From assembly GCA_019186945.1 (NCBI GenBank), contig JABAQJ010000002.1, positions 213,897 to 277,896 on the forward strand: a stretch of DNA of 64,000 bases. Reading direction: 5' to 3'. Both the position numbers and the translations under genes were made by a program. This DNA is from Gemmatimonadaceae bacterium (GTDB lineage: Bacteria; Gemmatimonadota; Gemmatimonadetes; Gemmatimonadales; Gemmatimonadaceae). The notes beneath the pieces are model-generated. The model searched no databases. It saw nothing but the letters and a program-made list of their open reading frames with translations, and was not told the DNA's origin. Positions 1 to 64,000 of the stretch are shown one piece after another; position 1 is the stretch's first letter; every line of letters begins with the position of its first letter.

Positions 1-194
1 ACCTGATCCTCGACGATGCGCGGCGCCTGCTCGCTGTAGTCCGCCTGGACAATCACCTGAACGTCAGACAGATCGGGCAGGGCTTCCAGCGGGGTGCGAC
101 GCATCGCGACAATGCCGGCCAGGACTATCGCCGCGATAAACAGGACTACGAGGAATACGTTGGCGACCGACCACTCGATGACACGTTTCAGCAT
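1..194 (-). CDS. CusA/CzcA-family RND efflux pump, N-terminal fragment
   Basis: Only the first 65 codons are in the window; the gene continues past the left edge. The start ATG is at 194, 12 bases after the stop of the adaptor gene, so it is the third gene of a CBA-type operon. The visible protein starts MLKRVIEWSV, has one hydrophobic helix at about residues 10-30, then the segment RRTPLEALPDLSDVQV. This N-terminus, with the PLEALPDLSD-type motif, is characteristic of heavy-metal RND pumps (CusA, CzcA), the proton-driven inner-membrane part of a tripartite metal exporter. The metal cannot be decided from this fragment; the Met/His-rich tail of the adjacent adaptor favours Cu/Ag. Confidence 0.9.
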   Translation of the reverse strand, partial: MLKRVIEWSVANVFLVVLFIAAIVLAGIVAMRRTPLEALPDLSDVQVIVQADYSEQAPRIVEDQ

Positions 195-206
195 GGCCGG
201 ATCTCC

Positions 207-1433
207 CTATTGTTCCCGGTGGTTGGAGTGATCCTGCTCCATCGGGAGCTTCGTTGGTGGCTGGCTCATGCTCATGCCTGGCATGTTCCCCATGCCGCCG
301 AGTGCTTTTGTCAGGTTCGATTCGGCATCCACCAGGAACGTCGCCGACGCCACGACGGTGTCGCCGGCGACAATCCCGCGCAGGATCTCCACGCGTTCGT
401 CGTTGCTCTCGCCGAGCGACACCTCGCGCGCCGACAGGTGTCCGGCCTCACTGACGAAGACGATGTTCCGTTCGCCCGTGGACAGCACGGCATCGCGCGG
501 CACCGTAAGAACGCGCGGACGCGACACGCCTACGATCCGCAGTGTCGCGTACATCCCGGGCTTTAGTTGCATGTCGCCGTTCGGCATCACCACGCGTACG
601 CGCGCCGTTCGCGTTTGCGGATCCAGCGTGGGATAGACATACGAGATGCGCCCCATGCGGTGTGTGCCGGGGAGGGCCTGGAGATCCGCGTGCACCATCT
701 GTCCGACCTTAACTGTTGCCAGATCCTGTTCGAACACTTCGCCTTCCACCCACACCGTGCTAAGGTCCGCCACGCGATAGAGCGGATCTCCGGCCATGAT
801 CTTCTGGCCCGCGATGACGTTCTTTTCCACGACGTATCCCCGTGCCGGCGAGTGGATCGTCAGGGTCCGATGCACTTCTCCACTCCGTACGATCTCGTCG
901 ATCTCGTCGGCCGGAATGTCCCAGTAAGACAATCTGCGCCGCGCCGATGCGAAGAGGTCATCGGCGTTGTTCTTCGCATCCCCTTCGGCTGCGGATACGT
1001 CCTGCCGGAGCCGCCTCGCCAGCAGCAACTCCTCCTGCGCCGTCACCAGCATCGGCGAGTAGATCGTGAACAGCGGCTGGCCGACTGCCACCGGCTGCCC
1101 GGTTGCATTGACCAGCAGGCTCTCGACCCAACCGTCGATCTTCGGTGCAATCGCCTGCAGGCGCGTCTCGTCGTAGGTAATCTGGCCGACGGTTCGCACC
1201 TCCTTCTCGAACGGCGCGACCGTCGCCACGGCATATGTGACGCCAATCCGGCGCTCCTGCTCCGGCGACAGCATCACCGGTTGCGTGGAGTCACTCGTCG
1301 CCATGGCGCCATGATTGTGTCCCTCCATCGTCGCAGCCGCAGGCTCTCTGTCTCGCGTCACGTAGTACACGCCGACGACGGCACCGACAAGAACGATGAG
1401 GTACAGGGCGCCCTTCAGGAGATTGCGTGTCAT
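207..1433 (-). CDS. cusB: RND efflux periplasmic adaptor (CusB-like)
   Basis: A 408-residue membrane-fusion protein of the HlyD/CusB family, linking the inner-membrane RND pump to the outer-membrane channel. It has an N-terminal anchor at about residues 6-24, a short His/Met patch (MEGHNHGAMA) near residues 36-45, then a barrel-sandwich/lipoyl region with the CusB-type segment APKIDGWVESLLVNATGQPV near residues 95-115, an alpha-hairpin, and beta-barrel domains to about residue 370. The C-terminus is strikingly Met/His-rich (MPGMSMSQ, HSNHREQ), as in copper/silver adaptors that bind and hand over metal. The start ATG overlaps the end of the upstream cusC-like gene by 4 bp, implying translational coupling. 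Copper/silver export is the best guess; the RND-adaptor role is secure. Confidence 0.9.
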   Translation of the reverse strand: MTRNLLKGALYLIVLVGAVVGVYYVTRDREPAAATMEGHNHGAMATSDSTQPVMLSPEQERRIGVTYAVATVAPFEKEVRTVGQITYDETRLQAIAPKIDGWVESLLVNATGQPVAVGQPLFTIYSPMLVTAQEELLLARRLRQDVSAAEGDAKNNADDLFASARRRLSYWDIPADEIDEIVRSGEVHRTLTIHSPARGYVVEKNVIAGQKIMAGDPLYRVADLSTVWVEGEVFEQDLATVKVGQMVHADLQALPGTHRMGRISYVYPTLDPQTRTARVRVVMPNGDMQLKPGMYATLRIVGVSRPRVLTVPRDAVLSTGERNIVFVSEAGHLSAREVSLGESNDERVEILRGIVAGDTVVASATFLVDAESNLTKALGGMGNMPGMSMSQPPTKLPMEQDHSNHREQ

Positions 1434-2875
1434 TGTGCACCTCGTTGCGCCGCATCCGCGGCCATTCCGCCGTTCCGGTCCCGCCCACCGACGGGACTGA
1501 GCGTTGCGATCGAGTTGGCGTCGAGGAGGTCACGGGCAGTCAGCATCTCGAGGTCGGCCCATGCTTTCCCCTCGTCGGCCTCCAGCACGAACAGTTCCTG
1601 TCGGTATCGGTTGACTGTCATCTGGTCGTCAAGCAGAGTCATGAAGTCGACGCGGCCCACGCGGTACGAGGACATCGCCGAGGCCACTGTGGCCTCAGCC
1701 TGCGGCAACACCGTCGAGCGATAGAGCGCGGCCAGATGACGCGCTCGCATCAGACTGGCATACGCCTCATCCACACGGCCACGGGTCTCTGCGCGCATGG
1801 CGACCAGGTCCGCATCGGCCATCGCCCGCATCGCGTTCGACTCCTCGCGCATTTTGAGCTGGCGGTCCCTGGCGAAGATCGGGATCGACGCGCCGATCAT
1901 CAGGCTCCCCATCCGCTCGGTAGCGCTTCGTGTCATCGGTTCGCCCGACGCGTCCGTATCCGTCATGGTGCCTCGCCGTTGGCCGTACACGGCGCCAATC
2001 TGGAGGTCCGGGATCAGTTCGCGCCGCGCGAGCTCGGCCGCGGCATCGGCTGCGCGGACATCCTGCACGCCGGCGCGAACCATCGGCCGTTCCCGGATCG
2101 CCAGCGACACGAGCCACGACTTCCCCGGGATCGTGTCCGGGAATTGCGGCCGAACCGGGCCGTCGTAGTCGCGTTCGGTCGAATCGTTGGCCAGCGCAGC
2201 GATTCTGGCTACCATCGTGCGCCGCATCGCACGCATTCGCGCGGTGTCCTCGGCCATCCGCGCGATCTCCACCTGAGCACGCAGGACATCAGCCTGCCGA
2301 CCCTCGCCTACGCGGTACATCGATTCGGCCGTTCGCTTGATGTCCTGCAGAAGCAGCAGTGTCTCGCGCGAGACGCTGAGCTGCCGATCGATCGCATAGA
2401 GGTCATAGAACGCCATGGCCGTCTGGCTTCTCAGCTCCCAGACCACATCCCGCGCGCGTTCCTCGATCGCCGACGCCTGGGCGGCGAGCGAACGCCCGGC
2501 GAGGCCAAGCTTGCCGCCCAGCGGCACCATCTGCATGAGCTGCAGCTGCACCATGCCTACCGGCGCCATCGGCGTCAGACTCGGCAGGCTGTAGTTCATG
2601 AAACCGAGTTGGAGCTGTGGATCGGGAGGTCGCTTGGCACCTGGAGTGCGCGCGTGTGCGGCGCGGACCTGGGCTCCGGCTGCCTTCACTCTCGCGTTCT
2701 CGCGCGTCACCCGAGCGTAGAGATCTCCAAGCCGCGTTACCGACCTTGCCGCCGGTTCCTGTGTGCGCGCTATGCCCCAAGGCAGGGCCAGCACGATCGT
2801 CAGGACGAGCGCGGCGGCGCGCACACTCCCGCTCGCCGCGCAACCGCCGCGGCGTCGACGTTCATCGACTTGCAT
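1430..2875 (-). CDS. TolC-family outer-membrane efflux channel (CusC-like)
   Basis: A 481-residue outer-membrane factor that completes the CBA exporter with the two downstream genes. A signal sequence spans roughly residues 15-38 (AALVLTIVLALPWGIARTQ). The rest is the two-fold repeated, heptad-rich helical pattern of TolC proteins: long Ala/Arg/Glu helices at about residues 50-75, 130-235 and 290-420, separated by short beta-strand stretches. A good Shine-Dalgarno (GAGAGGA) precedes the ATG. The unusually Met-rich stretch VGMVQLQLMQMVPLGG near residues 105-120 fits copper-handling channels. It overlaps cusB by 4 bp. No N-terminal lipobox is obvious, unlike E. coli CusC, so it may not be lipidated. 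Confidence 0.88.
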   Translation of the reverse strand: MQVDERRRRGGCAASGSVRAAALVLTIVLALPWGIARTQEPAARSVTRLGDLYARVTRENARVKAAGAQVRAAHARTPGAKRPPDPQLQLGFMNYSLPSLTPMAPVGMVQLQLMQMVPLGGKLGLAGRSLAAQASAIEERARDVVWELRSQTAMAFYDLYAIDRQLSVSRETLLLLQDIKRTAESMYRVGEGRQADVLRAQVEIARMAEDTARMRAMRRTMVARIAALANDSTERDYDGPVRPQFPDTIPGKSWLVSLAIRERPMVRAGVQDVRAADAAAELARRELIPDLQIGAVYGQRRGTMTDTDASGEPMTRSATERMGSLMIGASIPIFARDRQLKMREESNAMRAMADADLVAMRAETRGRVDEAYASLMRARHLAALYRSTVLPQAEATVASAMSSYRVGRVDFMTLLDDQMTVNRYRQELFVLEADEGKAWADLEMLTARDLLDANSIATLSPVGGRDRNGGMAADAAQRGAQ

Positions 2876-2995
2876 GTGTATTGTCCTCTCGATGGGCGGT
2901 AGCCAGCGATGCCGGCAGACTCCGCGTTCCTGCGTTCAGCTCGTCCTGTCCTGGCGGCGCCAGCGACGGCTACGAGCACACTGCGCCTGGAGAGG

Positions 2996-3415
2996 TCAGG
3001 CGCGTGGTGGAGGCAGCTCTGGCGCGGCTATCGCGCTGGGCCGGTGGGCGACTGCTTCCGGCAGCTCGAACATCGGGCGCCCTGTCGTTGGGGCGGTGAT
3101 GCCATACGCGGCGATCGCGACCGGTGCGCCGCATGCTGGCATCGACGCGCACTGGCCCAGCGACCACGGCAGGCGGCAATCCTGCTCCTGATCCGAGCCA
3201 TTGCAGTCGGACCGGGCCGGTCCGTGCCCCGGCGACGTGCCGTGATCCATCGCGTGTTCGGAAGGCATATCCGCCGTCTGCCCAATCGCAGAGCGCGCAT
3301 TCACGGCGAACGCTTCATGACCTGCCGTACACAGGCTCCCAGTCCCAAGCAACCAAAGGTTGAGGAGCAGGAAACCGAACAGGGCGGCGGCAGGACGACG
3401 AAACGGGGAAACCAC
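2996..3415 (-). CDS. Small exported Cys/His/Met-containing protein of the cus locus
   Basis: A 139-residue protein that I cannot assign to a named family. A GTG start is followed by a clear signal peptide at about residues 9-32 (AALFGFLLLNLWLLGTGSLC). The mature part has a Met/His patch (MPSEHAMDHGTSPGHG) and four cysteines spaced C-x8-C-x8-C-x5-C, then a Pro-rich tail. It lies 120 bases upstream of the CusC-like gene on the same strand, so it is probably the first gene of the operon. Location and metal-ligand residues suggest a periplasmic metal-binding or sensing accessory, as inference only. The start is not supported by a clear Shine-Dalgarno. Being a chance ORF is unlikely given the signal peptide and position. 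Confidence 0.6.
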   Translation of the reverse strand: MVSPFRRPAAALFGFLLLNLWLLGTGSLCTAGHEAFAVNARSAIGQTADMPSEHAMDHGTSPGHGPARSDCNGSDQEQDCRLPWSLGQCASMPACGAPVAIAAYGITAPTTGRPMFELPEAVAHRPSAIAAPELPPPRA

Positions 3416-3434
3416 ACCAGGCAGGTTAGCGATG

Positions 3435-3476
3435 CAAATACGCGCGCAGAGTCACGACGTAAACAATAGGCGTGAC
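3435..3476 (-). promoter_or_regulatory. Candidate promoter/operator of the cus-type operon
   Basis: Read on the minus strand, TTTACG (3458-3463) and TATTTG (3435-3440) are 17 bases apart, a weak sigma70-like pair just upstream of the first operon gene. An inverted repeat GTCACG (3451-3456) / CGTGAC (3471-3476), 14-base spacer, brackets the -35 element, as a repressor or MerR-type operator would. This rests on sequence pattern alone. Confidence 0.33.
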
Positions 3477-3634
3477 AGGCTCACGTCGCAATTGGTTACG
3501 ACCGAAGCAGGGAGTGCCGCGCGCCTTCTCGAGCGGCGGCACCCGACTCCGGTTTCCTCCGGGAAGTCAGCGACGGCGGCCAGAACCGCGCCAAACGGCA
3601 CCGACTTCATCAGCGTTCGCACTCTGCCAGCACG

Positions 3635-4126
3635 TCATGCTGGAGCTGCAGCTTCGCCATCGCCGGGCTTCGGCGCCTTGACCCGCAAGAGGCCGCCGTC
3701 GAAGTCGGCCGTTACTCCAGCGGTGTCGATCCCGTCGGGGAACCCGAAGCGGCGGTACACGTCGTTCGAGCCGAACTCCGTCCAGAGCACGTTCTCCGAT
3801 TCGTGTTTCTTCCGCGTCTTCGTTGCCGCATGCACGATCACCTCGTTAGGAGATGCCGTCACCTCGACTTCCCCCGGCGTGAATCCGGGGAGGGCGATCT
3901 CCATTTCGTAGGTCCCGTCCCTCTCCTTGAGTGCGGCGGCTGGCCATCCCAGCACTTCGCGTTCGGCGGCGACCCAGTCGTCCAGATCGCGACCGAGCCC
4001 GCCACCACGCCCCTTGAAGAGCTCGAACGCCCGCTGCCGCACGACGTCCATGCGCCGTGCCAGTTCGTCGAACACCGGCAGCGCCGTTGTCGATTCGGTG
4101 TTCTTCGTTATCGTGACTTTGGTCAT
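3635..4126 (-). CDS. Hsp20/alpha-crystallin small heat-shock protein
   Basis: A 163-residue small heat-shock protein, an ATP-independent holdase that binds unfolding proteins in the cytoplasm. After a helical N-terminal arm (about residues 15-62) comes the alpha-crystallin domain at about residues 65-150. It begins ALKERDGTYEMEIALPGF and ends with the characteristic strand ADFDGGLLRVKAPKP. The start is set at 4126 because AGGAGGG lies 7-12 bases upstream and the translation MTKVTITK is typical; an in-frame extension upstream to 4294 has no such support. The usual C-terminal I-x-I anchor is not visible; the tail ends GDGEAAAPA. It is transcribed alone. Confidence 0.9.
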   Translation of the reverse strand: MTKVTITKNTESTTALPVFDELARRMDVVRQRAFELFKGRGGGLGRDLDDWVAAEREVLGWPAAALKERDGTYEMEIALPGFTPGEVEVTASPNEVIVHAATKTRKKHESENVLWTEFGSNDVYRRFGFPDGIDTAGVTADFDGGLLRVKAPKPGDGEAAAPA

Positions 4127-4457
4127 GTGCCGTCCCTCCTGATGCGTTGTCGACACGCGCACCGCCGCCAGGGCGATATCGCGGTTGGGAAGTATCGCCA
4201 AGATCCGCAAACTCGCCCGCACCGTCAGTCGGGAAATGCCGTCGTTCTCGTAGGGGCGCGTACGACGATTCAACGTCGTACCTCGCAGCAGCATTGCACG
4301 AGTTCCAGCGAAGCGAGGTCAGCCGGCGCCATCGTACCTGGTTCTCATATCGACAGTCGATCGCGCCCGACAGATCTCGCGCCAACTCGGTTAGTGAACC
4401 TGACGAGCGATCGGCCGCGCACCCGACTGGTCTACGCCGACCGTCGCGGAAGGAGCG
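4127..4457. other. Intergenic region between hsp20 and the SnoaL-like gene
   Basis: About 330 bases with no convincing gene. I looked for a CIRCE-type inverted repeat (TTAGCACTC-N9-GAGTGCTAA) in front of the small heat-shock gene and did not see one. No sigma70 pair with acceptable spacing stands out. It presumably holds the hsp20 promoter and the 3' end of the SnoaL-like transcript. Confidence 0.5.
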
Positions 4458-4970
4458 CTACGACCCTCCTGCAGGACGTCTCGCGCGCGACGACCAATGA
4501 ATCGCACGGATCTTCCATGTGGAGCCCTGACGGGTGAGCACCACGAGCTCCGCGCCTGACGAATTGACCTGTCGGCCTCCATACTCGCCTTGCGTCACGC
4601 TGGTGCCGTAGCTCCAAGCGGCGTCGCCGACGACGTGCACCGTCATCGCCGCGCGCTGGCTGGGCACGGCGCGCGCGAACGCGATGTCCGCCGGCAGATG
4701 ATGGGCGCGATAATCAGCAAGCGTTTCGACGCCGCCGGTCTCGAGGATGACGACGTCGTCGCTGAGGAGAGACAGCGCCGTGGCGCTGTCACCAGCCGCC
4801 AGCGCCTCGTGAAAGCGCGTCACCACGCTGGCCGCTGCCGCCGAGTCCGCGAGGGGTGGCGCGACCACTCCCATCCGATCGGAACCGGCTGCGACGTGCT
4901 GGGCGACTGACGGGGAGACCGAGCCCGTCAGAATCGTCAGGGACAACAGGTACTGGAATCGACGTGGCAT
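4458..4970 (-). CDS. Secreted SnoaL/DUF4440-like (NTF2-fold) protein
   Basis: A 170-residue exported protein of the NTF2-like superfamily. Start ATG at 4970 has GGGAGCC just upstream and opens a signal peptide (about residues 1-23, ending VAQ). The domain at about residues 45-160 has the usual pattern: FHEALAAGDSATALSLLSDDVVIL, a middle helix, then LTRQGSTWKIRAIHWSS. Such proteins are cone-shaped alpha+beta folds whose ligands are mostly unknown. Family membership is clear, but the reaction is not. An upstream in-frame ATG at 5099 would add an all Cys-Val-Ser repeat encoded by a DNA tandem repeat; the signal peptide and ribosome site argue against using it. Confidence 0.78.
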   Translation of the reverse strand: MPRRFQYLLSLTILTGSVSPSVAQHVAAGSDRMGVVAPPLADSAAAASVVTRFHEALAAGDSATALSLLSDDVVILETGGVETLADYRAHHLPADIAFARAVPSQRAAMTVHVVGDAAWSYGTSVTQGEYGGRQVNSSGAELVVLTRQGSTWKIRAIHWSSRARRPAGGS

Positions 4971-4994
4971 GGTGGCTCCCTTCGAGGACATGAA

Positions 4995-5090
4995 GACGCA
5001 GGAGACGCAGGAGACGCAGGAGACGCAGGAGACGCAGGAGACGCAGGAGACGCAGGAGACGCAGGAGACGCAGGAGACGCAAAGATCCGC
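4995..5090. repeat. 9-bp tandem repeat, 10.7 copies of GACGCAGGA
   Basis: Ten perfect copies of GACGCAGGA (4995-5084) plus a partial GACGCA, immediately upstream of the SnoaL-like gene (start 4970). Because the unit is 9 bp, copy-number change would never shift a reading frame, but it would change leader length or promoter spacing. No CRISPR-like spacers occur. In minus orientation it reads TCCTGCGTC, in frame Cys-Val-Ser if translated. Confidence 0.95.
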
Positions 5091-5128
5091 GCCGTTCATT
5101 CAACGCGGTAGACCCGACATTCACGCCG

Positions 5129-5515
5129 TCAGATGAGACCAGTCATGCCCGCCGCCAGCAGCGCCAGCACGGTCGACGTGATGGCGACGTAGATCCAGTC
5201 TCGCTGGCGCGCGAACGCGAAAAGAGCGAACGCGACGCGCACGACAGGAGTAGCGATCAGGACGAGCAAGCCAAGCTGGATCACGCCGCGCCCGCTACCG
5301 GTGAGCGCCGCATGCACTATGCCGCGCACGTAGCGCAGCCGGTCGGGCTCTCCGTGGAAGGCCGCGAAGTCCGGTGAAGCAAGCCCCGTGCTCGCGAGAT
5401 AGACGATCCCGCCCGCGGCGACGAGCAGCGCTGACGCGATCACGCCGACCTGCAACAGGCGACCGAGCCGCACGTCGAACTCCTCGTCGGTCCAGCGACT
5501 CGGCGACATCCTCAC
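5129..5515 (-). CDS. DUF1634 family membrane protein
   Basis: A 128-residue integral membrane protein matching DUF1634: the N-terminal DVRLGRLLQVGVIAS segment, then three hydrophobic helices at about residues 20-46, 73-100 and 106-127. The stretch FHGEPDRLRYVRGIV between helices 1 and 2 is typical. Its start overlaps the end of the upstream TauE/SafE-type permease by 4 bp, so the two are translationally coupled. This pairing of DUF1634 with a TauE/SafE permease recurs in bacteria and suggests an accessory subunit of the transporter. The substrate is unknown. Confidence 0.85.
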   Translation of the reverse strand: MRMSPSRWTDEEFDVRLGRLLQVGVIASALLVAAGGIVYLASTGLASPDFAAFHGEPDRLRYVRGIVHAALTGSGRGVIQLGLLVLIATPVVRVAFALFAFARQRDWIYVAITSTVLALLAAGMTGLI

Positions 5516-6348
5516 AGCCGTCCGCTGAGGCTCTGCACGAGCATCTGGACGCCAAGCACAACGATTACCGCGGCGAACACCAGCCGGAGATGGCGCGGCC
5601 TGGCGGCCGGGAGGATGCGCGCCCCAACCGTGGCGCCCGCGAGCACGCCCAGCATGAGGGGCATCGACAGTCCCGGGTTGATGTAGCCGCGATGCAGGTA
5701 GACACCGGCGCTGGCGGCTGCCGTGACGCCCATCATGAAGTTGCTCGTCGTGGTGGAGACCTTGAATGGGAGCATCATGGCGCGGTCCATCGCCAGCACC
5801 TTGAGCGCGCCCGAACCCACACCCAGCAACCCGGACAGAACTCCAGCCAGCAGCATCAACAGAAAGCCGGCGGGAACGTTGCGAACATGGTAGGCTACCG
5901 GACCATCGGGACCCGGAAAACTCGAATCCAAACGCAACCGCACGGCCAGCGGATCCGGCGGCCGCGGCTCCAACCGATCTGCGGGCGGACTGGTGGAGAG
6001 CCAGGCCGAGTACAGCATGACGATTCCAAAGACAGTCCCGATGGCGGTCGTCGAGAGGATGCCTGCCGCGTACGCGCCGCCGAGCGCACCAAGCGTGGTC
6101 GCCACCTCCAGCAACATCCCGACGCGGATGTTGCTGAAGCCTTCGCGAACGTATGCCGCGGCCGCCCCCGATGACGTGGCAATCACCGACACCAGAGAGG
6201 CGCCGACCGCGTAGCGGATATCGACACCGAAAACCGTCGTCAGCAATGGCACGAGCACCACACCGCCACCCAGCCCGGTCATGGCGCCAAGCAATCCGGC
6301 CACGAACGCGCCACCGCCGACGAGTGCGCTGAACTCGAACGTGTTCAC
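5512..6348 (-). CDS. TauE/SafE-family anion (sulfite/sulfonate-type) permease
   Basis: A 278-residue polytopic membrane protein of the TauE/SafE family, which moves sulfur-containing organic or inorganic anions across the inner membrane. The two homologous halves each carry a glycine-rich signature: LLGAMTGLGGGVVLVPLL at about residues 19-36 and LSGLLGVGSGALKVLAM at about residues 170-187. Around eight hydrophobic helices are seen, with a polar loop at about residues 120-155. It precedes the DUF1634 gene with a 4-bp overlap. It lies 62 bases downstream of a metal ATPase on the same strand, so co-transcription is possible. The exact substrate cannot be read from the sequence. Confidence 0.88.
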   Translation of the reverse strand: MNTFEFSALVGGGAFVAGLLGAMTGLGGGVVLVPLLTTVFGVDIRYAVGASLVSVIATSSGAAAAYVREGFSNIRVGMLLEVATTLGALGGAYAAGILSTTAIGTVFGIVMLYSAWLSTSPPADRLEPRPPDPLAVRLRLDSSFPGPDGPVAYHVRNVPAGFLLMLLAGVLSGLLGVGSGALKVLAMDRAMMLPFKVSTTTSNFMMGVTAAASAGVYLHRGYINPGLSMPLMLGVLAGATVGARILPAARPRHLRLVFAAVIVVLGVQMLVQSLSGRL

Positions 6349-6410
6349 GGGGCCGGTTTCTCTGAAGTCGGCCGTCCGACCGCCGCGAACGCGGTTCCGG
6401 CGCGCACGAC

Positions 6411-8930
6411 CTAACGATTCCTCCGCGAGAATGACAGGAGGCGCAAGGCGTTGCCGATCACCGCCAGCGTGCTTCCCTCGTGGAGCACGATCGCCACGCC
6501 GATCCCCACGACGCCCAGGACGGATGTGACGACCAACCCGGCAATCACAAGCAGGGAGACCGCGAGATTCTGGCGAATCACCGCCCGCGTCCGTCGGCTG
6601 AGTGCAATCGCGAAGGGCAATTGGGAGATGTCATCGCTCATCAGCACGACATCCGCCGTCTCGAGGGCTGCGGCCGTGCCGGCGCCGCCCATTGCGATCC
6701 CGACAGTGGAGTGCGCCAATGCCGGCGCGTCGTTCACACCGTCACCAACCATGGCCACACTGCCATGTGCCGCAAGTTCACGGATCGCGTCGACCTTGTC
6801 CACTGGCAGCAGTCTCGCGCGCACCTCGTCCACGCCAACGGACGCCCCGACGGCATCGCCGACCTCCTGGTTGTCGCCCGTCAGCATTACCACGCGCGCG
6901 ATGCCCGCGGCGCGCAGTTGCTCGATCGTTCGACGCGCTGTCGGTCGTGGCTCATCCGAGACGGCGATGACGCCGAGCCAGTCGGTGTCCTCGGCAGCGC
7001 GGCGGGTACGACGCACGATCATCGTCGTGCGGCCGGCGGCTTCCAGGTGATGCACAGCGTCGCGGACGGCCTGCGGCACAGGCGTCGACGGCAACTCGGC
7101 GATTGCGGTATCCTCGAACATCGCGAGGCGTCCGATGTCGATCGTGGAATCGCCCAAGGTGGAGCGGATGCCGAATCCGGTAATAGCCTCGACGTCCGCA
7201 ACGGTCGGAATCGAGAGATTCCGGCGTCGCGCTTCGTGGACGATGGCCCGTGCCAGCGGATGCTGCGACCGAGCCTCCACTGCAGCAGCCACGGCCAGCA
7301 ATTCATCCTGACTGCTGCCTGTGCCGGGCACCACATCGGTCACACGCGGCTCGCCCTCCGTGATCGTGCCCGTCTTGTCCAACGCGATCACGCGGATGAC
7401 CCCGAGCGTTTCGATGTACGTGCCACCTTTCATCAGCACACCGTTTCGCGCGGCCTCGGCTATGCCCGCCAGCACCGCCGCCGGCGTACCGAGCGCCAGC
7501 GCGCAGGGCGATGCGGCGACAAGGAGCGTCATGGCCCGGTAGAATGCATCCGACCACGACCAGACGCCGAGCAGAGGCGGGATCGTCATCAGCAACACGT
7601 CGGCCACCAGGACGACCGGCACGAAGACCTGCTCGAATCTTTCCGTGAACTGCTGAGTCGGCGCCTTCTTCGTCTGTGCCTCAGCCACCAGCTCGATTAC
7701 GCGGTCGAGCGTCCGATCGCCAATCGCCGCGGTAACCGAAATCGTGAGGACGGCATTGCCGTTCACCGATCCCGCGAACACAGGATCCCCGGGTGCCTTG
7801 TCCACGGGCACACTCTCGCCCGTGATCGGCGCCTGGTTCACGTTCGACCGGCCGGCGGTGACGGTGCCGTCGACCGCGATGCGCTCCGCCGGCTTGACAA
7901 CGACCTGATCGCCAGCTCGAACTTGCGCGATCGGCACGAGCCGTTCGGCGCCATCGTGGATCACCGTTGCCACCCGTGGAGACAACTCGCTCAGCGCCTT
8001 GATCGCCCCGCGCGCGCGCGCCAGCGCGTAGTGCTCGAGCGCGTGGCCAAGACTGAACAGAAACAGCAGGAGCGCGCCGTCCGACCAGTGTCCGAGCAGC
8101 GCTGCGCCCGCGGCGGCCACCACCATCAGAAGATCGATATTGAACGCGAAACGACCGCGCCGCACGTCCTTGAGGAAATGACCGATGTTGTCGCGGGCGC
8201 CGAATGCATACGACCCGATGTAGAAGAGCAGCGCCAACGGGTCTATCCCCCGACTCCGTTCGACCAGCCATCCCATCAGCAGCAGGAACCCAGCCGTCAG
8301 GCTCCACACGAGTTCGCGGTTTGAGGCGAGCCATTGGCGCAATGCAGGTGTCGTCGCCGCCCGCAGCGCGGCATCGGCGCCGGTTCGCGCACCGAGCTGC
8401 CTCAGGCGCTGTTCGACTGCGGGCAGGCTGACGAACGTGCGATCGAACTCGATCCGCGCGGACTGCGCCGCCAGGTTCACCGATGCGGCCGTCACTCCCG
8501 ACAAGGCCAGGAGGCCGTGTTCCAGCCGCCGACCATCGTCCTCGGTGCCAACAAGCCGGAATGGCACCACGACGTGCGCGAAACGCTCCGTGAGTTCCGC
8601 GCCGGCCCTGGCGACAATGTCCCGAACCTGGGCGAGAGTCAGGCGCTCGGGATCGTAGTGCAAGCAGAGGCGCGCCGTCTCCTGTACGGTGACACTCCCC
8701 AGCTGCACGTCATCGGCATTCTCCTCTGGCGCTTCACCTGGCCCGATCACGTGAACGGATTCCACTCCATCGCGCTCTTCCAGCAGCGACACGAGGCGCG
8801 ACACGCAGGCATCGCGCAGTTCCTCCACTCCAGGCAGGAGTAATGGCAGGTCGACCCGGATGATGTGGCTCACGACCGGAGCATCATTGTGCAGGGGCCA
8901 GCGGTCGGTCGAAGAGCCCCGGCTCTCCAT
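6411..8930 (-). CDS. P1B-4-type heavy-metal ATPase (Co/Fe/Zn exporter)
   Basis: An 839-residue P-type ATPase that exports divalent metal at the cost of ATP. Seen from the longest start: two N-terminal HMA-like folds (about residues 20-185) that both lack CxxC, the actuator TGES motif, the intramembrane metal site S474-P475-C476, phosphorylation motif DKTGT at D518, an SQHPLA nucleotide-binding HP motif, GDGVND, and C-terminal HEGST. SPC plus HEG(S/G)T defines subgroup P1B-4 (CoaT/CtpD), linked to Co2+, Fe2+ and Zn2+ rather than Cu+. No good ribosome site precedes 8930; an in-frame GTG near 8872 (VSHIIRVDL) may be the real start. The stop is inside a CGTTAGG motif. Confidence 0.9.
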   Translation of the reverse strand: MESRGSSTDRWPLHNDAPVVSHIIRVDLPLLLPGVEELRDACVSRLVSLLEERDGVESVHVIGPGEAPEENADDVQLGSVTVQETARLCLHYDPERLTLAQVRDIVARAGAELTERFAHVVVPFRLVGTEDDGRRLEHGLLALSGVTAASVNLAAQSARIEFDRTFVSLPAVEQRLRQLGARTGADAALRAATTPALRQWLASNRELVWSLTAGFLLLMGWLVERSRGIDPLALLFYIGSYAFGARDNIGHFLKDVRRGRFAFNIDLLMVVAAAGAALLGHWSDGALLLFLFSLGHALEHYALARARGAIKALSELSPRVATVIHDGAERLVPIAQVRAGDQVVVKPAERIAVDGTVTAGRSNVNQAPITGESVPVDKAPGDPVFAGSVNGNAVLTISVTAAIGDRTLDRVIELVAEAQTKKAPTQQFTERFEQVFVPVVLVADVLLMTIPPLLGVWSWSDAFYRAMTLLVAASPCALALGTPAAVLAGIAEAARNGVLMKGGTYIETLGVIRVIALDKTGTITEGEPRVTDVVPGTGSSQDELLAVAAAVEARSQHPLARAIVHEARRRNLSIPTVADVEAITGFGIRSTLGDSTIDIGRLAMFEDTAIAELPSTPVPQAVRDAVHHLEAAGRTTMIVRRTRRAAEDTDWLGVIAVSDEPRPTARRTIEQLRAAGIARVVMLTGDNQEVGDAVGASVGVDEVRARLLPVDKVDAIRELAAHGSVAMVGDGVNDAPALAHSTVGIAMGGAGTAAALETADVVLMSDDISQLPFAIALSRRTRAVIRQNLAVSLLVIAGLVVTSVLGVVGIGVAIVLHEGSTLAVIGNALRLLSFSRRNR

Positions 8931-9113
8931 GAGCCCTCGACATACTCACGAATGGAAGCGCGATAACGGCAGCGCCGCGCCGCAGCGAGTAGTTCCGTGC
9001 ATGCGCAGAAATCGCGTATTGCCGACGTCGGGGTTGTACGCACGACACGACGCTCCTCACAACGACAGGCACCTGCTGCCCGTTCGACGTCGAGCCCGCT
9101 TGTCCCGCAGCGC

Positions 9114-10085
9114 TCAACGCAGACCGGCAGGGATGCCCGGTCCCACCAGGATCGGGGGATCGAGCGCGTCGAGCCTGGCGCCGCGCAGCACACGCTGGCC
9201 ATCCGCAGACAACAGGTACCTCGCAAATCGCATGGCAAGCTCCGGGTGCGGCGCGTCACTCGGGATGGTGAATGCGTAGACGATCGGCTGCCCGCGGATC
9301 GTCAGAGAGTCCTTCGGCGTCCGGCCCGCCACTCGCGTACTTGCCACCGCGTACTGCGCAGAATCCTCCGGAGCGCTGAGGTCGATAGCGGAGGGAAGTT
9401 CCACCCAGCGTAATCCAGCCGACTTGGCGATGGACTGGTACGACCAGATGTAGTCGAACTGGCCCGCTTGCAGGAGCCCGACCAGGTCCGCTTCCTTGGG
9501 CCTGACATTCGCGGGTGGCGCCGAAGCCTCGAGCCGACTGTACAATCCCGGCTGGCCGTAGAACTTCTCCGCCAGCTGCCACACGAGGAGCGTGCGATAA
9601 CCGTTCGGGTCAAGGCTTGGCTCGGAGCGTCCGACCTCCACCCCGGGCCGAGTCAGAACCTGCCACCAGTTCTCAGGTGCGATATCGGCTGCTCCTCGCG
9701 AGCGATCCGTGTAGGCCACGACCATACGGTTGCGCGCGAACTTGGCGTACCACGTCGCATGGTCCGGCATCAGCAGGGCCGGAATCACTTCGTAGTCCGC
9801 GACAGCGACGATGTCGGGGATGCGATGCAACTCGGTGAGCTTCCGAGCCGTCTCCAGGCTGCCGGCGTTCTCCTGTTGCGCAACGACCGGAACCTGCGCG
9901 GCGAAGCTGTCGAGTGCCGTCCGTAGTGGCAGAGCGAGGCTCCCCGCGTTGTACACGATCAGCGTGCCAGCATCTTCGCCTGAACGCGGCGATCCGCAGG
10001 CAGCGCTCACGACCAGGCACAGCACCAGAGCATGCCGCACAGCCAGGCGGGTACGTGGCGCAACGCGCCTCATGCAGGATGACAT
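9114..10085 (-). CDS. WtpA/ModA-like substrate-binding lipoprotein (tungstate/molybdate type)
   Basis: A 323-residue extracellular solute-binding protein with a lipoprotein signal (LCLVVSAAC, lipid-linked Cys near residue 31). The mature start LIVYNAGSLALPLRTALDSF, followed by QENAGSLETARKLTE, matches the WtpA/ModA oxyanion-binding proteins. So do the later ADYEVIPALLMP, RNRMVVAYTD and DPNGYRTLL segments. It would capture tungstate or molybdate in the periplasm and pass it to an ABC importer, but no permease (ModB/WtpB) or ATPase (ModC/WtpC) lies within the window, so it is an orphan here. The start at 10085 is chosen to give a compact signal peptide; longer in-frame starts reach 10385. Specificity between Mo and W is not decidable. 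Confidence 0.8.
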   Translation of the reverse strand: MSSCMRRVAPRTRLAVRHALVLCLVVSAACGSPRSGEDAGTLIVYNAGSLALPLRTALDSFAAQVPVVAQQENAGSLETARKLTELHRIPDIVAVADYEVIPALLMPDHATWYAKFARNRMVVAYTDRSRGAADIAPENWWQVLTRPGVEVGRSEPSLDPNGYRTLLVWQLAEKFYGQPGLYSRLEASAPPANVRPKEADLVGLLQAGQFDYIWSYQSIAKSAGLRWVELPSAIDLSAPEDSAQYAVASTRVAGRTPKDSLTIRGQPIVYAFTIPSDAPHPELAMRFARYLLSADGQRVLRGARLDALDPPILVGPGIPAGLR

Positions 10086-10455
10086 GGAAGAACTGAGTAC
10101 CTGCCGGCACACGAAACCGCAAGCGAGTGCTTGGCCGCGCATCGGAACCTTGACGATGGGAACGGACGCGTTGCTGCTGGCGGCTTGTCCATGCGGTGGA
10201 GCGCGTCCGCCACGCCGAACAGGAGACGACGCTTGCGCGCTCGGCATCGGTCGCCTTCGCACGGAACGCCCGCCTCCACACGATCGACATTCGTCGCCCA
10301 ACGCCTGCTCGGCTCGCTTTGGCACTGACATCTCATCCGATTGACGCCGGCGACACGGGATAATTCCGATTGAACTTATCGGCATTCCCCCTTATACTGG
10401 CGCCCGTACGCAAGGATCGACGCCCCGCCATTCCCCCCTCCCAGAGAAGACCCCG
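10086..10455. other. Divergent intergenic region
   Basis: About 370 bases between the oxyanion-binding lipoprotein (leftward) and the CbiX-like gene (rightward). It contains the promoter at 10370-10398. I see no conserved molybdenum-cofactor riboswitch or other structured RNA. An in-frame extension of the lipoprotein gene runs through this region but is Arg/Ser-rich and looks non-coding. Confidence 0.5.
10370..10398 (+). promoter_or_regulatory. Sigma70-type promoter of the CbiX-like gene
   Basis: TTGAAC (10370-10375), exactly 17 bases, then TATACT (10393-10398). Both hexamers are one or two bases from consensus and lie in an AT-rich pocket of otherwise GC-rich DNA. The expected transcript start is near 10405, giving a leader of about 50 bases before the ATG at 10456. 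Confidence 0.65.
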
Positions 10456-11391
10456 ATGCACGCCACCATCACCCATGGCCTTCGCTTGACCGCTGTCGCC
10501 TGCCTGCTCGCGAGCCGGCCCGCCGTTGCGACGGCACAGTCGACTTCGGACAGCGCTCCCTCGAAGACCACAGCCGCGATACTCGTCGCCCACGGAGGCG
10601 GCGACGAATGGAACGCCAAGGTCGAGGCGCTGGCGGCTGCGCTGCGGTCCGAAAGACCGGTTGAGGTTGCGTACCTCATGGGTGACGGCGCTCGTGCGCA
10701 CCGTTTCCAGGACGCTGTGAAGCGGCTGGAAAAGCAAGCTGTCGCCGAGATCGTCGTCGTCCCCGTACTGGTATCGAGCTTTAGCGGGCACTACGACCAG
10801 GTCCGCTACCTCGCCGGACAACAGGTGACGCTCGATACCGCCATGAGCCACCACCTTCACATGGCCGGACTGGAACCGGCGAACACCTCAGTGCCGCTGC
10901 GCATCACGCGCGCGATCGACGACGCGCCGGAACTCGCGCGCGTCCTCGCCGATCGGGCCTTGGCGATCGCCCCTGCGCCGGCAGGCCGCGCGCTGTTCAT
11001 CATCGGTCACGGCCCGAACTCGGCCGAGGACTATGCCGAGTGGATGGCACGCCTGAGAATCGTGGCCGACTCCGTCAGCAAGTTGACCGGTTTCGCGGAT
11101 GTGCGGATCGAGCTCATGCGCGACGATGCGCCAGCGCACGTGCGAGCGGAAGCGATTCGCCGGATCCGTGACTTGATCGAGCTGCAACACGCGGCCACGA
11201 AGCAGGACGTCGTCGTCGTGCCTGTGCTGGTGGCACGCGGAGACGTCAACAACGTGAAGGTGCCACGCGACCTCGCCGGGCTGCCGATCGCGTACCGAGG
11301 CGACGGGCTGCTGTTTCATCCCGCGATGGTGGCATGGGCGAAGCGACGGATTCAGGAAGCGGCTTCGGCGCCGGTCTCGAGCCATCCGTAA
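10456..11391 (+). CDS. Exported CbiX/CbiK-like chelatase family protein
   Basis: A 311-residue protein with a signal peptide (about residues 1-28, ending ATAQ). It has two halves resembling the CbiX/sirohydrochlorin cobaltochelatase superfamily. The first half begins AAILVAHGGGDEWN (metal-binding His position) and contains AEIVVVPVLVSSFSGHYDQV; the second begins ALFIIGHGPNSAEDY and ends with QDVVVVPVLVARGDVNN. Cytoplasmic members insert Co2+ or Fe2+ into sirohydrochlorin; periplasmic relatives in other phyla are tied to metal or haem handling. The export signal argues against a simple B12 or sirohaem role. No other tetrapyrrole gene is nearby. The fold assignment is good; the function is inferred. 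Confidence 0.75.
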   Translation: MHATITHGLRLTAVACLLASRPAVATAQSTSDSAPSKTTAAILVAHGGGDEWNAKVEALAAALRSERPVEVAYLMGDGARAHRFQDAVKRLEKQAVAEIVVVPVLVSSFSGHYDQVRYLAGQQVTLDTAMSHHLHMAGLEPANTSVPLRITRAIDDAPELARVLADRALAIAPAPAGRALFIIGHGPNSAEDYAEWMARLRIVADSVSKLTGFADVRIELMRDDAPAHVRAEAIRRIRDLIELQHAATKQDVVVVPVLVARGDVNNVKVPRDLAGLPIAYRGDGLLFHPAMVAWAKRRIQEAASAPVSSHP

Positions 11392-11429
11392 CGCGCAACC
11401 GTGGACGCAGGTGCCACTCCGGCCCTGCG

Positions 11430-11900
11430 TCAGCTCCGGGATGGCTGTGGCTGACGAGGACAGGGATGCGAGTAATGGATGTGAATCGCCTTCCATTGCC
11501 CATCGCGCCGCATCCATCCCATCGTTTCGTTGCCGCGTGCATCGATCGGCCGTCCGTCCATGACTGCCCGAATGGAGTACAGGCGCGTCACGAGCGCTAC
11601 GTCGCCGGCAACCCAGACGCGTACATCGGTAAACTCGGCTTTGGTGTCGGTGAAGGCCTGAACCTCGGGTCTGAGGTGGTGTTCCCATACGTCGTCGAGT
11701 CCGATGTTTCGCACGCTGTGCTCGTAGAGGACGATGTCCGGGGCGAGCAGGGCCTTGAGTGCGGGAAGGTTCTTGCTCACGAATGCGCTGTTGTACCGGT
11801 CCACCGCAGCGCGCACTTCCGCCTCTGCACTCTGGGCAGCCGCGGGCACAACGGCCGCGACAAGCAGCGCCAGCACACCAACGAGTCGATTGGTACTCAT
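11430..11900 (-). CDS. Secreted SnoaL-like (DUF4440) protein
   Basis: A 156-residue exported NTF2-fold protein, second of its kind in the window. Start ATG at 11900 opens a signal peptide (MSTNRLVGVLALL to AAAQ, about residues 1-23). The domain follows the usual order: VDRYNSAFVSKNLPALKALLAPDIVLYEH, a central helix HLRPEVQAF, then GWMRRDGQWKAIHIHYSH with two His near the end. It ends 38 bases from the stop of the CbiX-like gene (convergent). No catalytic activity can be assigned. An upstream in-frame extension to 12140 would run through the tRNA gene and is rejected. Confidence 0.75.
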   Translation of the reverse strand: MSTNRLVGVLALLVAAVVPAAAQSAEAEVRAAVDRYNSAFVSKNLPALKALLAPDIVLYEHSVRNIGLDDVWEHHLRPEVQAFTDTKAEFTDVRVWVAGDVALVTRLYSIRAVMDGRPIDARGNETMGWMRRDGQWKAIHIHYSHPCPRQPQPSRS

Positions 11901-11993
11901 GACGTGGGGTCCTCGGGATTGAGTTGTGGCTGCCGGTTGGCTCGCACGGGGCGGCACGTCGCATCGGCCGCCGCGCCCGGTGACGGTGTTGCC

Positions 11994-12032
11994 GGAAAAA
12001 CGAAAGTCCCCAGCGACGGTACGCCAGGGACT
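11994..12032 (-). terminator. Intrinsic terminator of tRNA-Gly
   Basis: On the minus strand the sequence forms an AGTCCC/GGGACT stem (12027-12032 with 12005-12010) with an inner CGC/GCG pairing and is followed by TTTCGTTTTT (11996-12004). It lies about 24 bases past the tRNA 3' end. Confidence 0.6.
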
Positions 12033-12055
12033 CGCGAGCGGATTCCGCCGCAAGA

Positions 12056-12127
12056 GCGGGCGATGGGGTTCGAACCCACGACATCCAGCTTGGGAAGCTG
12101 GCGCTCTACCAACTGAGCTACGCCCGC
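12056..12127 (-). tRNA. tRNA-Gly(CCC)
   Basis: A 72-base cloverleaf with acceptor GCGGGCG/CGCCCGC, D-arm AGCTCAGTTGGTAGAGC, anticodon stem CCAGC/GCTGG around loop TTCCCAA (anticodon CCC), and T-arm with GGTTCGAACCC. CCA is not encoded. It is a lone gene between the SnoaL-like gene and the LLM oxidoreductase. Confidence 0.97.
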
Positions 12128-12226
12128 AAGGAACCCGCACGAATCTAGCGCGACGGTTGGTCCGGGAGTAGCCCGCCGATCGGTGCTGCAGCCCGTCTCG
12201 ATCCGGCTGCCGGCGACGCAGAGGAT

Positions 12227-13282
12227 TCAGCCGTTTGTCGCGGTCGTTCTGTTCGCTGCTTCGCGTCGTACGGCTGGCGCAACTCTGGTGCCGAACAACT
12301 CTATCGAACGCATGACCGCGGCGTGCGGCAAGGTGCCCACGGTGAACTGCACGAGAAAGCGCTGGTTATTGAACAACGAATGCTCGTACAGGATCTTGTC
12401 GATCACTTGCTGAGGATCGCCCAGGATCATAGCGCCGTGCGGCGCACGTTCGGCATCGAACTGGCGCCGCGTCGGAGGCGACCAGCCACGCTCGCGTCCG
12501 ATCTTGCCCATCGTCTGGATGTACGCGGGGAACGCCATCTCGGCGGCCTCGTCGCTGGTGTCCGCGACCAGCCCGTGCGAGTTGATACTGACGGAGAGTC
12601 GCGCCGGATCGTGACCTGCTCGACGGCCCGCCTCGCGGTATAACTCGACCAGCGGTACGAACTGCGCCGGCGATCCGCCGATGATAGCGACCGCCAATGG
12701 CAGACCAAGGGTTCCGGCGCGGACGACCGACTGCGGCGTCCCGCCAACCGCGATCCATACGGGCAGCGGGTTCTGCACCGGCCGCGGATACACGGCGAGG
12801 TTGTCGATCGTCGCACGGTGCTTTCCCGACCATGACACGAACGTTCCTTCGCGGATCTTCAGCAGAAGGTCGAGCTTCTCCGCGAACAGATCGTCGTAAT
12901 CATTGAGGTCGTATCCAAAGAGCGGAAACGACTCGATGAACGAGCCGCGACCGGCCATGATCTCAGCGCGTCCATCGGAGAGCAGGTCGAGTGTCGCGAA
13001 ATCCTGAAACACGCGCACCGGGTCGTCGGAACTGAGGACGGTAACCGCGCTCGTGAGGCGGATGCGGTTGGTCCGCTCCGCAGCAGCCGCGAGGATCACG
13101 ACCGGCGCCGAGGCCGAGAAGTCAGGGCGATGATGTTCGCCTACGCCGAAGACATCGAGCCCAACCTGATCCGCGAGCTCGATTTCTTCGATGAGATCGC
13201 GCAACCGCTGCCGGGCAGTCACGACTTCGCCGGTGCGCGGGTCTGGTGTCGTTTCAGCGAAGGTGTAGATCCCGAGTTCCAT
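12227..13282 (-). CDS. LLM-class flavin-dependent oxidoreductase
   Basis: A 351-residue luciferase-like monooxygenase family protein, a TIM barrel using reduced FMN or F420. The start [15 protein letters not shown] is typical of the family. Further signatures are [16 protein letters not shown] (about residues 45-60), [22 protein letters not shown] (about 78-100), [34 protein letters not shown] and the C-terminal PQQVIDKIL. The substrate is unknown; members of this subgroup are often annotated only as putative alkanal monooxygenases. The start at 13282 is chosen over a 49-codon longer frame because it matches the family. It is divergent from the helicase gene, 123 bases away. Confidence 0.88.
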
Positions 13283-13405
13283 GGCACACAAAGGGTGGGG
13301 GCAGCGGAATATGCCAGCGGGCCATGCGCAGATGAAGCGAATCGCGCTCATCTCGCGGCGTGCCTGGATTTCATTACCAGCGCATCGCATGCACATTGCC
13401 AGGCA

Positions 13406-16318
13406 ATGCAACGCGGCGAAAAAAACCAACTCGTTCTGACCGAACGGCAGCGCGCCGCCGTCACTGCCCGGAAAGGTCCTGTGCTGGTTCTGGCGGGGCC
13501 CGGCTCAGGGAAGACGCTGTGCCTGATCGAGCGCATCCGCTATGCGATTTGCGAACTCGGAATCGATCCGGCGCGCATCTGCGCGTTCACGTTCACCAAC
13601 CGGGCCGCCGAGGAAATCACTCACCGGCTTGCCGAAGCGCTGCACGCGGAGGCCGGTCGCGTCAGGACGGGAACGATTCACGGGTTCTGCGCCGAGGTAC
13701 TCCGGGAGTTCCCCGGCGAGGCGGGCGTGCAGCGCGGCTTCGGAATCGCGGACGAGGACTATCAGCACGGCGTGCTGTCGCGACTGAAGGAGCCCGCACG
13801 GTGGCACGGCAGCATGCTGAAGAGCTTCGTGCGATTCCGCTTCCGCGACGTTCCCCTCCGGCCGCATCAGGAGCGAGTGTACCGCGAATATCTTGAGCAC
13901 TTGGGACGGAAGAACGTCGTCGATTTCGATCAGCTAGTGCTGGCGGCTGCCGATCTGATGACGAACTCCCCCGCGACCGCCGCCTCGCTTCGATCGCGCT
14001 GGGACTTTGTGCTGGTGGACGAGTTCCAGGATCTGAACCGGGCGCAGTACCAGGTGGTGAAGGGGTTAGCTGCAACGCACCGCAACGTCTTTTGTGTGGG
14101 CGACGATGAGCAAGCGATCTACTCCTGGACCGGAGCGGACACCCGCCAGTTCGTGATGTTCCAACAGGATTTCGATCCGGCATTTCGGGTCGAACTCGAC
14201 GAGAACCGCCGATCACCGCGATCCGTAATGGAGTACGCCCGCCGCTTGATCGCCCGGAACGTGCCGCTGTTCGAGAAAGCGCCAAGAGCCACCAGGGAGT
14301 CCAGCCACCCAGTGGTCGCACGCAGCTTCAACGACGATACGGATGAAAGCGACTGGATCGTGGAGGACATCCGCGCCGATCGAGAGGCGAGCGGGTGCAG
14401 TTGGGGCGACTACGGCATCCTGTATCGCAAACATGAAATCGGGGATCTGCTGGAGGCCCGGATGTTGACGGCTGGCCTGCCGTGTCGCCTGGCGCACGGA
14501 CGAGCTCTCTCCGAGGATCCGGTCGTGCGCCACGTGATCGCCGCACTCCGGGTCATCGCGTCGCCAACCGACGAAGTGTACCGCGGCGACTTCTTCAGGG
14601 TCGTGCTTCCCAAGGCCCTGGTGAAGACCGTGGAAACGCGGGCAGCGGACAGTGGAGCACCATTCCTGACCGAACTAAGGAAACACGCCCGCGCGCTGAG
14701 GAGCAATCACGAAGACGCCAGGAAGATCCGGCGCGGGTTCTCCGCGATGAAGAATCTTGGCGCCGTTGGCCGGCAGCATACGTCTCTCGTGGCGCTGGTC
14801 GAGGATCTCCTGTCGCAACGAGTCGGCGAGTATCGGACCGTCCTGGAACGCAACCACGAGGACATCAGCCCTGTCGCATCGCACGTGGCCGTTGTGAAGC
14901 TGGCGGAGCAGCTCCGACAGGCGCGCGACGGTTTTCGTCAGATCTGGCTTCCGCCGATGCGGGGTGCGGAAATCGCGCTCAAGCACCTGCTCCAGGAAGC
15001 AGGCGAGTACCGGGCCGACATCGCTCCGAGTCCGCCCGCCGGCGCCGTGATCATCGACGCTGACATGGGGGGCGAACTCGGACTGCCGCTCGCGATGTTC
15101 AAGGCTTTGCAGCTCCTTGCCACGGAATCCTTCATCGACGTCTTCCGCGATTTCACGGTAGTCGATCTGGAGACCACCGGAAAGGACGCGGCGACGGCAC
15201 AGATCGTGGAAGTCGCCGCGGTACGCGTACGCGACGGCATTCAGGTCGACTCGTTCACGAGCCTCGTGAAGCCTCGTGTCCCGATCACGCCGGGAGCGAC
15301 CCAGACGCATGGGATCGCCGAGTGGGACGTCGCCAAATCGCCGTACTTCGAGGAGATCTGGCCGGAACTCGATGCCTTTCTTGGCACGGACGTCCTGGTG
15401 GCTCACAACGGATACCAGTTCGATTTCCCGATCCTGCGGCGCATGAGCGAACCGTTCTCGGGCGGCAGGACACTGGTCACCTACGATACCCTTCCGCTGG
15501 CGCGTGAACTCACGCCGGGAAGCCGGAAGCTTAGCGACCTCGCGCACGCGCACGGGATCGACCCCGGCGAGTCGCACCGCGCGCTCGACGACTGCCGCAC
15601 GCTTGCGCAGGTCTTTCTCAGACTCAATGCGGAGAAGATCGAGCGCGCGCGCAAGACGGCACTCTCCAATCTCCTCGACCACCTGGCCATCGCGATGTGG
15701 CTCGCCGACGTGCCTGGCGCGTCAGGCGAGCCGACTGCCTTCAGGGGCTGGATCAGAACGCAGCCATTCCTTGTCTTCAGCGAAGCGCTGACACGTTACC
15801 GCGAGACGAGGGAGAGCGCCGGAGTGACGACGGCTCCCACGGTAAGCGGCGTGATCGACGCGTTAGGCGGCACGGAGGCAATGGAGCGCACACGCGCCCG
15901 CCGCACGGCGGCTCAACGGTATCCGGCAGCGATGGCGCGACTCCGCCGCCTTATCGAGTCCACGCCCGACGGCACCCTCGACTCCCGGATCGGCGCCTTC
16001 CTGGAACGCGTGGTTCTGTCCAGGTGGGATGGCACCGACGCGGACGCCAACCGTGTGAACCTCCTTACGCTCCACGCCACCAAGGGCCTTCAATTCTCGC
16101 GCGTCTACATCGTGGGAGCGGAAGACGCGGAACTGCCCGGCCTGCCGGGCGCCCGGCCCATTCCCGAAGCCGAAATGGAGGAAGCGCGTCGCCTGTTGTA
16201 CGTGGGCATGACGCGCACTGTCGACCGGTTGGTCCTGACCAGAGTCGCACGAAGGCGCGACCGGGAAACCGGCGGCCATCGCTTTCTCGACGAGATGCAG
16301 CTGGCGCCGGACACGTAA
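13406..16318 (+). CDS. UvrD/PcrA-type SF1 helicase with an inserted DEDDh exonuclease domain
   Basis: A 970-residue ATP-dependent 3'-5' helicase. Walker A AGPGSGKT is at about residue 30, [11 protein letters not shown] (motif Ia) at about 65, the DEFQDLN box (motif II) at about 205, [14 protein letters not shown] (motif III) at about 232, and motifs V and VI ([32 protein letters not shown]) at about 885 and 930. Between motifs IV and V, about residues 582-745, sits a DnaQ-type proofreading exonuclease: [19 protein letters not shown] and ESHRALDDC provide the D-E-D-D-h residues. Both modules look complete. The start at 13406 is chosen because upstream in-frame sequence overlaps the divergent LLM gene. 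Helicase-coupled DNA degradation or end processing is inferred; it neighbours Ku and LigD. Confidence 0.88.
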
Positions 16319-16360
16319 GTCCCGAACCGCACTCGCTTCGCGAAGGAGCCCTGCCGTTCC

Positions 16361-17089
16361 TTACGGTTCTGCGCGCGCGCAGAACCGCCTCACCGCCGTT
16401 GGGCCCGACATCCCGCCTCCGCGCGACACCGCCTCCTCCGCTTCGTCATGCTTGAAGTAGACGTAGGCGTCACGCCATCCCTGCGCGGCGATCGTCTCGA
16501 CCCAGCGCTTCAGGTCCGCGTCCGAGTAGTCGAGTCGATGCAGGCGCAGGTAGCCCCACGCGGCGGTGCGCGCTACCGGACTCGCGAAATCCTCCTGATC
16601 GATCGCGCACAGGGCGACGTCGTGCGCACGCAGCAGGGCGAACGTCTCCCCGTCGAACCAGCTCGCGTCCCGGAACTCGAAGACGAACCGCCGATCCTTC
16701 GGCAGGTAATCCAGGAAACTCGCCAGACGGTCAGCGTCCTTTCTCAAATTGGCAGGGCACTGGAACAGGATGGGTCCCAGCTTCGGGCCCAGAACCGACG
16801 TGCTCTGGAGGAGGAAATCCAGCGCACCTTTCGACTCCGGCTTGAGCCGTCCGAAGTGCGTAATCCTCTGGCTTGCCTTTATGGCGAATACGAAACCCTC
16901 AGGCACCTGCGCTGCCCAGCCCGCCAGTACATGCTCCTTCGGCAGCCGGTAGAAGGTGTTGTTGATCTCGACCGTCGGGAACTGCGACGCGTAATAGCGG
17001 AGTTGTCCCTCGTCAGGCAGGTCGACAGGGTAGAAGGCGCCACGCCATTCCTTGAACGCGAAGCCGCTGGTCCCCGCCAGCACTATCAC
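16361..17089 (-). CDS. DUF72 (YecE-like) TIM-barrel protein, coupled to Ku
   Basis: A 242-residue DUF72 protein of about the usual length. Family marks are LAGTSGFAFKEWRGAFYP at the N-terminus, FPTVEINNTFYRLP (about residues 37-50), FVFAIKASQRITH, LGPILFQCPANLRKD, RRFVFEFRDASWF and the C-terminal AYVYFKHDEAEEA. DUF72 folds as a TIM barrel; no biochemical activity is firmly established. Its ATG overlaps the Ku stop by 4 bp (17086-17089), so it is co-translated with Ku. This suggests a role alongside NHEJ, as inference. The last codons overlap a perfect 24-bp palindrome (16364-16387). Confidence 0.87.
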   Translation of the reverse strand: MIVLAGTSGFAFKEWRGAFYPVDLPDEGQLRYYASQFPTVEINNTFYRLPKEHVLAGWAAQVPEGFVFAIKASQRITHFGRLKPESKGALDFLLQSTSVLGPKLGPILFQCPANLRKDADRLASFLDYLPKDRRFVFEFRDASWFDGETFALLRAHDVALCAIDQEDFASPVARTAAWGYLRLHRLDYSDADLKRWVETIAAQGWRDAYVYFKHDEAEEAVSRGGGMSGPTAVRRFCARAEP

Positions 17090-17910
17090 GAGGCCTTCCG
17101 CTCGTCGCTGGCAGCGGCGCCGTCTCCGGCCGCCGTCGCCGTCCGGGCAAGAGACGCCTTCAGCGCCTCCATCAGGTCGATGATCCTGCCGCCGCCGTCG
17201 GTGGACTGCTCGGCCGTGATCTCCTGCCCGTCGACTTTCTTCTGGATGGCGTCCAGTACGCGCTCGCGCACCACATCCCTGTACTTGGCAGGATCGAAAG
17301 TATCGGTCGCGGTCTGTTCGATGAGTTGCCTGGCAAGCGTCAACTCGTTAGGTTTCACCTCGCCCTCGCCAAGCGGAACCTCGGACGTCGGACGCATCTC
17401 GTCGGCGTAGTGCAGTTGCTCCATCACCAGAACGCCATCCCGCGGGCGCAGCAGAACGAGATGTTGCTGCCCCCGCGCGGCATACTGGCCGAGCGCGGCC
17501 CGTCCCGTCTCCTTCAGCGCCTCCGCCAGCAGTCGATACGCGCGGTCGCCACCCTTGTCCGGCCCGAGGTAGTACACTCGCTCCAGATACTCGCGGTCGA
17601 CCTTCGCCAGCGGAACGAACTCGGCAATGTCGATCGTGCCAGTGGCCTTCTCCTCCAACGCCTTGATTTCGTCGGGCGAGAACATCACGTAGCGGTCCTT
17701 GGCGAACTCGTAGCCCTTCGCCATGTCCTCACGCCCGACGATCTCGCCATCCTTCGGGCAGGTGTACTGCTGCTTCAGTCGCGTGCCGCAACTCTTATGC
17801 AGCATGTTGAACGACACACTGGCCTTCGACTCTGCGGTCGAGTAGATGTTGACGGGGACCGAGACCAGGCCAAAGGAGATCGTAGCGGTGCCGATCGAGC
17901 GAGCGGGCAT
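17086..17910 (-). CDS. ku: Ku-family NHEJ DNA-end-binding protein
   Basis: A 274-residue bacterial Ku. The homodimeric ring threads onto double-strand DNA ends and recruits ligase D. The start ARSIGTATISFGLVSVPVNIYSTAE is nearly diagnostic. It is followed by a CGTRLKQQYTCPKDG segment (residues ~41-55, two Cys), ITIDIAEF-like strand TGTIDIAEFVPLAKVD, YYLGPDKGGDRAYRLL, and ELTLARQLIEQ near residue 200. The C-terminal tail from about residue 245 is Ala/Lys-rich and low in complexity, as in other bacterial Ku proteins, where it contacts LigD. It is divergent from ligD with a 107-base spacer and followed by the overlapping DUF72 gene. Confidence 0.96.
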   Translation of the reverse strand: MPARSIGTATISFGLVSVPVNIYSTAESKASVSFNMLHKSCGTRLKQQYTCPKDGEIVGREDMAKGYEFAKDRYVMFSPDEIKALEEKATGTIDIAEFVPLAKVDREYLERVYYLGPDKGGDRAYRLLAEALKETGRAALGQYAARGQQHLVLLRPRDGVLVMEQLHYADEMRPTSEVPLGEGEVKPNELTLARQLIEQTATDTFDPAKYRDVVRERVLDAIQKKVDGQEITAEQSTDGGGRIIDLMEALKASLARTATAAGDGAAASDERKAS

Positions 17911-18017
17911 AATGAGGATCTGGCGGAAGAAGGACGCACGGCCGAGTCACTGGCCCACGTGGACGCTTCGCGTTGCGCGTGCGACCGAGCCGTGAGTTAG
18001 GCTCGCCGGATCGCCAG

Positions 18018-20666
18018 ATGGACGCAAGGGGCACAGACACCGGACCAGGCAGATCGCACGCGACCGACCCCGTCGGTCCCGGGTCGGCCGGCGACAGCCT
18101 CGCCGCCTATCGGGCGAAGCGCTCGGCCGACCGTTCGCCGGAACCTGTCGGCACCGTCCATTCGACGACAGGCCAACTGTTCGTCGTGCACAAGCATGCG
18201 GCCCGGCAGCTGCACTTCGACCTGCGTCTGGAGATGGACGGCGTCCTGCGATCATGGGCTGTCCCGCGCGGTCCATCGCTCGACCAGCACGACAAGCGCC
18301 TCGCCGTCCGCGTCGAGGATCACCCGCTGGAGTACGGCGACTTCGAGGGAATCATCCCCGAGGGCAACTACGGCGCCGGCGCCGTCATCGTCTGGGACCG
18401 CGGCGAATGGGTTCCCCTGGAAGACTGGCGAACCGGACTCGAGAAGGGGAAGCTCCTGTTTGAACTGAAGGGCTACAAACTCCGTGGCAAGTGGACCCTG
18501 GTGAAGATCAAGAAAAGCGAGAAGGACTGGCTGCTGATCAAGGAACGGGACGCCTGGATGACATCGCCTGGCGACCGGTTTCCGCAGGAATCCGTCCTGT
18601 CGGGGCTGACGGTCGAGGAAGTGAAAGCCGGGTACTCGCCCGCGAGGCGCATTCGCACCGCCCTCGAACAGATGGGTGCACCCCGCACTCCGGTCTCACC
18701 CCGAAACGTCGGACTGATGCTCGCCGAGTCGCGCCAGCAGGCATTCTCGGACGCTGACTGGCTGTTCGAGTTGAAGCTCGACGGTTACCGTCTGCTGGCG
18801 TCGAAGTCACCTCACGAAGTCCTGCTGCTGAGCCGGAACGGCAACGATTACACGGAAGTCTTTCCCGAAGTCGCACGGGCCGTCGCCGCCATTCCCATCG
18901 ATCGCTGTGTGATCGACGGCGAGGCGGTTGTGCTGGATGCCCATGGGAAGCCCAGTTTCTCCCGACTGCAGCAGCGCGGTCGCCTCACCAATGCGATCGA
19001 CATTGCGCACTCGGCGGTGGAACTGCCGGTAACCTATTTCGCGTTCGATCTACTCGGCTTCGAGGACTTCGACCTGCGCTCGCTTCCGCTGGTCACGCGC
19101 AAGAAATTCCTGGCCGAGGTGCTTCCCGCACTCGGCCCAGTGCGCTATCTCGATCACATCGCCGAGCGGGGAGAAGCGTTCCTGGACGAGGTCACCACCC
19201 TTGGCCTGGAAGGTATCATCGCCAAGAAAGCGGATGCCTCCTACCGCGCCGGACGTTCGGCGTTGTGGCTCAAGATCAAGACGGACAGGACCGGTGACTT
19301 CGTGATCGCTGGTTTCACCGAACCCAAGGGAAGCCGCTCGGGCTTCGGTGCGTTGCAGTTGGCGGACTATGTCGGTGGGAAGCTGGTGTATGCGGGCCGC
19401 GCAGGCACCGGGTTCAACGATCGACAGCTGACGGACATCCGCGAGGCACTCGGCGCTCACGTGCGAACCGAACCGGCGTGCCTTGGACCCGTGGCATCGC
19501 CCGGCACCGAGCCACTGCCTGCAGACGCGATCCCCGAGACGCGGACGACGACGTGGGTGGAGCCGCGCCTTGTCTGCGAAGTCCGGTTCCGCGAGTGGAC
19601 ACCCGACGGCCTGCTTCGCCATCCCGCTTTCCTGAGGATGCGTCCGGACAAGGATCCCCACCAGTGCGACCGGCAGAAATGGAACACCGATCGCGAGGCA
19701 CCGGATACCGCCAACGTTGTCCCTGACGAGACACCTGACGCTCAGCCGCCCGAACCGCCTGAGAGAGCCGTTGAGAAGACCGTGACACTGTCGAACCTTC
19801 GCAAGGTCTTCTGGCCCGTCGAGGGATACACGAAAGGCGACTTGATCGAGTACTACCGCACCATCGCGCCATGGCTGCTCCCATATCTGGTCAACCGCCC
19901 CGTAGTACTGACGCGGTTTCCCGACGGGATCGAAGGCAAGTCTTTCTACCAGAAGGATGCACCGGCATTCGCGCCGGAGTGGATACGCACTACCCCCATC
20001 TGGAGCAACGATACCCAGCGGAACATCCGATATTTCGTGTGCGATAACGTGGAGTCGCTCACTTATATCGCCAACATGGGCACCATCCCGCTCCATATCT
20101 GGGCAAGTCGCGTGGGGAGCCTGGAGCTGCCGGACTGGTGTGTCATCGATCTCGATCCCAAGGAAGCGCCTTTCTCGGACGTTGTCCGGTGCGCGACTGT
20201 GCTTCACTGGATTTGCGAAGACGTCGGGCTACCGAACTATGTGAAGACGACGGGCAAGACTGGACTCCATGTACTGATTCCGTTGGCCAGACAATGCACC
20301 TACGAGCAATCGCGGACGTTCGGCGAGTTGCTCGCGCGTCTCGTGCTCAGGGAACTGCCGACTATCGCCACCATCACGCGGCACGTGACCAGGCGGGGCG
20401 ACAAGGTCTATCTCGACTATCTCCAGAACCGCCACGGGCAACTCATTGTCGCGCCGTTCAGCGTACGGCCGCTTCCGGGTGCCACCGTGTCCATGCCCCT
20501 GCTCTGGAGTGAAGTGAACGACGCGCTGGATCCTCGCGCCTTTACGATCGCGACTGCACGTGCGCGCATGGACTTGCTTGGCCACGACCCGGTACGCCCC
20601 GTCCTGGACGACAAACCGGACTTCGCGCTGATGCTCGAGCGAATCGCGGCGCTGTCCCGAACGTAG
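18018..20666 (+). CDS. ligD: ATP-dependent DNA ligase D (PE-LIG-POL)
   Basis: An 882-residue multifunctional NHEJ enzyme with all three modules. The phosphoesterase domain (about residues 30-150) has FVVHKHAARQLHFDLRLE and VEDHPLEYGDFEG. The ATP-dependent ligase (about 210-500) has the nucleotidyl-accepting lysine K253 in ELKLDGYR, plus DGEAVV and the GLEGIIAKK motif. The AEP-type polymerase/primase (about 590-875) has the metal-binding D711-x-D713 in VIDLDPKE. The order PE-LIG-POL differs from the mycobacterial POL-PE-LIG. The first ATG, at 18018, is used; an in-frame TTG at 17973 is less likely. It is divergent from ku, so both may be fired from one 107-base region. Confidence 0.95.
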   Translation: MDARGTDTGPGRSHATDPVGPGSAGDSLAAYRAKRSADRSPEPVGTVHSTTGQLFVVHKHAARQLHFDLRLEMDGVLRSWAVPRGPSLDQHDKRLAVRVEDHPLEYGDFEGIIPEGNYGAGAVIVWDRGEWVPLEDWRTGLEKGKLLFELKGYKLRGKWTLVKIKKSEKDWLLIKERDAWMTSPGDRFPQESVLSGLTVEEVKAGYSPARRIRTALEQMGAPRTPVSPRNVGLMLAESRQQAFSDADWLFELKLDGYRLLASKSPHEVLLLSRNGNDYTEVFPEVARAVAAIPIDRCVIDGEAVVLDAHGKPSFSRLQQRGRLTNAIDIAHSAVELPVTYFAFDLLGFEDFDLRSLPLVTRKKFLAEVLPALGPVRYLDHIAERGEAFLDEVTTLGLEGIIAKKADASYRAGRSALWLKIKTDRTGDFVIAGFTEPKGSRSGFGALQLADYVGGKLVYAGRAGTGFNDRQLTDIREALGAHVRTEPACLGPVASPGTEPLPADAIPETRTTTWVEPRLVCEVRFREWTPDGLLRHPAFLRMRPDKDPHQCDRQKWNTDREAPDTANVVPDETPDAQPPEPPERAVEKTVTLSNLRKVFWPVEGYTKGDLIEYYRTIAPWLLPYLVNRPVVLTRFPDGIEGKSFYQKDAPAFAPEWIRTTPIWSNDTQRNIRYFVCDNVESLTYIANMGTIPLHIWASRVGSLELPDWCVIDLDPKEAPFSDVVRCATVLHWICEDVGLPNYVKTTGKTGLHVLIPLARQCTYEQSRTFGELLARLVLRELPTIATITRHVTRRGDKVYLDYLQNRHGQLIVAPFSVRPLPGATVSMPLLWSEVNDALDPRAFTIATARARMDLLGHDPVRPVLDDKPDFALMLERIAALSRT

Positions 20667-20845
20667 GCCGCGGTGTGCGAAATCGCCTCCAAGGGTGGCG
20701 CATAGTCCGCTCGGTCGATGGGACAGCAGACATCGTTCCGGTGCGTAGAGGTACCGATTCGCTTCCTTCCCTCAGCGCTGCCAGAGGCTCTATTTCATCC
20801 GCGGCCGCTCAGTTCTTCAATTTCCTTCTTTCAGGCCCCATTCCC

Positions 20846-23017
20846 ATGAGGAAGTCGATAATCGTTCTCTTCGCCGCGTTCTCGGCCTGCACCGCTCGCG
20901 AGCCGGCAAACCCGGACGTCGCGCGATGGGAGGCGCAAGCGCAGAACGTCACCATCACGCGAGATGACTGGGGTATCCCGCACATCCACGGGAAGACGGA
21001 CGCCGATGCCGTGTTCGGCCTCGTGTACGCACAAGCGGAAGACGATTTCTATCGCGTCGAGACGAACTTCCTTAATGCGCAGGGTCGTCTGGCGGAGGCC
21101 GAGGGAGAGAGCGCGATCTACCGCGATCTGCGCATGAAGCTGTTCATTGATCCGGACAGCATGAAAGCGCAGTTCGCAGCCAGTCCGGATTGGCTGAAGT
21201 CGCTGATGGTGGCGTGGGCTGATGGACTCAACTACTACCTCCGCACGCACCCCGAGGTGAAGCCTCGAGTCATCGCGAAGTTCGAACCGTGGATGGCACT
21301 CACATTCAGCGAAGGCAGCATCGGCGGCGACATCGAGGACATCTCGCTCCAGGGTCTCGAGGAGTTCTACGGGGATAGAAAGAGCGCTGGACTTGCAGCG
21401 GTGACCGACACCAGGGACACCGAACCATCGGGTTCAAACGGCATCGCCATCGCACCGTCCAACACGACTGCCAACCGTGCCCTGCTCCTCATAAATCCCC
21501 ACACCTCGTTTTTCTTCCGTGCCGAGGTCCAGGTTCAGAGCGATGAAGGGTTGAACGCCTACGGCGCCGTCACCTGGGGACAGTTCTTCGTCTACCAGGG
21601 CTTCAACAGCCGCGTCGGATGGATGCACACGTCGAGCGGCGCCGACGTGGTTGACGAATACGCGGAGACGATCGTGCACCAGGGCGACAGCGTCTTCTAT
21701 AGGTACGGCAAGGAACTCCGTCCTGTCGTCAGGTCCAGCATCGTCGTGTCGTTCCAGACGGATACCGGGCTCGCCAGGCAGGAGTTCACGGTCTATCGCA
21801 CGCACCACGGCCCCGTAGTTCGCGAGGCTGACGGGAAGTGGATCAGCGTGAGGCTGATGCAGGAGCCGGTCAAGGCGCTCATGCAGTCGTACACGCGCAC
21901 CAAAGCCACGGACTACGCGTCCTTCCGGCAATCGATGGAGCTACACACCAACTCGTCCAACAACACGATTTATGCCGATGCCGACGGCAGCATCGCCTAC
22001 TTCCACGCGAATCATGTCCCGAAGCGGAGTACCCGATTCGACTGGAGCAAGCCGGTCGATGGCAGCGATCCGGCGACCGAATGGCAGGGAATCCACTCGA
22101 TCGACGAATCGCCCTTTATCCTCGACCCGCCTAACGGCTGGCTCTACAACTCCAACAACTGGCCCTACTCGGCAGCCGGTCCCAACAGCCCGCGGAAGGC
22201 GGATTTTCCGGCATACATGGACGTCGGCGGAGAGAACCCGCGCGGCGTCCACGCCATTCGTGTCCTGCAGGGCAAACGCGACTTCTCGATCGATGCGCTG
22301 GTTGCCGCCGCTTACGACAGCTACCTCCCGGCGTTCGCCGACCTCATCCCGACCCTTGTTGCTGCCTACGACAGGACGCCGGCTTCCAGCGCACTGAAGG
22401 GACGGCTCGCCGACCAGGTGGCCTTGTTGCGGACCTGGGACTACCGCTGGGCCGCGGAGTCAGTGCCGACGTCGCTGGCCGTGTTCTGGGCAGAAGAGAT
22501 GTGGCGGCGCGTTCGATCCGATGCGGAAGGCGAGGAGATGTCCGTCTACGACTACATCGCCAAACGAGTGCCGGCGAGCGAAAAGCTCGATGCGCTCAAC
22601 ACGGCTTCGGAAAAGCTCACCGCCGACTTCGGTACATGGAAGACACCTTGGGGCGAGATCAACCGATTTCAGCGCCTGACCGACGATATAGTGCACCCAT
22701 TCGACGACGCAGGGCCCAGCATCCCCGTTCCGTTCACGTCCGCGCAGTGGGGGTCGCTGGCGTCGTTCGGCGCCCGACCGTACAAGGGTTCGAAGAAGTA
22801 CTACGGAACCTCGGGCAACAGTTTCGTGGCAGTGGTCGAGTTCGGTGACTCCGTCAGGGCACGCGCTATCACGGCTGGTGGCCAAAGCGGAAACCCCAAC
22901 TCGAAGCATTTCAACGATCAAGCGGAGCGTTACAGCAAGGGCGACCTGCGCGAGGTCTACTACTACCCTTCGCAGCTCAAGGGGCACGCAGCGGGAGCGT
23001 ACCACCCCGGGCGCTGA
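20846..23017 (+). CDS. Penicillin acylase family lipoprotein (Ntn hydrolase)
   Basis: A 723-residue exported amidase of the penicillin-acylase/acyl-homoserine-lactone acylase family. A short lipoprotein signal (MRKSIIVLFAAFSAC) places it on the membrane. The alpha part starts VTITRDDWGIPHIHGKTDADAVFGLVYAQAEDD. The self-cleavage site is GSNGIAIAPSNT, making Ser197 the expected N-terminal nucleophile of the beta subunit. Downstream are LLINPHTSFFF and YRTHHGPV, then the C-terminal GGQSGNPNSKHFNDQ. Substrates in this family range from beta-lactams to quorum-sensing lactones; nothing here decides. The ATG at 20846 is used because it opens the signal peptide. Confidence 0.88.
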   Translation: MRKSIIVLFAAFSACTAREPANPDVARWEAQAQNVTITRDDWGIPHIHGKTDADAVFGLVYAQAEDDFYRVETNFLNAQGRLAEAEGESAIYRDLRMKLFIDPDSMKAQFAASPDWLKSLMVAWADGLNYYLRTHPEVKPRVIAKFEPWMALTFSEGSIGGDIEDISLQGLEEFYGDRKSAGLAAVTDTRDTEPSGSNGIAIAPSNTTANRALLLINPHTSFFFRAEVQVQSDEGLNAYGAVTWGQFFVYQGFNSRVGWMHTSSGADVVDEYAETIVHQGDSVFYRYGKELRPVVRSSIVVSFQTDTGLARQEFTVYRTHHGPVVREADGKWISVRLMQEPVKALMQSYTRTKATDYASFRQSMELHTNSSNNTIYADADGSIAYFHANHVPKRSTRFDWSKPVDGSDPATEWQGIHSIDESPFILDPPNGWLYNSNNWPYSAAGPNSPRKADFPAYMDVGGENPRGVHAIRVLQGKRDFSIDALVAAAYDSYLPAFADLIPTLVAAYDRTPASSALKGRLADQVALLRTWDYRWAAESVPTSLAVFWAEEMWRRVRSDAEGEEMSVYDYIAKRVPASEKLDALNTASEKLTADFGTWKTPWGEINRFQRLTDDIVHPFDDAGPSIPVPFTSAQWGSLASFGARPYKGSKKYYGTSGNSFVAVVEFGDSVRARAITAGGQSGNPNSKHFNDQAERYSKGDLREVYYYPSQLKGHAAGAYHPGR

Positions 23018-23060
23018 GGGCCGGAACGAGCCGGCCTGTCAAGCGAAGGCTTGAATGGAG

Positions 23061-23087
23061 CGCGGACGAGCCTTCGGCAAGTCCGCG
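23061..23087 (+). terminator. Intrinsic-type terminator after the penicillin acylase gene
   Basis: CGCGGAC (23061-23067) pairs with GTCCGCG (23081-23087), with an inner GCC-TTC-GGC tetraloop-like hairpin. The run TTCTGCTTCAGTTTC follows. It lies about 45 bases past the stop; the U-tract is imperfect. Confidence 0.55.
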
Positions 23088-23172
23088 TTCTGCTTCAGTT
23101 TCTCCACGCCGCAGGCCGAGACTCCTGAGGCCGGCGCTGTCGACGGCGATCCGGTGTGTCCCCATCGTAAGG

Positions 23173-25536
23173 ATGGCTGTGAAGGCATCGACGTACCCTC
23201 CTCCTCAAGCCGTGGATGACACCTCGCTTGTGGTCGAACGTCAGTTCGCGCGCGCGGAGCGCATAACGAACTACGTCCGCCTCACGGTCCTCGGTGTGTT
23301 CGGCCTCGGCGCCGTCGCGTTTTTCCCGCTGTTTCCACGAGCGGTCAGCCTTGTGAACCTCTCGATCCTCGTCCCGATGCTGTGCTGGAGCGCGGCACAG
23401 CACAGGGCAATCCACGCGACGGATCGCCGTTGGGAACACCTGTCGCTCGTGAATGCATTCGTGGATGTCACGGCGGTGACAGCGCTGCTGTTCGGCTACG
23501 GCTTGTTCGGGAGTCCCGATCAGGCAGTGAAATCACCCATCTGGGTCGCCTACTTCGTCATTCTCGCGGCACGACCGTTCACCGGGACTGCCCGTCGTGC
23601 CGCCGCAGTCACGGCAATCGTGGGCATCGAGTACATCGCGCTCTGGTCGTTTCTCCTCGCATCCGGACGGTTGGCGCTTCTCGCCAACCCCGCCGATACG
23701 CTGCACATGTCTGGATCCACGCTTGTCGATGAACTCGCCAAGACGTCGATGCTGTTGCTGGCGGGTGCGGTATCGACGTACGCGACGGCGTGGAACGAGC
23801 ACACGCTTCGCAAGGCCGTCGAAGCCATCGGCGCCTCCGATGCGCGGTTCCGCGCTATCTTCGAGCACACGGGCGTGAGCATCGCCTTGCTCGATCGTAC
23901 GGGTCATGTGACGGCATCGAACTCGGCGTTCGACGAGTTCGTCGGCTACGACTCGGTCGCGGTAGCGCAACGTACCTTGCCCGCGTTCTCGCCCGCGGAA
24001 GACACCGAGCACTCCGTTGCCTGCGTGGCGGACGTCGTCGCTGACGGACGGACCCGCAACGCCGAGATGCGTTTCGCGCGGTGCGACGGACAGGTCGTCT
24101 GGGGAAGCGTGACCTTGTCCCGAATCCGGCATGCGGATGGAGATCGCGTGATCGCGATGATCCAGGACATTACGCAACGCAAGGCGCTGGAAGCGGAACT
24201 GATGCATCAGGCGCTTCACGACCCGCTCACGGGTCTCGCCAACCGGACGCTCTTCCGCGATCGAGTCGGGCATGCGCTCGAACGCTCGATCCGCGGTAAC
24301 GCGGAACTGGCTGTCTTCGTGCTCGATCTCGACAACTTCAAGTCGGTGAACGAAGCATTCGGTCATGGGACGGGCGACAGACTTCTGGTCCACGTTGCGG
24401 AACGGCTCCTCAACGCCACGCGCGGATGCGACACGGTTGCGCGCCTTGGCGGGGACGAGTTCGCCGTGCTCGTCGACGGAACCCGGGGCGAGACCGACAT
24501 TGCGGCGGTTGCCGATCGAATCGTGGCGGCGCTGCAAGCACCATCTGTCCTGGCACCCGGCTCGACTCAATCGACGACGGCGAGCATCGGCATCGCCCGC
24601 CCGGTCGCCGGTGAAAGCATGGACGAACTGCTTCGCAACGCCGATGTGGCACTGTCCTCCGCGAAGAGCCGGGCCCGCGGAGCCTGGGTGCTGTACGATC
24701 CCGCAGAGCACGCCGCGGTCGTCGATCGCATCGCGCTCGAGCACGATCTTCGCGAAGCACTCCCTCGGCGCGAGTTCTTTCTCGTCTATCAGCCGATCGT
24801 CGGACTGGAATCCGGCGACGTTCGGGCTGTCGAAGCGCTGCTGCGGTGGCAGCATCCTGCACGTGGCGTCGTCGCCCCGGATCGTTTCATCCCCCTCGCG
24901 GAAGACTCCGGACTGATCGTTCCGTTGGGTGCCTGGATCCTTGCCGAGGCCTGCCGTGACGCCGCCGAGTGGAATCGTCTGCGCGAGGATTCGCCGATCG
25001 GCGTGACCGTGAACGTCTCGGCTCGGCAGATCGCGTCCGATCATATCGTCGCCGACGTCGCGCGATCGCTGAGCGAGTCCGGGCTCGATGCCGGTCTTCT
25101 GATGCTGGAAATCACCGAGAGTGTGCTGATGGAGGACACCGAACTGACGATCGGCCGCCTCGCGGCGCTGAAGGCGCTCGGGGTGCAGCTGGCGGTCGAC
25201 GATTTCGGGACAGGCTATTCTTCGTTGAGCCACCTGCAGCAGTTCCCGGTCGATGTGCTCAAGATCGACCGCCGCTTCATCGAGCGAATCCCGCACGACC
25301 AGAACAGCGAAGCGCTGGCGCGCACAATTCTCGCATTGGGCGCGATGCTGTCGCTCCGAACGGTCGCAGAGGGCGTCGAGACGAGCGAACAGCGGACGAC
25401 ACTGACCGACATGGGTTGCGACTTCGCCCAGGGGTACCTGTTCTCCAAGCCTGTCTCGGTGACAGAGGTTCGATCGCTGCTCGATAAGCGCGGCAGCCTG
25501 CCGCGACTCGGAGCGGCGGCACCGATTGGTGCGTAG
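23173..25536 (+). CDS. Membrane PAS-GGDEF-EAL cyclic-di-GMP protein
   Basis: A 787-residue bifunctional-type c-di-GMP signalling protein. Residues about 35-205 form five or six membrane helices with no recognised sensor name. A PAS domain follows (about 215-335, ARFRAIFEHTGVSIALLDRTG to MIQDITQRK). The diguanylate cyclase domain (about 340-500) keeps a canonical LGGDEF at about residue 425. The EAL phosphodiesterase (about 515-770) keeps EALLRW at about 553, ITESVLMED, DDFGTGYSSL and AEGVET. Both catalytic signatures look intact, so it could make or break c-di-GMP depending on PAS or membrane input. It is a single gene, 155 bases after the acylase gene. Confidence 0.94.
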   Translation: MAVKASTYPPPQAVDDTSLVVERQFARAERITNYVRLTVLGVFGLGAVAFFPLFPRAVSLVNLSILVPMLCWSAAQHRAIHATDRRWEHLSLVNAFVDVTAVTALLFGYGLFGSPDQAVKSPIWVAYFVILAARPFTGTARRAAAVTAIVGIEYIALWSFLLASGRLALLANPADTLHMSGSTLVDELAKTSMLLLAGAVSTYATAWNEHTLRKAVEAIGASDARFRAIFEHTGVSIALLDRTGHVTASNSAFDEFVGYDSVAVAQRTLPAFSPAEDTEHSVACVADVVADGRTRNAEMRFARCDGQVVWGSVTLSRIRHADGDRVIAMIQDITQRKALEAELMHQALHDPLTGLANRTLFRDRVGHALERSIRGNAELAVFVLDLDNFKSVNEAFGHGTGDRLLVHVAERLLNATRGCDTVARLGGDEFAVLVDGTRGETDIAAVADRIVAALQAPSVLAPGSTQSTTASIGIARPVAGESMDELLRNADVALSSAKSRARGAWVLYDPAEHAAVVDRIALEHDLREALPRREFFLVYQPIVGLESGDVRAVEALLRWQHPARGVVAPDRFIPLAEDSGLIVPLGAWILAEACRDAAEWNRLREDSPIGVTVNVSARQIASDHIVADVARSLSESGLDAGLLMLEITESVLMEDTELTIGRLAALKALGVQLAVDDFGTGYSSLSHLQQFPVDVLKIDRRFIERIPHDQNSEALARTILALGAMLSLRTVAEGVETSEQRTTLTDMGCDFAQGYLFSKPVSVTEVRSLLDKRGSLPRLGAAAPIGA

Positions 25537-25644
25537 CTATCCGGGGCGGTAGAGTCTCGACCCATTCGAGAGACCGTTACGTACCGCTGGACGCGGCGTC
25601 CGCCCGCTGCTACCGTCTGCTTCGCCCAGAAACAAGAGGGACCA

Positions 25645-28600
25645 ATGCGCATCCTGCGCGCTGCGTGGCTCGCCAGCCCGCTCGTCATCGTCGCACTTCC
25701 GCTCGTATCGCAGCCCAGCACCACCGATACCCGCCTCCTGTCGCAGCCCGCGCTCAGCGCCGAGCGGGTCGCGTTCATCTACGCGGGCGACCTGTGGAGT
25801 TCCAGACTGGACGGAACCGACGTGATGCGTCTGACGTCTGCCGACGGAGACGAACAGAATCCAGTGTTTTCGCCGGACGGCAAGTTCGTTGCGTTCAGCG
25901 GTAACTACGATGGTAACACCGATGTCTACGTGGTACCGGCGACGGGCGGAGTGCCAAAGCGATTGACCTGGCACCCCGGCGACGATCTGGTGCAGGCGTT
26001 TGCGCCAGACGGAAGGGCGGTGCTGTTCACTTCGCCGCGCGCGTCGTATACGACGCGGTACACGCAGCTCTTCACCGTTCCCGTGGACGGCGGCATCGCC
26101 ACACAGCTTCCCATTCCCAACGCCGCGCGAGCGACGTTCTCGCCCGACGGCAAGCACATCGCCTACAATCCGATCGCACCGGCCTTCGAGCAATGGAAGC
26201 ACTACCGCGGCGGCCGGACATCGACCGTCTGGATCTACGACGTCGCCACCCACGCGGTGACAACCATCCCGCAACCGCCGTCGCGTTCCAACGACGTCGA
26301 CGCACAATGGATCGGCTCCCGCTTGATCTTCCGATCAGATCGTGACGGCGAGTTCAATCTGTACAGCTACGACACGGCATCCAGGCAGGTACAGCAACTG
26401 ACGCGCTATACGGACTTCCCGGTTCTGAATGTCGGGGTCGACGGCGGCTCCGGCAGGCTCGTGTTCGAGCAGGCGGGATACCTGCATCTCCTGGAACCGA
26501 GCGCCCGCACGCCGGCACGCAAGCTCACGTTCGGCGTCGCAACTGACCTGCGCGAACTGCGTCCCAGGTACGCCAAGGGACCGCATTACGTCCGAAACGC
26601 CGCGATCGGACCCACTGGCGCACGTGTGGCCTTCGAGTACCGCGGAGAGATCGTCACTTTGCCGGCCGAGAAGGGCGATGCGCGCAACCTGACGAACTCC
26701 ACGGCTGCGAATGACCGCTCCCCGGCATGGTCACCGGACGGGAGACAGGTCGCGTTCGTCACGGACGAAAGCGGCGAGTACCTGCTCAAGATCGTTCCTC
26801 AGGACGGACAAGGCATCGCGAAGACGTTCAAGCTGACGGGCAAGGGATTCTACATGACGCTGGCGTGGTCGCCCAACGGAGAATGGATCGCCTATCAGGA
26901 CAACTCGCAGAGCGTGTACGTCCTGAACGTGAAGACCGGCAGCAGCCGGCGCGTCGGCGGCAATGGCATTTACGGTCCCACACCGGAAAACCCGATGTCG
27001 TACGCCTGGTCGCCGGACTCACGGTGGCTCGCGTACGCGGTGCGCGTGCGCTCGATGGTCAATGTGCTCTACCTGTACGATGTCGCCGCCGACAAGTCCA
27101 CGCAGATCACCGACGGTCTGAGCGAGGTCACCTCCCCTGCCTTCGATCGAAGCGGGAAGTACCTCTACGTCTTCGCATCCACAGATGCCGGTCCCGTCCA
27201 GGACTGGTTTTCGCAGGCTACCGTGGACTTCACGCGCACGCGAAGCATCTACGCAATCGTCCTGCGTAACGATCTGCCCAACCCGCTGGCCCGGGAAAGC
27301 GACGAAGAAAAGGCCCCGACCCCGCGCGACTCGGCGCGTGCACCGGCCGCGGTCGGAGTGGACTTCGATGGCATCGAACACCGTATCCTCGCGCTCCCGA
27401 TCCCCGCCGCGGTGCTGGAGCGCCTTCAGGCGGGAGACGTCGGACAGCTTTACTACATCAGGACGCTCGACGGAAAGAACCAGCTCCACCATTTCGACAT
27501 GGGCAAGCGGCGAGACGAAACGCTGCTCCCCGACGTCACGACTTTCATGCTGTCGGACGATGGCCGCAAAGTGTTGTATCTAACGAACCAGAACTGGTAC
27601 GTCACTTCGCTTGCCAAGATCACACCCGGTGAAGGTCGACTGGCGATCGGCGAAGTGGACGTGCGGATCGACCCGCGCGCCGAATGGGGACAGATCTTCG
27701 CAGAAGCCTGGAGGATCAACCGCGACTATTTCTACGCGCCGAACATGCACGGCGTGAACTGGGAAGCCAACCGCCACAAGTACGAGCCCTTCCTCGCCGA
27801 CGCCACGACCAGGGCCGACGTGAACCGCATCATTCAATGGATGATGAGCGACCTGGCGGTCGGCCACCACCGCGGCGGCGGCGGCGATCGCCTGAACCCT
27901 CCACGCACGGTTCCGGTCGGCCTGCTTGGCGCCGACTATACGGTGGAGAACGGCCGCTACCGGTTCGCGCGCGTCTACGGCGGTTTGAACTGGACTCCGG
28001 GTCTGCGATCGCCCCTGACCGAACCGGGAGTCAACGCCCGAGCCGGCGAGTACCTGCTGGCCGTCGATGGCGTCGAACTCCAACCGCCTGCGAACCTGTA
28101 CGCCGCATTCGAGAACACTGCCGGCAGGATCGTCGCCATCACGATCGGTCCCAATGCGAACGGATCCGGGGCCCGCACTGTCCAGGTCGTCCCGCACGAC
28201 AACGAGAGCGCTCTCCGCAATCGCGCCTGGGTCGAAGGTAACCTTCACAAAGTCGACTCGGCTACCGCCGGACGGGTGGCCTACGTCTACGTACCGAACA
28301 CCGCCGAGCCAGGCCACACTTACTTCAAGCGCTACTTCTATCCACAGACGAACAAGGACGCCATCATCGTCGATGAACGATTCAACGGAGGCGGGAGCTT
28401 CGCGGACTACTACATCGACATTCTGCGCCGCCCGTTCATCAGCTACTGGGCGATGCGCTACGGAGAGGATCTCAAGACGCCAACTGCCTCGATCCAGGGA
28501 CCGAAAGCAATGATCATCGACGAGACTGCCGGCAGCGGCGGCGACCTGCTCCCGTGGATGTTTCGGAATCTTGGCCTCGGTCCGCTCATAGGGAAACGCA

Positions 28601-28878
28601 CTTGGGGCGGTCTCGTAGGCGTGCTCGGTTTCCCCGTGCTCATGGACGGCGGTTCGATCACCGCGCCGAATTTCGCCATCTGGACACCGGACCAGGGATG
28701 GGTCGTCGAGAACGAAGGCGTCGCACCGGACATCGAGGTCGAGCAAACGCCGGCCGATGTGATCGCCGGACGGGATCCGCAGCTGCAACGCGCAATCGAC
28801 GTGGTCATGGAAGCCCTTCGTCGCGATCCGCCAAAGACGCCCAAGCGTCCGCCGTACCCGGTCAAGGTGCCGCGGTAA
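25645..28878 (+). CDS. Tricorn-like exported S41 peptidase with TolB-type propeller
   Basis: A 1077-residue secreted protease. After a signal peptide (about residues 1-23), WD40/TolB-like propeller blades fill about residues 30-650, with repeated SPDGKxVAF-type strands (NPVFSPDGKFVAFSGNYDG, SPAWSPDGRQVAFVTDESG, MSYAWSPDSRWLAYAV). A tricorn core domain follows (about 675-760, DYFYAPNMHGVNW), then a PDZ domain (about 775-850). The S41 catalytic domain has VDERFNGGGSFADYY and the nucleophile Ser964 in ETAGSGGD, followed by GLVGVLG and VAPDIEVEQTP. Such enzymes trim peptides in the periplasm. The Shine-Dalgarno AAGAGGG precedes the ATG. It ends 20 bases before a nuclease gene. Confidence 0.92.
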   Translation: MRILRAAWLASPLVIVALPLVSQPSTTDTRLLSQPALSAERVAFIYAGDLWSSRLDGTDVMRLTSADGDEQNPVFSPDGKFVAFSGNYDGNTDVYVVPATGGVPKRLTWHPGDDLVQAFAPDGRAVLFTSPRASYTTRYTQLFTVPVDGGIATQLPIPNAARATFSPDGKHIAYNPIAPAFEQWKHYRGGRTSTVWIYDVATHAVTTIPQPPSRSNDVDAQWIGSRLIFRSDRDGEFNLYSYDTASRQVQQLTRYTDFPVLNVGVDGGSGRLVFEQAGYLHLLEPSARTPARKLTFGVATDLRELRPRYAKGPHYVRNAAIGPTGARVAFEYRGEIVTLPAEKGDARNLTNSTAANDRSPAWSPDGRQVAFVTDESGEYLLKIVPQDGQGIAKTFKLTGKGFYMTLAWSPNGEWIAYQDNSQSVYVLNVKTGSSRRVGGNGIYGPTPENPMSYAWSPDSRWLAYAVRVRSMVNVLYLYDVAADKSTQITDGLSEVTSPAFDRSGKYLYVFASTDAGPVQDWFSQATVDFTRTRSIYAIVLRNDLPNPLARESDEEKAPTPRDSARAPAAVGVDFDGIEHRILALPIPAAVLERLQAGDVGQLYYIRTLDGKNQLHHFDMGKRRDETLLPDVTTFMLSDDGRKVLYLTNQNWYVTSLAKITPGEGRLAIGEVDVRIDPRAEWGQIFAEAWRINRDYFYAPNMHGVNWEANRHKYEPFLADATTRADVNRIIQWMMSDLAVGHHRGGGGDRLNPPRTVPVGLLGADYTVENGRYRFARVYGGLNWTPGLRSPLTEPGVNARAGEYLLAVDGVELQPPANLYAAFENTAGRIVAITIGPNANGSGARTVQVVPHDNESALRNRAWVEGNLHKVDSATAGRVAYVYVPNTAEPGHTYFKRYFYPQTNKDAIIVDERFNGGGSFADYYIDILRRPFISYWAMRYGEDLKTPTASIQGPKAMIIDETAGSGGDLLPWMFRNLGLGPLIGKRTWGGLVGVLGFPVLMDGGSITAPNFAIWTPDQGWVVENEGVAPDIEVEQTPADVIAGRDPQLQRAIDVVMEALRRDPPKTPKRPPYPVKVPR

Positions 28879-28898
28879 TCGGCCCGCACGGGGTCCGT

Positions 28899-29768
28899 AT
28901 GCAGGTGCACCTGATCGACGGGACATACGAACTCTTTCGCGCCTTCTTCGGTGCTCCTCCGAAGAAGGCGCCGGACGGTCGCGAGGTCGGCGCCACGGTC
29001 GGCCTCCTGAGGAGCCTGCTCTCGCTCCTGGGGCAGCCGGGAACGAGCCACGTCGCCTGTGCATTCGACCACGTGATCGAGTCGTTCCGCAACGACCTCT
29101 TTCCGCACTACAAGACCTCGGAGGGCATCGATCCGTCCCTGCTGTCGCAGTTTCACCTCGCCGAGTCCGCCGTAAGAGCGCTGGGACTGGTCGTCTGGCC
29201 GATGATCGAGTTCGAGGCCGACGACGCGCTCGCGTCCGCGGCCGCCAGGTTCGACGCCGAGCCGTGCGCGGAGCGAGTTATCATCTGTTCGCCCGACAAG
29301 GATCTGGCACAATGCGTTCGGGGTTCACGGGTCGTGTGCCTGGATCGCCGGCGCAATATCGCGGTTGACCATGCCGGCGTGATCGCAAAGTTCGGCGTGG
29401 AACCCGAGTCCATTCCCGATTGGCTGGCACTGGTGGGCGATGCTGCTGACGGGTATCCCGGAATCCCGGGATGGGGCGCCAAATCAGCCGCAACGGTCCT
29501 GGCGCGCTTTCGTCACATCGAGACCATTCCCGACGACGTCGCCGGTTGGGGCCTCCCCATCGGACGCGCGTTGCGATTACGGGACGCGCTGACCACAGGG
29601 ACCGCCGATGCTGCGCTATTTCGGCGCCTGGCCACCCTTCGCCTCGACGTCCCACTCTCCGAGACGCTCGACGATCTCGAGTGGCGGGGCGCTCGCCCCG
29701 AGATGCGGGCAATCTGCACGGAACTCGGCGAACCCGAACTCGCGAGCAGGATCGCACGCTGGCGCTAA
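28899..29768 (+). CDS. Stand-alone 5'-3' exonuclease (PolA N-domain/FEN type)
   Basis: A 289-residue protein equivalent to the 5' nuclease domain of DNA polymerase I without the polymerase. The N-terminus MQVHLIDGTYELFRAFFGAP and FDHVIESFRNDLFPHYKTSEG give metal-site and arch residues. FEADDALASAA and VIICSPDKDLAQCV add the acidic cluster. The helix-three-turn-helix is GDAADGYPGIPGWGAKSAATVLARF. It would act on flaps or RNA primers using two divalent metals. The ATG at 28899 is preferred over a much longer in-frame extension that runs antisense-like through the peptidase gene. It starts 20 bases after the peptidase stop, so it may be co-transcribed. Confidence 0.9.
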   Translation: MQVHLIDGTYELFRAFFGAPPKKAPDGREVGATVGLLRSLLSLLGQPGTSHVACAFDHVIESFRNDLFPHYKTSEGIDPSLLSQFHLAESAVRALGLVVWPMIEFEADDALASAAARFDAEPCAERVIICSPDKDLAQCVRGSRVVCLDRRRNIAVDHAGVIAKFGVEPESIPDWLALVGDAADGYPGIPGWGAKSAATVLARFRHIETIPDDVAGWGLPIGRALRLRDALTTGTADAALFRRLATLRLDVPLSETLDDLEWRGARPEMRAICTELGEPELASRIARWR

Positions 29769-29866
29769 CCGGCGCTCGCAGCGGCTCAGTCCCCTCCTGT
29801 GTACTTTTTTGTGGCGCGGCGTCACGCGCGCCGCACTCGGCCAACAGCAGCCTCCCTGTCCCCGCG

Positions 29867-31234
29867 ATGCCACACAACGTTCACGACGACATCCTCGGCA
29901 CGATCGGTAATACCCCGCTCGTTCGGCTGAACAGGATCGTGCGCGCCGTTCGCGCTACCGTATACGCCAAAGTCGAGACCTTCAATCCCGGGCACTCCAT
30001 CAAGGACCGGATGGCCGTCAGGATGATAGAAGACGCGGAACGGACGGGATTGCTCAAGCCCGGAGGAACCATCATCGAAGGCACCAGTGGCAACACCGGC
30101 ATGGGCCTCGCGATCGCGGCGATCGTCAAGGGGTATCGCTGCATCTTCACGACCACGGACAAGCAGTCGCCGGAAAAGATCGACGCCCTCCGCGCGTTCG
30201 GCGCCGAGGTCATCGTCTGTCCCACGGACGTCGACCCGGAAGATCCGCGGTCGTACTACTCCGTGTCCTCCCGCCTGGAACGGGAAACCCCGAACGCCTG
30301 GAAGCCGAACCAGTACGACAACCCGAGCAACACGCAGGCGCACTACGCCACCACCGGTCCCGAAATCTGGGAACAGACTGGGGGGAAGATCGATCACCTC
30401 GTCGTGGGTGTTGGAACTGGCGGGACAATCTGCGGAACGGGCAGGTTCCTGAAGGAACAGAACCCGGCGCTGAAGGTGTGGGGCATCGACACCTACGGCT
30501 CGGTCTTCAAGAAGTACAAGGAAACCGGCATTCTCGACAAGCACGAGATCTATCCATATGTGACCGAAGGCATCGGCGAGGACTTCCTGCCCGCGAACGT
30601 CGATTTCGCCATCGTCGATCGATTCGAGAAAGTCACGGACCGCGATGCGGCCATCTGCACGCGCGAGATCGTGCGGCAAGAAGGCATCTGGGTTGGCTAC
30701 TCGGCCGGGTCCGCAATCGCCGGTTTGTTGCAACTGAAAGACAACTTCCGAGAGGGAGAGACCGTGGTCGTCATCTTTCACGACCACGGCACGCGCTACC
30801 TCGGCAAGGTCTTCAATCCGACGTGGATGCGGCGCATGGGTTACGAGGACGTCGCCGGCCCGACCGCCCGGGTGCTCGTGCGCAACAAGCGCGTCGCCGA
30901 TTTCGTTGGCGTCGAAGTTACTGCCACCGTGCAGGACGCCGTCCAGCGCATGAGCGAAAACGACTTCTCGCAGATCCCCGTCACCCAGGACAACCGTATT
31001 GTCGGATCGCTCCGCGAGTCGCACGCCTACGCAAGGATCATCGCCGATCCTTCCGTGCGATATCAGCCCGTGACCGTCATCATGCAGAAGGCGTTCCCAT
31101 ACGTCGACATCGAGACTCCCGTGGAACTGCTCGCCCCGATGATCACTGCGGAGAACCCAGCCGTCCTCGTCCGGGACTTCCCGGACAACAAGGTCTACAT
31201 GCTAACGGGATACGACGTTCTGCAGGCTCTATGA
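29867..31234 (+). CDS. Cystathionine beta-synthase (PLP enzyme with CBS pair)
   Basis: A 455-residue enzyme of the cysteine synthase/cystathionine beta-synthase group, condensing serine (or activated serine) with homocysteine using PLP. The fold-type II core is about residues 5-320: IGNTPLVRLN, PLP lysine in HSIKDRMAVRM, EGTSGNTGMGLA (substrate loop), GVGTGGTICGTGRFLKE (phosphate-binding loop) and GYSAGSAIAGL. Two CBS domains follow (about 345-455, VQDAVQRMSENDFSQIPV and the second ending YMLTGYDVLQAL). These usually bind adenosyl ligands and tune activity. Domain order matches bacterial CBS. The ATG at 29867 is chosen because the family motif begins ten residues later. It is convergent with the DUF2277 gene, 11 bases away. 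Confidence 0.93.
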   Translation: MPHNVHDDILGTIGNTPLVRLNRIVRAVRATVYAKVETFNPGHSIKDRMAVRMIEDAERTGLLKPGGTIIEGTSGNTGMGLAIAAIVKGYRCIFTTTDKQSPEKIDALRAFGAEVIVCPTDVDPEDPRSYYSVSSRLERETPNAWKPNQYDNPSNTQAHYATTGPEIWEQTGGKIDHLVVGVGTGGTICGTGRFLKEQNPALKVWGIDTYGSVFKKYKETGILDKHEIYPYVTEGIGEDFLPANVDFAIVDRFEKVTDRDAAICTREIVRQEGIWVGYSAGSAIAGLLQLKDNFREGETVVVIFHDHGTRYLGKVFNPTWMRRMGYEDVAGPTARVLVRNKRVADFVGVEVTATVQDAVQRMSENDFSQIPVTQDNRIVGSLRESHAYARIIADPSVRYQPVTVIMQKAFPYVDIETPVELLAPMITAENPAVLVRDFPDNKVYMLTGYDVLQAL

Positions 31235-31245
31235 TCTGACGACGA

Positions 31246-31518
31246 TCAGGCGCCTTCGGAGCGAATCCGCGTACGCTCCTTCGCTTTTTGCATCTCCATT
31301 TCGCGATTTCGCGGCGGTGCGTTCGTTCGAAACGATGCGATCAGGCGCGAGGCCGCCTGCGCCACTTCGTCAACCGCCCGATCGAAGGCTGCTTCGTTGG
31401 CGCGCGAAGGTCGCGTCGTGCCGCTCAACTTCCTGACGAACTGGAGCGCGGAGGCGCGGATCTCCGCGTCCGTCGCAGGAGGTTCGAAGTTGGCCAGCGT
31501 CTTGATGTTTCGGCACAT
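31246..31518 (-). CDS. DUF2277 protein
   Basis: A 90-residue small cytoplasmic protein matching DUF2277. The N-terminus MCRNIKTLANFEPPATDAEIRASALQFVRKLSG is the family signature almost word for word. It is followed by the helical AFDRAVDEVAQAASRLI and a basic tail. Its function is unknown. GAGGA lies 7-8 bases upstream of the ATG. It is transcribed alone, convergent with the CBS gene. Confidence 0.93.
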   Translation of the reverse strand: MCRNIKTLANFEPPATDAEIRASALQFVRKLSGTTRPSRANEAAFDRAVDEVAQAASRLIASFRTNAPPRNREMEMQKAKERTRIRSEGA

Positions 31519-31718
31519 GCAACAGTCCTCAGCGAGTCAGGCGCGCGTTACCTGGAGGGCGCGGCAGGCCATGATCCGACCTGCGTTGCGCCGCCGCGTG
31601 ATTCCACCAGGGTTCGCTCGACATAACGATAGGCACACGGTGACACGAGGTTCAACTGCGGGCTGGGGTGCCGCGGGACCCTTGCCTGCGCAGAGGCCAA
31701 CACGCTTGATTGACCGGC

Positions 31719-32990
31719 GTGACGGACTCGGACGCGCACAGGGCGATCGAAGCGGTCTGGCGAACGGAGTCGGCGAAGCTGATCGCCGGGCTGGTCCGCG
31801 TGGTGCACGACATCGGCCTCGCGGAGGATCTGGCGCAGGACGCGCTCGTGGCAGCGCTCGAACAGTGGCCCAGGGAAGGAGTACCGCGTAACCCAGGCGC
31901 GTGGCTCATGGCCACCGCCAGGCACAGGGCGATCGACGGCTTCCGTCGATCCTCGATGCTGAACCGGAAGCACGAGCAGCTCGGCCGTGAACTCGACAGA
32001 CGCGTGGACGACGGCGTGCAGGCGCTCGATGCCGCGATCGACGATCCCGTCGGGGATGACGTGCTGCGGCTCATGTTCATCACCTGTCATCCCATCCTCT
32101 CGACAGCTGCCCGGGTGGCGCTGACACTGCGTCTGCTCGGGGGACTGACGACTGACGAGATCGCACGGGCCTTCCTCACGTCAGAACCGACTATTGCGCA
32201 GCGGATCGTCCGTGCGAAACGAGCGCTATCGGATGCGCGAATTCCGTTCGAGCTGCCTCGTGGCGAGGCATTCACGGAACGCCTGGCTTCCGTGCTCCGG
32301 GTCATTTACCTGGTGTTCAACGAAGGGTATGCCGCGACATCCGGCGACGATTGGTTGAGGCCTGCCTTGTGCAATGATGCGATCCGCCTGGGGCGAATCC
32401 TCGCGGAGTCGATGCCGGACGAGCCTGAGGCATACGGCCTCGTAGCCCTGATGGAGCTACAGGCGTCACGCAACGCCGCGCGTGTTGGGCCTGACGGAGC
32501 GCCAATTCTGCTGTCTGACCAGGATCGTGGCCGCTGGGATCGGGCGCTCATCCGGAGCGGGCTGGAGGCACTCGCGCGCGCGGAATCGGCAGAAGGCCAC
32601 GCCGGACCGTACGCGGTGCAGGCGGCTATCGCCGCGTGTCATGCCATTGCGCAATCCGCAGAAGAGACTGACTGGAGCCGGATCGTCCAACTTTACACCC
32701 ATCTCGTGCAGCTGACACCCTCACCGGTCGTCGAACTGAATCGCGCTGTCGCCGTGGCGATGGCTGACGGGCCGGCGGCCGGTCTCGCGCTCGTGGACCC
32801 TCTCGTATCCGCGCCGGAGCTGCGGGACTACCACCTCCTGCCCAGCGTGCGAGCCGATCTGCTGTCGAAGCTCGGCCGCCTGCGCGAGGCGCGCGACGAG
32901 CTCGTCCGTGCTGCATCGATGACGCGCAACGTCCGCGAACGCGCTCTCCTGCTGCAACGCGCCCGCACCTGCGAGGAAGATGCGCCGTGA
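31719..32990 (+). CDS. ECF42-type RNA polymerase sigma factor with C-terminal TPR-like domain
   Basis: A 423-residue extracytoplasmic-function sigma factor of the large ECF42 kind. Region 2 is at about residues 8-75 (AVWRTESAKLIAGLVR, LAEDLAQDALVAALEQWP, PGAWLMATARHRAIDGFRR). Region 4 is at about 105-170 (RLLGGLTTDEIARAFLTSEPTIAQRIVRAKRAL). From about 190 to the end a helical TPR-like extension carries the DUF6596-type signature VIYLVFNEGYAATSGDDW and SPVVELNRAVAVAMADGP. The start is taken as GTG 31719, which matches family length; an in-frame TTG lies at 31710. ECF42 genes usually sit beside a small DGPF/YCII protein, which is absent here; a GNAT gene takes that place with a 1-bp stop/start overlap. 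Confidence 0.9.
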   Translation: MTDSDAHRAIEAVWRTESAKLIAGLVRVVHDIGLAEDLAQDALVAALEQWPREGVPRNPGAWLMATARHRAIDGFRRSSMLNRKHEQLGRELDRRVDDGVQALDAAIDDPVGDDVLRLMFITCHPILSTAARVALTLRLLGGLTTDEIARAFLTSEPTIAQRIVRAKRALSDARIPFELPRGEAFTERLASVLRVIYLVFNEGYAATSGDDWLRPALCNDAIRLGRILAESMPDEPEAYGLVALMELQASRNAARVGPDGAPILLSDQDRGRWDRALIRSGLEALARAESAEGHAGPYAVQAAIAACHAIAQSAEETDWSRIVQLYTHLVQLTPSPVVELNRAVAVAMADGPAAGLALVDPLVSAPELRDYHLLPSVRADLLSKLGRLREARDELVRAASMTRNVRERALLLQRARTCEEDAP

Positions 32991-33292
32991 TGGACCACCG
33001 CTCCCTAACCGCGAACATGGCTGTCGTCGACAACCCTTCAGAGCGACGCTTCGAGGTACGTCTGGGCGACGCCGTGGCGTTCGCCAGCTACCGGCTTGTC
33101 GACAACCTTATCGTGTTCACTCACACCGAAGTACCCGTCAGCTTGCGCCGGCGCGGAATCGCGAACCGCCTCGTGCGTGGGGCGCTCGATTCATCGCGGG
33201 CACGCGGTCTCAAGGTCCGCTCGGAGTGTCCGTATGTGACAGCGTTCCTCCAGCGGCACCCGGACTATCGCGATCTGCTCGCACCAGGTTAG
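32990..33292 (+). CDS. Small GNAT-family N-acetyltransferase
   Basis: A 100-residue protein of the short GNAT branch related to YjdJ-type acetyltransferases. The acetyl-CoA loop is VSLRRRGIANRLVRGALDSSRARG (about residues 45-68), and the core ends KVRSECPYVTAFLQRHPDYRDLL, which is typical of this subfamily. The ATG shares its A with the sigma-factor stop (TGATG), so translation is coupled. The acceptor substrate is unknown. No operator or separate promoter is seen between the two. Confidence 0.87.
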   Translation: MDHRSLTANMAVVDNPSERRFEVRLGDAVAFASYRLVDNLIVFTHTEVPVSLRRRGIANRLVRGALDSSRARGLKVRSECPYVTAFLQRHPDYRDLLAPG

Positions 33293-33349
33293 ATCACCGC
33301 CTGCGCGTCACACAGGCGAGAATCGTCGGCCCGCCATGCAGCGACCCCG

Positions 33350-33823
33350 TCACACGCGCGTTTTCAGCAGCTCTTCGAGGCGATCGTACGAAGCCGCCGC
33401 ACCATCCTCCATGCCGGACCGCACCATGCCATCGCGATCCTCGACCGACTGGAACACCGAATTGAAGGTAAGGCGGGTGCGGCCGTCGATCTCCTGGAAC
33501 GTGACGGTTTCGAGAAGAACATGGCCGGGCATTTCTTCGAACTCGAACGTGTACACGATCCGCTCCGGGAATACGACATCGTGATACACGCCATGGAAGC
33601 CATACGATGTCCCGTCGGGAAGCGTGTGGAGGAACCGCCAGCTCCCAGCCGGTCGCGGATCCATGATTTCGACGGTCGTTACGAACTCGCGCGGTCCCCA
33701 CCACTGCGGCACCAGATCGGGGTCAGTGAAGACCTGGAAGACGAGATGCCGTGGAGCATCGAACTCGCGCGTGCCGACGATCTGCAGAGAGCCGGGCTCG
33801 GCGGTGACTTTCAGCTTTGACAT
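33350..33823 (-). CDS. SRPBCC/AHSA1-type protein
   Basis: A 157-residue START-like fold protein of the AHSA1/SRPBCC group. The diagnostic pattern is VGTREFDAPRHLVFQVFTDPDLVPQWWGPREF near the N-terminus, GSWRFLHTLPDGTSYGFHGVYHDV in the middle and MEDGAAASYDRLEELL at the end. Such proteins have a deep hydrophobic pocket and are commonly paired with an ArsR-family regulator, as here: the order is arsR-like, permease, SRPBCC on one strand. Ligand and function are not known. It is 32 bases downstream of the permease stop and probably in its operon. Confidence 0.9.
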   Translation of the reverse strand: MSKLKVTAEPGSLQIVGTREFDAPRHLVFQVFTDPDLVPQWWGPREFVTTVEIMDPRPAGSWRFLHTLPDGTSYGFHGVYHDVVFPERIVYTFEFEEMPGHVLLETVTFQEIDGRTRLTFNSVFQSVEDRDGMVRSGMEDGAAASYDRLEELLKTRV

Positions 33824-33854
33824 GGTGTTTGCTCGTCAGGGTTCACGAATTCGT

Positions 33855-36290
33855 TCAGGGAGCGCGTAGCGCCACGCCTGGGGCGATGCGCGCTGCTCTC
33901 ATGGCAGGAATCCAGCAGGCGGCCACACCAACCGTGGCCATCAGGACCGCGACGGCTGCAAGCGTCCCGGGATCGTTCGGAGAGATGCCGAACAGCAGCC
34001 CCTGCATCAGGCGCGAGAGCGCCACTGCACCCACCACACCCGATGCCAGCCCGATCAGCACGAGGATCCCGCCCTCGGAGAGCACCATTCGCTGCACTCT
34101 TCCGGAGTCTGCACCGAGGCTCATGCGGATGCCGATTTCGTTGGTGCGTGTGCTTACCGAGAACGCGAGCACGGCCGCGATCCCGATCGCAGCAACGATG
34201 AGCGCGAGTACACCGAACGAGGCCACGAGCAGGGCGTTGAGCCGGCGTGGTGCCACGCTCTCGTCGCGGATCTCGTCCAGCGTCAACACATTCTCGACCG
34301 GCTGCGTTGGGTCGACGTCGTGCACTACCCGCGCAGCCGCGGCCTTCAGCGCTTCCGGTGTAGACCGCGCCCGAATCACGAACGCACCTGTGGGGAAGTC
34401 GCCCTGATCGAACGGGATGAAGAGCGCTGGAAGAGGGGCAGCGTCCAACCCGCCGTCCCTGGTGTCTCCCACGACACCGACGACCGTTCGCCAGGCATCG
34501 GACACGCCGACGAACTTCAGGACCTCTCCGGTCCAGGCGACGCGCTGCCCGACTGCATCCTTCCCCGGGAACAGCAGGTCGGCGAGCGTCCTGTTGAGGA
34601 TCACCACGAGCGGGCCGCCGGCGCGGTCCGTCGAATTGAACTCGCGGCCTGACAGCAAGGGAATACCTGCCGCGCGGAAGTACTCCGGAGCGGTCGTGCG
34701 ATACTCCGACTGCGGCACCGGCTCGCCCGGCAAGAGCACGCGTCCGTCGGCCTTGACATCGAGCATGATGCCCGAGGAACGGAGAGGGACCGTGGATCCG
34801 AGTCCGACCTGCGAGACGCCGGGCAACACGGCGAGCTGCGCCAGCATCCGCTCGTACTTCGCCTTTGTGGCCACGGCCTCGCCGGAGAAGTCGTTCGGTG
34901 CTTCCAGCGTCAGCAGTCGCTCCGTGCTGATTCCCGGGTTCACGACAGAGAGACGCTGCATCGTGCGCGTGAGCAGTCCGGCACCCGTCAGCAGCACCAC
35001 GGACACGGCGATCTGGGCGACGACCAGCCCCCGTTGCAGGCGCTGGCGTCGCACACCCCCCGTGGATCGCGTGGCACCGGACGCCAAGGACCCGACGAAT
35101 GCCTGGTCCTTCGCCAATCCGGGCACGAACGCCAGCAACAGCGCCACCAGCAGCACCAGCACCAGCGTGAACGTCAACACCGCCATGTCGACGCGAATCT
35201 CGCCAGAGCGAGGACTGTATCGCTCGGCGAATCGCGTCAGCATGCCGACGCCGGCGAACGCGATCGTCAGGCCGAGTATGCCACCCATCGCCGCAAGCAC
35301 CAGGTTTTCCGCCAGCAGCAACGTACGCAAGCGAGCAGTACCGGCACCCAGCGCCGCCCGAACGGACAGTTCGTGCTCGCGGCGCAGGTGCCGCATCAGC
35401 GTGAGGTTCGTAACGTTGGCGCAGGCTATGACCATGACGAATGCGGCAGCGCCCATCAGGAGCCACATCGTCAGCCTCGCGCGCTCTCCCAGAACCTCCC
35501 GGAATGGCGTGACCGTCACCTTGAATTCCGATCCCGAATCGTAGGCCTCCGGGAATGCCGCGTGGACGCGCCTCGTGATCGCATCCACCTCTGCGCGCGC
35601 CTGTTCGACCGTGGCCCCGGGGGCGAGGCGCGAAATCATTCTGGTCATGCGGTGCGTCCGGCCCGTGACCATCGTAGCGCTCAGGTGATGTTCGCTGTTG
35701 ACCATGTTGGCCAGCGCATCGATCCGCGTGGGGAAGGACGGAGCCGGCTGCAACACCCCGATGACCGTGACGCCCTTCCCTCCCACTCGCAGCGATTTCC
35801 CCACGACTTGAGGATCTCCACCGAACCGCTTCATCCAGTAGTCGTAAGTGAGGAGAATCACGGGCGCCGCACCGCGACCGTCGTCCCCCTCGTTGAAGCT
35901 CCGTCCAAGGATTGGCGAGAGCCCCATTACCGCAAGATAGTTGCCGGTGACGAGACCCAGGTCGATGCGCACGGCATCCACATCCGAAACCAGGCTGAGG
36001 GTCACCGGCGAGTACTCGGCAATCCCGCCTAACGTCCTTGCCGCTTCGCGGAAGTCCTCGATCTCCGGAACCGAAAAACCCATGTCCTCGCGGCCGGGGC
36101 CAACGGCTGACTGGCGCAAGTACATCAGGCGATCGCCATCCCGATGCGGCAGCGGACGGAGGAGCACGCCACGAAGGACGCTGAACACCGCCGTATTGGC
36201 GCCAATGCCCAGCCCGAGTGTGAGGACAACGCCAGCGGTAAACCCACGAGCGCGGGCGAGACTACGGAAGACGTAGCGCATTGTGAGCAT
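33855..36290 (-). CDS. ADOP-type FtsX/MacB-like ABC transporter permease
   Basis: An 811-residue permease with duplicated FtsX-type transmembrane blocks. The N-terminal MacB core starts RYVFRSLARARGFTAGVVLTLGLGIGANTAVFSVLRGVLLRPLP. A periplasmic domain follows at about residues 50-270, three helices at about 275-390, a second core helix at about 415, another periplasmic domain, and three C-terminal helices from about 665. This is the plan of the acidobacterial duplicated orphan permeases (ADOP). No ATPase gene is adjacent, so it needs one encoded elsewhere or acts without one. Start alternatives are ATG 36290 (used) and GTG 36302; neither has a good ribosome site. It lies between arsR-like and SRPBCC genes. 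Confidence 0.88.
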   Translation of the reverse strand: MLTMRYVFRSLARARGFTAGVVLTLGLGIGANTAVFSVLRGVLLRPLPHRDGDRLMYLRQSAVGPGREDMGFSVPEIEDFREAARTLGGIAEYSPVTLSLVSDVDAVRIDLGLVTGNYLAVMGLSPILGRSFNEGDDGRGAAPVILLTYDYWMKRFGGDPQVVGKSLRVGGKGVTVIGVLQPAPSFPTRIDALANMVNSEHHLSATMVTGRTHRMTRMISRLAPGATVEQARAEVDAITRRVHAAFPEAYDSGSEFKVTVTPFREVLGERARLTMWLLMGAAAFVMVIACANVTNLTLMRHLRREHELSVRAALGAGTARLRTLLLAENLVLAAMGGILGLTIAFAGVGMLTRFAERYSPRSGEIRVDMAVLTFTLVLVLLVALLLAFVPGLAKDQAFVGSLASGATRSTGGVRRQRLQRGLVVAQIAVSVVLLTGAGLLTRTMQRLSVVNPGISTERLLTLEAPNDFSGEAVATKAKYERMLAQLAVLPGVSQVGLGSTVPLRSSGIMLDVKADGRVLLPGEPVPQSEYRTTAPEYFRAAGIPLLSGREFNSTDRAGGPLVVILNRTLADLLFPGKDAVGQRVAWTGEVLKFVGVSDAWRTVVGVVGDTRDGGLDAAPLPALFIPFDQGDFPTGAFVIRARSTPEALKAAAARVVHDVDPTQPVENVLTLDEIRDESVAPRRLNALLVASFGVLALIVAAIGIAAVLAFSVSTRTNEIGIRMSLGADSGRVQRMVLSEGGILVLIGLASGVVGAVALSRLMQGLLFGISPNDPGTLAAVAVLMATVGVAACWIPAMRAARIAPGVALRAP

Positions 36291-36382
36291 GGGTGCAGAC
36301 ACAGATGAGGTTCAACGATCGCCAGCCGCGGCGAGCAGCCCGCCTGCCTCGTAACGTCGAGCGACGAACCGCGGAATCGACA

Positions 36383-36739
36383 TCACGTCGTACGACGGCG
36401 AGCACCCCGCCGTTTCTCGGCCTGCATCGAACGAATCACACCGTCCAGGCGATCCAGGCGCTCCGACCACAATCGCTCGTAGTTGCCCAGCCAATCGTGA
36501 ACGGCCCTGAGCGGTTCGGGTGCAATCCGGCACGGCCGCCACTGCGCCTCACGCCCGCGCGTGATCAACCCGGCACGCTCCAGCACCTTGAGGTGCTTGG
36601 AGATCGCCGGCATGCTCATCTCGAACGGCGCCGCCAGGTCGCTCACGGACAGCTCGCCGCCCGCCAGGCGCGACAGAATCGCCCGACGTGTCGGATCGGC
36701 CAAGGCGGCGAACGTGGCGCTCAGTCGATCGGCTGTCAT
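36383..36739 (-). CDS. ArsR-family winged-helix transcriptional regulator
   Basis: A 118-residue metal-independent-looking ArsR repressor. The wHTH spans about residues 5-80: LSATFAALADPTRRAILSRLAGGELSVSDLAAPFEMSMPAISKHLKVLERAGLITRGREAQWRPC. No ELCVCDL-type cysteine pair is present, so it is not an arsenic-site sensor. It heads the run arsR-like, permease, SRPBCC and probably represses it. Start ATG 36739 is used; an in-frame ATG at 36751 (MVYYM) is possible. The upstream 40 bases are very AT-rich and hold candidate operator sequence. Confidence 0.9.
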   Translation of the reverse strand: MTADRLSATFAALADPTRRAILSRLAGGELSVSDLAAPFEMSMPAISKHLKVLERAGLITRGREAQWRPCRIAPEPLRAVHDWLGNYERLWSERLDRLDGVIRSMQAEKRRGARRRTT

Positions 36740-37051
36740 GTAATACACCATCCGGTTAATTAGCTTAATGGTTAAGTAATCCGAGCAAGTGCCCTTGTCA
36801 AGAATCCCACCTTCCGTGTGCGTTACCACAGCGCAGGAAGCGGTCGCCCCATTGTCAGTCGCAGATCGTCTCGGGTGCAACCGACAGGAAAAGTCGGGAG
36901 ACAGGCTGTCCCGACCGGTTCGATCAGCGGTCAACTGTGGCCAGAAGTCACCCGCTCTGAAGAGTGGGACGGCGATCGCTCCCCTGGCATTGTGAGATGT
37001 TTGGCCCGAGCGAAGACCCTGGTGCCGTCATCCCGGCGCTTCCAAAATCGG
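36740..37051. other. Intergenic region upstream of the arsR-like gene
   Basis: About 310 bases between the arsR-like start and the 3' end of the sulfotransferase-like gene. The first 65 bases hold the AT-rich promoter/operator described separately; I see no gene or structured RNA in the remainder. Confidence 0.5.
36752..36801 (-). promoter_or_regulatory. Candidate promoter/operator of the arsR-like operon
   Basis: On the minus strand a consensus TTGACA (36796-36801) is followed after 17 bases by TACTTA (36773-36778). Just downstream lies GGTTAA-TTAGCTTAAT-GGTTAA (plus-strand reading, 36753-36775), a direct repeat around a near-palindromic ATTAGCTTAAT. Such an AT-rich island in GC-rich DNA fits an autorepressor operator. 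The -10 element is poor. Confidence 0.45.
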
Positions 37052-37654
37052 TCAGGCCCATTCCTCGCGCCGATTCGTTCTCGGAAACGGCTCCTCCAAT
37101 GTCGGCAAGCCGAGCGCTGCACATAGGGGATCCCAACCATCCTGGGCGCGCCATTCGAGCAGCCGATCTGCCGGGATGCTCCTGCGCACCAGATCGTTGT
37201 GACGGTCATACGCCGCCATCAATGTGGCCTCGTCATCCCAGTGCAGCGTTCCAGCGAAGCGTTCGAGTAGCGTCAGCAATCCGCGCCCGTCAGGCCAATC
37301 GGGCATCATCGCCATCCGTGCAACCGGGAGAATGGTTTCATTCGCACTCTCCCACCACGTCCGCGCGCTGTCCCTCACCGACAGGATGACGAGAGCTCCG
37401 GGATTCCTTTCGCTCAATTCGCGCCAGAACATGCTGGACGGCCAATCCACGGCGGCAACATACCCTCCAAGCGCGTGCTCCCAGTCCGTCTCGCGACCGG
37501 CAAGCGCTCGATCCCAGTCCGACCCAAGGTTGAACGGATGCCCCGGAATGACGCTCATGTGATGGCACTTGCCGCCCAGGAGACGCTCTAGGGCAATCTG
37601 CAACGACTTCGTTGCCGTTCGCGGGAGCCCCGCACCAACGACCCTGAGATTCAC
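37052..37654 (-). CDS. Sulfotransferase-family protein
   Basis: A 200-residue P-loop protein resembling the short bacterial sulfotransferases. The first strand and PAPS phosphate loop read LRVVGAGLPRTATKSLQIALERLLGG. Further family features are CHHMSVIPGHPF, AAVDWPSSMFWRELSERNPGALVILSVRDSARTWWES (3'-phosphate loop, RDS) and the C-terminal LEWRAQDGWDPLCAALGLP. The enzyme would transfer sulfate from PAPS to an unknown acceptor. I place the start at GTG 37654, where GGGAGAG lies about 5 bases upstream and the fold begins; a longer frame to 37894 adds 80 basic, unrelated-looking residues and would overlap the divergent gene. Confidence 0.8.
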   Translation of the reverse strand: MNLRVVGAGLPRTATKSLQIALERLLGGKCHHMSVIPGHPFNLGSDWDRALAGRETDWEHALGGYVAAVDWPSSMFWRELSERNPGALVILSVRDSARTWWESANETILPVARMAMMPDWPDGRGLLTLLERFAGTLHWDDEATLMAAYDRHNDLVRRSIPADRLLEWRAQDGWDPLCAALGLPTLEEPFPRTNRREEWA

Positions 37655-37879
37655 GTCGCTCTCCCAGATGCGGGCCAACAATGGTCCATGTGCAGTCGCG
37701 AACCGGTGCGCGCCGAAAAATGCCGGCGCGAACTTTGGCGAAAGAATACGCCGGCCGCAACTGGCGGTCGAGAAAATCCGTCGTGATCGCCGGGCGACGC
37801 CAAGCTCCTTGAGGTCTTTCGACCGAATCCCGACCTTCAGCATCGTCCGATACTGAACAGACCGACTACGGAGGATCCC

Positions 37880-39799
37880 TTGCGTCTCCTTCATCCAGTG
37901 TTCGCGCTCGTCATCGCCTGCCTAACGTCGCAGCCAGCTCTGGCGCAGCGAGACCTGCATTGGCGCACGGTCGACGTGGTCGCCCGCCTGGACGAGACAG
38001 GAACGCTACACGTGCGAGAAACCCAGGCGATCGTCCTCACGGGCGATTGGAACGGCGGCGAACGCAGCTTCAACGTCCGGCGTGGCCAGGATTTCTCCTT
38101 CCAGAGGATGTTCGCCGTGGACACGCTCTCGGGTGCCGAACGCGAGATGACGCGAGGCGACCTCGATCAGGTGAACCACTACGACCGGGCCGAGAACAAC
38201 GCGATCCGCTGGCGCAGCCGCCTTCCTTCCGACCCCGAGTTCGACGGCACCACCCTGACCTATGTGCTCGAGTACTCTTTCTCGAACATCCTGATTCCGC
38301 GAGATGGCTCTTACATGCTCGATCATGACTTCGCGTTCAGCGAGCGGGAGGGCGACATCCAGGAGTTCAAGCTCTCTCTGTCGCTCGATGACGCTTGGCA
38401 GGCCCCTCCCGGATTCACTGGGCGGTACGGGCCCGTGCGGCTCTCCCCGGGAAGCGGGTATGTGGTCACGATCCCCCTTGGATACCGGCTCCCTGGTCAG
38501 CCGACGGGAGTGATCTACGGTCCCGCGACAATCGTCCGCTACAGCCTTGTTGCAGCCCTGCTGGCCGCCACTGCGCTTCTCGCACTACGCTTCGCTGCCT
38601 CGGAACGGCAGACGGGTCGGTTCGCCCCGGTGGAACCGATTACCTCGATCGACGACGCGTGGCTCTCGACCCACGTGTTCAACATGCTCCCGGAAGAAGT
38701 CGGTGCCGCCTGGGACGACTCGACTGGCGCTCCGGAAGTGACCGCCATCATCGCGCGCATGGTCGCAGAGCAGAAGCTGGGCAGTCGCGTCGAAACCAGG
38801 AAGGCCGTGGTCTTCCGACATCACGTCCTGCACCTGTCGCTGCTCGTCCCCCGATCGGCGCTCACCGGATACGAACGCGTGCTCGTCGATGCCCTGTTCG
38901 AAACTGGTTCGACGGAGACGGACACTGGCGCCATCAGGAAACGCTACGCAAAGACCGGCTTCGACCCCTCCCGCCTGATCAAGGAGCCGCTCGAACGACG
39001 AGTACGCTCGCTAGGCGACCGCGGACCAGCGGTACGCAGGCCGTCCCGTCTGCCAACCCCGATTCTCTTCTTTGTCGCCGTCGCGCTCGCTGGCGTGGCG
39101 GCCCTCGCCCGCTCCTCTGACGGGACCGTGATTGCCGTTGCCGCGGGCGTGTCCATGGTTCTGTACGGAATCGCCGTCCTCCAAGCGGTGTTCTGGCGCG
39201 TGCGCGTCGAAGACTGGACCGTGCACGCCCTGCGGTACATGGTGCCGTTGCTCGCCATAGCGGGTGGTGCAAGCTGGCTGGCGATCGCCAACCGTTATCG
39301 CATTTCCGCGTTGGCGCTGGCGGCGCTGGCCGTGTTGTGTCTGACGATCTGGCACAGCGTGCTGAATCAAGCACGGACTCGTCAGGCGCCGGAACTGATC
39401 CGTCTGCGCAAGCGGTTGGCTTCCGCACGCCGCTATTTCGCACACCAGTTGCGGTCGCCCAGGCCGGCGCTCCGCGACGAGTGGTTCCCCTACCTGATGG
39501 CCTTCGGCCTGGGACCGGAGATGGACAAGTGGTTCCGGGCCTTCGCCGGTGAAACGGCTTCGACCATCGGCATGGCAAAGCACTCCGGGGGTTCCGGCGT
39601 GACCGATCATGGTGGCTCCTGGACAGGCTTCGGCGGCGGTGGGGGCTTTGCTGGCGCTGGATCGAGCGGGGCGTGGGGCGCGGCTGTCAGTTCCCTCGCC
39701 GCCGGCGTATCGGCACCCAGTTCCAGCAGTTCCAGCGGTGGTGGCGGCGGCGGTGGCGGTGGCGGCAGTTCTGGCGGTGGAGGTGGTGGTGGGTGGTAG
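37880..39799 (+). CDS. DUF2207 membrane protein with Gly-rich tail
   Basis: A 639-residue exported/membrane protein matching DUF2207. The TTG start has GGAGG five bases upstream. A signal peptide (about residues 1-22) is followed by the beta-rich extracytoplasmic DUF2207 domain (about 25-205, with TGTLHVRETQAIVLTGDWNGGERSF). A membrane helix lies at about 215-238, then a cytoplasmic helical region. Two further helix pairs lie near 395-445 and 450-490, with conserved YLMAFGLGPEMDKWFRAF near 545-562. The last 70 residues are almost only Gly and Ser, ending in GGGGGGGW, as in many family members. The function is unknown. Confidence 0.88.
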   Translation: MRLLHPVFALVIACLTSQPALAQRDLHWRTVDVVARLDETGTLHVRETQAIVLTGDWNGGERSFNVRRGQDFSFQRMFAVDTLSGAEREMTRGDLDQVNHYDRAENNAIRWRSRLPSDPEFDGTTLTYVLEYSFSNILIPRDGSYMLDHDFAFSEREGDIQEFKLSLSLDDAWQAPPGFTGRYGPVRLSPGSGYVVTIPLGYRLPGQPTGVIYGPATIVRYSLVAALLAATALLALRFAASERQTGRFAPVEPITSIDDAWLSTHVFNMLPEEVGAAWDDSTGAPEVTAIIARMVAEQKLGSRVETRKAVVFRHHVLHLSLLVPRSALTGYERVLVDALFETGSTETDTGAIRKRYAKTGFDPSRLIKEPLERRVRSLGDRGPAVRRPSRLPTPILFFVAVALAGVAALARSSDGTVIAVAAGVSMVLYGIAVLQAVFWRVRVEDWTVHALRYMVPLLAIAGGASWLAIANRYRISALALAALAVLCLTIWHSVLNQARTRQAPELIRLRKRLASARRYFAHQLRSPRPALRDEWFPYLMAFGLGPEMDKWFRAFAGETASTIGMAKHSGGSGVTDHGGSWTGFGGGGGFAGAGSSGAWGAAVSSLAAGVSAPSSSSSSGGGGGGGGGGSSGGGGGGGW

Positions 39800-39811
39800 G
39801 CGATCGTCTCC

Positions 39812-40279
39812 TCAGTGGGCGTACGTCGCCATGAGCACCGCACTGGCCATTACATGACCAGCCATGGCGCGCTCCACATCGGCGCGCCGCGCCTTCGAGC
39901 CGAGATCCTCCAGCACGATGTCGAGGGCGAACAGCCGGAAATAGTATCGGTGCCGGCCAATCGGTGGACAGGGACCATGGTACCCACGCGTACCCGCGTC
40001 GGTTAGTGCATCGTGCACTCCTTCCACAGGCAGCGCGTTCCCTGCCCCCTCATCGAGGCCTCGTGAGTCAGGCGGCAGGTCGTAGCGAATCCAGTGAACC
40101 CAGACGCGTCGTGGCGCCTCCGGATCCGGCGCATCCGGATCGTCGACGATCAGCAACAGACTCCTGCAGCCCATCGGAACCTCGGTCCATTCGAGGGGAG
40201 GCGAGAGGTCGTCGCCATCGCACGTGAATCGCCGAGGAATCGACCCTTCGTGCGGGAATGCAGGTGAGGAGATGAGCAT
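39812..40279 (-). CDS. YbhB/YbcL-type phosphatidylethanolamine-binding-like protein
   Basis: A 155-residue PEBP-fold protein of the bacterial YbhB/YbcL group. Typical motifs are SPAFPHEGSIPRRFTCDGDDLSPPLEW at the N-terminus, LLLIVDDPDAPDP, RVWVHWIRYDLPP and the GYHGPCPPIGRHRYYFRLFALD pocket segment, ending MAGHVMASAVLMATYAH. These proteins bind small anionic or phospholipid-like ligands; no enzymatic role is established. ATG 40279 is used; upstream sequence up to 40474 is not family-like. It is convergent with the DUF2207 gene, 12 bases apart. Confidence 0.92.
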   Translation of the reverse strand: MLISSPAFPHEGSIPRRFTCDGDDLSPPLEWTEVPMGCRSLLLIVDDPDAPDPEAPRRVWVHWIRYDLPPDSRGLDEGAGNALPVEGVHDALTDAGTRGYHGPCPPIGRHRYYFRLFALDIVLEDLGSKARRADVERAMAGHVMASAVLMATYAH

Positions 40280-40605
40280 GGCGAAGTCCCAAGGACTGGC
40301 GAAACGATCGTTCGCGCGAACGTTAGCGTGCTGTCGCCGCTCGCCGAGCAGGACGCACCAGCGACTGCGCCTCCCGCTCAGGGACCGGCATCGAGTCTCC
40401 GACAAGGGATTCGAACGCATGGGACCGCGGAATGCCAGTCCCTCGACCGGTCTTCCTGACGCACCGGGCCTCACCAGTATTCATTCGGTCACTCGGCCAT
40501 GACGCTTCCTCCGGCGGAATTGCGCATTGGATGGACGGAAGCACGACAGTTTCGCCGATCCACTGAAAGGATCGGACTCATCTCCGGCGTGAGGCCCACA
40601 GCACA
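40280..40605. other. Divergent intergenic region before the repeat lipoprotein
   Basis: About 325 bases. Two small symmetries are visible: a 14-bp perfect palindrome CGTTCGCGCGAACG (40309-40322), and a CCGATCC-ACTGAAA-GGATCGG hairpin (40555-40575) in the leader 30 bases before the ATG at 40606. I could not find a convincing -35/-10 pair. Confidence 0.45.
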
Positions 40606-43287
40606 ATGACGCATCGCCAATCGATATTCGGATCGACCTTCACCCGTCCGTTGTCCTACGCGGCGGCTCTGGCTGGCCTTGTGGCACTCGGTGCCTGTTC
40701 GGACAACGGCATCGCGCCAACCCCTCGTCCGGAACAGACAACGAAGACCCAAGCAGTCACGGCTGGTGAACGGGCAAGCGGAACCAGCGCCGGTATCGCA
40801 ACTGGCTCGTTGTCCAACGGCGCCAATGTCACTGGCAGCATTGCTGCCGCGGGTCAGGTTGACACATGGACCTTCTCCGCCACCCAGGGACAGTACCTCG
40901 AGGTCGCTATCGGGGAGGTTTCCGGAACCGCTGACTTTACGCCATGGATCCGTCTTCAGGATCCAAACGGGGCCACCATCGGCAATCAGTGGAATGCTGG
41001 GGCGGCACAGATCGCGCTCAATGCTCCTCTGACCGGCACATACACGGTACTGGTAGCCACGGCGGACAATGGCAACGATGCCACCGGCACCTACACGCTG
41101 ATGGCGGCATGGCTTCCGGGATCGTATTCCGTATCTCCCGGAGATCAGGGAGGGGCGATGGCCAACGGATCGAACCATTCTGGCTCGCTCACGGTCGGGG
41201 ACGTAGATGTCTGGAGTTTCTCTGCCGCCCAGGGTGACTACATCAGTCTGGCCATAGGCGAAAGCGCCGGCAGCACTGACTTCAATCCATGGATTCGCCT
41301 GATCGGCCCGAACGGTAGCGTGGTCGGTAACCAGTGGAACGCCGCCGCGGCGCAGATTGCGGTCAACGCGGCGTCGACGGGGACATATACCGTTCTCGTG
41401 TCAACGGCGGATGCCGGGAATGACGGCACCGGGACATACAATCTGACGCTCGCCATGAACCCCGGCCCCATCACGATTTCGCCGGGCGACCAGGGTGGAG
41501 CGATGACCAACGGTGCCAATCACACGGGCTCGATCTTCGTGGGCGACACGGACGCATGGACGTTCACGGCCAACCAGGGCGACTATATCGGACTGGCGGT
41601 GGGCGAAGTCACGGGCTCCGCCGGTTTCACTCCGTGGATCCGGCTCGTATCGCCTAACGGCACCGTGATCGGGAACCAGTGGAACGCCGCGGCAGCGCAG
41701 ATCGCGACCAACGCTCCGCTCACCGGCACCTACATGGTGATCGTATCCACCGCCGATGCAGGGAACGACGACACGGGCGACTACAATCTCACCCTGACCA
41801 GGGCACCGGCGGCTTTGACGACATCGCCGGGTGACCAGGGCTCCGCGATGACGAACGGCCTCACGTACACAGGCACGATCTTCGTCGGCGACCTCGACAG
41901 CTACACCTTCAACGCCAATCAGGGCGACTATATCGGACTGGCAGCGGGTGAAATCACCGGCTCGGCTGGCTTCACCCCGTGGATCAGACTCATCTCGCCT
42001 AACGGCACACTGATCGGGAACCAGTGGAATGCTGCGGCGGCGCAAATCGGGACTAACGCCCCACTCAGCGGCACTTACACGGTCATCGTATCGACGGCGG
42101 ACGCCGGAAATGACGACACCGGCGACTACCGGCTGACGCTGGCACGGAGTTCCGGCACTCTTCAAACCTCGCCAGGCGACGAAGGAGGGCCCGCCACCAA
42201 CGGAGGGAACAATCTCGGCTCCATCAGCGTCGGCGACATCGACGTGTTCACCTTCACGACCAATGTGGGACTCCCTTTCGCCGTCAATATTGGCGAGACT
42301 GCCGCATCGTCGCCCGACTTCACCCCGTGGATCCGTGTAATTGCGCCAAACGGCGTCGTGGTCGGCAACGCGTGGAATGTTGCCGCGGCGCAGATCTCGG
42401 TGTTCGCGAAAGTCAGCGGAGTATATACTGTCATCGTATCCACGGCAGACGGCGGCAACGACGCCACCGGCAACTACCAGCTGATCGTCCAGCGCGGTGG
42501 AGCGTTCGTCACGCCGCCCGGTGACGACGGCGGTGCGATCGCCAACGGCGCGGTGCAGTCAGGAACGATCACCGTCGGTGACATCGATCGCTGGACGTTC
42601 CAGGCAAACCAGGGCGATTACCTTGCCCTCAGCGCCGGAGAGTTGTCAGGCAGCGACTTCTCTCCCTGGATCCGCCTCGTCTCGCCCAGCGGGAAACTGC
42701 TCGGCAATACCTGGAATTCCGTCGTGGCCCAAATCAACGCGGCGGCGCCAGAGACCGGGAATTACACGGTCGCGATCGCGAGTGCGGACGGAGGGAACGA
42801 CGGCACGGGAACCTACAACCTGACGCTGGCCAAGGGCCCCGGTGCATTCGTTGTCCAGCCAGGAGACCAGGGCGGAGCGATATCCAACGGCGTCCAGAAC
42901 GGGGCGATCGCGGCCGGTGGCGACCTGGACATGTGGAGCGTCACGGCCACGCAGGGGAGCCCGTTGTCTCTGACGGTAACCGAAACTTCGGGCACGCCGG
43001 ACTATACGCCATGGATTCGCCTCGTGTCGCCAACTGGCGCTCTCGTCGGCAACGCGTGGAACGCCTCCTCGGCTGCAGTCAACCTGACCGCCCCGGTGAC
43101 CGGCACGTACACGATCGTCCTCGGCACGGCCGATGGCGGGAACGATGCCACCGGCAGCTACACCCTGTCGGTCTCCGGCGTGAACATGGCTCCGCGATCG
43201 GGCTTCGTCGAATCCGTCGGAGACCTCCAGGCATTCCTCACGCCGACACCGACATCGTACGACCTGGACCGCCAGCGCATACGTTAG
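40606..43287 (+). CDS. Lipoprotein of seven tandem PPC-like beta-sandwich repeats
   Basis: An 893-residue exported protein: lipoprotein signal LAGLVALGAC (Cys near residue 31), then seven copies of a domain of about 115 residues. Each starts (S/P/Q)PGDxGGAxxNG and runs GSIxVGDxDxWTFxANQGDY, DFTPWIRLxSPNGxxIGNQWNAAAAQI, then GTYTVxVSTADAGNDxTGxYxLTL. This is the pre-peptidase C-terminal (PPC)-like jelly-roll pattern, but no peptidase is attached. Repeat starts at 41134, 41479, 41824, 42169 and 42514 are exactly 345 bp apart; copy 7 starts at 42856. A short unique tail follows. Function may be surface adhesion or ligand binding, as inference. Two motif copies (41653, 41998) and the stop lie in CCTAACG sequences. 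Confidence 0.82.
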   Translation: MTHRQSIFGSTFTRPLSYAAALAGLVALGACSDNGIAPTPRPEQTTKTQAVTAGERASGTSAGIATGSLSNGANVTGSIAAAGQVDTWTFSATQGQYLEVAIGEVSGTADFTPWIRLQDPNGATIGNQWNAGAAQIALNAPLTGTYTVLVATADNGNDATGTYTLMAAWLPGSYSVSPGDQGGAMANGSNHSGSLTVGDVDVWSFSAAQGDYISLAIGESAGSTDFNPWIRLIGPNGSVVGNQWNAAAAQIAVNAASTGTYTVLVSTADAGNDGTGTYNLTLAMNPGPITISPGDQGGAMTNGANHTGSIFVGDTDAWTFTANQGDYIGLAVGEVTGSAGFTPWIRLVSPNGTVIGNQWNAAAAQIATNAPLTGTYMVIVSTADAGNDDTGDYNLTLTRAPAALTTSPGDQGSAMTNGLTYTGTIFVGDLDSYTFNANQGDYIGLAAGEITGSAGFTPWIRLISPNGTLIGNQWNAAAAQIGTNAPLSGTYTVIVSTADAGNDDTGDYRLTLARSSGTLQTSPGDEGGPATNGGNNLGSISVGDIDVFTFTTNVGLPFAVNIGETAASSPDFTPWIRVIAPNGVVVGNAWNVAAAQISVFAKVSGVYTVIVSTADGGNDATGNYQLIVQRGGAFVTPPGDDGGAIANGAVQSGTITVGDIDRWTFQANQGDYLALSAGELSGSDFSPWIRLVSPSGKLLGNTWNSVVAQINAAAPETGNYTVAIASADGGNDGTGTYNLTLAKGPGAFVVQPGDQGGAISNGVQNGAIAAGGDLDMWSVTATQGSPLSLTVTETSGTPDYTPWIRLVSPTGALVGNAWNASSAAVNLTAPVTGTYTIVLGTADGGNDATGSYTLSVSGVNMAPRSGFVESVGDLQAFLTPTPTSYDLDRQRIR

Positions 43288-43598
43288 GCGGCGCATCTGT
43301 CCTTCGCCGATCCAGACCGCCCGCGGCGCTCCCCGGTCCTTCAGGGGAGCGCCGTGTCGTTTGTCAGGTGCCGAGCCGATCGCGATCCGTGTGAACTACC
43401 GTGTGGCGCTGGCCGCGATAGACGATATTGCCCGTTCTCCGGGAACGACCCGGTCGAAGCCAACGCCTTGCAGATCTGCAGGACGAGGGACGCGATCAGT
43501 CTCACGACGGCGTCAGCCCGCATGCCTGATCGGTGCATAGCGACTGGTTCGCACCGATGCTCGACAGGCGCGCCGGATGTACTTTCTCGCCTCCGGAC
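43288..43598. other. Intergenic region after the repeat lipoprotein
   Basis: About 310 bases between convergent genes. It holds the terminator at 43324-43354; I see no gene or other RNA in the rest. Confidence 0.5.
43324..43354 (+). terminator. Terminator of the repeat lipoprotein gene
   Basis: A perfect 11-bp stem CGGCGCTCCCC (43324-43334) / GGGGAGCGCCG (43344-43354) with a 9-base loop, 36 bases past the stop. It is followed by TGTCGTTTGTC, a weak U-tract. Confidence 0.7.
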
Positions 43599-43946
43599 CT
43601 AACGCTTCGGGACGATCAAGCCGATCCGGTCGCCTCGCTCGATCTCGAGGTAACCGCTGTCCTGTTCTTCCGCTCCCATACCGTGTACGAAGAACTTGAC
43701 TGCGGCACCGTCCTGCGCCACGAGCGCGGGAATGCGCAGTGTGGCGAGGCTGTCCGCCTGCACCGTGCCCAGATGGAACTCGCCCACCGCCGCCTCGACA
43801 TAGACGCGGATCGGGTTCGATTCGTCGTTCTGCACTGTCACGAGCGTCATGTCGGTGGAATCGACTGCTGCGGCTGCATGACTGGGAGTCGTCGCGCCAG
43901 CTGGCCCCGCAAGGAGCGCGGCTGCGAGCATGGTCATCATCAACAT
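43599..43946 (-). CDS. Small secreted protein, family unknown
   Basis: A 115-residue exported protein I do not recognise. The ATG at 43946 has AAGGA eight to twelve bases upstream and opens a signal peptide (MLMMTMLAAALLAGPAGA). The mature part is a compact beta-rich domain: VDSTDMTLVTVQNDESNPIRVYVEAAVGEFHLGTVQADSLATLRIPALV, ending DSGYLEIERGDRIGLIVPKR. The pattern NxxxNPIRVYV...GxVxxxSxxxxxIP resembles small transthyretin-like or cupredoxin-like sandwiches found in secreted bacterial proteins, but this is impressionistic. Its stop codon sits inside CGTTAGG. An upstream extension to 44033 is Arg-rich and not used. Confidence 0.7.
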   Translation of the reverse strand: MLMMTMLAAALLAGPAGATTPSHAAAAVDSTDMTLVTVQNDESNPIRVYVEAAVGEFHLGTVQADSLATLRIPALVAQDGAAVKFFVHGMGAEEQDSGYLEIERGDRIGLIVPKR

Positions 43947-44258
43947 GGTCTGTCCTTGGCGAGTCGCTCGCCCGGAATGTCGATTGCGCTCGCCCGATCT
44001 CGGGCGATACGATCCGCGCGCTACGCGCGGCATGATGTCGACGTCGCCGGCGCGAAGATCGTTAACGAGCGCTGCCTTTCGTTAAGCTGGCGTTTATCCG
44101 GCCGCTCATCGCGCCACCGTTGCTTCTCCGGTAGTCGCCGACGCATCTGCGTCCGTGCTACCAAGTCGGTGCCGGTGACCAGTTGCGATCGAGCGGCCGG
44201 CAGGTCGCACCCGCAGTGGCGGTTGTGCTGGCCCCGGTCAGCCCCTAACGTGCAAGGT

Positions 44259-44744
44259 ATGCTGGACGCCATCCGAGCTTTCTTCGCTCGACAATCAACA
44301 CAGGAGTCGAAGACGGACATCGGGCGTGAAGACCCGCACCTGATTCGCGTCGCATCCTGCGCCCTCCTGCTCGAACTCGCTTACGCCGATGGCGAGTTCA
44401 GCGACGTCGAGCGCGCGCGGATCGAGGATGCGCTCGGACGTCACTTTGGCCTTGACGCCGCGGCCACCAGGGAACTGCTGGTGCTGGCCGCCGATGCGCG
44501 GCGCACGTCCATCGACCACTTCCAGTTCACTCGACTGATCGACGACGGATTCGACATCGGCCAGAAGATGGTCCTGGCAGAAGTGATGTGGGGTGTGATC
44601 CTCGCGGACGGACAGCTCGCCGACCACGAGGCCTACCTCGTGAGGAAGATCGCGAACCTGTTGCACCTGGAACCAGCGTACCTGTCCCAAGCAAGGAAAG
44701 CGGTGACGTCCAATCATTCGGACTCACCGAACGGCGCAGCGTAA
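44259..44744 (+). CDS. TerB-like (tellurite-resistance domain) protein
   Basis: A 161-residue all-helical cytoplasmic protein of the TerB-like family (COG4103 type). Typical pieces are HLIRVASCALLLELAYADGEFSDVERARIEDALGRHFGL (about residues 27-65) and GQKMVLAEVMWGVILADGQLADHEAYLVRKIANLLHL (about 100-137). The two acidic ADGxxxxxE repeats are the metal-binding-like hallmark. The function is unknown; TerB domains occur in stress and membrane-associated modules. ATG 44259 has AAGG just upstream. A CCTAACG motif copy lies nine bases before it (44244-44250). No ter operon partners are nearby. Confidence 0.87.
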   Translation: MLDAIRAFFARQSTQESKTDIGREDPHLIRVASCALLLELAYADGEFSDVERARIEDALGRHFGLDAAATRELLVLAADARRTSIDHFQFTRLIDDGFDIGQKMVLAEVMWGVILADGQLADHEAYLVRKIANLLHLEPAYLSQARKAVTSNHSDSPNGAA

Positions 44745-44814
44745 CCGGCGGGTGAGGCCTCGCGTCGCGTGGCGAGGGATCCCTCGACGTCGCCGCACGA
44801 CCGCGCCCGCTTTC

Positions 44815-46473
44815 TCAGGGCTGTACTCGATGCTCGCGGTGGACCTTGTCCATCATTCGCACCAGTTCGGCGTTGGTCATCGGCTGCCAGCCGTGCGGTT
44901 TCATCGGGCGGCCATACTCGAAGACGAAGTTCGCCTTCGGGTTCGTCAGCTTGGACGACTCCTCCTCCATGAGATAGACCGCGAGGTTGAGGTAGTGATT
45001 GTCCATGTCGCCGGTGTACATGCGGATTTTTCCGCTCAGCGACGGCCCGATTTTCGGCCAGTTCTTCACCATGTACCACGTTAGGTCGTATCCGTTGTCC
45101 CGCCAGTACGCCGCGGCCGTCTTGTCGATTGTGCCCGTCAGGCGGTCCCACAGGCGCACCGGATAGCCGTCGCGCCCGATCGGACCGTACGCGGCGTCCC
45201 AGGCGTCGAACTGCTGGCCGCTGCGCGCGTGGCTTCCCAGCACGGCCTCGAGCTGACTCATCTGCCGTGTCGTGACCTGCGGTTGTCCCTCGGCGGTCCG
45301 CATCATGTACCGCTCCGGTACAGGCGGCGTGTTCCCGTTAGGCACGAAGGCGTTCGTGTCCGCGTAGTTGTCGGTCAGCTGATTCCGGCGGAAGTCGACT
45401 GGATCCGGATAAAGACACCAGGCTCCACCGAAGAAGTCCGGGCGCTGTATCTGGAGGGCAGCGCACTCCCATCCACCGGTCGAACCGCCCGTCAGAAAGC
45501 GCGCACCGGACTCCGGCAACAGCCGGAACTGCTTCTCCAGCACCGGCACCAGCTCCGTGAGGAGCGCGTCCTGGTAGGGACCGTTGTTTACGGAGTTGAC
45601 GGCGTAGGAATCGTCGTAGTACGGCGTCGGATGCTGCCAGGTAATGGCGACCATGCGAGGGAAGTCGTCCCGTTGCCAGTCGCGCGCGAACTCCCAGCCC
45701 GGTTCCCGCGCGCCGCGTTGCAGCCGCGCAGCCTTCTGGGCCGGCGTCTCGCTGCCCGCCTCTTCGGTGAATCCGAACGGCGCGCCAAGGCCAAAATGCC
45801 CCTGGACGTAGATCGCCGGATATCTACGTGTCGGTTCGTCGTCGAATCCCTTCGGCAGCAGGACCGTGGCCCCGATATACATGTCGCGACCCCAGAATCG
45901 CGACAGCATCTCGCTCTTCATCCTGATCCGCTTCACCCAGCGCGTATCGGGCGGAATGGACACTGCGGGAAGCACCCTGGTGAGCGTGAGACGCAGCGGC
46001 GTCTTCGAGGCAGGATCGAAGCGGACCTTCCGGACATCGCTGACCAGGTTGCCTGGCGACACGTTGAAACGCTGCCCTTCCCACTGATCGTTATGCGCCC
46101 AGACGATGTGCCCGTCGGCGCGCTCGAATCTGGTGTAAACATTCAGCAGAGCCTGGACGAAATACTCGCCTGCTGGCACCTGAGCCAGGCTCCCGTACGG
46201 GTATCCAAGCGTGGATCGATCGATGACCGCCGGGCGCTGAGGCGTCCAGGCATCGATGTCGGCACCGAAGAACGGAACACTCCCTCCGTAGGACCCGCCC
46301 AGCAGGCGGGGCTCCCGGCTGTCGGTCTTCGAGAAGAAGACGAAGATACGACCGGTGACCGGTTGCGCCGCGATGGAAGGGTCCAGCCTGATTTCGACGG
46401 CCTGCGCCCGAACGCCACGGGACACGACCGACAGCACGACGGCCAACCAGAGCAGGTAACGGAGAGAGCGCAT
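44815..46473 (-). CDS. Secreted esterase-like alpha/beta hydrolase
   Basis: A 552-residue exported protein of the putative esterase (esterase D/enterochelin-esterase-like) group. A signal peptide is at about residues 1-23 (LLWLAVVLSVVSRGVRAQ). An N-terminal beta-domain follows (about 25-185; VTGRIFVFFSKTDSREPRLLGG). The hydrolase domain has RYPAIYVQGHFGLG at about 210 and the nucleophile elbow FLTGGSTGGWECAALQIQRPDFF near 325. The C-terminal part contains IRMYTGDMDNHYLNLAVYLMEE, a likely acid-residue segment, and PMKPHGW, a candidate catalytic His. The substrate is unknown. ATG 46473 is used because it begins the signal peptide; a longer frame starts at 46539. Confidence 0.82.
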   Translation of the reverse strand: MRSLRYLLWLAVVLSVVSRGVRAQAVEIRLDPSIAAQPVTGRIFVFFSKTDSREPRLLGGSYGGSVPFFGADIDAWTPQRPAVIDRSTLGYPYGSLAQVPAGEYFVQALLNVYTRFERADGHIVWAHNDQWEGQRFNVSPGNLVSDVRKVRFDPASKTPLRLTLTRVLPAVSIPPDTRWVKRIRMKSEMLSRFWGRDMYIGATVLLPKGFDDEPTRRYPAIYVQGHFGLGAPFGFTEEAGSETPAQKAARLQRGAREPGWEFARDWQRDDFPRMVAITWQHPTPYYDDSYAVNSVNNGPYQDALLTELVPVLEKQFRLLPESGARFLTGGSTGGWECAALQIQRPDFFGGAWCLYPDPVDFRRNQLTDNYADTNAFVPNGNTPPVPERYMMRTAEGQPQVTTRQMSQLEAVLGSHARSGQQFDAWDAAYGPIGRDGYPVRLWDRLTGTIDKTAAAYWRDNGYDLTWYMVKNWPKIGPSLSGKIRMYTGDMDNHYLNLAVYLMEEESSKLTNPKANFVFEYGRPMKPHGWQPMTNAELVRMMDKVHREHRVQP

Positions 46474-46738
46474 CGGGATGTTCCAGGTCAGTATGGAGGC
46501 CAGGCGAGCGTTCCCTTCGACGCCCCCAGCCAATCTCATCGTTCAGCCATGGAAGGCCGTATGTCCAGTGATATGCCGGGTGCGATACGGACGTCAAGAG
46601 CCCATCGCACCCTGCCACACGCATCGCACGCAACCTGCATGGCTACGTGACCGGGTCCACTCCTGCCGTGAAAGTGGCTCGCGGTGAACACATACGAACT
46701 ACGCTTCCGTTTCCTCAAGCCGGCTCAGCACCCGAACC

Positions 46739-48559
46739 ATGCGTATTACTCGAATGCATCTCCTGCGGACGGTCTGCTTCGTCCTTGTCGCCGCGCCTCT
46801 GGGCGCTCAATCGCCCTCCGGCGACGACCTCGAACGTCGCGAACTCCGCATCCCAACGCGCGACGGCGTGGCGCTCTACACTATCGTCGTCAGTCCCAAA
46901 GCCATTTCCACGCCGCTCCCCATCATGCTCGTCCGCACGCCGTACGGCGTGAGTCAGAATCTGCGACCCGGGCCGATGCCCACGGCGTACACCGAGCTGG
47001 CAAAGGACGGCTACATATTCGTGTTCCAGGACGCGCGAGGGACCGGCAAGTCGGAGGGTCGGTTCGTGATGAACGGCGCGCTGCGCGATCCCGCGAACCC
47101 GAATAGCGTGGACGAAGCCACCGACACCTACGACACCATCGACTGGCTGGTCAAGAACATTCCGGGCAACAATGGACGTGTTGGCGCGATGGGCGTCTCA
47201 TACCCTGGATGGCTTGCGGGCATCGCGGCGCTGAGCCGGCATCCGGCGCTCAAGGCGGTGTCTCCGCAGGCACCCATGACGGACACCTGGATGGGCGACG
47301 ATTTCTTCCATCAGGGTGCTTTCCGCCAGTCGTTCGGCGTGGAGTATGCCACGGGAATGGAATGGCCGCGGAACATCCCGTCTCCACTCAAGATCACGCG
47401 CTACGACCGGTACGACTGGTACCTGCAGTTCCTGACCCTCGCGGACCTCGGACGGAAGAACGGTATCGACACCCTCCCGTCGTGGCGCGGTTTCAAGACG
47501 CACCCGGCCTGGGACGCGTACTGGCAGGCCAAAGCGATGCAGGTCGTGTGGACGGTGCCTAACGTAGCTGTACTCAACGTTGGCGGATACTGGGACCAGG
47601 AGGATGTGCTCGGCCCACAGGAGGCGTACCGCACGCTGGAGAAGAACGACAGCAGGAAGTGGAACCATATCGTCCTCGGCCCGTGGTTCCATGGCGGATG
47701 GTCGGGACGGGAGACGGACTCGTTCGGCCCGATGCAGTTCGGAACCGACGTGGGACTGTACTACCGGTCGAACATCGAACGGCCATGGTTCTACAACTAT
47801 CTGCATGGCGACGGCACCGCGACGTTCGCCGAGGCATACATGTACGAGGTCGGCGCCAATCAGTGGCGCACATTCGACGCGTGGCCGCCACGTGAATCCA
47901 CGCCGGCGAAGCTGTACCTGCATAACGACGGCAGCTTGTCGTTCGACGCACCGACGGCGGCGGGACGCACCTCGTACACCAGCGATCCCCTGCGGCCCGT
48001 CCCATACGTGATGCGACCGGTGGACGGGACACGGTGGCGACAGTGGCTAGTGGAGGACCAGCGCTTCGTGCAGAACCGTCCGGATGTGCTGAGCTGGGAG
48101 AGCGAGCCGCTGACCGAGGACGTGACGATCGCCGGCGATGTGACCGCGCACCTGTTCGCCAGCACGACGGGCACAGACGCAGACTGGGTGGTGAAGCTGA
48201 TCGACGTCTACCCCGATTCCGTCGCTGGCAACCGCACGCTGGGAGGCTACCAGTTGATGGTCGCCGGCGACATCATGCGTGGTCGCTACCACAAGAGCTT
48301 CTCCAAGCCCCAGCCCATCAGGGCCAACACCGTGACGCCGTTCACCGTCGACATGCACCAGCAGTTGTATCGGTTCCAGAAGGGCCATCGCATCATGGTG
48401 CAGATTCAGAGCACCTGGTTCCCTCTGTACGATCGGAACCCGCAGACTTACGTCCCCAACATCTTCGAGGCAAAGGCCAGCGACTTCCGCTCGCGCGTGC
48501 ACACCATCCACTCCGGTCCTGCCACGCCGACCCACATCGCGGTGCGCGTCCTGCAATAG
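46739..48559 (+). CDS. CocE/NonD-family (S15-like) hydrolase, secreted
   Basis: A 606-residue serine hydrolase. After a signal peptide (about residues 1-24, ending LGAQ) comes the X-Pro dipeptidyl-peptidase-type core. It has RIPTRDGVALYTIVVSPK, PIMLVRTPYGV, FVFQDARGTGKSEG (oxyanion Asp-Ala-Arg-Gly signature) and the nucleophile in GAMGVSYPGWLAGIAAL near residue 152. The later histidine/aspartate region is HIVLGPWFHGGW (about 305). A C-terminal beta-sandwich starts at about 385 and ends MVQIQSTWFPLYDRNPQTY. Members cleave esters or amides (cocaine esterase, glutaryl-7-ACA acylase). The substrate is not deducible. The ATG at 46739 is used; a second M is five codons in. Confidence 0.92.
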   Translation: MRITRMHLLRTVCFVLVAAPLGAQSPSGDDLERRELRIPTRDGVALYTIVVSPKAISTPLPIMLVRTPYGVSQNLRPGPMPTAYTELAKDGYIFVFQDARGTGKSEGRFVMNGALRDPANPNSVDEATDTYDTIDWLVKNIPGNNGRVGAMGVSYPGWLAGIAALSRHPALKAVSPQAPMTDTWMGDDFFHQGAFRQSFGVEYATGMEWPRNIPSPLKITRYDRYDWYLQFLTLADLGRKNGIDTLPSWRGFKTHPAWDAYWQAKAMQVVWTVPNVAVLNVGGYWDQEDVLGPQEAYRTLEKNDSRKWNHIVLGPWFHGGWSGRETDSFGPMQFGTDVGLYYRSNIERPWFYNYLHGDGTATFAEAYMYEVGANQWRTFDAWPPRESTPAKLYLHNDGSLSFDAPTAAGRTSYTSDPLRPVPYVMRPVDGTRWRQWLVEDQRFVQNRPDVLSWESEPLTEDVTIAGDVTAHLFASTTGTDADWVVKLIDVYPDSVAGNRTLGGYQLMVAGDIMRGRYHKSFSKPQPIRANTVTPFTVDMHQQLYRFQKGHRIMVQIQSTWFPLYDRNPQTYVPNIFEAKASDFRSRVHTIHSGPATPTHIAVRVLQ

Positions 48560-48598
48560 CGCGAACCATCGCTTCGTCCTGGCGGGACGATAGAGGGG

Positions 48599-48633
48599 AA
48601 AAAAGGAGGGCAGACCATGACGGTCGGCCCTCC
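48599..48633 (-). terminator. Strong intrinsic terminator of the tRNA cluster
   Basis: Minus-strand GGAGGGC-x-GACC ... GGTC-x-GCCCTCC stem (48605-48633), followed directly by six T (48599-48604). It lies about 28 bases past tRNA-Thr and 40 bases after the convergent hydrolase stop, so it can also stop transcription from the other side. Confidence 0.85.
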
Positions 48634-48660
48634 TCGTCTGTTCCACGGTGTCGTCGCAAG

Positions 48661-48732
48661 AGCCAGCGGTCAGGATTGAACTGACGACCGCCCGATTACG
48701 AATCGGGTGCTCTACCACTGAGCTACGCTGGC
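48661..48732 (-). tRNA. tRNA-Thr(CGU)
   Basis: A 72-base cloverleaf: acceptor GCCAGCG/CGCTGGC, D-arm AGCTCAGTGGTAGAGC, anticodon stem CCCGA/TCGGG with loop TTCGTAA (anticodon CGU), T-loop TTCAATC. CCA is not encoded. Last gene of the cluster. Confidence 0.96.
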
Positions 48733-48741
48733 AAACTCCCA

Positions 48742-48823
48742 TGCCCAAGAGCGGACTCGAACCGCTACGCCTTTCGGCACCACCCCCTCAAGATGGCGTG
48801 TCTACCAATTTCACCACTTGGGC
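48742..48823 (-). tRNA. tRNA-Leu(GAG)
   Basis: An 82-base tRNA with a long variable arm. Acceptor GCCCAAG/CTTGGGC, D-loop with AATTGGTAGA, anticodon loop TTGAGGG inside stem CCATC/GGTGG (anticodon GAG), and T-arm GGTTCGAGTCC. Confidence 0.95.
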
Positions 48824-48888
48824 AATCCGATCGGGCGCTCTTCGGTCCACTGACGATTGAGCGTCCTGCCATGTGTATCGATCAACGA

Positions 48889-48962
48889 CGGGGCTGACGG
48901 GGCTCGAACCCGCGACCTCCGGTGTGACAGACCGGCACTCTAACCAGCTGAGCTACAGCCCC
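48889..48962 (-). tRNA. tRNA-Asp(GUC)
   Basis: A 74-base cloverleaf with acceptor GGGGCTG/CAGCCCC, anticodon stem CCGGT/ACCGG and loop CTGTCAC (anticodon GUC), T-arm GGGTTCGAGCCC. The 65 bases between it and tRNA-Leu hold no other gene. Confidence 0.97.
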
Positions 48963-49018
48963 CACTGTCCTGCCGCGCGCCTCCGGTCCGACCGGCTGCT
49001 CGCGTCCTGCGTCCTTCA

Positions 49019-49090
49019 TAGCCCCAAGGGGAGTCGAACCCCTCTCTGCACCTTGAAAGAGTGCCGTCCTAACCGATAGACGATGGGGCC
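49019..49090 (-). tRNA. tRNA-Glu(UUC)
   Basis: A 72-base cloverleaf with acceptor GGCCCCA/TGGGGCT (G-U at the first pair), D-arm CGTCTATCGGTTAGGACG, anticodon stem GCACT/GGTGC around loop CTTTCAA (anticodon UUC), T-arm GGGGTTCGACTCCCC. Confidence 0.96.
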
Positions 49091-49162
49091 GATAATCCCG
49101 CCGGGAGAATACCTCCCCTCCCCCACAGGGTAACCCGATTCTCCTGCCCACGATCCTGCCAG

Positions 49163-49235
49163 TAGCGGTAACGGGATTCGAACCCGTGTTCCAGCCTTGA
49201 GAGGGCTGTGTCCTAGTCCCCTAGACGATACCGCC
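49163..49235 (-). tRNA. tRNA-Glu(CUC)
   Basis: A 73-base cloverleaf with acceptor GGCGGTA/TACCGCT, anticodon stem CAGCC/GGCTG around loop CTCTCAA (anticodon CUC), T-arm CGGGTTCGAATCCCG. It is the second Glu isoacceptor in the cluster, 72 bases upstream of the UUC gene. Confidence 0.95.
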
Positions 49236-49297
49236 AGAGTCCCTGTCACACCGACGCCAATCCAGCCGGCGCCTAACGCCTCACCGCACCCACGGCA

Positions 49298-49370
49298 CAG
49301 GCCAGGAGGGAATCGAACCCCCAACCGCCGGTTTTGGAGACCGGTGCTCTACCAATTGAGCTACTGACCT
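49298..49370 (-). tRNA. tRNA-Trp(CCA)
   Basis: A 73-base cloverleaf with acceptor AGGTCAG/CTGGCCT, G discriminator, anticodon stem CCGGT/ACCGG around loop CTCCAAA (anticodon CCA). Its 5' end overlaps a CCTAACG motif (49368-49374). Confidence 0.97.
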
Positions 49371-49427
49371 AACGTCGGAATCCGCGGCCGACGCACGCCT
49401 GCCGCATCTCCCTCGTACAGACCCAAG

Positions 49428-49502
49428 GGTGACTGAGGGGACTTGAACCCCCAACCCCCGGAGCCACAGTCCGGTGCTCTAACCGGTTGAGCTACAGTCA
49501 CC
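49428..49502 (-). tRNA. tRNA-His(GUG)
   Basis: A 75-base gene including an encoded G at -1 opposite the C discriminator, the histidine identity pair. Acceptor GTGACTG/CAGTCAC, anticodon stem CCGGA/TCCGG around loop CTGTGGC (anticodon GUG). First gene of the cluster, about 85 bases after the promoter's expected start. Confidence 0.97.
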
Positions 49503-49591
49503 ATGTGACGGCTCGATCCGTCCTCGCCCTGCACAGCGCAAGGCACGAACCTCACCGCAACCTCGCCGCCGACGAGTCGGGGAAGCGAGTC

Positions 49592-49620
49592 ATTCTAAAC
49601 AGCACCTGACCCTATATCAA
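49592..49620 (-). promoter_or_regulatory. Promoter of the tRNA cluster
   Basis: Minus-strand TTGATA (49615-49620), exactly 17 bases, TAGAAT (49592-49597); each is one base off consensus. Downstream is a CCGAC-GA-GTCGG palindrome (about 49568-49579) before tRNA-His. Confidence 0.7.
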
Positions 49621-49657
49621 CGTCGCGCCACGCCAAGCCGCTGGCCGGCTCCCGACG

Positions 49658-50224
49658 TCAATCCTTCGCCCGATCCAGATACTCCCCTGTCGATGGATTC
49701 ACCCGCACTCGCTCACCCGTGCCCAGGAACTCTGGCACGTTTACCGTCACGCCATTGTTGAGCTTCGCCGGCTTGTACGATGACGTCTTCGTCGCCGTTT
49801 TCATCACCGGTGCCGTCTCGACAATCTCGAACGTCAACGCCTGTGGCAATTGAATCCCGATCGGGCGACCATCATAGTATTCGGCGATGATCACCATGTT
49901 CTCGACCATCCACTGGGCGTTGTCTCCAAGCGATTCAGCGTCCAGTTCTATCTGGTCGTAGTTCTCGACGTTCATGAAGTGGTAGGAGTCCCCGCCACTG
50001 TACAGGAACTGCAATTCGTGCGTTTCCATCGAGGCCTTCTCGATGGCGTCGTCTGCACGGAAGCGATGCTCGAAGTTCGAGCCAGTCCGCAGGTTGCGAA
50101 GCTTGGTCTGCACCATCGCCCGCAGATTACCGGGCGTGTGGTGACGGAAATCGATGATCCGACAGGGTTGGCCCTCGAAAACGATCACCATGCCGCGTCG
50201 AATCTGTGTCGCTGGAACAGCCAT
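49658..50224 (-). CDS. efp: Elongation factor P
   Basis: A 188-residue EF-P, which enters the ribosomal E site and rescues stalling at proline runs. All three barrels are present: KOW-like domain I (about residues 1-65), OB domain II (about 68-128, MVIIAEYYDGRPIGIQLPQ) and domain III (about 130-188), ending TVNVPEFLGTGERVRVNPSTGEYLDRA. The loop that reaches the P-site tRNA reads HTPGNLRAMVQ, so the residue equivalent to E. coli Lys34 is Asn33, and Arg sits two places later. Neither the beta-lysylated Lys nor the rhamnosylated Arg arrangement is obvious. It lies upstream of the tRNA cluster on the same strand, a translation-related grouping. Confidence 0.96.
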   Translation of the reverse strand: MAVPATQIRRGMVIVFEGQPCRIIDFRHHTPGNLRAMVQTKLRNLRTGSNFEHRFRADDAIEKASMETHELQFLYSGGDSYHFMNVENYDQIELDAESLGDNAQWMVENMVIIAEYYDGRPIGIQLPQALTFEIVETAPVMKTATKTSSYKPAKLNNGVTVNVPEFLGTGERVRVNPSTGEYLDRAKD

Positions 50225-50279
50225 CTGTGCTCAACCAGAACCAAGTGTACGAATGCGTAAAACGAAATAGCCTTTGATT

Positions 50280-51008
50280 TTAGCGGCCATCGGCATTCCG
50301 GTCAAGGCGCGCGATCTCGGGCCCCAAAGTCCGCCAAACGTTCCTGGCGACGATGTTTGCGCCGGCCGCGGTTGGATGAATGCCGTCCGGCTGGTTCAGT
50401 GTCGGAACCCCCGCCACAGAGTCCAGGAGAAACGGCAGCAGGACGGCGCCAACGTCCTTTGCCACCGCAGGATATATAGACCGAAACTTGCCCGTGTAAC
50501 GCTCGCCAAAGTTTGGCGGCGCCTCCATCTGTGCGATGACAAGCCGCGCGGACGGCATCCGCGCCTTCACCTTTGCTGCAATCGCGCGGATATTGGCGGC
50601 CGTGGTGTCGGGATCGAGGCCTCGCAGCCCGTCGTTCGCGCCGGTCTCGACGACCACGATCGACGCAGGGTCGTTGAGAAGCCAGTCCACGCGCCGAAGC
50701 GCTCCGGCGGAAGTCTCCCCGCTAAGACCGGCATTCACGATCCGAACGCGAACGCCCAGGCTGTCAGCGATATGCTGCAGCCGCGCCGGATACGCCTGCT
50801 CGGGATCCAGGCCCAAGCCCGCCGTAATCGACGTGCCGAGTATCAGGACGCGCGGCGGTCCACTCGCCTCCGGCGCGGCTTCGGTTGCCGATGCACTCGC
50901 CGAGGACGCTGCGTGCGGAGTGGTCGAACCCTGCACGAGGGTATCTTTCCCCTCGCTGGCGCCAGAGCACGCCAAGGCAACCAGGATTCCACATACGGTA
51001 CGACGCAT
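50280..51008 (-). CDS. tesA: SGNH/GDSL arylesterase, TesA-like, lipoprotein-type signal
   Basis: A 242-residue exported esterase/lysophospholipase of the TesA family. The signal RRTVCGILVALAC gives a possible lipid-linked Cys near residue 14, followed by a low-complexity Ala/Ser linker. The hydrolase begins at about residue 50. Block I is LILGTSITAGLGL (Ser nucleophile; GTS instead of GDS), block II NAGLSGETSAGALRR, block III GANDGLRGL and block V DGIHPTAAG (Asp-His pair). The order of a divergent ABC ATPase and permease matches the tesA-ybbA-ybbP locus of E. coli. The ATG at 51008 shares CATG with the opposite gene's ATG. Confidence 0.9.
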   Translation of the reverse strand: MRRTVCGILVALACSGASEGKDTLVQGSTTPHAASSASASATEAAPEASGPPRVLILGTSITAGLGLDPEQAYPARLQHIADSLGVRVRIVNAGLSGETSAGALRRVDWLLNDPASIVVVETGANDGLRGLDPDTTAANIRAIAAKVKARMPSARLVIAQMEAPPNFGERYTGKFRSIYPAVAKDVGAVLLPFLLDSVAGVPTLNQPDGIHPTAAGANIVARNVWRTLGPEIARLDRNADGR

Positions 51009-51780
51009 GCTCGAAGCTCGCCAGCTCACTAAGGAATTCGATAGCGGAGACCACCGCCTAACGGTTCTCCGCGATGTCAACTTCACGATCCCGCAAGGTC
51101 AGTTCGTCGCCATTGTCGGCCCATCCGGCAGCGGCAAGACCACCTTGCTCGGCCTGCTGGCGGGGCTCGACGTCCCGACACGCGGCGACGTCCTGCTCGA
51201 TGGCGCCAGCCTGACGCGCATGACCGAAGACGAACGTGCTCGGCTGCGGGGAGAGAAAGTTGGGTTCGTGTTCCAGAGCTTTCAACTCATCCCGACGCTG
51301 ACGGCGATCGAAAACGTCCAAGTGCCGCTCGAATTGCGCGGAGAGCGCGGCGCCGGAGAGCGCGCTCGCGAATTGCTGGAGCGCGTGGGGCTGGCGGATC
51401 GACTGGAGCATTTCCCCACACAGCTGTCCGGTGGCGAGCAGCAACGGGTGGCGATCGCGCGAGCGTTCGTGAACCGTCCCCGTATTCTCTTTGCGGACGA
51501 GCCAACCGGCAATCTGGACGGCAGCACCGGCGCCCGGATCGTCACTCTGCTGGAGGCCCTGAATCGCGAATCGGGGTCCACAGTGGTCCTCGTGACACAT
51601 GATCCGGGACTGGCCCAGCGAGCGCACCGGCTGGTCCGGCTTGCCGACGGAGCGGTGGTCGAAGACGTGACGAAGCGCAATGCCGAGAGCGACGGATCCG
51701 ATCGAGCCGCGGACGCGGGCTCCACCAGCACCGATGCGCGGCCGGCTACCGTCGCCACATCGGCCACGGGATCGAATTGA
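51007..51780 (+). CDS. ybbA: YbbA-like ABC transporter ATPase
   Basis: A 257-residue LolD/MacB-group ATPase. Walker A is GPSGSGKTT (about residue 38), the Q-loop is FVFQSFQLIPTLTAIENV, the signature is LSGGEQQRVAIARA (about 143), Walker B is ILFADEPTGNLD, and the switch His is in LVTHDP. It would energise the large FtsX-like permease encoded next, whose ATG overlaps this gene's stop by 1 bp. The last 35 residues are Ser/Ala/Thr-rich and beyond the usual family length. The exporter is of the lipoprotein/lipid-related type, but substrate is not known. The start shares CATG with the divergent tesA-like gene, so each gene's ribosome-binding region lies inside the other's coding sequence. Confidence 0.93.
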   Translation: MLEARQLTKEFDSGDHRLTVLRDVNFTIPQGQFVAIVGPSGSGKTTLLGLLAGLDVPTRGDVLLDGASLTRMTEDERARLRGEKVGFVFQSFQLIPTLTAIENVQVPLELRGERGAGERARELLERVGLADRLEHFPTQLSGGEQQRVAIARAFVNRPRILFADEPTGNLDGSTGARIVTLLEALNRESGSTVVLVTHDPGLAQRAHRLVRLADGAVVEDVTKRNAESDGSDRAADAGSTSTDARPATVATSATGSN

Positions 51781-54347
51781 TGGGCGCCGTAAGAGCGCCC
51801 GGCGGAAGCTCGCCGCTGATCGGGCTTGCCTGGCGAGAATCGCGAACCACGCGCCGCCGGCTCTTCCTGTACATGTCTTCGATCTCGTTAGGTGTCGCCG
51901 CCCTCGTAGGCATCGACTCGTTCGCGAACAACATCAAGGCGTCGGTGGAGGAGCAGGCCCGCTCTCTGGTCGGAGGCGACGTGACATTCTCGTCACGCCG
52001 GGGCTGGAAACCAGCGACCGACTCGCTGTTCGCGGCACTGATGGCGAGCGGTACGCCGATTTCGCGCGTCACCACGTTCGGCTCGATGGCGTTGGTCGAT
52101 CGGACACAGATGACGCGACTGGCCCAGGTCCGCGCCATCGACGAGCGTTTCCCCCTGTACGGCGAGGTGGTGACGTCCCCGGCCGGCGCATGGCAGCGAC
52201 TGCATGCGGGTAGAAATGCCGTAGTCGATCCGGCGCTCCTCATTGCCCTGAGCGCGCACGTCGGCGACTCGGTTTCTCTGGGATACGCGCGTTTCGAGAT
52301 CGTGGGTTCGATCGACGCCGTGCCTGGCGATCCCGGTGTCTCCTCGGTGATAGGCCCCAGGATCTTCATCCCGGATCGATATGTCGACTCGACACGCCTT
52401 CTGGGTTTCGGCAGCCGGGCAGAGTACGATGCGTTCGCCAAGGTTCGAACGCAGGCGCCCGACGACTTCGTGGAGTCGATCAAGCCGGTGCTCGAACGCG
52501 ATTCCGTGCGTGTTCGTACTGTCCAGGAGCGGCAGACGAACATCACGAGCGACATCGATGACCTCTCCAGCTACCTCGGTATCGTCGGCGTGGTGGCGTT
52601 GTTGCTGGGAGGGATCGGCGTAGCCAGCGGCGTAAGTGCGTGGGTTCGGCGCAAGATCGACGTCGTGGCGGTGCTTCGGTGCCTTGGCGCGACGAGCCGT
52701 CAGGTGCTGCTCATCTATGCGACACAGGCCGCGCTGATGGGCCTCCTTGGCGCCGTCGTCGGAACGATTCTGGGCGTCGGAATGCAGTTCGCGCTCCCGA
52801 TCGCGGCTCGCGACTTCCTTCCGGTGGACGTGCAGGTCCGACTCGATGCCGGTGCGATTCTGACCGGGCTGTCGTTAGGTGTCTGGATTTCGCTCGCGTT
52901 CGCCTTGCGGCCGTTGCTGGCCTTGCGGCGCGTCTCTCCGCTGCAGGCGATCCGGCGCGACGAGGGCCTGTCCTCGCTTGGCCGGACGCTGAAGGACCCC
53001 GCACGCGTGGCGGTGAATGCGCTCCTCGCGGCAAGCGTCGTCGGCGTGTCCGCGACGCGATCGGAATCGCCACGTGAAGTACTCGGCTTCAGCCTCGCGA
53101 TCGCCGCCGTCATCGCCCTCCTCGCGCTGAGCGCGGCAACGCTGTCCCGCCTCGCGCGCTGGGCGGCACGGACGCGCCTCCCCTACCTGATGCGGCAGGG
53201 GATTGCCAACCTGCATCGTCCCGCAAACCAGACGCGATCGGTGGTGCTGTCGTTAGGATTCGGAGCGTTCCTGATGACGACCCTGTACCTGGTGCAGGCG
53301 AACCTGCTCAGGCAGTTCGCCGCCGTCCAGGAGGCCTCGCGCGGCAACCTGGTCCTGTTTGACGTGCAGGATGACCAGATCGCCGGCATCGACTCGATCG
53401 TCCGCGCGTCGGGAAGCGAAGTGCTCGAGCGAACGCCGATCGTGACCATGCGCATCGCGGCGATCAATGGCACACCGACCAGCGCCCTGCTCGCTGACAG
53501 TACCCGCCGGTTCGACTCCTGGCCGCTCCGGCGCGAGTACCGCTCCAGCTTCCGTGGCGACCTCACGCCATCCGAGCATCTGGTTGCCGGCACCTGGTTC
53601 GGCGCCTCGCCCCCACCGGCTGGAACCACCGTCTTCGAGCTATCCCTCGAAGAGGAAATCGCCCGCGACCTGGGCGTGCAGCTTGGCGATACGGTCGACT
53701 GGAACGTGCAGGGCGTTATCGTCTCGACCGTGATCACCAGCCTTCGGGCGGTCAACTGGGCCCGGTTCGAGACCAACTTCTTCGCCCTGTTCCAGCCGGG
53801 GGCGCTCGAGCAGGCACCCAAGATGTGGGTGGCCCTGGTCCGGACAGCGGGTGACAGCGCCATCGGCCAGCTGCAACGAGACGCCGTTGTGCGGTACCCG
53901 AACGTTGCGTCCGTGGACCTGACGCTCATCCGCCGCACGATTGCCGACATCTCGAACCGCGCATCGCTTGCGATCAGGTTTCTCGCCGTCTTCAGCCTCG
54001 CCATGGGAATCCCGGTTCTGTTCAGCGCCGTGGCTGCAACCCGGCGGGAGCGTGTTCGCGAAGGCGTCCTGCTCAAAGTGCTTGGCGCCACGCGCCGGCA
54101 GATCGGTCGTGTCCTTCTGTCGGAATACTTCGCCCTCGGCGTGCTGGGCAGTCTGGCAGGGATGCTACTGGCCTTCGGCGGCGCCTACGCGGTGATGCAC
54201 TGGATTTTCAAGCGACCCTTCGATCCCGCCGCAGGCTCGGCAGCAGTCATCGCTGTCGTGACGTTGCTGCTGACGGTCTCCATCGGCGTGCTGAGCGGAC
54301 GAGACGTCTTCCATGAGACTCCGATGGGGGCGCTGCGAGAAGTCTGA
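51780..54347 (+). CDS. ybbP: YbbP-like FtsX-domain ABC permease
   Basis: An 855-residue permease with the FtsX plan used by YbbP. One N-terminal helix at about residues 25-45 (LFLYMSSISLGVAALVGIDSFANNI) is followed by a large periplasmic domain (about 50-255). Helices lie at about 265-400 with VLRCLGATSRQVLLIYATQAALMGLLGA, then a second helix set and periplasmic domain (about 430-730). Final helices run from about 745 and contain LLKVLGATRRQIGRVLLSEYFALGVLGSLAGML. It is coupled to the upstream ATPase by a TGATG overlap. All three in-frame TTA leucine codons I find in it (51886, 52873, 53251) lie in CGTTAGG motifs. Confidence 0.92.
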   Translation: MGAVRAPGGSSPLIGLAWRESRTTRRRLFLYMSSISLGVAALVGIDSFANNIKASVEEQARSLVGGDVTFSSRRGWKPATDSLFAALMASGTPISRVTTFGSMALVDRTQMTRLAQVRAIDERFPLYGEVVTSPAGAWQRLHAGRNAVVDPALLIALSAHVGDSVSLGYARFEIVGSIDAVPGDPGVSSVIGPRIFIPDRYVDSTRLLGFGSRAEYDAFAKVRTQAPDDFVESIKPVLERDSVRVRTVQERQTNITSDIDDLSSYLGIVGVVALLLGGIGVASGVSAWVRRKIDVVAVLRCLGATSRQVLLIYATQAALMGLLGAVVGTILGVGMQFALPIAARDFLPVDVQVRLDAGAILTGLSLGVWISLAFALRPLLALRRVSPLQAIRRDEGLSSLGRTLKDPARVAVNALLAASVVGVSATRSESPREVLGFSLAIAAVIALLALSAATLSRLARWAARTRLPYLMRQGIANLHRPANQTRSVVLSLGFGAFLMTTLYLVQANLLRQFAAVQEASRGNLVLFDVQDDQIAGIDSIVRASGSEVLERTPIVTMRIAAINGTPTSALLADSTRRFDSWPLRREYRSSFRGDLTPSEHLVAGTWFGASPPPAGTTVFELSLEEEIARDLGVQLGDTVDWNVQGVIVSTVITSLRAVNWARFETNFFALFQPGALEQAPKMWVALVRTAGDSAIGQLQRDAVVRYPNVASVDLTLIRRTIADISNRASLAIRFLAVFSLAMGIPVLFSAVAATRRERVREGVLLKVLGATRRQIGRVLLSEYFALGVLGSLAGMLLAFGGAYAVMHWIFKRPFDPAAGSAAVIAVVTLLLTVSIGVLSGRDVFHETPMGALREV

Positions 54348-54471
54348 GAGGAACCATGGACTGGGGAGGTGGAGTCATGCGAACCATCGTCCGGCCACTC
54401 GCAAACCCGTGCACAGCAATCCTTCAGCGGTAATGCCGGCCCGATGTTCGGCATCGATCCGAGGCACGACG

Positions 54472-54506
54472 ACGCGGATCGCCGCCACGATTGGCGCGAT
54501 CCGCGT
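54472..54506. terminator. Candidate bidirectional terminator between convergent genes
   Basis: ACGCGGATCGC pairs with GCGATCCGCGT (54472-54482 / 54496-54506), with a short inner CCA/TGG continuation. It lies midway in the 204-base gap between the ybbP-like and BNR genes. No U-tract is evident on either side, so it could also be a non-terminating hairpin. Confidence 0.45.
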
Positions 54507-54551
54507 ATGATCGTCCCTTAGCTCGCGCCCGATACGGCGCTCCGACTTCCT

Positions 54552-57500
54552 TCACATCACCGTTTTCCGAGGCACGACGATCGCGCCAAGCCCGAGGCGC
54601 TGGAGTAGCTGGTTGAATGCGGGCACATCGCGGTCGAGGATCAGTTGCAACCGTCGCGAAACCGGCGCCCATTCCTTGAGGACGTCCGCCATGCGCTCGT
54701 ACGCACCGGCCGAAGGGCGTCCCTCCGGACCGCCGTGGATGTACCCGTCGGTGCCTGTGACGAAGCCGTATACCTCGGCAAGGTTGTTGTCGATCTTGCC
54801 GGCGTGACGGATCGGATCCTGGCCGCTCTCGCTCTTCACCTGGATCAGTTCCACCTCCACTCCAGTCAGCTTCGTGTTGAGCGAGTCCGCGGCCGGCTTG
54901 ACTTCGGAGTCGCGTCCGACGCGTGTCGCCTGTTCCAGCGCGCGCTCCGCCTGTTCCTTCACGGCCCTTGCAATCTCGATGGATCGGTTGACGGCGTTGA
55001 TGCTGTCGCGCAGGGCGATAGCCAGCTTGAACTGCTCCTCGTAATCGGCCTGGGCAACCCTCGTCAGGCGAGGATCGCCGAGGATGCGGAACGACTGCGT
55101 TTGCGTCACGCCATTGGCGGAGAGGCGTACCTGGTAGGCACCGGGTGGCGCTTTCACGCCTCCCATGTAGCCCCAGATCACCTGTCCTTTCACCGGCTCG
55201 GGACCGGGATACATCACGTCCCACAGGTAGCGATTCATACCTTTCGCGGCCGGCAGGGCCTTGTAGTTGCCTTTCCGCGCCGCAGCGGTATCGGACGTGA
55301 ACGACCGGACCACATTCCCCTGACCGTCCAGCACCTCGAGCTCGATGGCGGCGCTGGGGGCAGCAGCGAGCACGTAGGTGATCACGACGCCATCGGGCCG
55401 GTTCTCCGGACGGACCTCCGCGCCGCCGGCTCCACCTTCGCCAAGGTCAAGGCGATAGGTGTCCCGTGGCTTGTAAAGGAAGGCCGCAGCGGAAGCAGGC
55501 ACGTCGGCGAGTTGATGCAGCGGCGTCAGATCGTCCAGAATCCACAACGAGCGCCCCTGGGTCGACACCACCAGGTCGTTGGCATGAACGCGCATGTCCG
55601 CGATCGGCGTGATCGGCAGATTCAACTGGAGCGACTGCCAGCTTCGGCCACCATTGAAGCTGACGAACAGGCCGTATTCGGTGCCGGCGTAGACGACGCC
55701 GTCCTTGACCGGATCTTCTCGCACCGACCGAATGGGATACCCGTCGGGGATGCCATTGGCGCCATCGGTGAGCAGCGACCATGTCTTTCCGTAGTCGTCG
55801 GTCCGCCAGATGTACGGTTTGAAGTCGTCGAAGCGGAATTTCTGCGCGGCCAGATAGGCCCGGCCGTCCCTGTGTACCGAGAGGTCGATGTTCTCCACGG
55901 TGGCGAAGGGCGGCATGTCTCTGGGTGTCACGTCCTCCCAGTTGCCGCCTCCATTCCGGGTGATATGGACTTTCCCGTCATCGCTCCCCGTCCACAACGT
56001 CCGCGCATCCTTCGCGTCCTCGCTGATCGCGAACAGCGTCGTGAAGATCTCGACGCCGGTGATATCGTGATTGATCGGTCCGCCGGCATACTCCTGGAAC
56101 GGCTTGTGGTTGGTCGTCAGATCCGGCGAGATCGTTTCCCAGGTCATGCCACCGTCGCGCGTCCGATGGACGTATTGCGAACCGTGGTACACGACGTTCG
56201 GATCGTGGCGGGAGACGAGCATCGGCGCCACCCACTGAAAGCGATACTTCAGATCCTTGGCAGCCTGGCCGAGTTGCAGCTGTGGGTAGATGATGACCTC
56301 GCGGCGCTCCTCCGTGCGGGTGTCGTAGCGATTGATCGCACCGCCGTAGCACCCGCCATAGATCAACTCGGGGTGGTCCGGATGCAGCGCCACGGGTCCG
56401 GTCTCGCAGCCCGACGCGTATCGCCACTCCTGGGTCGGATGCAGCGAACTGTGCCCCGTCCACGCCGGTAACGATATGCTCGTGTTGTCCTGCTGCGACG
56501 AGTAGACGCGGTACGGGAACTGGTTGTCCACCACGACGTCGTAGAACTCGGCCGTGGGCTGGTTGTTCATCGTGCTCCACGTCTTGCCGCGCGTCAGGCT
56601 CACCTGCGCCCCGCCATCGTCGCCAAGAACGAGATACCGATTGTCCCGGTGGTTGATCCAGAGGTCGTGCGTATCGCCGTGAGGGACCTCGATCGGTTCG
56701 AACGTCTTGCCGGCATCGACCGAGCGATAGATGCTCGTGTTGAGCGCGTAAACCGTGTTCTCGTCGACGGGGTCGGCTTCGATGCGGGTGTAGTACCATG
56801 CCCTCTGGCGGAGCTTGTTCTCGCTGTTGGTGCGGATCCACGTCTTGCCCGCATCGTCGCTGCGATACACGCCACCCTCGGGCTCCGCCTCGATGATCGC
56901 CCAGAGACGGTCAGGATTGGCGCGGCTCACTGTCACGCCGATCTTCCCCGTCAGACCTTTCGGAAGTCCGCCCGTCAGCTTCACCCAGCTGTCGCCCCCG
57001 TCGACCGACTTCCAGATCCCTCCCTCGCTGCTCCCGGACAGCATCGTGTACGGTTTTCGCTCTGCGCGCCACATCGCAGCATACAGGATGCGTGGGTTGA
57101 TCCAGTTCACCGCGATGTCCGACGCACCCGTCGAATCGTTCAGGAAAAGCACGCGGTCCCATGTCCGTCCGCCGTTCGAAGTGCGATAGATGCCGCGTTC
57201 CGGATTCTTCCCGAACGGATGACCGACCGCTGCGGCCCAAACGACGTCCGGGTTCTGCGGGTGCACGGCCATCCGGCGAATCGCACCCGACTCCGGAAGG
57301 CCGGAGAACTTCCAGGTCTTGCCGGCATCCGTGGACTTCCAAATGCCGCGGCCGGCCGAGGTGTTACCGCGAATATCGGCGGATCCCGTGCCGACGTAGA
57401 TCACATTGGGGTCAGAGTCCGCGACGTCGATCGCGCCGATGGATCCGCCGAAATATCCGTCGGAGATGTTGACCCAGTATTGCCCGGCATCCTCGGTTTT

Positions 57501-57761
57501 CCAGACACCCCCTCCGGTGGACCCCATGTAGTAGAGGTACGGCTGATCGGCGACGCCGGTCACCGCGGTGGAACGACCGCCACGGAAGGGACCGATCATG
57601 CGAAATCGCATCGCATTGTACAGGAGCGTGTCGAAGGCCGGTCCGGCACTTTGCGTCGAGCTGAGCGGCGCGGTGCGCGGGCGCTGGCTCGTGGCGGGCG
57701 CGACGAGCGAAACGCTCAGGAGCGCGCCAAGGGCGAGGAAGGTACGGGGGGAGATTGTCAT
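54552..57761 (-). CDS. Secreted BNR/sortilin-type beta-propeller protein
   Basis: A 1069-residue exported protein of the VPS10/sortilin-like or BNR-repeat propeller group. A signal peptide (about residues 1-26, LALGALLSVSLVAPATSQ) is followed by many Asp-box blades from about 40 to 720: GGGVWKTEDAGQYW, RGIWKSTDAGKTWKFSG, RGIYRTSNGGRTWDRV, GGIWKSVDGGDSWVKL, YIWRTDDYGKTWSLL. Beyond 760 comes a beta-rich domain with PPGAYQVRLSANG. A helical C-terminal segment (LDRDVPAFNQLLQRLGL) closes the protein. Similar proteins are often annotated as glycosyl hydrolases, but I see no catalytic acid set that proves it. Start ATG 57761 begins the signal peptide. Confidence 0.85.
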   Translation of the reverse strand: MTISPRTFLALGALLSVSLVAPATSQRPRTAPLSSTQSAGPAFDTLLYNAMRFRMIGPFRGGRSTAVTGVADQPYLYYMGSTGGGVWKTEDAGQYWVNISDGYFGGSIGAIDVADSDPNVIYVGTGSADIRGNTSAGRGIWKSTDAGKTWKFSGLPESGAIRRMAVHPQNPDVVWAAAVGHPFGKNPERGIYRTSNGGRTWDRVLFLNDSTGASDIAVNWINPRILYAAMWRAERKPYTMLSGSSEGGIWKSVDGGDSWVKLTGGLPKGLTGKIGVTVSRANPDRLWAIIEAEPEGGVYRSDDAGKTWIRTNSENKLRQRAWYYTRIEADPVDENTVYALNTSIYRSVDAGKTFEPIEVPHGDTHDLWINHRDNRYLVLGDDGGAQVSLTRGKTWSTMNNQPTAEFYDVVVDNQFPYRVYSSQQDNTSISLPAWTGHSSLHPTQEWRYASGCETGPVALHPDHPELIYGGCYGGAINRYDTRTEERREVIIYPQLQLGQAAKDLKYRFQWVAPMLVSRHDPNVVYHGSQYVHRTRDGGMTWETISPDLTTNHKPFQEYAGGPINHDITGVEIFTTLFAISEDAKDARTLWTGSDDGKVHITRNGGGNWEDVTPRDMPPFATVENIDLSVHRDGRAYLAAQKFRFDDFKPYIWRTDDYGKTWSLLTDGANGIPDGYPIRSVREDPVKDGVVYAGTEYGLFVSFNGGRSWQSLQLNLPITPIADMRVHANDLVVSTQGRSLWILDDLTPLHQLADVPASAAAFLYKPRDTYRLDLGEGGAGGAEVRPENRPDGVVITYVLAAAPSAAIELEVLDGQGNVVRSFTSDTAAARKGNYKALPAAKGMNRYLWDVMYPGPEPVKGQVIWGYMGGVKAPPGAYQVRLSANGVTQTQSFRILGDPRLTRVAQADYEEQFKLAIALRDSINAVNRSIEIARAVKEQAERALEQATRVGRDSEVKPAADSLNTKLTGVEVELIQVKSESGQDPIRHAGKIDNNLAEVYGFVTGTDGYIHGGPEGRPSAGAYERMADVLKEWAPVSRRLQLILDRDVPAFNQLLQRLGLGAIVVPRKTVM

Positions 57762-57911
57762 GACGTGACAGTGCAGAACGCGACATCGGAATGCAAGCAC
57801 CAGCACGATCGTGAGAACGAAGCGCCGTGCCCCGGAGCAGGATTAGCCGGGAGCCGCCAAGATCGGCCGGCTAGAATGGCGAGTCGGCACGCGTTGAGAC
57901 GCTGTCGGAAC

Positions 57912-58952
57912 TCAGACGTTGAAGCGGACGTGCATGATGTCCCCATCCTGCACGACGTACTCCTTCCCCTCCAGCTGCAACTTCCCGGCTTCCTTCACTG
58001 CATGTTCGGAACCGAACGCCATGAACACATCGTACGGGATGACCTCCGCACGGATGAACCCCCTCTCGAGGTCGGAGTGGATGCGGCCCGAGGCCTCGCG
58101 AGCGCGTGTGCCGCGACGAATCGTCCACGCCCGCACCTCATCGGGCCCGACTGTGAAGAAAGAGATGAGATCCAGAAGTCCATACGACGCCCGGATGAAA
58201 CGCGCCAGCGCCGACTCTCGGAGACCCAGATCGTCAAGAAACGCGGTCTGTTCGTCAGGCGGCAGGCCGGCAATCTCGGCTTCGACGCTCGCCGACAGGA
58301 CGAGCCCCGCCGCTCCGAGGGCCGACAGTCTCGCACCGAGGGCATCCGGCATCGGCTCGGCTGCGCGCGACTCGTCGCGGTTCAGAGCCAGCAGGAGCTT
58401 CTGGTCCGTGAGGAACCCGTAGCCACGCAATGGCCCGCGATCGAGCTCGGCCGCCGTCAGTGTCCGCAGCGGGCGCCCGTCCTCCAGAACTGCTCGGATC
58501 CGCTCGAAGGTATCGATCTCCAGCTTCGGAGCCTTCTCTCTCCTTGCGCGATCGAGTCGTCGCTCGACGATCTCGAGGTCGGCGAACACGCACTCGGTGT
58601 GGAAGTTCTCGAGGTCACGCAAGGGATCCGGATCGCCTTCGACCGCCGGGTTCACGAAATCCCGCACGACCAGGCACAAAGCGTCCTGATCCCGGATCTG
58701 CTGCAACGCCTTGGCCGACAGGCCCTTCTTGTCAGCGCCGTGCTCGCCAGGGACATCGCAGAACACCATCTCCGCATAGGTGGTCTTCTTCGGGCTGAAG
58801 ATCCTCGATAGCGCGTCGATGCGCTCGTCAGGCACCTTGACGCTCGCGATTCGAAGTTCGCCACCGAACCCGACGGGGATCTGGAGCCCAGTCATCGTGT
58901 TGAAGACGGTGGTCTTACCGGAACCTGCAAATCCTACGAGGCCAATTCGCAT
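57912..58952 (-). CDS. YchF/Obg-type P-loop NTPase with TGS domain
   Basis: A 346-residue member of the YchF subfamily of translation-factor-like NTPases. The order is a G domain, a central helical insert (about residues 120-210) and a C-terminal TGS-like domain (about 265-346, LISFFTVGPDEVRAWTIRRGT to YVVQDGDIMHVRFNV). The P-loop is GFAGSGKTTVFNTMTG, not the GLPNVGKST usual in YchF, and the G3 box reads CDVPGEHG. The conserved GFIRAEVIPYDVF, typical of YchF, is intact. It may be a second YchF-type paralogue. ATP or GTP preference cannot be settled. It is upstream of the BNR gene on the same strand, with a 150-base gap. Confidence 0.85.
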   Translation of the reverse strand: MRIGLVGFAGSGKTTVFNTMTGLQIPVGFGGELRIASVKVPDERIDALSRIFSPKKTTYAEMVFCDVPGEHGADKKGLSAKALQQIRDQDALCLVVRDFVNPAVEGDPDPLRDLENFHTECVFADLEIVERRLDRARREKAPKLEIDTFERIRAVLEDGRPLRTLTAAELDRGPLRGYGFLTDQKLLLALNRDESRAAEPMPDALGARLSALGAAGLVLSASVEAEIAGLPPDEQTAFLDDLGLRESALARFIRASYGLLDLISFFTVGPDEVRAWTIRRGTRAREASGRIHSDLERGFIRAEVIPYDVFMAFGSEHAVKEAGKLQLEGKEYVVQDGDIMHVRFNV

Positions 58953-59125
58953 GATGTCGTGTTGCCGTGTTGGGGATCCGTCGAACGACTCTGGCCGGAA
59001 CTATGGCAGGGGCGTCAGAACGGGCGCGTCGCACTCCCGGGCTTCGACCATTGGGCGACTTTCGCGTCCCGCAAACTAAGCGACTCCGCTCGTGGGAGCA
59101 TCCATCGCCGGCAGGGTTAGCGCCG

Positions 59126-59161
59126 GCAAAGCGAAGGCGCGGGATCCTTCCCCGCGCCTTC
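59126..59161 (-). terminator. Terminator of the metalloprotease gene
   Basis: A perfect 13-bp stem GCGAAGGCGCGGG (59129-59141) / CCCGCGCCTTCGC (59149-59161) with a 7-base loop, followed on the minus strand by TTTGCC. It begins 26 bases past the stop. It also separates this gene from the ychF-like gene. Confidence 0.72.
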
Positions 59162-59186
59162 GCTCCAGCACGCGTATCTCACCGGT

Positions 59187-61157
59187 TCATTGCCTGCGCA
59201 ACACGTAGATCCGCGCGCCGTCGAAGCTGACGGGCGTTCCAGCTGCTGCCGTCATCTGGAACTTCGTCTGAGGAGCCGCTGCCGAACGTGTCAGGCGGAA
59301 GTAGTTGCCGGAACCGGACAGCGACTGCGTCACGATCTGCCCCGGCAGCGGAGACACGAGCAGCGGGAACGCGCCGTTGTTGTACCTCGTCATCGCATCT
59401 GTCAGATTCCAGCTGGACAGCGTGTACCTGTTGCTCAGGCCCGCAATGCCGGCGTCGTCCGCACTCATGGCAACCAGGAAACCGCTGAGGATATCGTCGA
59501 ACGGCATTCCGGACCTGGCCACCAGGTTCGCAACGTTGATCTGGGGCCCGGCCACGAGCTTACGGAAGAAGGCGCGCGGGTTGCCGTTGCTGTACTGATC
59601 CGCGGCGTAACGCAGCAGGAGCCACGCCGCACCACGGGGCGCTAGCTGGCTACGAGCCTTGATCGATACCGGAGATGCCGTATCCGGTCGAAGCATCCAC
59701 GTCCGTAGCCGGGCAAAGTTCTGCCGGAAGAACGCGTTGTAATCGTCCTGGTTGGCACCCGACGGGTTCACGTCGTCGAACGACAGCGACTGCGAGTCCC
59801 CGAAACCGCGGATCGTGCGGCCGACGGCTTCTTCCGCGAAATGCGACAGCCCCTCGTTCAGCCACGGCGTTTCCAGACTGTCCACCGCGGTGCTGAACAT
59901 CCGCACGCCCTGGTTGATCATGTGCTGGAACTCGTGGGCGATGACGCCGCGGGTGCCCTGCCGAACGGTCACCGTCGTGCGGACGTTCCCATTGATCGTG
60001 CCGTTCGGATCCGGTGTCAGGAGGTAGAAGATCTCCATCTCGTTGGTCGCCGGGCACGGGTCGTTCGTGGGGTACTCCGACTTCCTGAACAGGTCACCAC
60101 CCCAGAAGAAACCGGCGGTAAAACCGGTTGAACCTGCCGGTGTGGCGCGGTTCACCTCCGGCGTGAAGAGGATGACGATGTGTCCATCGGAGTTGCGGTC
60201 GGTTGGCGAACCGAACCAGCTCGTATCGGCGGCGTAGATCTTGTCGTCGAACTCCTGCGCGATCGCCGTGAAGTCGGTCGCGCCGAACCCGCCTGCCGGC
60301 GCCGCGTTGTCCTGAACGATGATCGCATGTTTTCCCACAGCCTTCACGCTCGCCGTAATATCCGTGTACGACGTGCACAACTTGGTGGCGTTTATGTTCG
60401 GCACGTGGAACGTGATCTGATCCCCTGGCGACGGCACTGCCGCCAGCGCAACAGACCGATTGAGGAAACGATCGACGCGCTCAGTCGGTCTGACACCGTG
60501 GTCGAACACCCGACGCATCGACGCGCGCTCGTCCGCGCGCACTCGCTCCTCGGCCCAGTCGGCGTAGCTCGTCGCCTCGCGCTCCAGAACCCGGCGCGGA
60601 TCGATGCCATCCAGGATACGGGCCGCCGCTGCCGACGGCGATGCCTGCGTCAGGTTCACGGAGTACAGGCCGAGGTTGTCGGGAACAGGAGTCGCGTTCG
60701 CCGTCACGAAGAGGAACTCTGAAGGACCGGTCGTAGCTGCCAACGTCAGGCAGGAAACCGCGCTGGGGCCGCTCAAAACCCTCACTTCGCCCACACCCAG
60801 CGACAGCGCGTTGGTGCAGAAGTCCTTGTTAACCGTGATGGCGACGCTTGCCGATACCGACCCCAACGCGGCGCGGATCGTCGTAGTTCCTTCGGCGGCG
60901 CCGGTGACGACTCCTTGCGGGGTGACGTTGGCGACTGCGCTGTTGTCGCTCGTCCAGGTGAATGAACCCGCCGAGAGAACCCGCCCCTGAGCACTGTACG
61001 CCGTCGCGGTCAGCTGCGTCGAGGATCCGACGGTCAATGTGGTGGCGCTCGCCCAAATGAGGGCAGATGCCGCACCGCCCGACGGCGTGGGGCCTGTCCC
61101 GCCGTCATCGCTGCAAGCAGCCAGGAAAACCAGCAGCGCGATCGTGCTTTTCTTCAC
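59187..61157 (-). CDS. Ig-like (BIG2) zinc metalloprotease lipoprotein
   Basis: A 656-residue exported protease. GTG 61157 has GGGGGAT upstream and opens a lipoprotein signal (KKSTIALLVFLAAC). A BIG2-type Ig domain (about residues 35-110, TWTSDNSAVANVTPQGVVTGAAEGTTTIRA) follows a GTGPTPSGG linker. The peptidase domain (about 245-520) has TRGVIAHEFQHMIN with H408-E-F-Q-H412, and a third ligand candidate E435 in LNEGLSHFAEEAVG. It resembles the M30/hyicolysin-like zinc peptidases. The rest is a helical C-terminal portion and a small beta domain. The substrate is unknown. The next gene upstream is the propeller lipoprotein, 134 bases away. Confidence 0.88.
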   Translation of the reverse strand: MKKSTIALLVFLAACSDDGGTGPTPSGGAASALIWASATTLTVGSSTQLTATAYSAQGRVLSAGSFTWTSDNSAVANVTPQGVVTGAAEGTTTIRAALGSVSASVAITVNKDFCTNALSLGVGEVRVLSGPSAVSCLTLAATTGPSEFLFVTANATPVPDNLGLYSVNLTQASPSAAAARILDGIDPRRVLEREATSYADWAEERVRADERASMRRVFDHGVRPTERVDRFLNRSVALAAVPSPGDQITFHVPNINATKLCTSYTDITASVKAVGKHAIIVQDNAAPAGGFGATDFTAIAQEFDDKIYAADTSWFGSPTDRNSDGHIVILFTPEVNRATPAGSTGFTAGFFWGGDLFRKSEYPTNDPCPATNEMEIFYLLTPDPNGTINGNVRTTVTVRQGTRGVIAHEFQHMINQGVRMFSTAVDSLETPWLNEGLSHFAEEAVGRTIRGFGDSQSLSFDDVNPSGANQDDYNAFFRQNFARLRTWMLRPDTASPVSIKARSQLAPRGAAWLLLRYAADQYSNGNPRAFFRKLVAGPQINVANLVARSGMPFDDILSGFLVAMSADDAGIAGLSNRYTLSSWNLTDAMTRYNNGAFPLLVSPLPGQIVTQSLSGSGNYFRLTRSAAAPQTKFQMTAAAGTPVSFDGARIYVLRRQ

Positions 61158-61291
61158 GAGCCATCCCCCGATTGAGTACGACGCTTGCGCGCCAGAACCG
61201 ACATGATCATTGAAAGACACCCGGCATGACGCGCGCCCTCACCGGCGGTCCAGGGACGCCGACAAACCGCCCGTCAGTCGACGCGCCGGCC

Positions 61292-62521
61292 CTAACGCTC
61301 GGCGCCCATGCGGTAGAAATCGAGGCCAGCCGCCTGCTGACCGAGGTCGAGCGAACCAACCGACGAAAACGTCGACAGATCGAACACCTCGAGTGTCCCC
61401 GGTTCCGAGCCCACGCCCTCCTGCGTAACGAAGGCGTACCGGCTGTCTGGCGACACGACCACACCGTGGGCGATCCGACGCTTCGTCGGCACCTTCGCAA
61501 GCTCCTGTCCACTCGCGATATCGATGAACGACACGGACTTGTCGCGCTTGTTGGTCGCCACAAGGAGTCTTCCGTCAGGTGACACACCCAGGTTGTAGAC
61601 GCCGTTGCCCGCCGGCATGCGGCGGAGTGCACGCCAACTCGTCACGTCCACTTCCACGATCTCGTTGGATTTGTTGCAGGCGACGTAGATCCGGTCGCCG
61701 CTCACCGATGGCTGTGCCCAGGTTGGCGAACATTGCACCTCAGACACGGCCATCGCTGCCGAGTCGTGGTTCATCCCGGCGTGCCCGCCAGCGTGTTGCA
61801 TGCTGGCTGGCGGACCGCTCATTCCCATCTCCTTCCCGGCCGCCAGCAGGAAATGGCGCGTCACGCCAAAGGTCTGGGCGTCGATCTCGACGAGCAGGTC
61901 GTCCATCATGCAGGCCGAATAGTGCCGCGTTCCCTGAGCGTTGATTCGAGAGCCATGTGGCATGGTGCACGTCGTGGTGCGCGCAATCTCCAGCATCTCG
62001 TCGGTGGCCACCACGGAGACGGACGACGGCACCATCTCGCCGTGCACGTTGAAGTTCACCACGAACGCCAGCGCGCCGTCCGGCGTCGTCTGAACCGTAG
62101 CGGGAAAGCTGCCTAACGTGACTCGACCCACGAGGGAGTCGGTCCTGGCATCGAACTTCCAAAGCGTGCCGTACGGCGTCCCGTGGGCAACACTTACATA
62201 GTAGAACCGCCCGTCAGGAGACACGGCGACACCGTGCGGTCCGTTGATCTCGGTCGGCATCAGTCCGACTTTCGTCGATCGCTCGAGCTCGAGTCCGCCA
62301 GGGCCGAATCGGACGAACGCGACCTGATCTGCAGATTCGGCTACAACGAATACTGTGTAGTCACGCGTGGGTGACGCGGCCGTGCGCGAAACGGCGGGAA
62401 CGGGCTGTGCTGGCCCGGGCACGGCCGGCATCCCGCGTCGCGACGCATTACACCCGGCGGCGAGCACGCCGGCCGCCATCGCCTGCAGCGAGTATCTCAG
62501 GATCAGCTTTCGCACGGTCAT
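61292..62521 (-). CDS. YVTN-type beta-propeller lipoprotein with Met/His-rich loop
   Basis: A 409-residue exported propeller. The lipoprotein signal MAAGVLAAGCNAS gives a lipid-linked Cys near residue 24. Blades carry the YVTN pattern: HGVAVSPDGRFYYVSVAHG, VQTTPDGALAFVVNF, DRIYVACNKSNEIVEVDV, NLGVSPDGRLLVATNKRDKSVSFIDIASG, VVVSPDSRYAFVTQEG. An insertion near residues 230-255 is rich in Met and His (EMGMSGPPASMQHAGGHAGMNHDSA), which could bind copper. The stop lies in a CGTTAGG copy. The function is unknown; a surface or periplasmic binding role is likely. The ATG at 62521 gives a normal-length signal peptide. Confidence 0.85.
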   Translation of the reverse strand: MTVRKLILRYSLQAMAAGVLAAGCNASRRGMPAVPGPAQPVPAVSRTAASPTRDYTVFVVAESADQVAFVRFGPGGLELERSTKVGLMPTEINGPHGVAVSPDGRFYYVSVAHGTPYGTLWKFDARTDSLVGRVTLGSFPATVQTTPDGALAFVVNFNVHGEMVPSSVSVVATDEMLEIARTTTCTMPHGSRINAQGTRHYSACMMDDLLVEIDAQTFGVTRHFLLAAGKEMGMSGPPASMQHAGGHAGMNHDSAAMAVSEVQCSPTWAQPSVSGDRIYVACNKSNEIVEVDVTSWRALRRMPAGNGVYNLGVSPDGRLLVATNKRDKSVSFIDIASGQELAKVPTKRRIAHGVVVSPDSRYAFVTQEGVGSEPGTLEVFDLSTFSSVGSLDLGQQAAGLDFYRMGAER

Positions 62522-62798
62522 TTCGCAGGGGGGATGGGACGCAAACGGCGCAATACGTCGCGAAATGTACAGGGAGCCGCATCCGTGCACACGTCCGTTC
62601 CAGTCGGCGACGATCGGCGACCGTTCGTCGGCCGCGTTGCGGTCTGTTGACCATTCGCCAAGTGAACGCGCGTGATTGGGTTACGAAAGTCCGTTCTGTC
62701 CGTCCTTCCACGGGACCGCCCCTCCAAGCCAGCACGTGCACGCGCGACCAGCCACCCCACCTGTTGCCGAACTGCCGATAGGAAGGGCCTCCACGCCG

Positions 62799-64000
62799 AT
62801 GTCGAACGTGGAGTTCGACGACGCGCATGTGGAAGCTATCTTCGACCTTGGGCTGAGTGGCGTGTTCCTCGCCGAGTCGAATGGCAGCGTCATTCGCGCG
62901 AACGACGAGGCATGCCGACTCCTGATGCGGCCTGAGGATGAGCTGCACCTGCTCCGATACTCAGACCTGGTCGCGATGGACGATCCCCGCGTCGGTGTCG
63001 CTCGAGCGCGGTGTCGCGAAGACGGGCAGTTCGTCGGAGCGGTGACGATGGTTCGAGGGGACGGGACGAGGTTCGAGGCCGAAGTATCCGCAATGATGTT
63101 CACGGATTCGGCCGGCCGCCGCCGATCGTACGTGTTCTTCCGCGACATTTCCGAGAGAGTGCGATCCGAGCAGGCGCTTCTGGCCAGCGAGCATCGCTAT
63201 CGGACGCTGATCGAGACGACGGCCAACGTCATCGTCGCCGTTGCCCCGAACGGGATCATCCTCGAATGGAATGCGGAGGCGGAACTCGTCTTCGGATACA
63301 CCCGCGACGAGGCCGTCGGGCACAACCTGTTCGATCTGATCGTGCCTGCGGACCAGGCGCCAAAGGTGCGAACGGACATCGCCCGGGCATTGACGGACGA
63401 GACTGTCCGGCACGCCGAGCATGTTCTCCGCGCGCGTCACGCCGGCGATCGCGTGATCCTTTGGAACCTCACGAGGCTACTCGACATCTCGGCGCAGCCG
63501 ATCGGCGTGATCGCGAGTGGGCATGACATTACGCAACGGTCGAGAGCGGAAGAGGCATCGCGGCAGCAGCGCGAGATCCTGCAGAAGATCCTCGATCATA
63601 TTCCACTGATGGTGGCGTTCGTGGACGAGCGGGGCAGAGTCGGATGGGCAAACAAGCATCTGACGGACACGCTCGGCTGGCCAATCGACGTGCTCGCTGG
63701 GCAGGACCTCCTTGACGCACTCTTCCCGGACGAAGCGACCCGCCACACCGTCCGCGACCACATGATGGAAAGCACGCAAGGGTGGCGCGATTTCCCGACG
63801 CGCACGCGTGACGGGCGCGAACTGATCACGGCATGGGCGAGTGTGCTCCTGTCGGACGGCACGCACATCGGAATCGGACGAGACGTCACCGATCACCGCC
63901 GTGCCGAAGAGGAACGGACGCGACTGGCATCGCAGATGCAACATGCCCAGAAGCTCGAAAGCCTTGGCGTGCTGGCGGGAGGGATCGCCCACGATTTCAA
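62799..64000 (+). CDS. PAS-domain sensor histidine kinase, C-terminus beyond the window
   Basis: The first 400 codons of a cytoplasmic-looking sensor kinase; no membrane helix is seen in the visible part. Three PAS domains are evident: about residues 8-125 (ending YVFFRDISERVRSEQ), 130-255 (YRTLIETTANVIVAVAPNG to IASGHDITQRS) and 262-375 (ILQKILDHIPLMVAFVDERG to IGIGRDVTDHRRAEE). The dimerisation/phosphoacceptor segment then begins: QMQHAQKLESLGVLAGGIAHDF, where the His of AHDF is the expected phosphorylation site. The ATPase domain lies past 64000. GGAAGG lies about 12 bases upstream of the ATG. It is divergent from the propeller lipoprotein across 277 bases. Confidence 0.92.
   Translation, partial: MSNVEFDDAHVEAIFDLGLSGVFLAESNGSVIRANDEACRLLMRPEDELHLLRYSDLVAMDDPRVGVARARCREDGQFVGAVTMVRGDGTRFEAEVSAMMFTDSAGRRRSYVFFRDISERVRSEQALLASEHRYRTLIETTANVIVAVAPNGIILEWNAEAELVFGYTRDEAVGHNLFDLIVPADQAPKVRTDIARALTDETVRHAEHVLRARHAGDRVILWNLTRLLDISAQPIGVIASGHDITQRSRAEEASRQQREILQKILDHIPLMVAFVDERGRVGWANKHLTDTLGWPIDVLAGQDLLDALFPDEATRHTVRDHMMESTQGWRDFPTRTRDGRELITAWASVLLSDGTHIGIGRDVTDHRRAEEERTRLASQMQHAQKLESLGVLAGGIAHDF

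Follow-up and report, generated by a model that had tools for sequence, protein, structure and literature searches.

A sequence-defined branch of the DUF72 protein family, here called type N, co-occurs with Ku even in genomes where the two genes are unlinked. One of its members lies beside ku and ligD in the stretch of DNA that we analyzed (the window), 64,000 nucleotides from a bacterium of the Gemmatimonadaceae. Gene neighborhood and genome content together point to this branch as a previously unlisted end-joining helper, and we hold it rather probable that type-N DUF72 assists bacterial non-homologous end joining (NHEJ) as an accessory factor. A preliminary description of the window had proposed DUF72 as a partner of Ku in end repair. 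Linkage in five of the six phyla sampled and co-occurrence in two phyla sustain that proposal for part of the family, but not for DUF72 as a whole. A literature search found no paper naming a DUF72–Ku/LigD association.

Organization of the locus

The DUF72 gene (positions 16361–17089, minus strand) encodes a type-N protein (short form) of 242 amino acids, which scores 204.9 bits against PF01904 (curated cut-off 25.3 bits); the type-N profile A1 reaches 351 bits at the same place. The adjoining ku (17086–17910, minus strand) encodes 274 amino acids that match PF02735 and, with 275.1 bits against a cut-off of 150, qualify as Ku under the equivalog model TIGR02772. The product of ligD (18018–20666, plus strand; 882 amino acids) combines 3'-phosphoesterase, ligase and primase-polymerase, in that order, in one protein (Pfam domains PF13298, PF01068, PF04679 and PF21686), and its 523.9 bits against TIGR02776 (cut-off 373.2 bits) identify it as LigD. 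The ligD start is the ATG at 18018, and an in-frame TTG is also found at 17973. As previously described, ligD is divergent from ku with 107 bp between the starts (17911–18017), an interval that presumably holds a shared promoter region. A scan of 16200–18150 found no sigma-70-like promoters; a single terminator-like site lies inside the DUF72 gene, on the minus strand, but such sites occur at the rate seen in shuffled sequence.

The 4 bp shared by the ku stop and the DUF72 start (17086–17089, minus strand) were correctly placed in the preliminary description, but their sequence is GTGA rather than ATGA, with GTG as the DUF72 start codon. The arrangement suggests translational coupling. In the loci that were fetched, an NTGA overlap of 4 bp is present at 32 of the 39 distinct same-strand Ku-to-DUF72 junctions (26 GTGA, 5 ATGA and 1 TTGA), and the overlap is therefore no local accident; 2 of the 39 overlap by 1 bp. 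The open reading frames of 212 loci included no natural fusion of DUF72 to Ku or to LigD. A defense system was also considered and rejected, PADLOC giving no match for DUF72, Ku or LigD.

On the plus strand, an open reading frame for a UvrD-type helicase (13130–16318; PF00580, PF00929 and PF13361) carries a DEDDh exonuclease domain (residues 677–829) inserted before the C-terminal helicase part. It is convergent to DUF72, ending at 16318, with 42 bp between them. Among Ku regions of the Gemmatimonadota, such a helicase-exonuclease occurs in 9 of the 33 that have type-N DUF72 and in 1 of the 67 that do not. The block from 13.4 to 20.7 kb had been taken for a single repair island; the helicase-exonuclease is, however, a convergent, lineage-limited neighbor, confined to part of the Gemmatimonadota, and no operon partner. 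PADLOC matched the helicase to GajB-like helicase models and a DEDDh model, as would be expected from generic UvrD and exonuclease domains.

Linkage of DUF72 and Ku across phyla

Within the Gemmatimonadota, DUF72 is linked at 28 of 48 divergent ku/ligD loci versus none of 29 co-directional ones, and the linkage takes several gene orders. Neighborhood statistics across phyla had been suggested as a check on the proposed partnership, against which adjacency in one lineage only, with random neighbors elsewhere, would have counted. The adjacency recurs: of 114 Ku-positive genomes outside the Gemmatimonadota, 8 have a DUF72 gene no more than 5 kb from Ku, where 0.73 would be expected (Poisson p 1e-6), and the other 106 have none within that distance. 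This count omits seven Ku-positive genomes that were found via a DUF72 match (G249, G250, G251, G252, G253, G255 and G269; 121 before omission). The exception among the six phyla is the Bacteroidota, where none of 13 Ku-positive genomes has the two genes that close together. Chance adjacency is ruled out by the linkage, co-occurrence and overlap counts.

The eight linked cases vary in gene order and belong to several DUF72 subfamilies. In a quick tree without bootstrap of 104 of the 148 sequences (near-copies removed), four Ku-linked DUF72 proteins group with unlinked relatives and not with the type-N clade.

DUF72 might have been caught in a mobile ku/ligD cassette without any role in end joining. 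The layout is near-constant in the Gemmatimonadaceae, and one search gave a single match above 60% identity (529643–530326), located on a 1.04-Mb replicon of Gemmatirosa kalamazoonensis and agreeing in position and length with the ku-DUF72-ligD region of G080:C4; because of the replicon on which this match lies, the cassette may move. Against such a passenger stand the differences in gene order among lineages and the several subfamilies from which the Ku-linked DUF72 genes are drawn. Moreover, of 119 type-N genes at least 52 have a Ku gene within 10 kb (a lower bound, as the Ku matches listed are incomplete), yet Ku is present in nearly all type-N genomes of the Gemmatimonadota. This explanation, already weakened by the unlinked co-occurrence, appears to us quite unlikely.

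Co-occurrence of type N and Ku

Among 249 Gemmatimonadota genomes, 109 have both Ku and type N, 42 Ku alone, 9 type N alone and 89 neither (odds ratio 25.7, p 2.5e-24); that is, Ku occurs in 109 of 118 type-N genomes versus 42 of 131 others. The genus-level counts, in the same order, are 56, 23, 3 and 24 for 106 genera (odds ratio 19.5, p 5e-8), the test covering those with genus codes (237 of the 249 genomes and 106 of 112 genera). In the Acidobacteriota, the counts for 118 genomes, with the seed G253 omitted (119 before), are 23, 11, 4 and 80 (odds ratio 41.8, p 1.8e-12), with Ku in 23 of 27 type-N genomes versus 11 of 91 others. Judged by genus-level counts and a second phylum, the co-occurrence appears to go beyond shared ancestry. 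The type-N thresholds were set after the search, from a gap in the scores.

The other DUF72 branches served as a negative control and gave odds ratios of 1.4 (p 0.27) in the Gemmatimonadota and 0.4 in the Acidobacteriota. DUF72 is present in 9 of 14 control genomes, including that of Escherichia coli, which has no Ku match. Because the family occurs in control genomes without a Ku match and its other branches do not track Ku, DUF72 as a whole is ruled out as a Ku partner. Type N is itself missing from 18 of 40 Ku-positive Gemmatimonadaceae, and it is found without a Ku match in 9 Gemmatimonadota and 4 Acidobacteriota genomes. In one of those nine (G015), LigD adjoins DUF72 at a contig end.

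Genome size was rejected as a cause in the Acidobacteriota, where the association survives both a logistic fit (the 110 of 118 genomes with a listed size) and a size-stratified permutation: 25 joint genomes were observed, two split genes included, against a permutation mean of 13.7 and a maximum of 22. The co-occurrence could also stem from a common lifestyle. DUF72 might serve some other repair pathway, such as one for UV or abasic lesions, with Ku sharing its habitat, regulon or genome style. The occurrence of DUF72 in genomes such as that of E. coli would fit such a general role, as would one report (PMC11791011) of some enrichment of DUF72 in the vicinity of polB2, in both archaea and bacteria; there too the DUF72 gene adjoins DNA-damage genes, but the partner is PolB2/iRadA instead of Ku/LigD. 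Two DUF72 genes on rhizobial plasmids likewise lie near genes for error-prone polymerase or SOS-associated peptidase, with no annotated Ku. None of the five rhizobial and related plasmid regions has an annotated Ku or LigD in the collection's gene table, which is incomplete, and their DUF72 proteins are more distant (34–43% identity). We nonetheless regard a general damage gene as unlikely: it is type N that tracks Ku and not DUF72 generally, genome size offers no explanation in the Acidobacteriota, and it is ku itself whose stop overlaps the DUF72 start.

Fold and conserved pocket

The AF2 model of the window DUF72 (pLDDT 93.2, pTM 0.91) matches TM1631 of Thermotoga maritima (1VPQ) at Z 25.6 over 229 residues with an rmsd of 2.3, and EF0366 (1ZTV and 1VPY) at Z 24.0 and 23.8. 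The predicted fold is thus the TIM barrel of this family, in agreement with the preliminary description. The TM1631 pocket is kept in the window protein (E41, N43, K71, Q110, E138, R140 and R182). Five of these residues (N43, K71, Q110, R140 and R182) correspond to N44, K72, Q114, R145 and R191 of TM1631, where a modeling paper proposes that a DNA phosphate is held; the endonuclease-IV-like role of TM1631 derives solely from modeling, and the predicted metal site of the 1VPQ crystal is without metal (PMC4939058). In type N a K213-H214 pair replaces what is mostly N-N in other DUF72 proteins, and R48 and H78 are invariant, unlike in the TM1631 and EF0366 comparison proteins. Type N tracks Ku, the neighborhoods having been counted for the type-N side of this comparison.

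Endonuclease IV (1QUM) and UV-damage endonuclease (UVDE; SacUVDE), TIM barrels of this broad fold group, match the model at Z 12.4 and 13.7, but sugar epimerases match it as well or better. Since sugar 3-epimerases, at Z 14.9, outscore UVDE, the fold cannot tell a nuclease from a sugar enzyme. With Foldseek, neither endonuclease IV nor UVDE appears in the set of ten matches at E ≤0.001, and both are in the VIA list; their Pfam profiles gave no match to the window DUF72, PF01904 alone appearing at E 0.001. The best structural matches outside DUF72 are sugar 3-epimerases and isomerases (Z 14.9 and below), L-rhamnose isomerase among them, as would fit an enzyme of sugars or nucleotide sugars with a xylose-isomerase-like barrel that produces or removes some small molecule. 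Such an enzyme would leave the Ku link without a reason, no Pfam sugar-isomerase profile matches at E 0.001, and K, R and H abound in the conserved pocket; we consider this reading very improbable.

Discussion

The window locus resembles the two-component NHEJ system in that its Ku and three-domain LigD pass curated cut-offs, but it adds a third gene that overlaps ku translationally. In its available part, a 2006 review gives two factors only for bacterial NHEJ (PMC1378119), and the accessible portion of another account describes ku and ligD neighborhoods without DUF72 (PMC7719229).

As an accessory end-joining factor, type-N DUF72 would probably act on DNA ends, and we infer a joint role with Ku at breaks. 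In the window lineage the two genes probably share one transcript; with the DUF72 start inside the ku stop, Ku and DUF72 would therefore be produced together, and LigD would be made from the opposite strand. Genomes with Ku appear to keep the type-N branch, and those without it mostly to lack it, whether or not the genes are neighbors. A DNA backbone phosphate may be bound by the modeled pocket (E41, N43, K71, Q110, E138, R140, R182, K213 and H214), situated where an endonuclease-IV-like TIM barrel opens; DUF72 might then trim or cleave damaged termini, which LigD would fill and seal. That DUF72 is such an end-processing enzyme, working before LigD, we put forward tentatively, as possible but somewhat doubtful. 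A slightly more doubtful proposal ranks type-N DUF72 with Ku and LigD as a third core component of the end-joining machinery of many soil phyla, a dedicated end-cleaning enzyme for damaged, Ku-held termini that would combine the endonuclease-IV/UVDE fold group with a phosphate-binding pocket and its added K-H pair.

DUF72 is widespread and, with structures available since 2004, has had no assigned function; the tie to Ku gives one branch a pathway, and supplies a clear genetic test together with genomes suited to run it. The same tie suggests that, beyond the Ku plus LigD of the usual description, bacterial end joining employs other conserved helpers, which may have been overlooked because the common model organisms lack them. 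Were DUF72 a third core component, this would be the first pathway assignment for a DUF72 branch, and NHEJ in these phyla would be a three-part system.

The ku, DUF72 and ligD genes of the window

In the window (G000:C1:213897-277896 of a 3.95-Mb source genome in 20 contigs), ku occupies 17086-17910 on the minus strand (TIGR02772, 275.1 bits) and is directly followed, on the same strand, by a DUF72 gene at 16361-17089 (PF01904, 204.9 bits); ligD starts at 18018 on the plus strand (TIGR02776, 523.9 bits) and encodes phosphoesterase, ligase and polymerase domains in that order. All three scores are over their cut-offs. The end of ku and the beginning of DUF72 do share 4 bp at 17086-17089, as the preliminary description had it, but these read GTGA rather than ATGA; with that letter corrected, the observation stands. 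The genome's second DUF72 is distant (39% identity over the best piece). Judged by DUF72, the closest named relatives are Gemmatimonadota, the majority of them metagenome-assembled.

A DUF72 protein search of named genome contigs gave 80 loci. In the nearest of these, from Gemmatimonadota, DUF72 mostly lies immediately after ku, and a 4-bp overlap is found in 32 of 39 distinct same-strand ku-to-DUF72 junctions. Several loci of Verrucomicrobia, Chloroflexi, Betaproteobacteria and Gammaproteobacteria, and likewise of Bacteroidia, Acidobacteria and Eisenbacteria, have ku or ligD a few kb from DUF72 in altered order. Two acidobacteriotal loci (L201, L202) carry phosphoesterase, ligase, polymerase and then ku on one strand, and DUF72 on the other. 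In Gemmatirosa kalamazoonensis the ku-DUF72-ligD set is on a 1.04-Mb replicon, a plasmid according to a plasmid collection (DUF72 match NZ_CP007130.1:529643-530326, equated with G080:C4 and locus L126 by equal length and near-equal position). Two rhizobial plasmid regions with no annotated Ku have a more distant DUF72; its neighbours include genes for error-prone polymerases in L235 and for an SOS-associated peptidase in L237.

Linkage measured from Ku

A set of loci seeded with DUF72 is biased to relatives of the Ku-linked gene, and tests were therefore run starting from Ku. It was sought in evenly drawn genomes of five phyla other than Gemmatimonadota (150, 115, 121, 118 and 119 genomes, of which 25, 11, 35, 15 and 35, respectively, had Ku), and every DUF72 gene was sought in the 114 Ku-positive genomes kept once seven DUF72-found genomes were excluded. 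The link outside Gemmatimonadota is real, yet a minority state, since 8 of the 114 genomes have a DUF72 gene no more than 5 kb from Ku, where 0.73 would be expected (Poisson p 1e-6); at a limit of 10 kb the count is 9 against 1.36. The 5-kb cases are from Pseudomonadota (1/24), Verrucomicrobiota (1/10), Chloroflexota (4/33) and Acidobacteriota (2/34), with none among 13 Ku-positive Bacteroidota.

For Gemmatimonadota, 80 Ku-surrounding regions were fetched. DUF72 was within 5 kb of Ku in 13/40 regions of the window's own family, 13/20 of the same order and 1/20 of the same class. Within 6 kb, it accompanied 28 of 48 divergent ku/ligD loci versus none of 29 co-directional ones and none of three regions without a nearby ligase; every linked case was thus a divergent locus. 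In the same order DUF72 is found beyond ligD or downstream of ku on either strand, and because both position and strand vary in this way, its placement resembles the outcome of selection for neighbourhood rather than a frozen gene order.

In a quick tree of 104 DUF72 sequences, built without bootstrap, type N (the sequence-defined branch that includes the window's DUF72) and its nearest kin make up one clade of 81 rows (98% SH-aLRT). The linked Chloroflexota genes L199 and L200 fall inside it; the linked genes L193, L195, L197 and L198 lie outside, among unlinked DUF72. On starred branches, linkage to Ku must have changed at least 12 times, gain and loss not being distinguished, and the 22 label changes observed compare with a mean of 34.8 after shuffling (0 of 500 shuffles gave as few).

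Co-occurrence of type N with Ku

Type N was defined by an alignment of 45 relatives (A1). Its scores in 249 Gemmatimonadota genomes are bimodal (at least 290 bits, or at most 231), the thresholds having been chosen after this gap was seen. Ku is present in 109 of 118 type-N genomes versus 42 of 131 others (odds ratio 25.7, p 2.5e-24). Genomes with both, Ku alone, type N alone and neither number 22, 18, 0 and 47 in the window's family; the corresponding counts for 106 genera are 56, 23, 3 and 24 (odds ratio 19.5, p 5e-8), and within-genus comparisons agree in direction, informative genera being few. For 118 Acidobacteriota genomes (119 less the seed) they are 23, 11, 4 and 80 (odds ratio 41.8, p 1.8e-12), or 32, 2, 11 and 73 once two split genes and a second group with intermediate scores (about 210-254 bits) are included. 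The association is more than physical, since just 52 of 119 type-N genes in Gemmatimonadota have a listed Ku no more than 10 kb away. Nine type-N Gemmatimonadota genomes have no Ku; in one of them (G015) it may only be absent from the assembly, because LigD and DUF72 sit side by side at a contig end.

The proposal that DUF72 is a partner of Ku in end repair therefore holds at the genomic level for a single branch, type N. It does not extend to DUF72 at large: the control with other DUF72 gave odds ratios of 1.4 in Gemmatimonadota (p 0.27) and 0.4 in Acidobacteriota.

Other neighbours

Downstream of DUF72 and convergent with it, at 13130-16318, is a gene for a UvrD-type helicase of 1062 aa whose helicase parts flank an inserted DEDDh exonuclease domain. 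It had been taken to form one repair island with the Ku genes, which is only partly right given its convergent orientation and its presence in 9 of 33 Ku regions with type-N DUF72 versus 1 of 67 without. Within 6 kb of DUF72, among representative loci, the helicase-exonuclease occurs in 14/56 linked versus 1/64 unlinked, an alpha/beta hydrolase (PF20408) in 22/56 versus 6/64, and a protein with a MerR-like HTH and TPRs in 21/56 versus 1/64. The last two are both absent from the 64-kb window. The hydrolase recurs beside type-N DUF72, at times tens of bases off (L115:7227-8009, L065:7051-8001, L102:8671-9483, L251:7088-7834). The MerR-TPR protein, which may regulate the ku locus, is encoded right next to ku in 17 linked loci that span several phyla (for example L066:5032-5937, L084:9754-10590, L104:8690-9508). 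Three Gemmatimonadota loci (L160:5023-5430, L171:4971-5411, L257:8390-9574) encode EVE-domain proteins at a distance of 54-94 bp from DUF72.

Structure and putative role

The predicted DUF72 model (pLDDT 93.2, pTM 0.91) best matches 1VPQ (TM1631, the Thermotoga maritima DUF72 protein; Z 25.6), 1ZTV (24.0) and 1VPY (23.8). Sugar 3-epimerases (Z 14.9), SacUVDE (13.7) and endonuclease IV (12.4) all follow, so the fold alone cannot choose between a nuclease and a sugar enzyme. Type N conserves E41, N43, K71, Q110, E138, R140 and R182, residues that 24 other DUF72 sequences also largely keep; R48 and H78 are invariant within type N, and K213-H214 replaces N-N in 98-99% of 161 type-N sequences. N43, K71, Q110, R140 and R182 align to N44, K72, Q114, R145 and R191 of TM1631, which modelling alone has proposed as holders of DNA phosphate (Konc et al., PMC3828134); a Mg-dependent cut was later proposed, again by calculation (PMC4939058).

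Among the matches listed from the open-licence literature, no paper tying DUF72 to Ku or LigD was found. Some enrichment of DUF72 near polB2 is described (PMC11791011), and PMC7719229 appears to analyse ku and ligD neighbourhoods only relative to each other. A putative role in end processing is offered as the most economical reading of type-N DUF72, rather than as a result.
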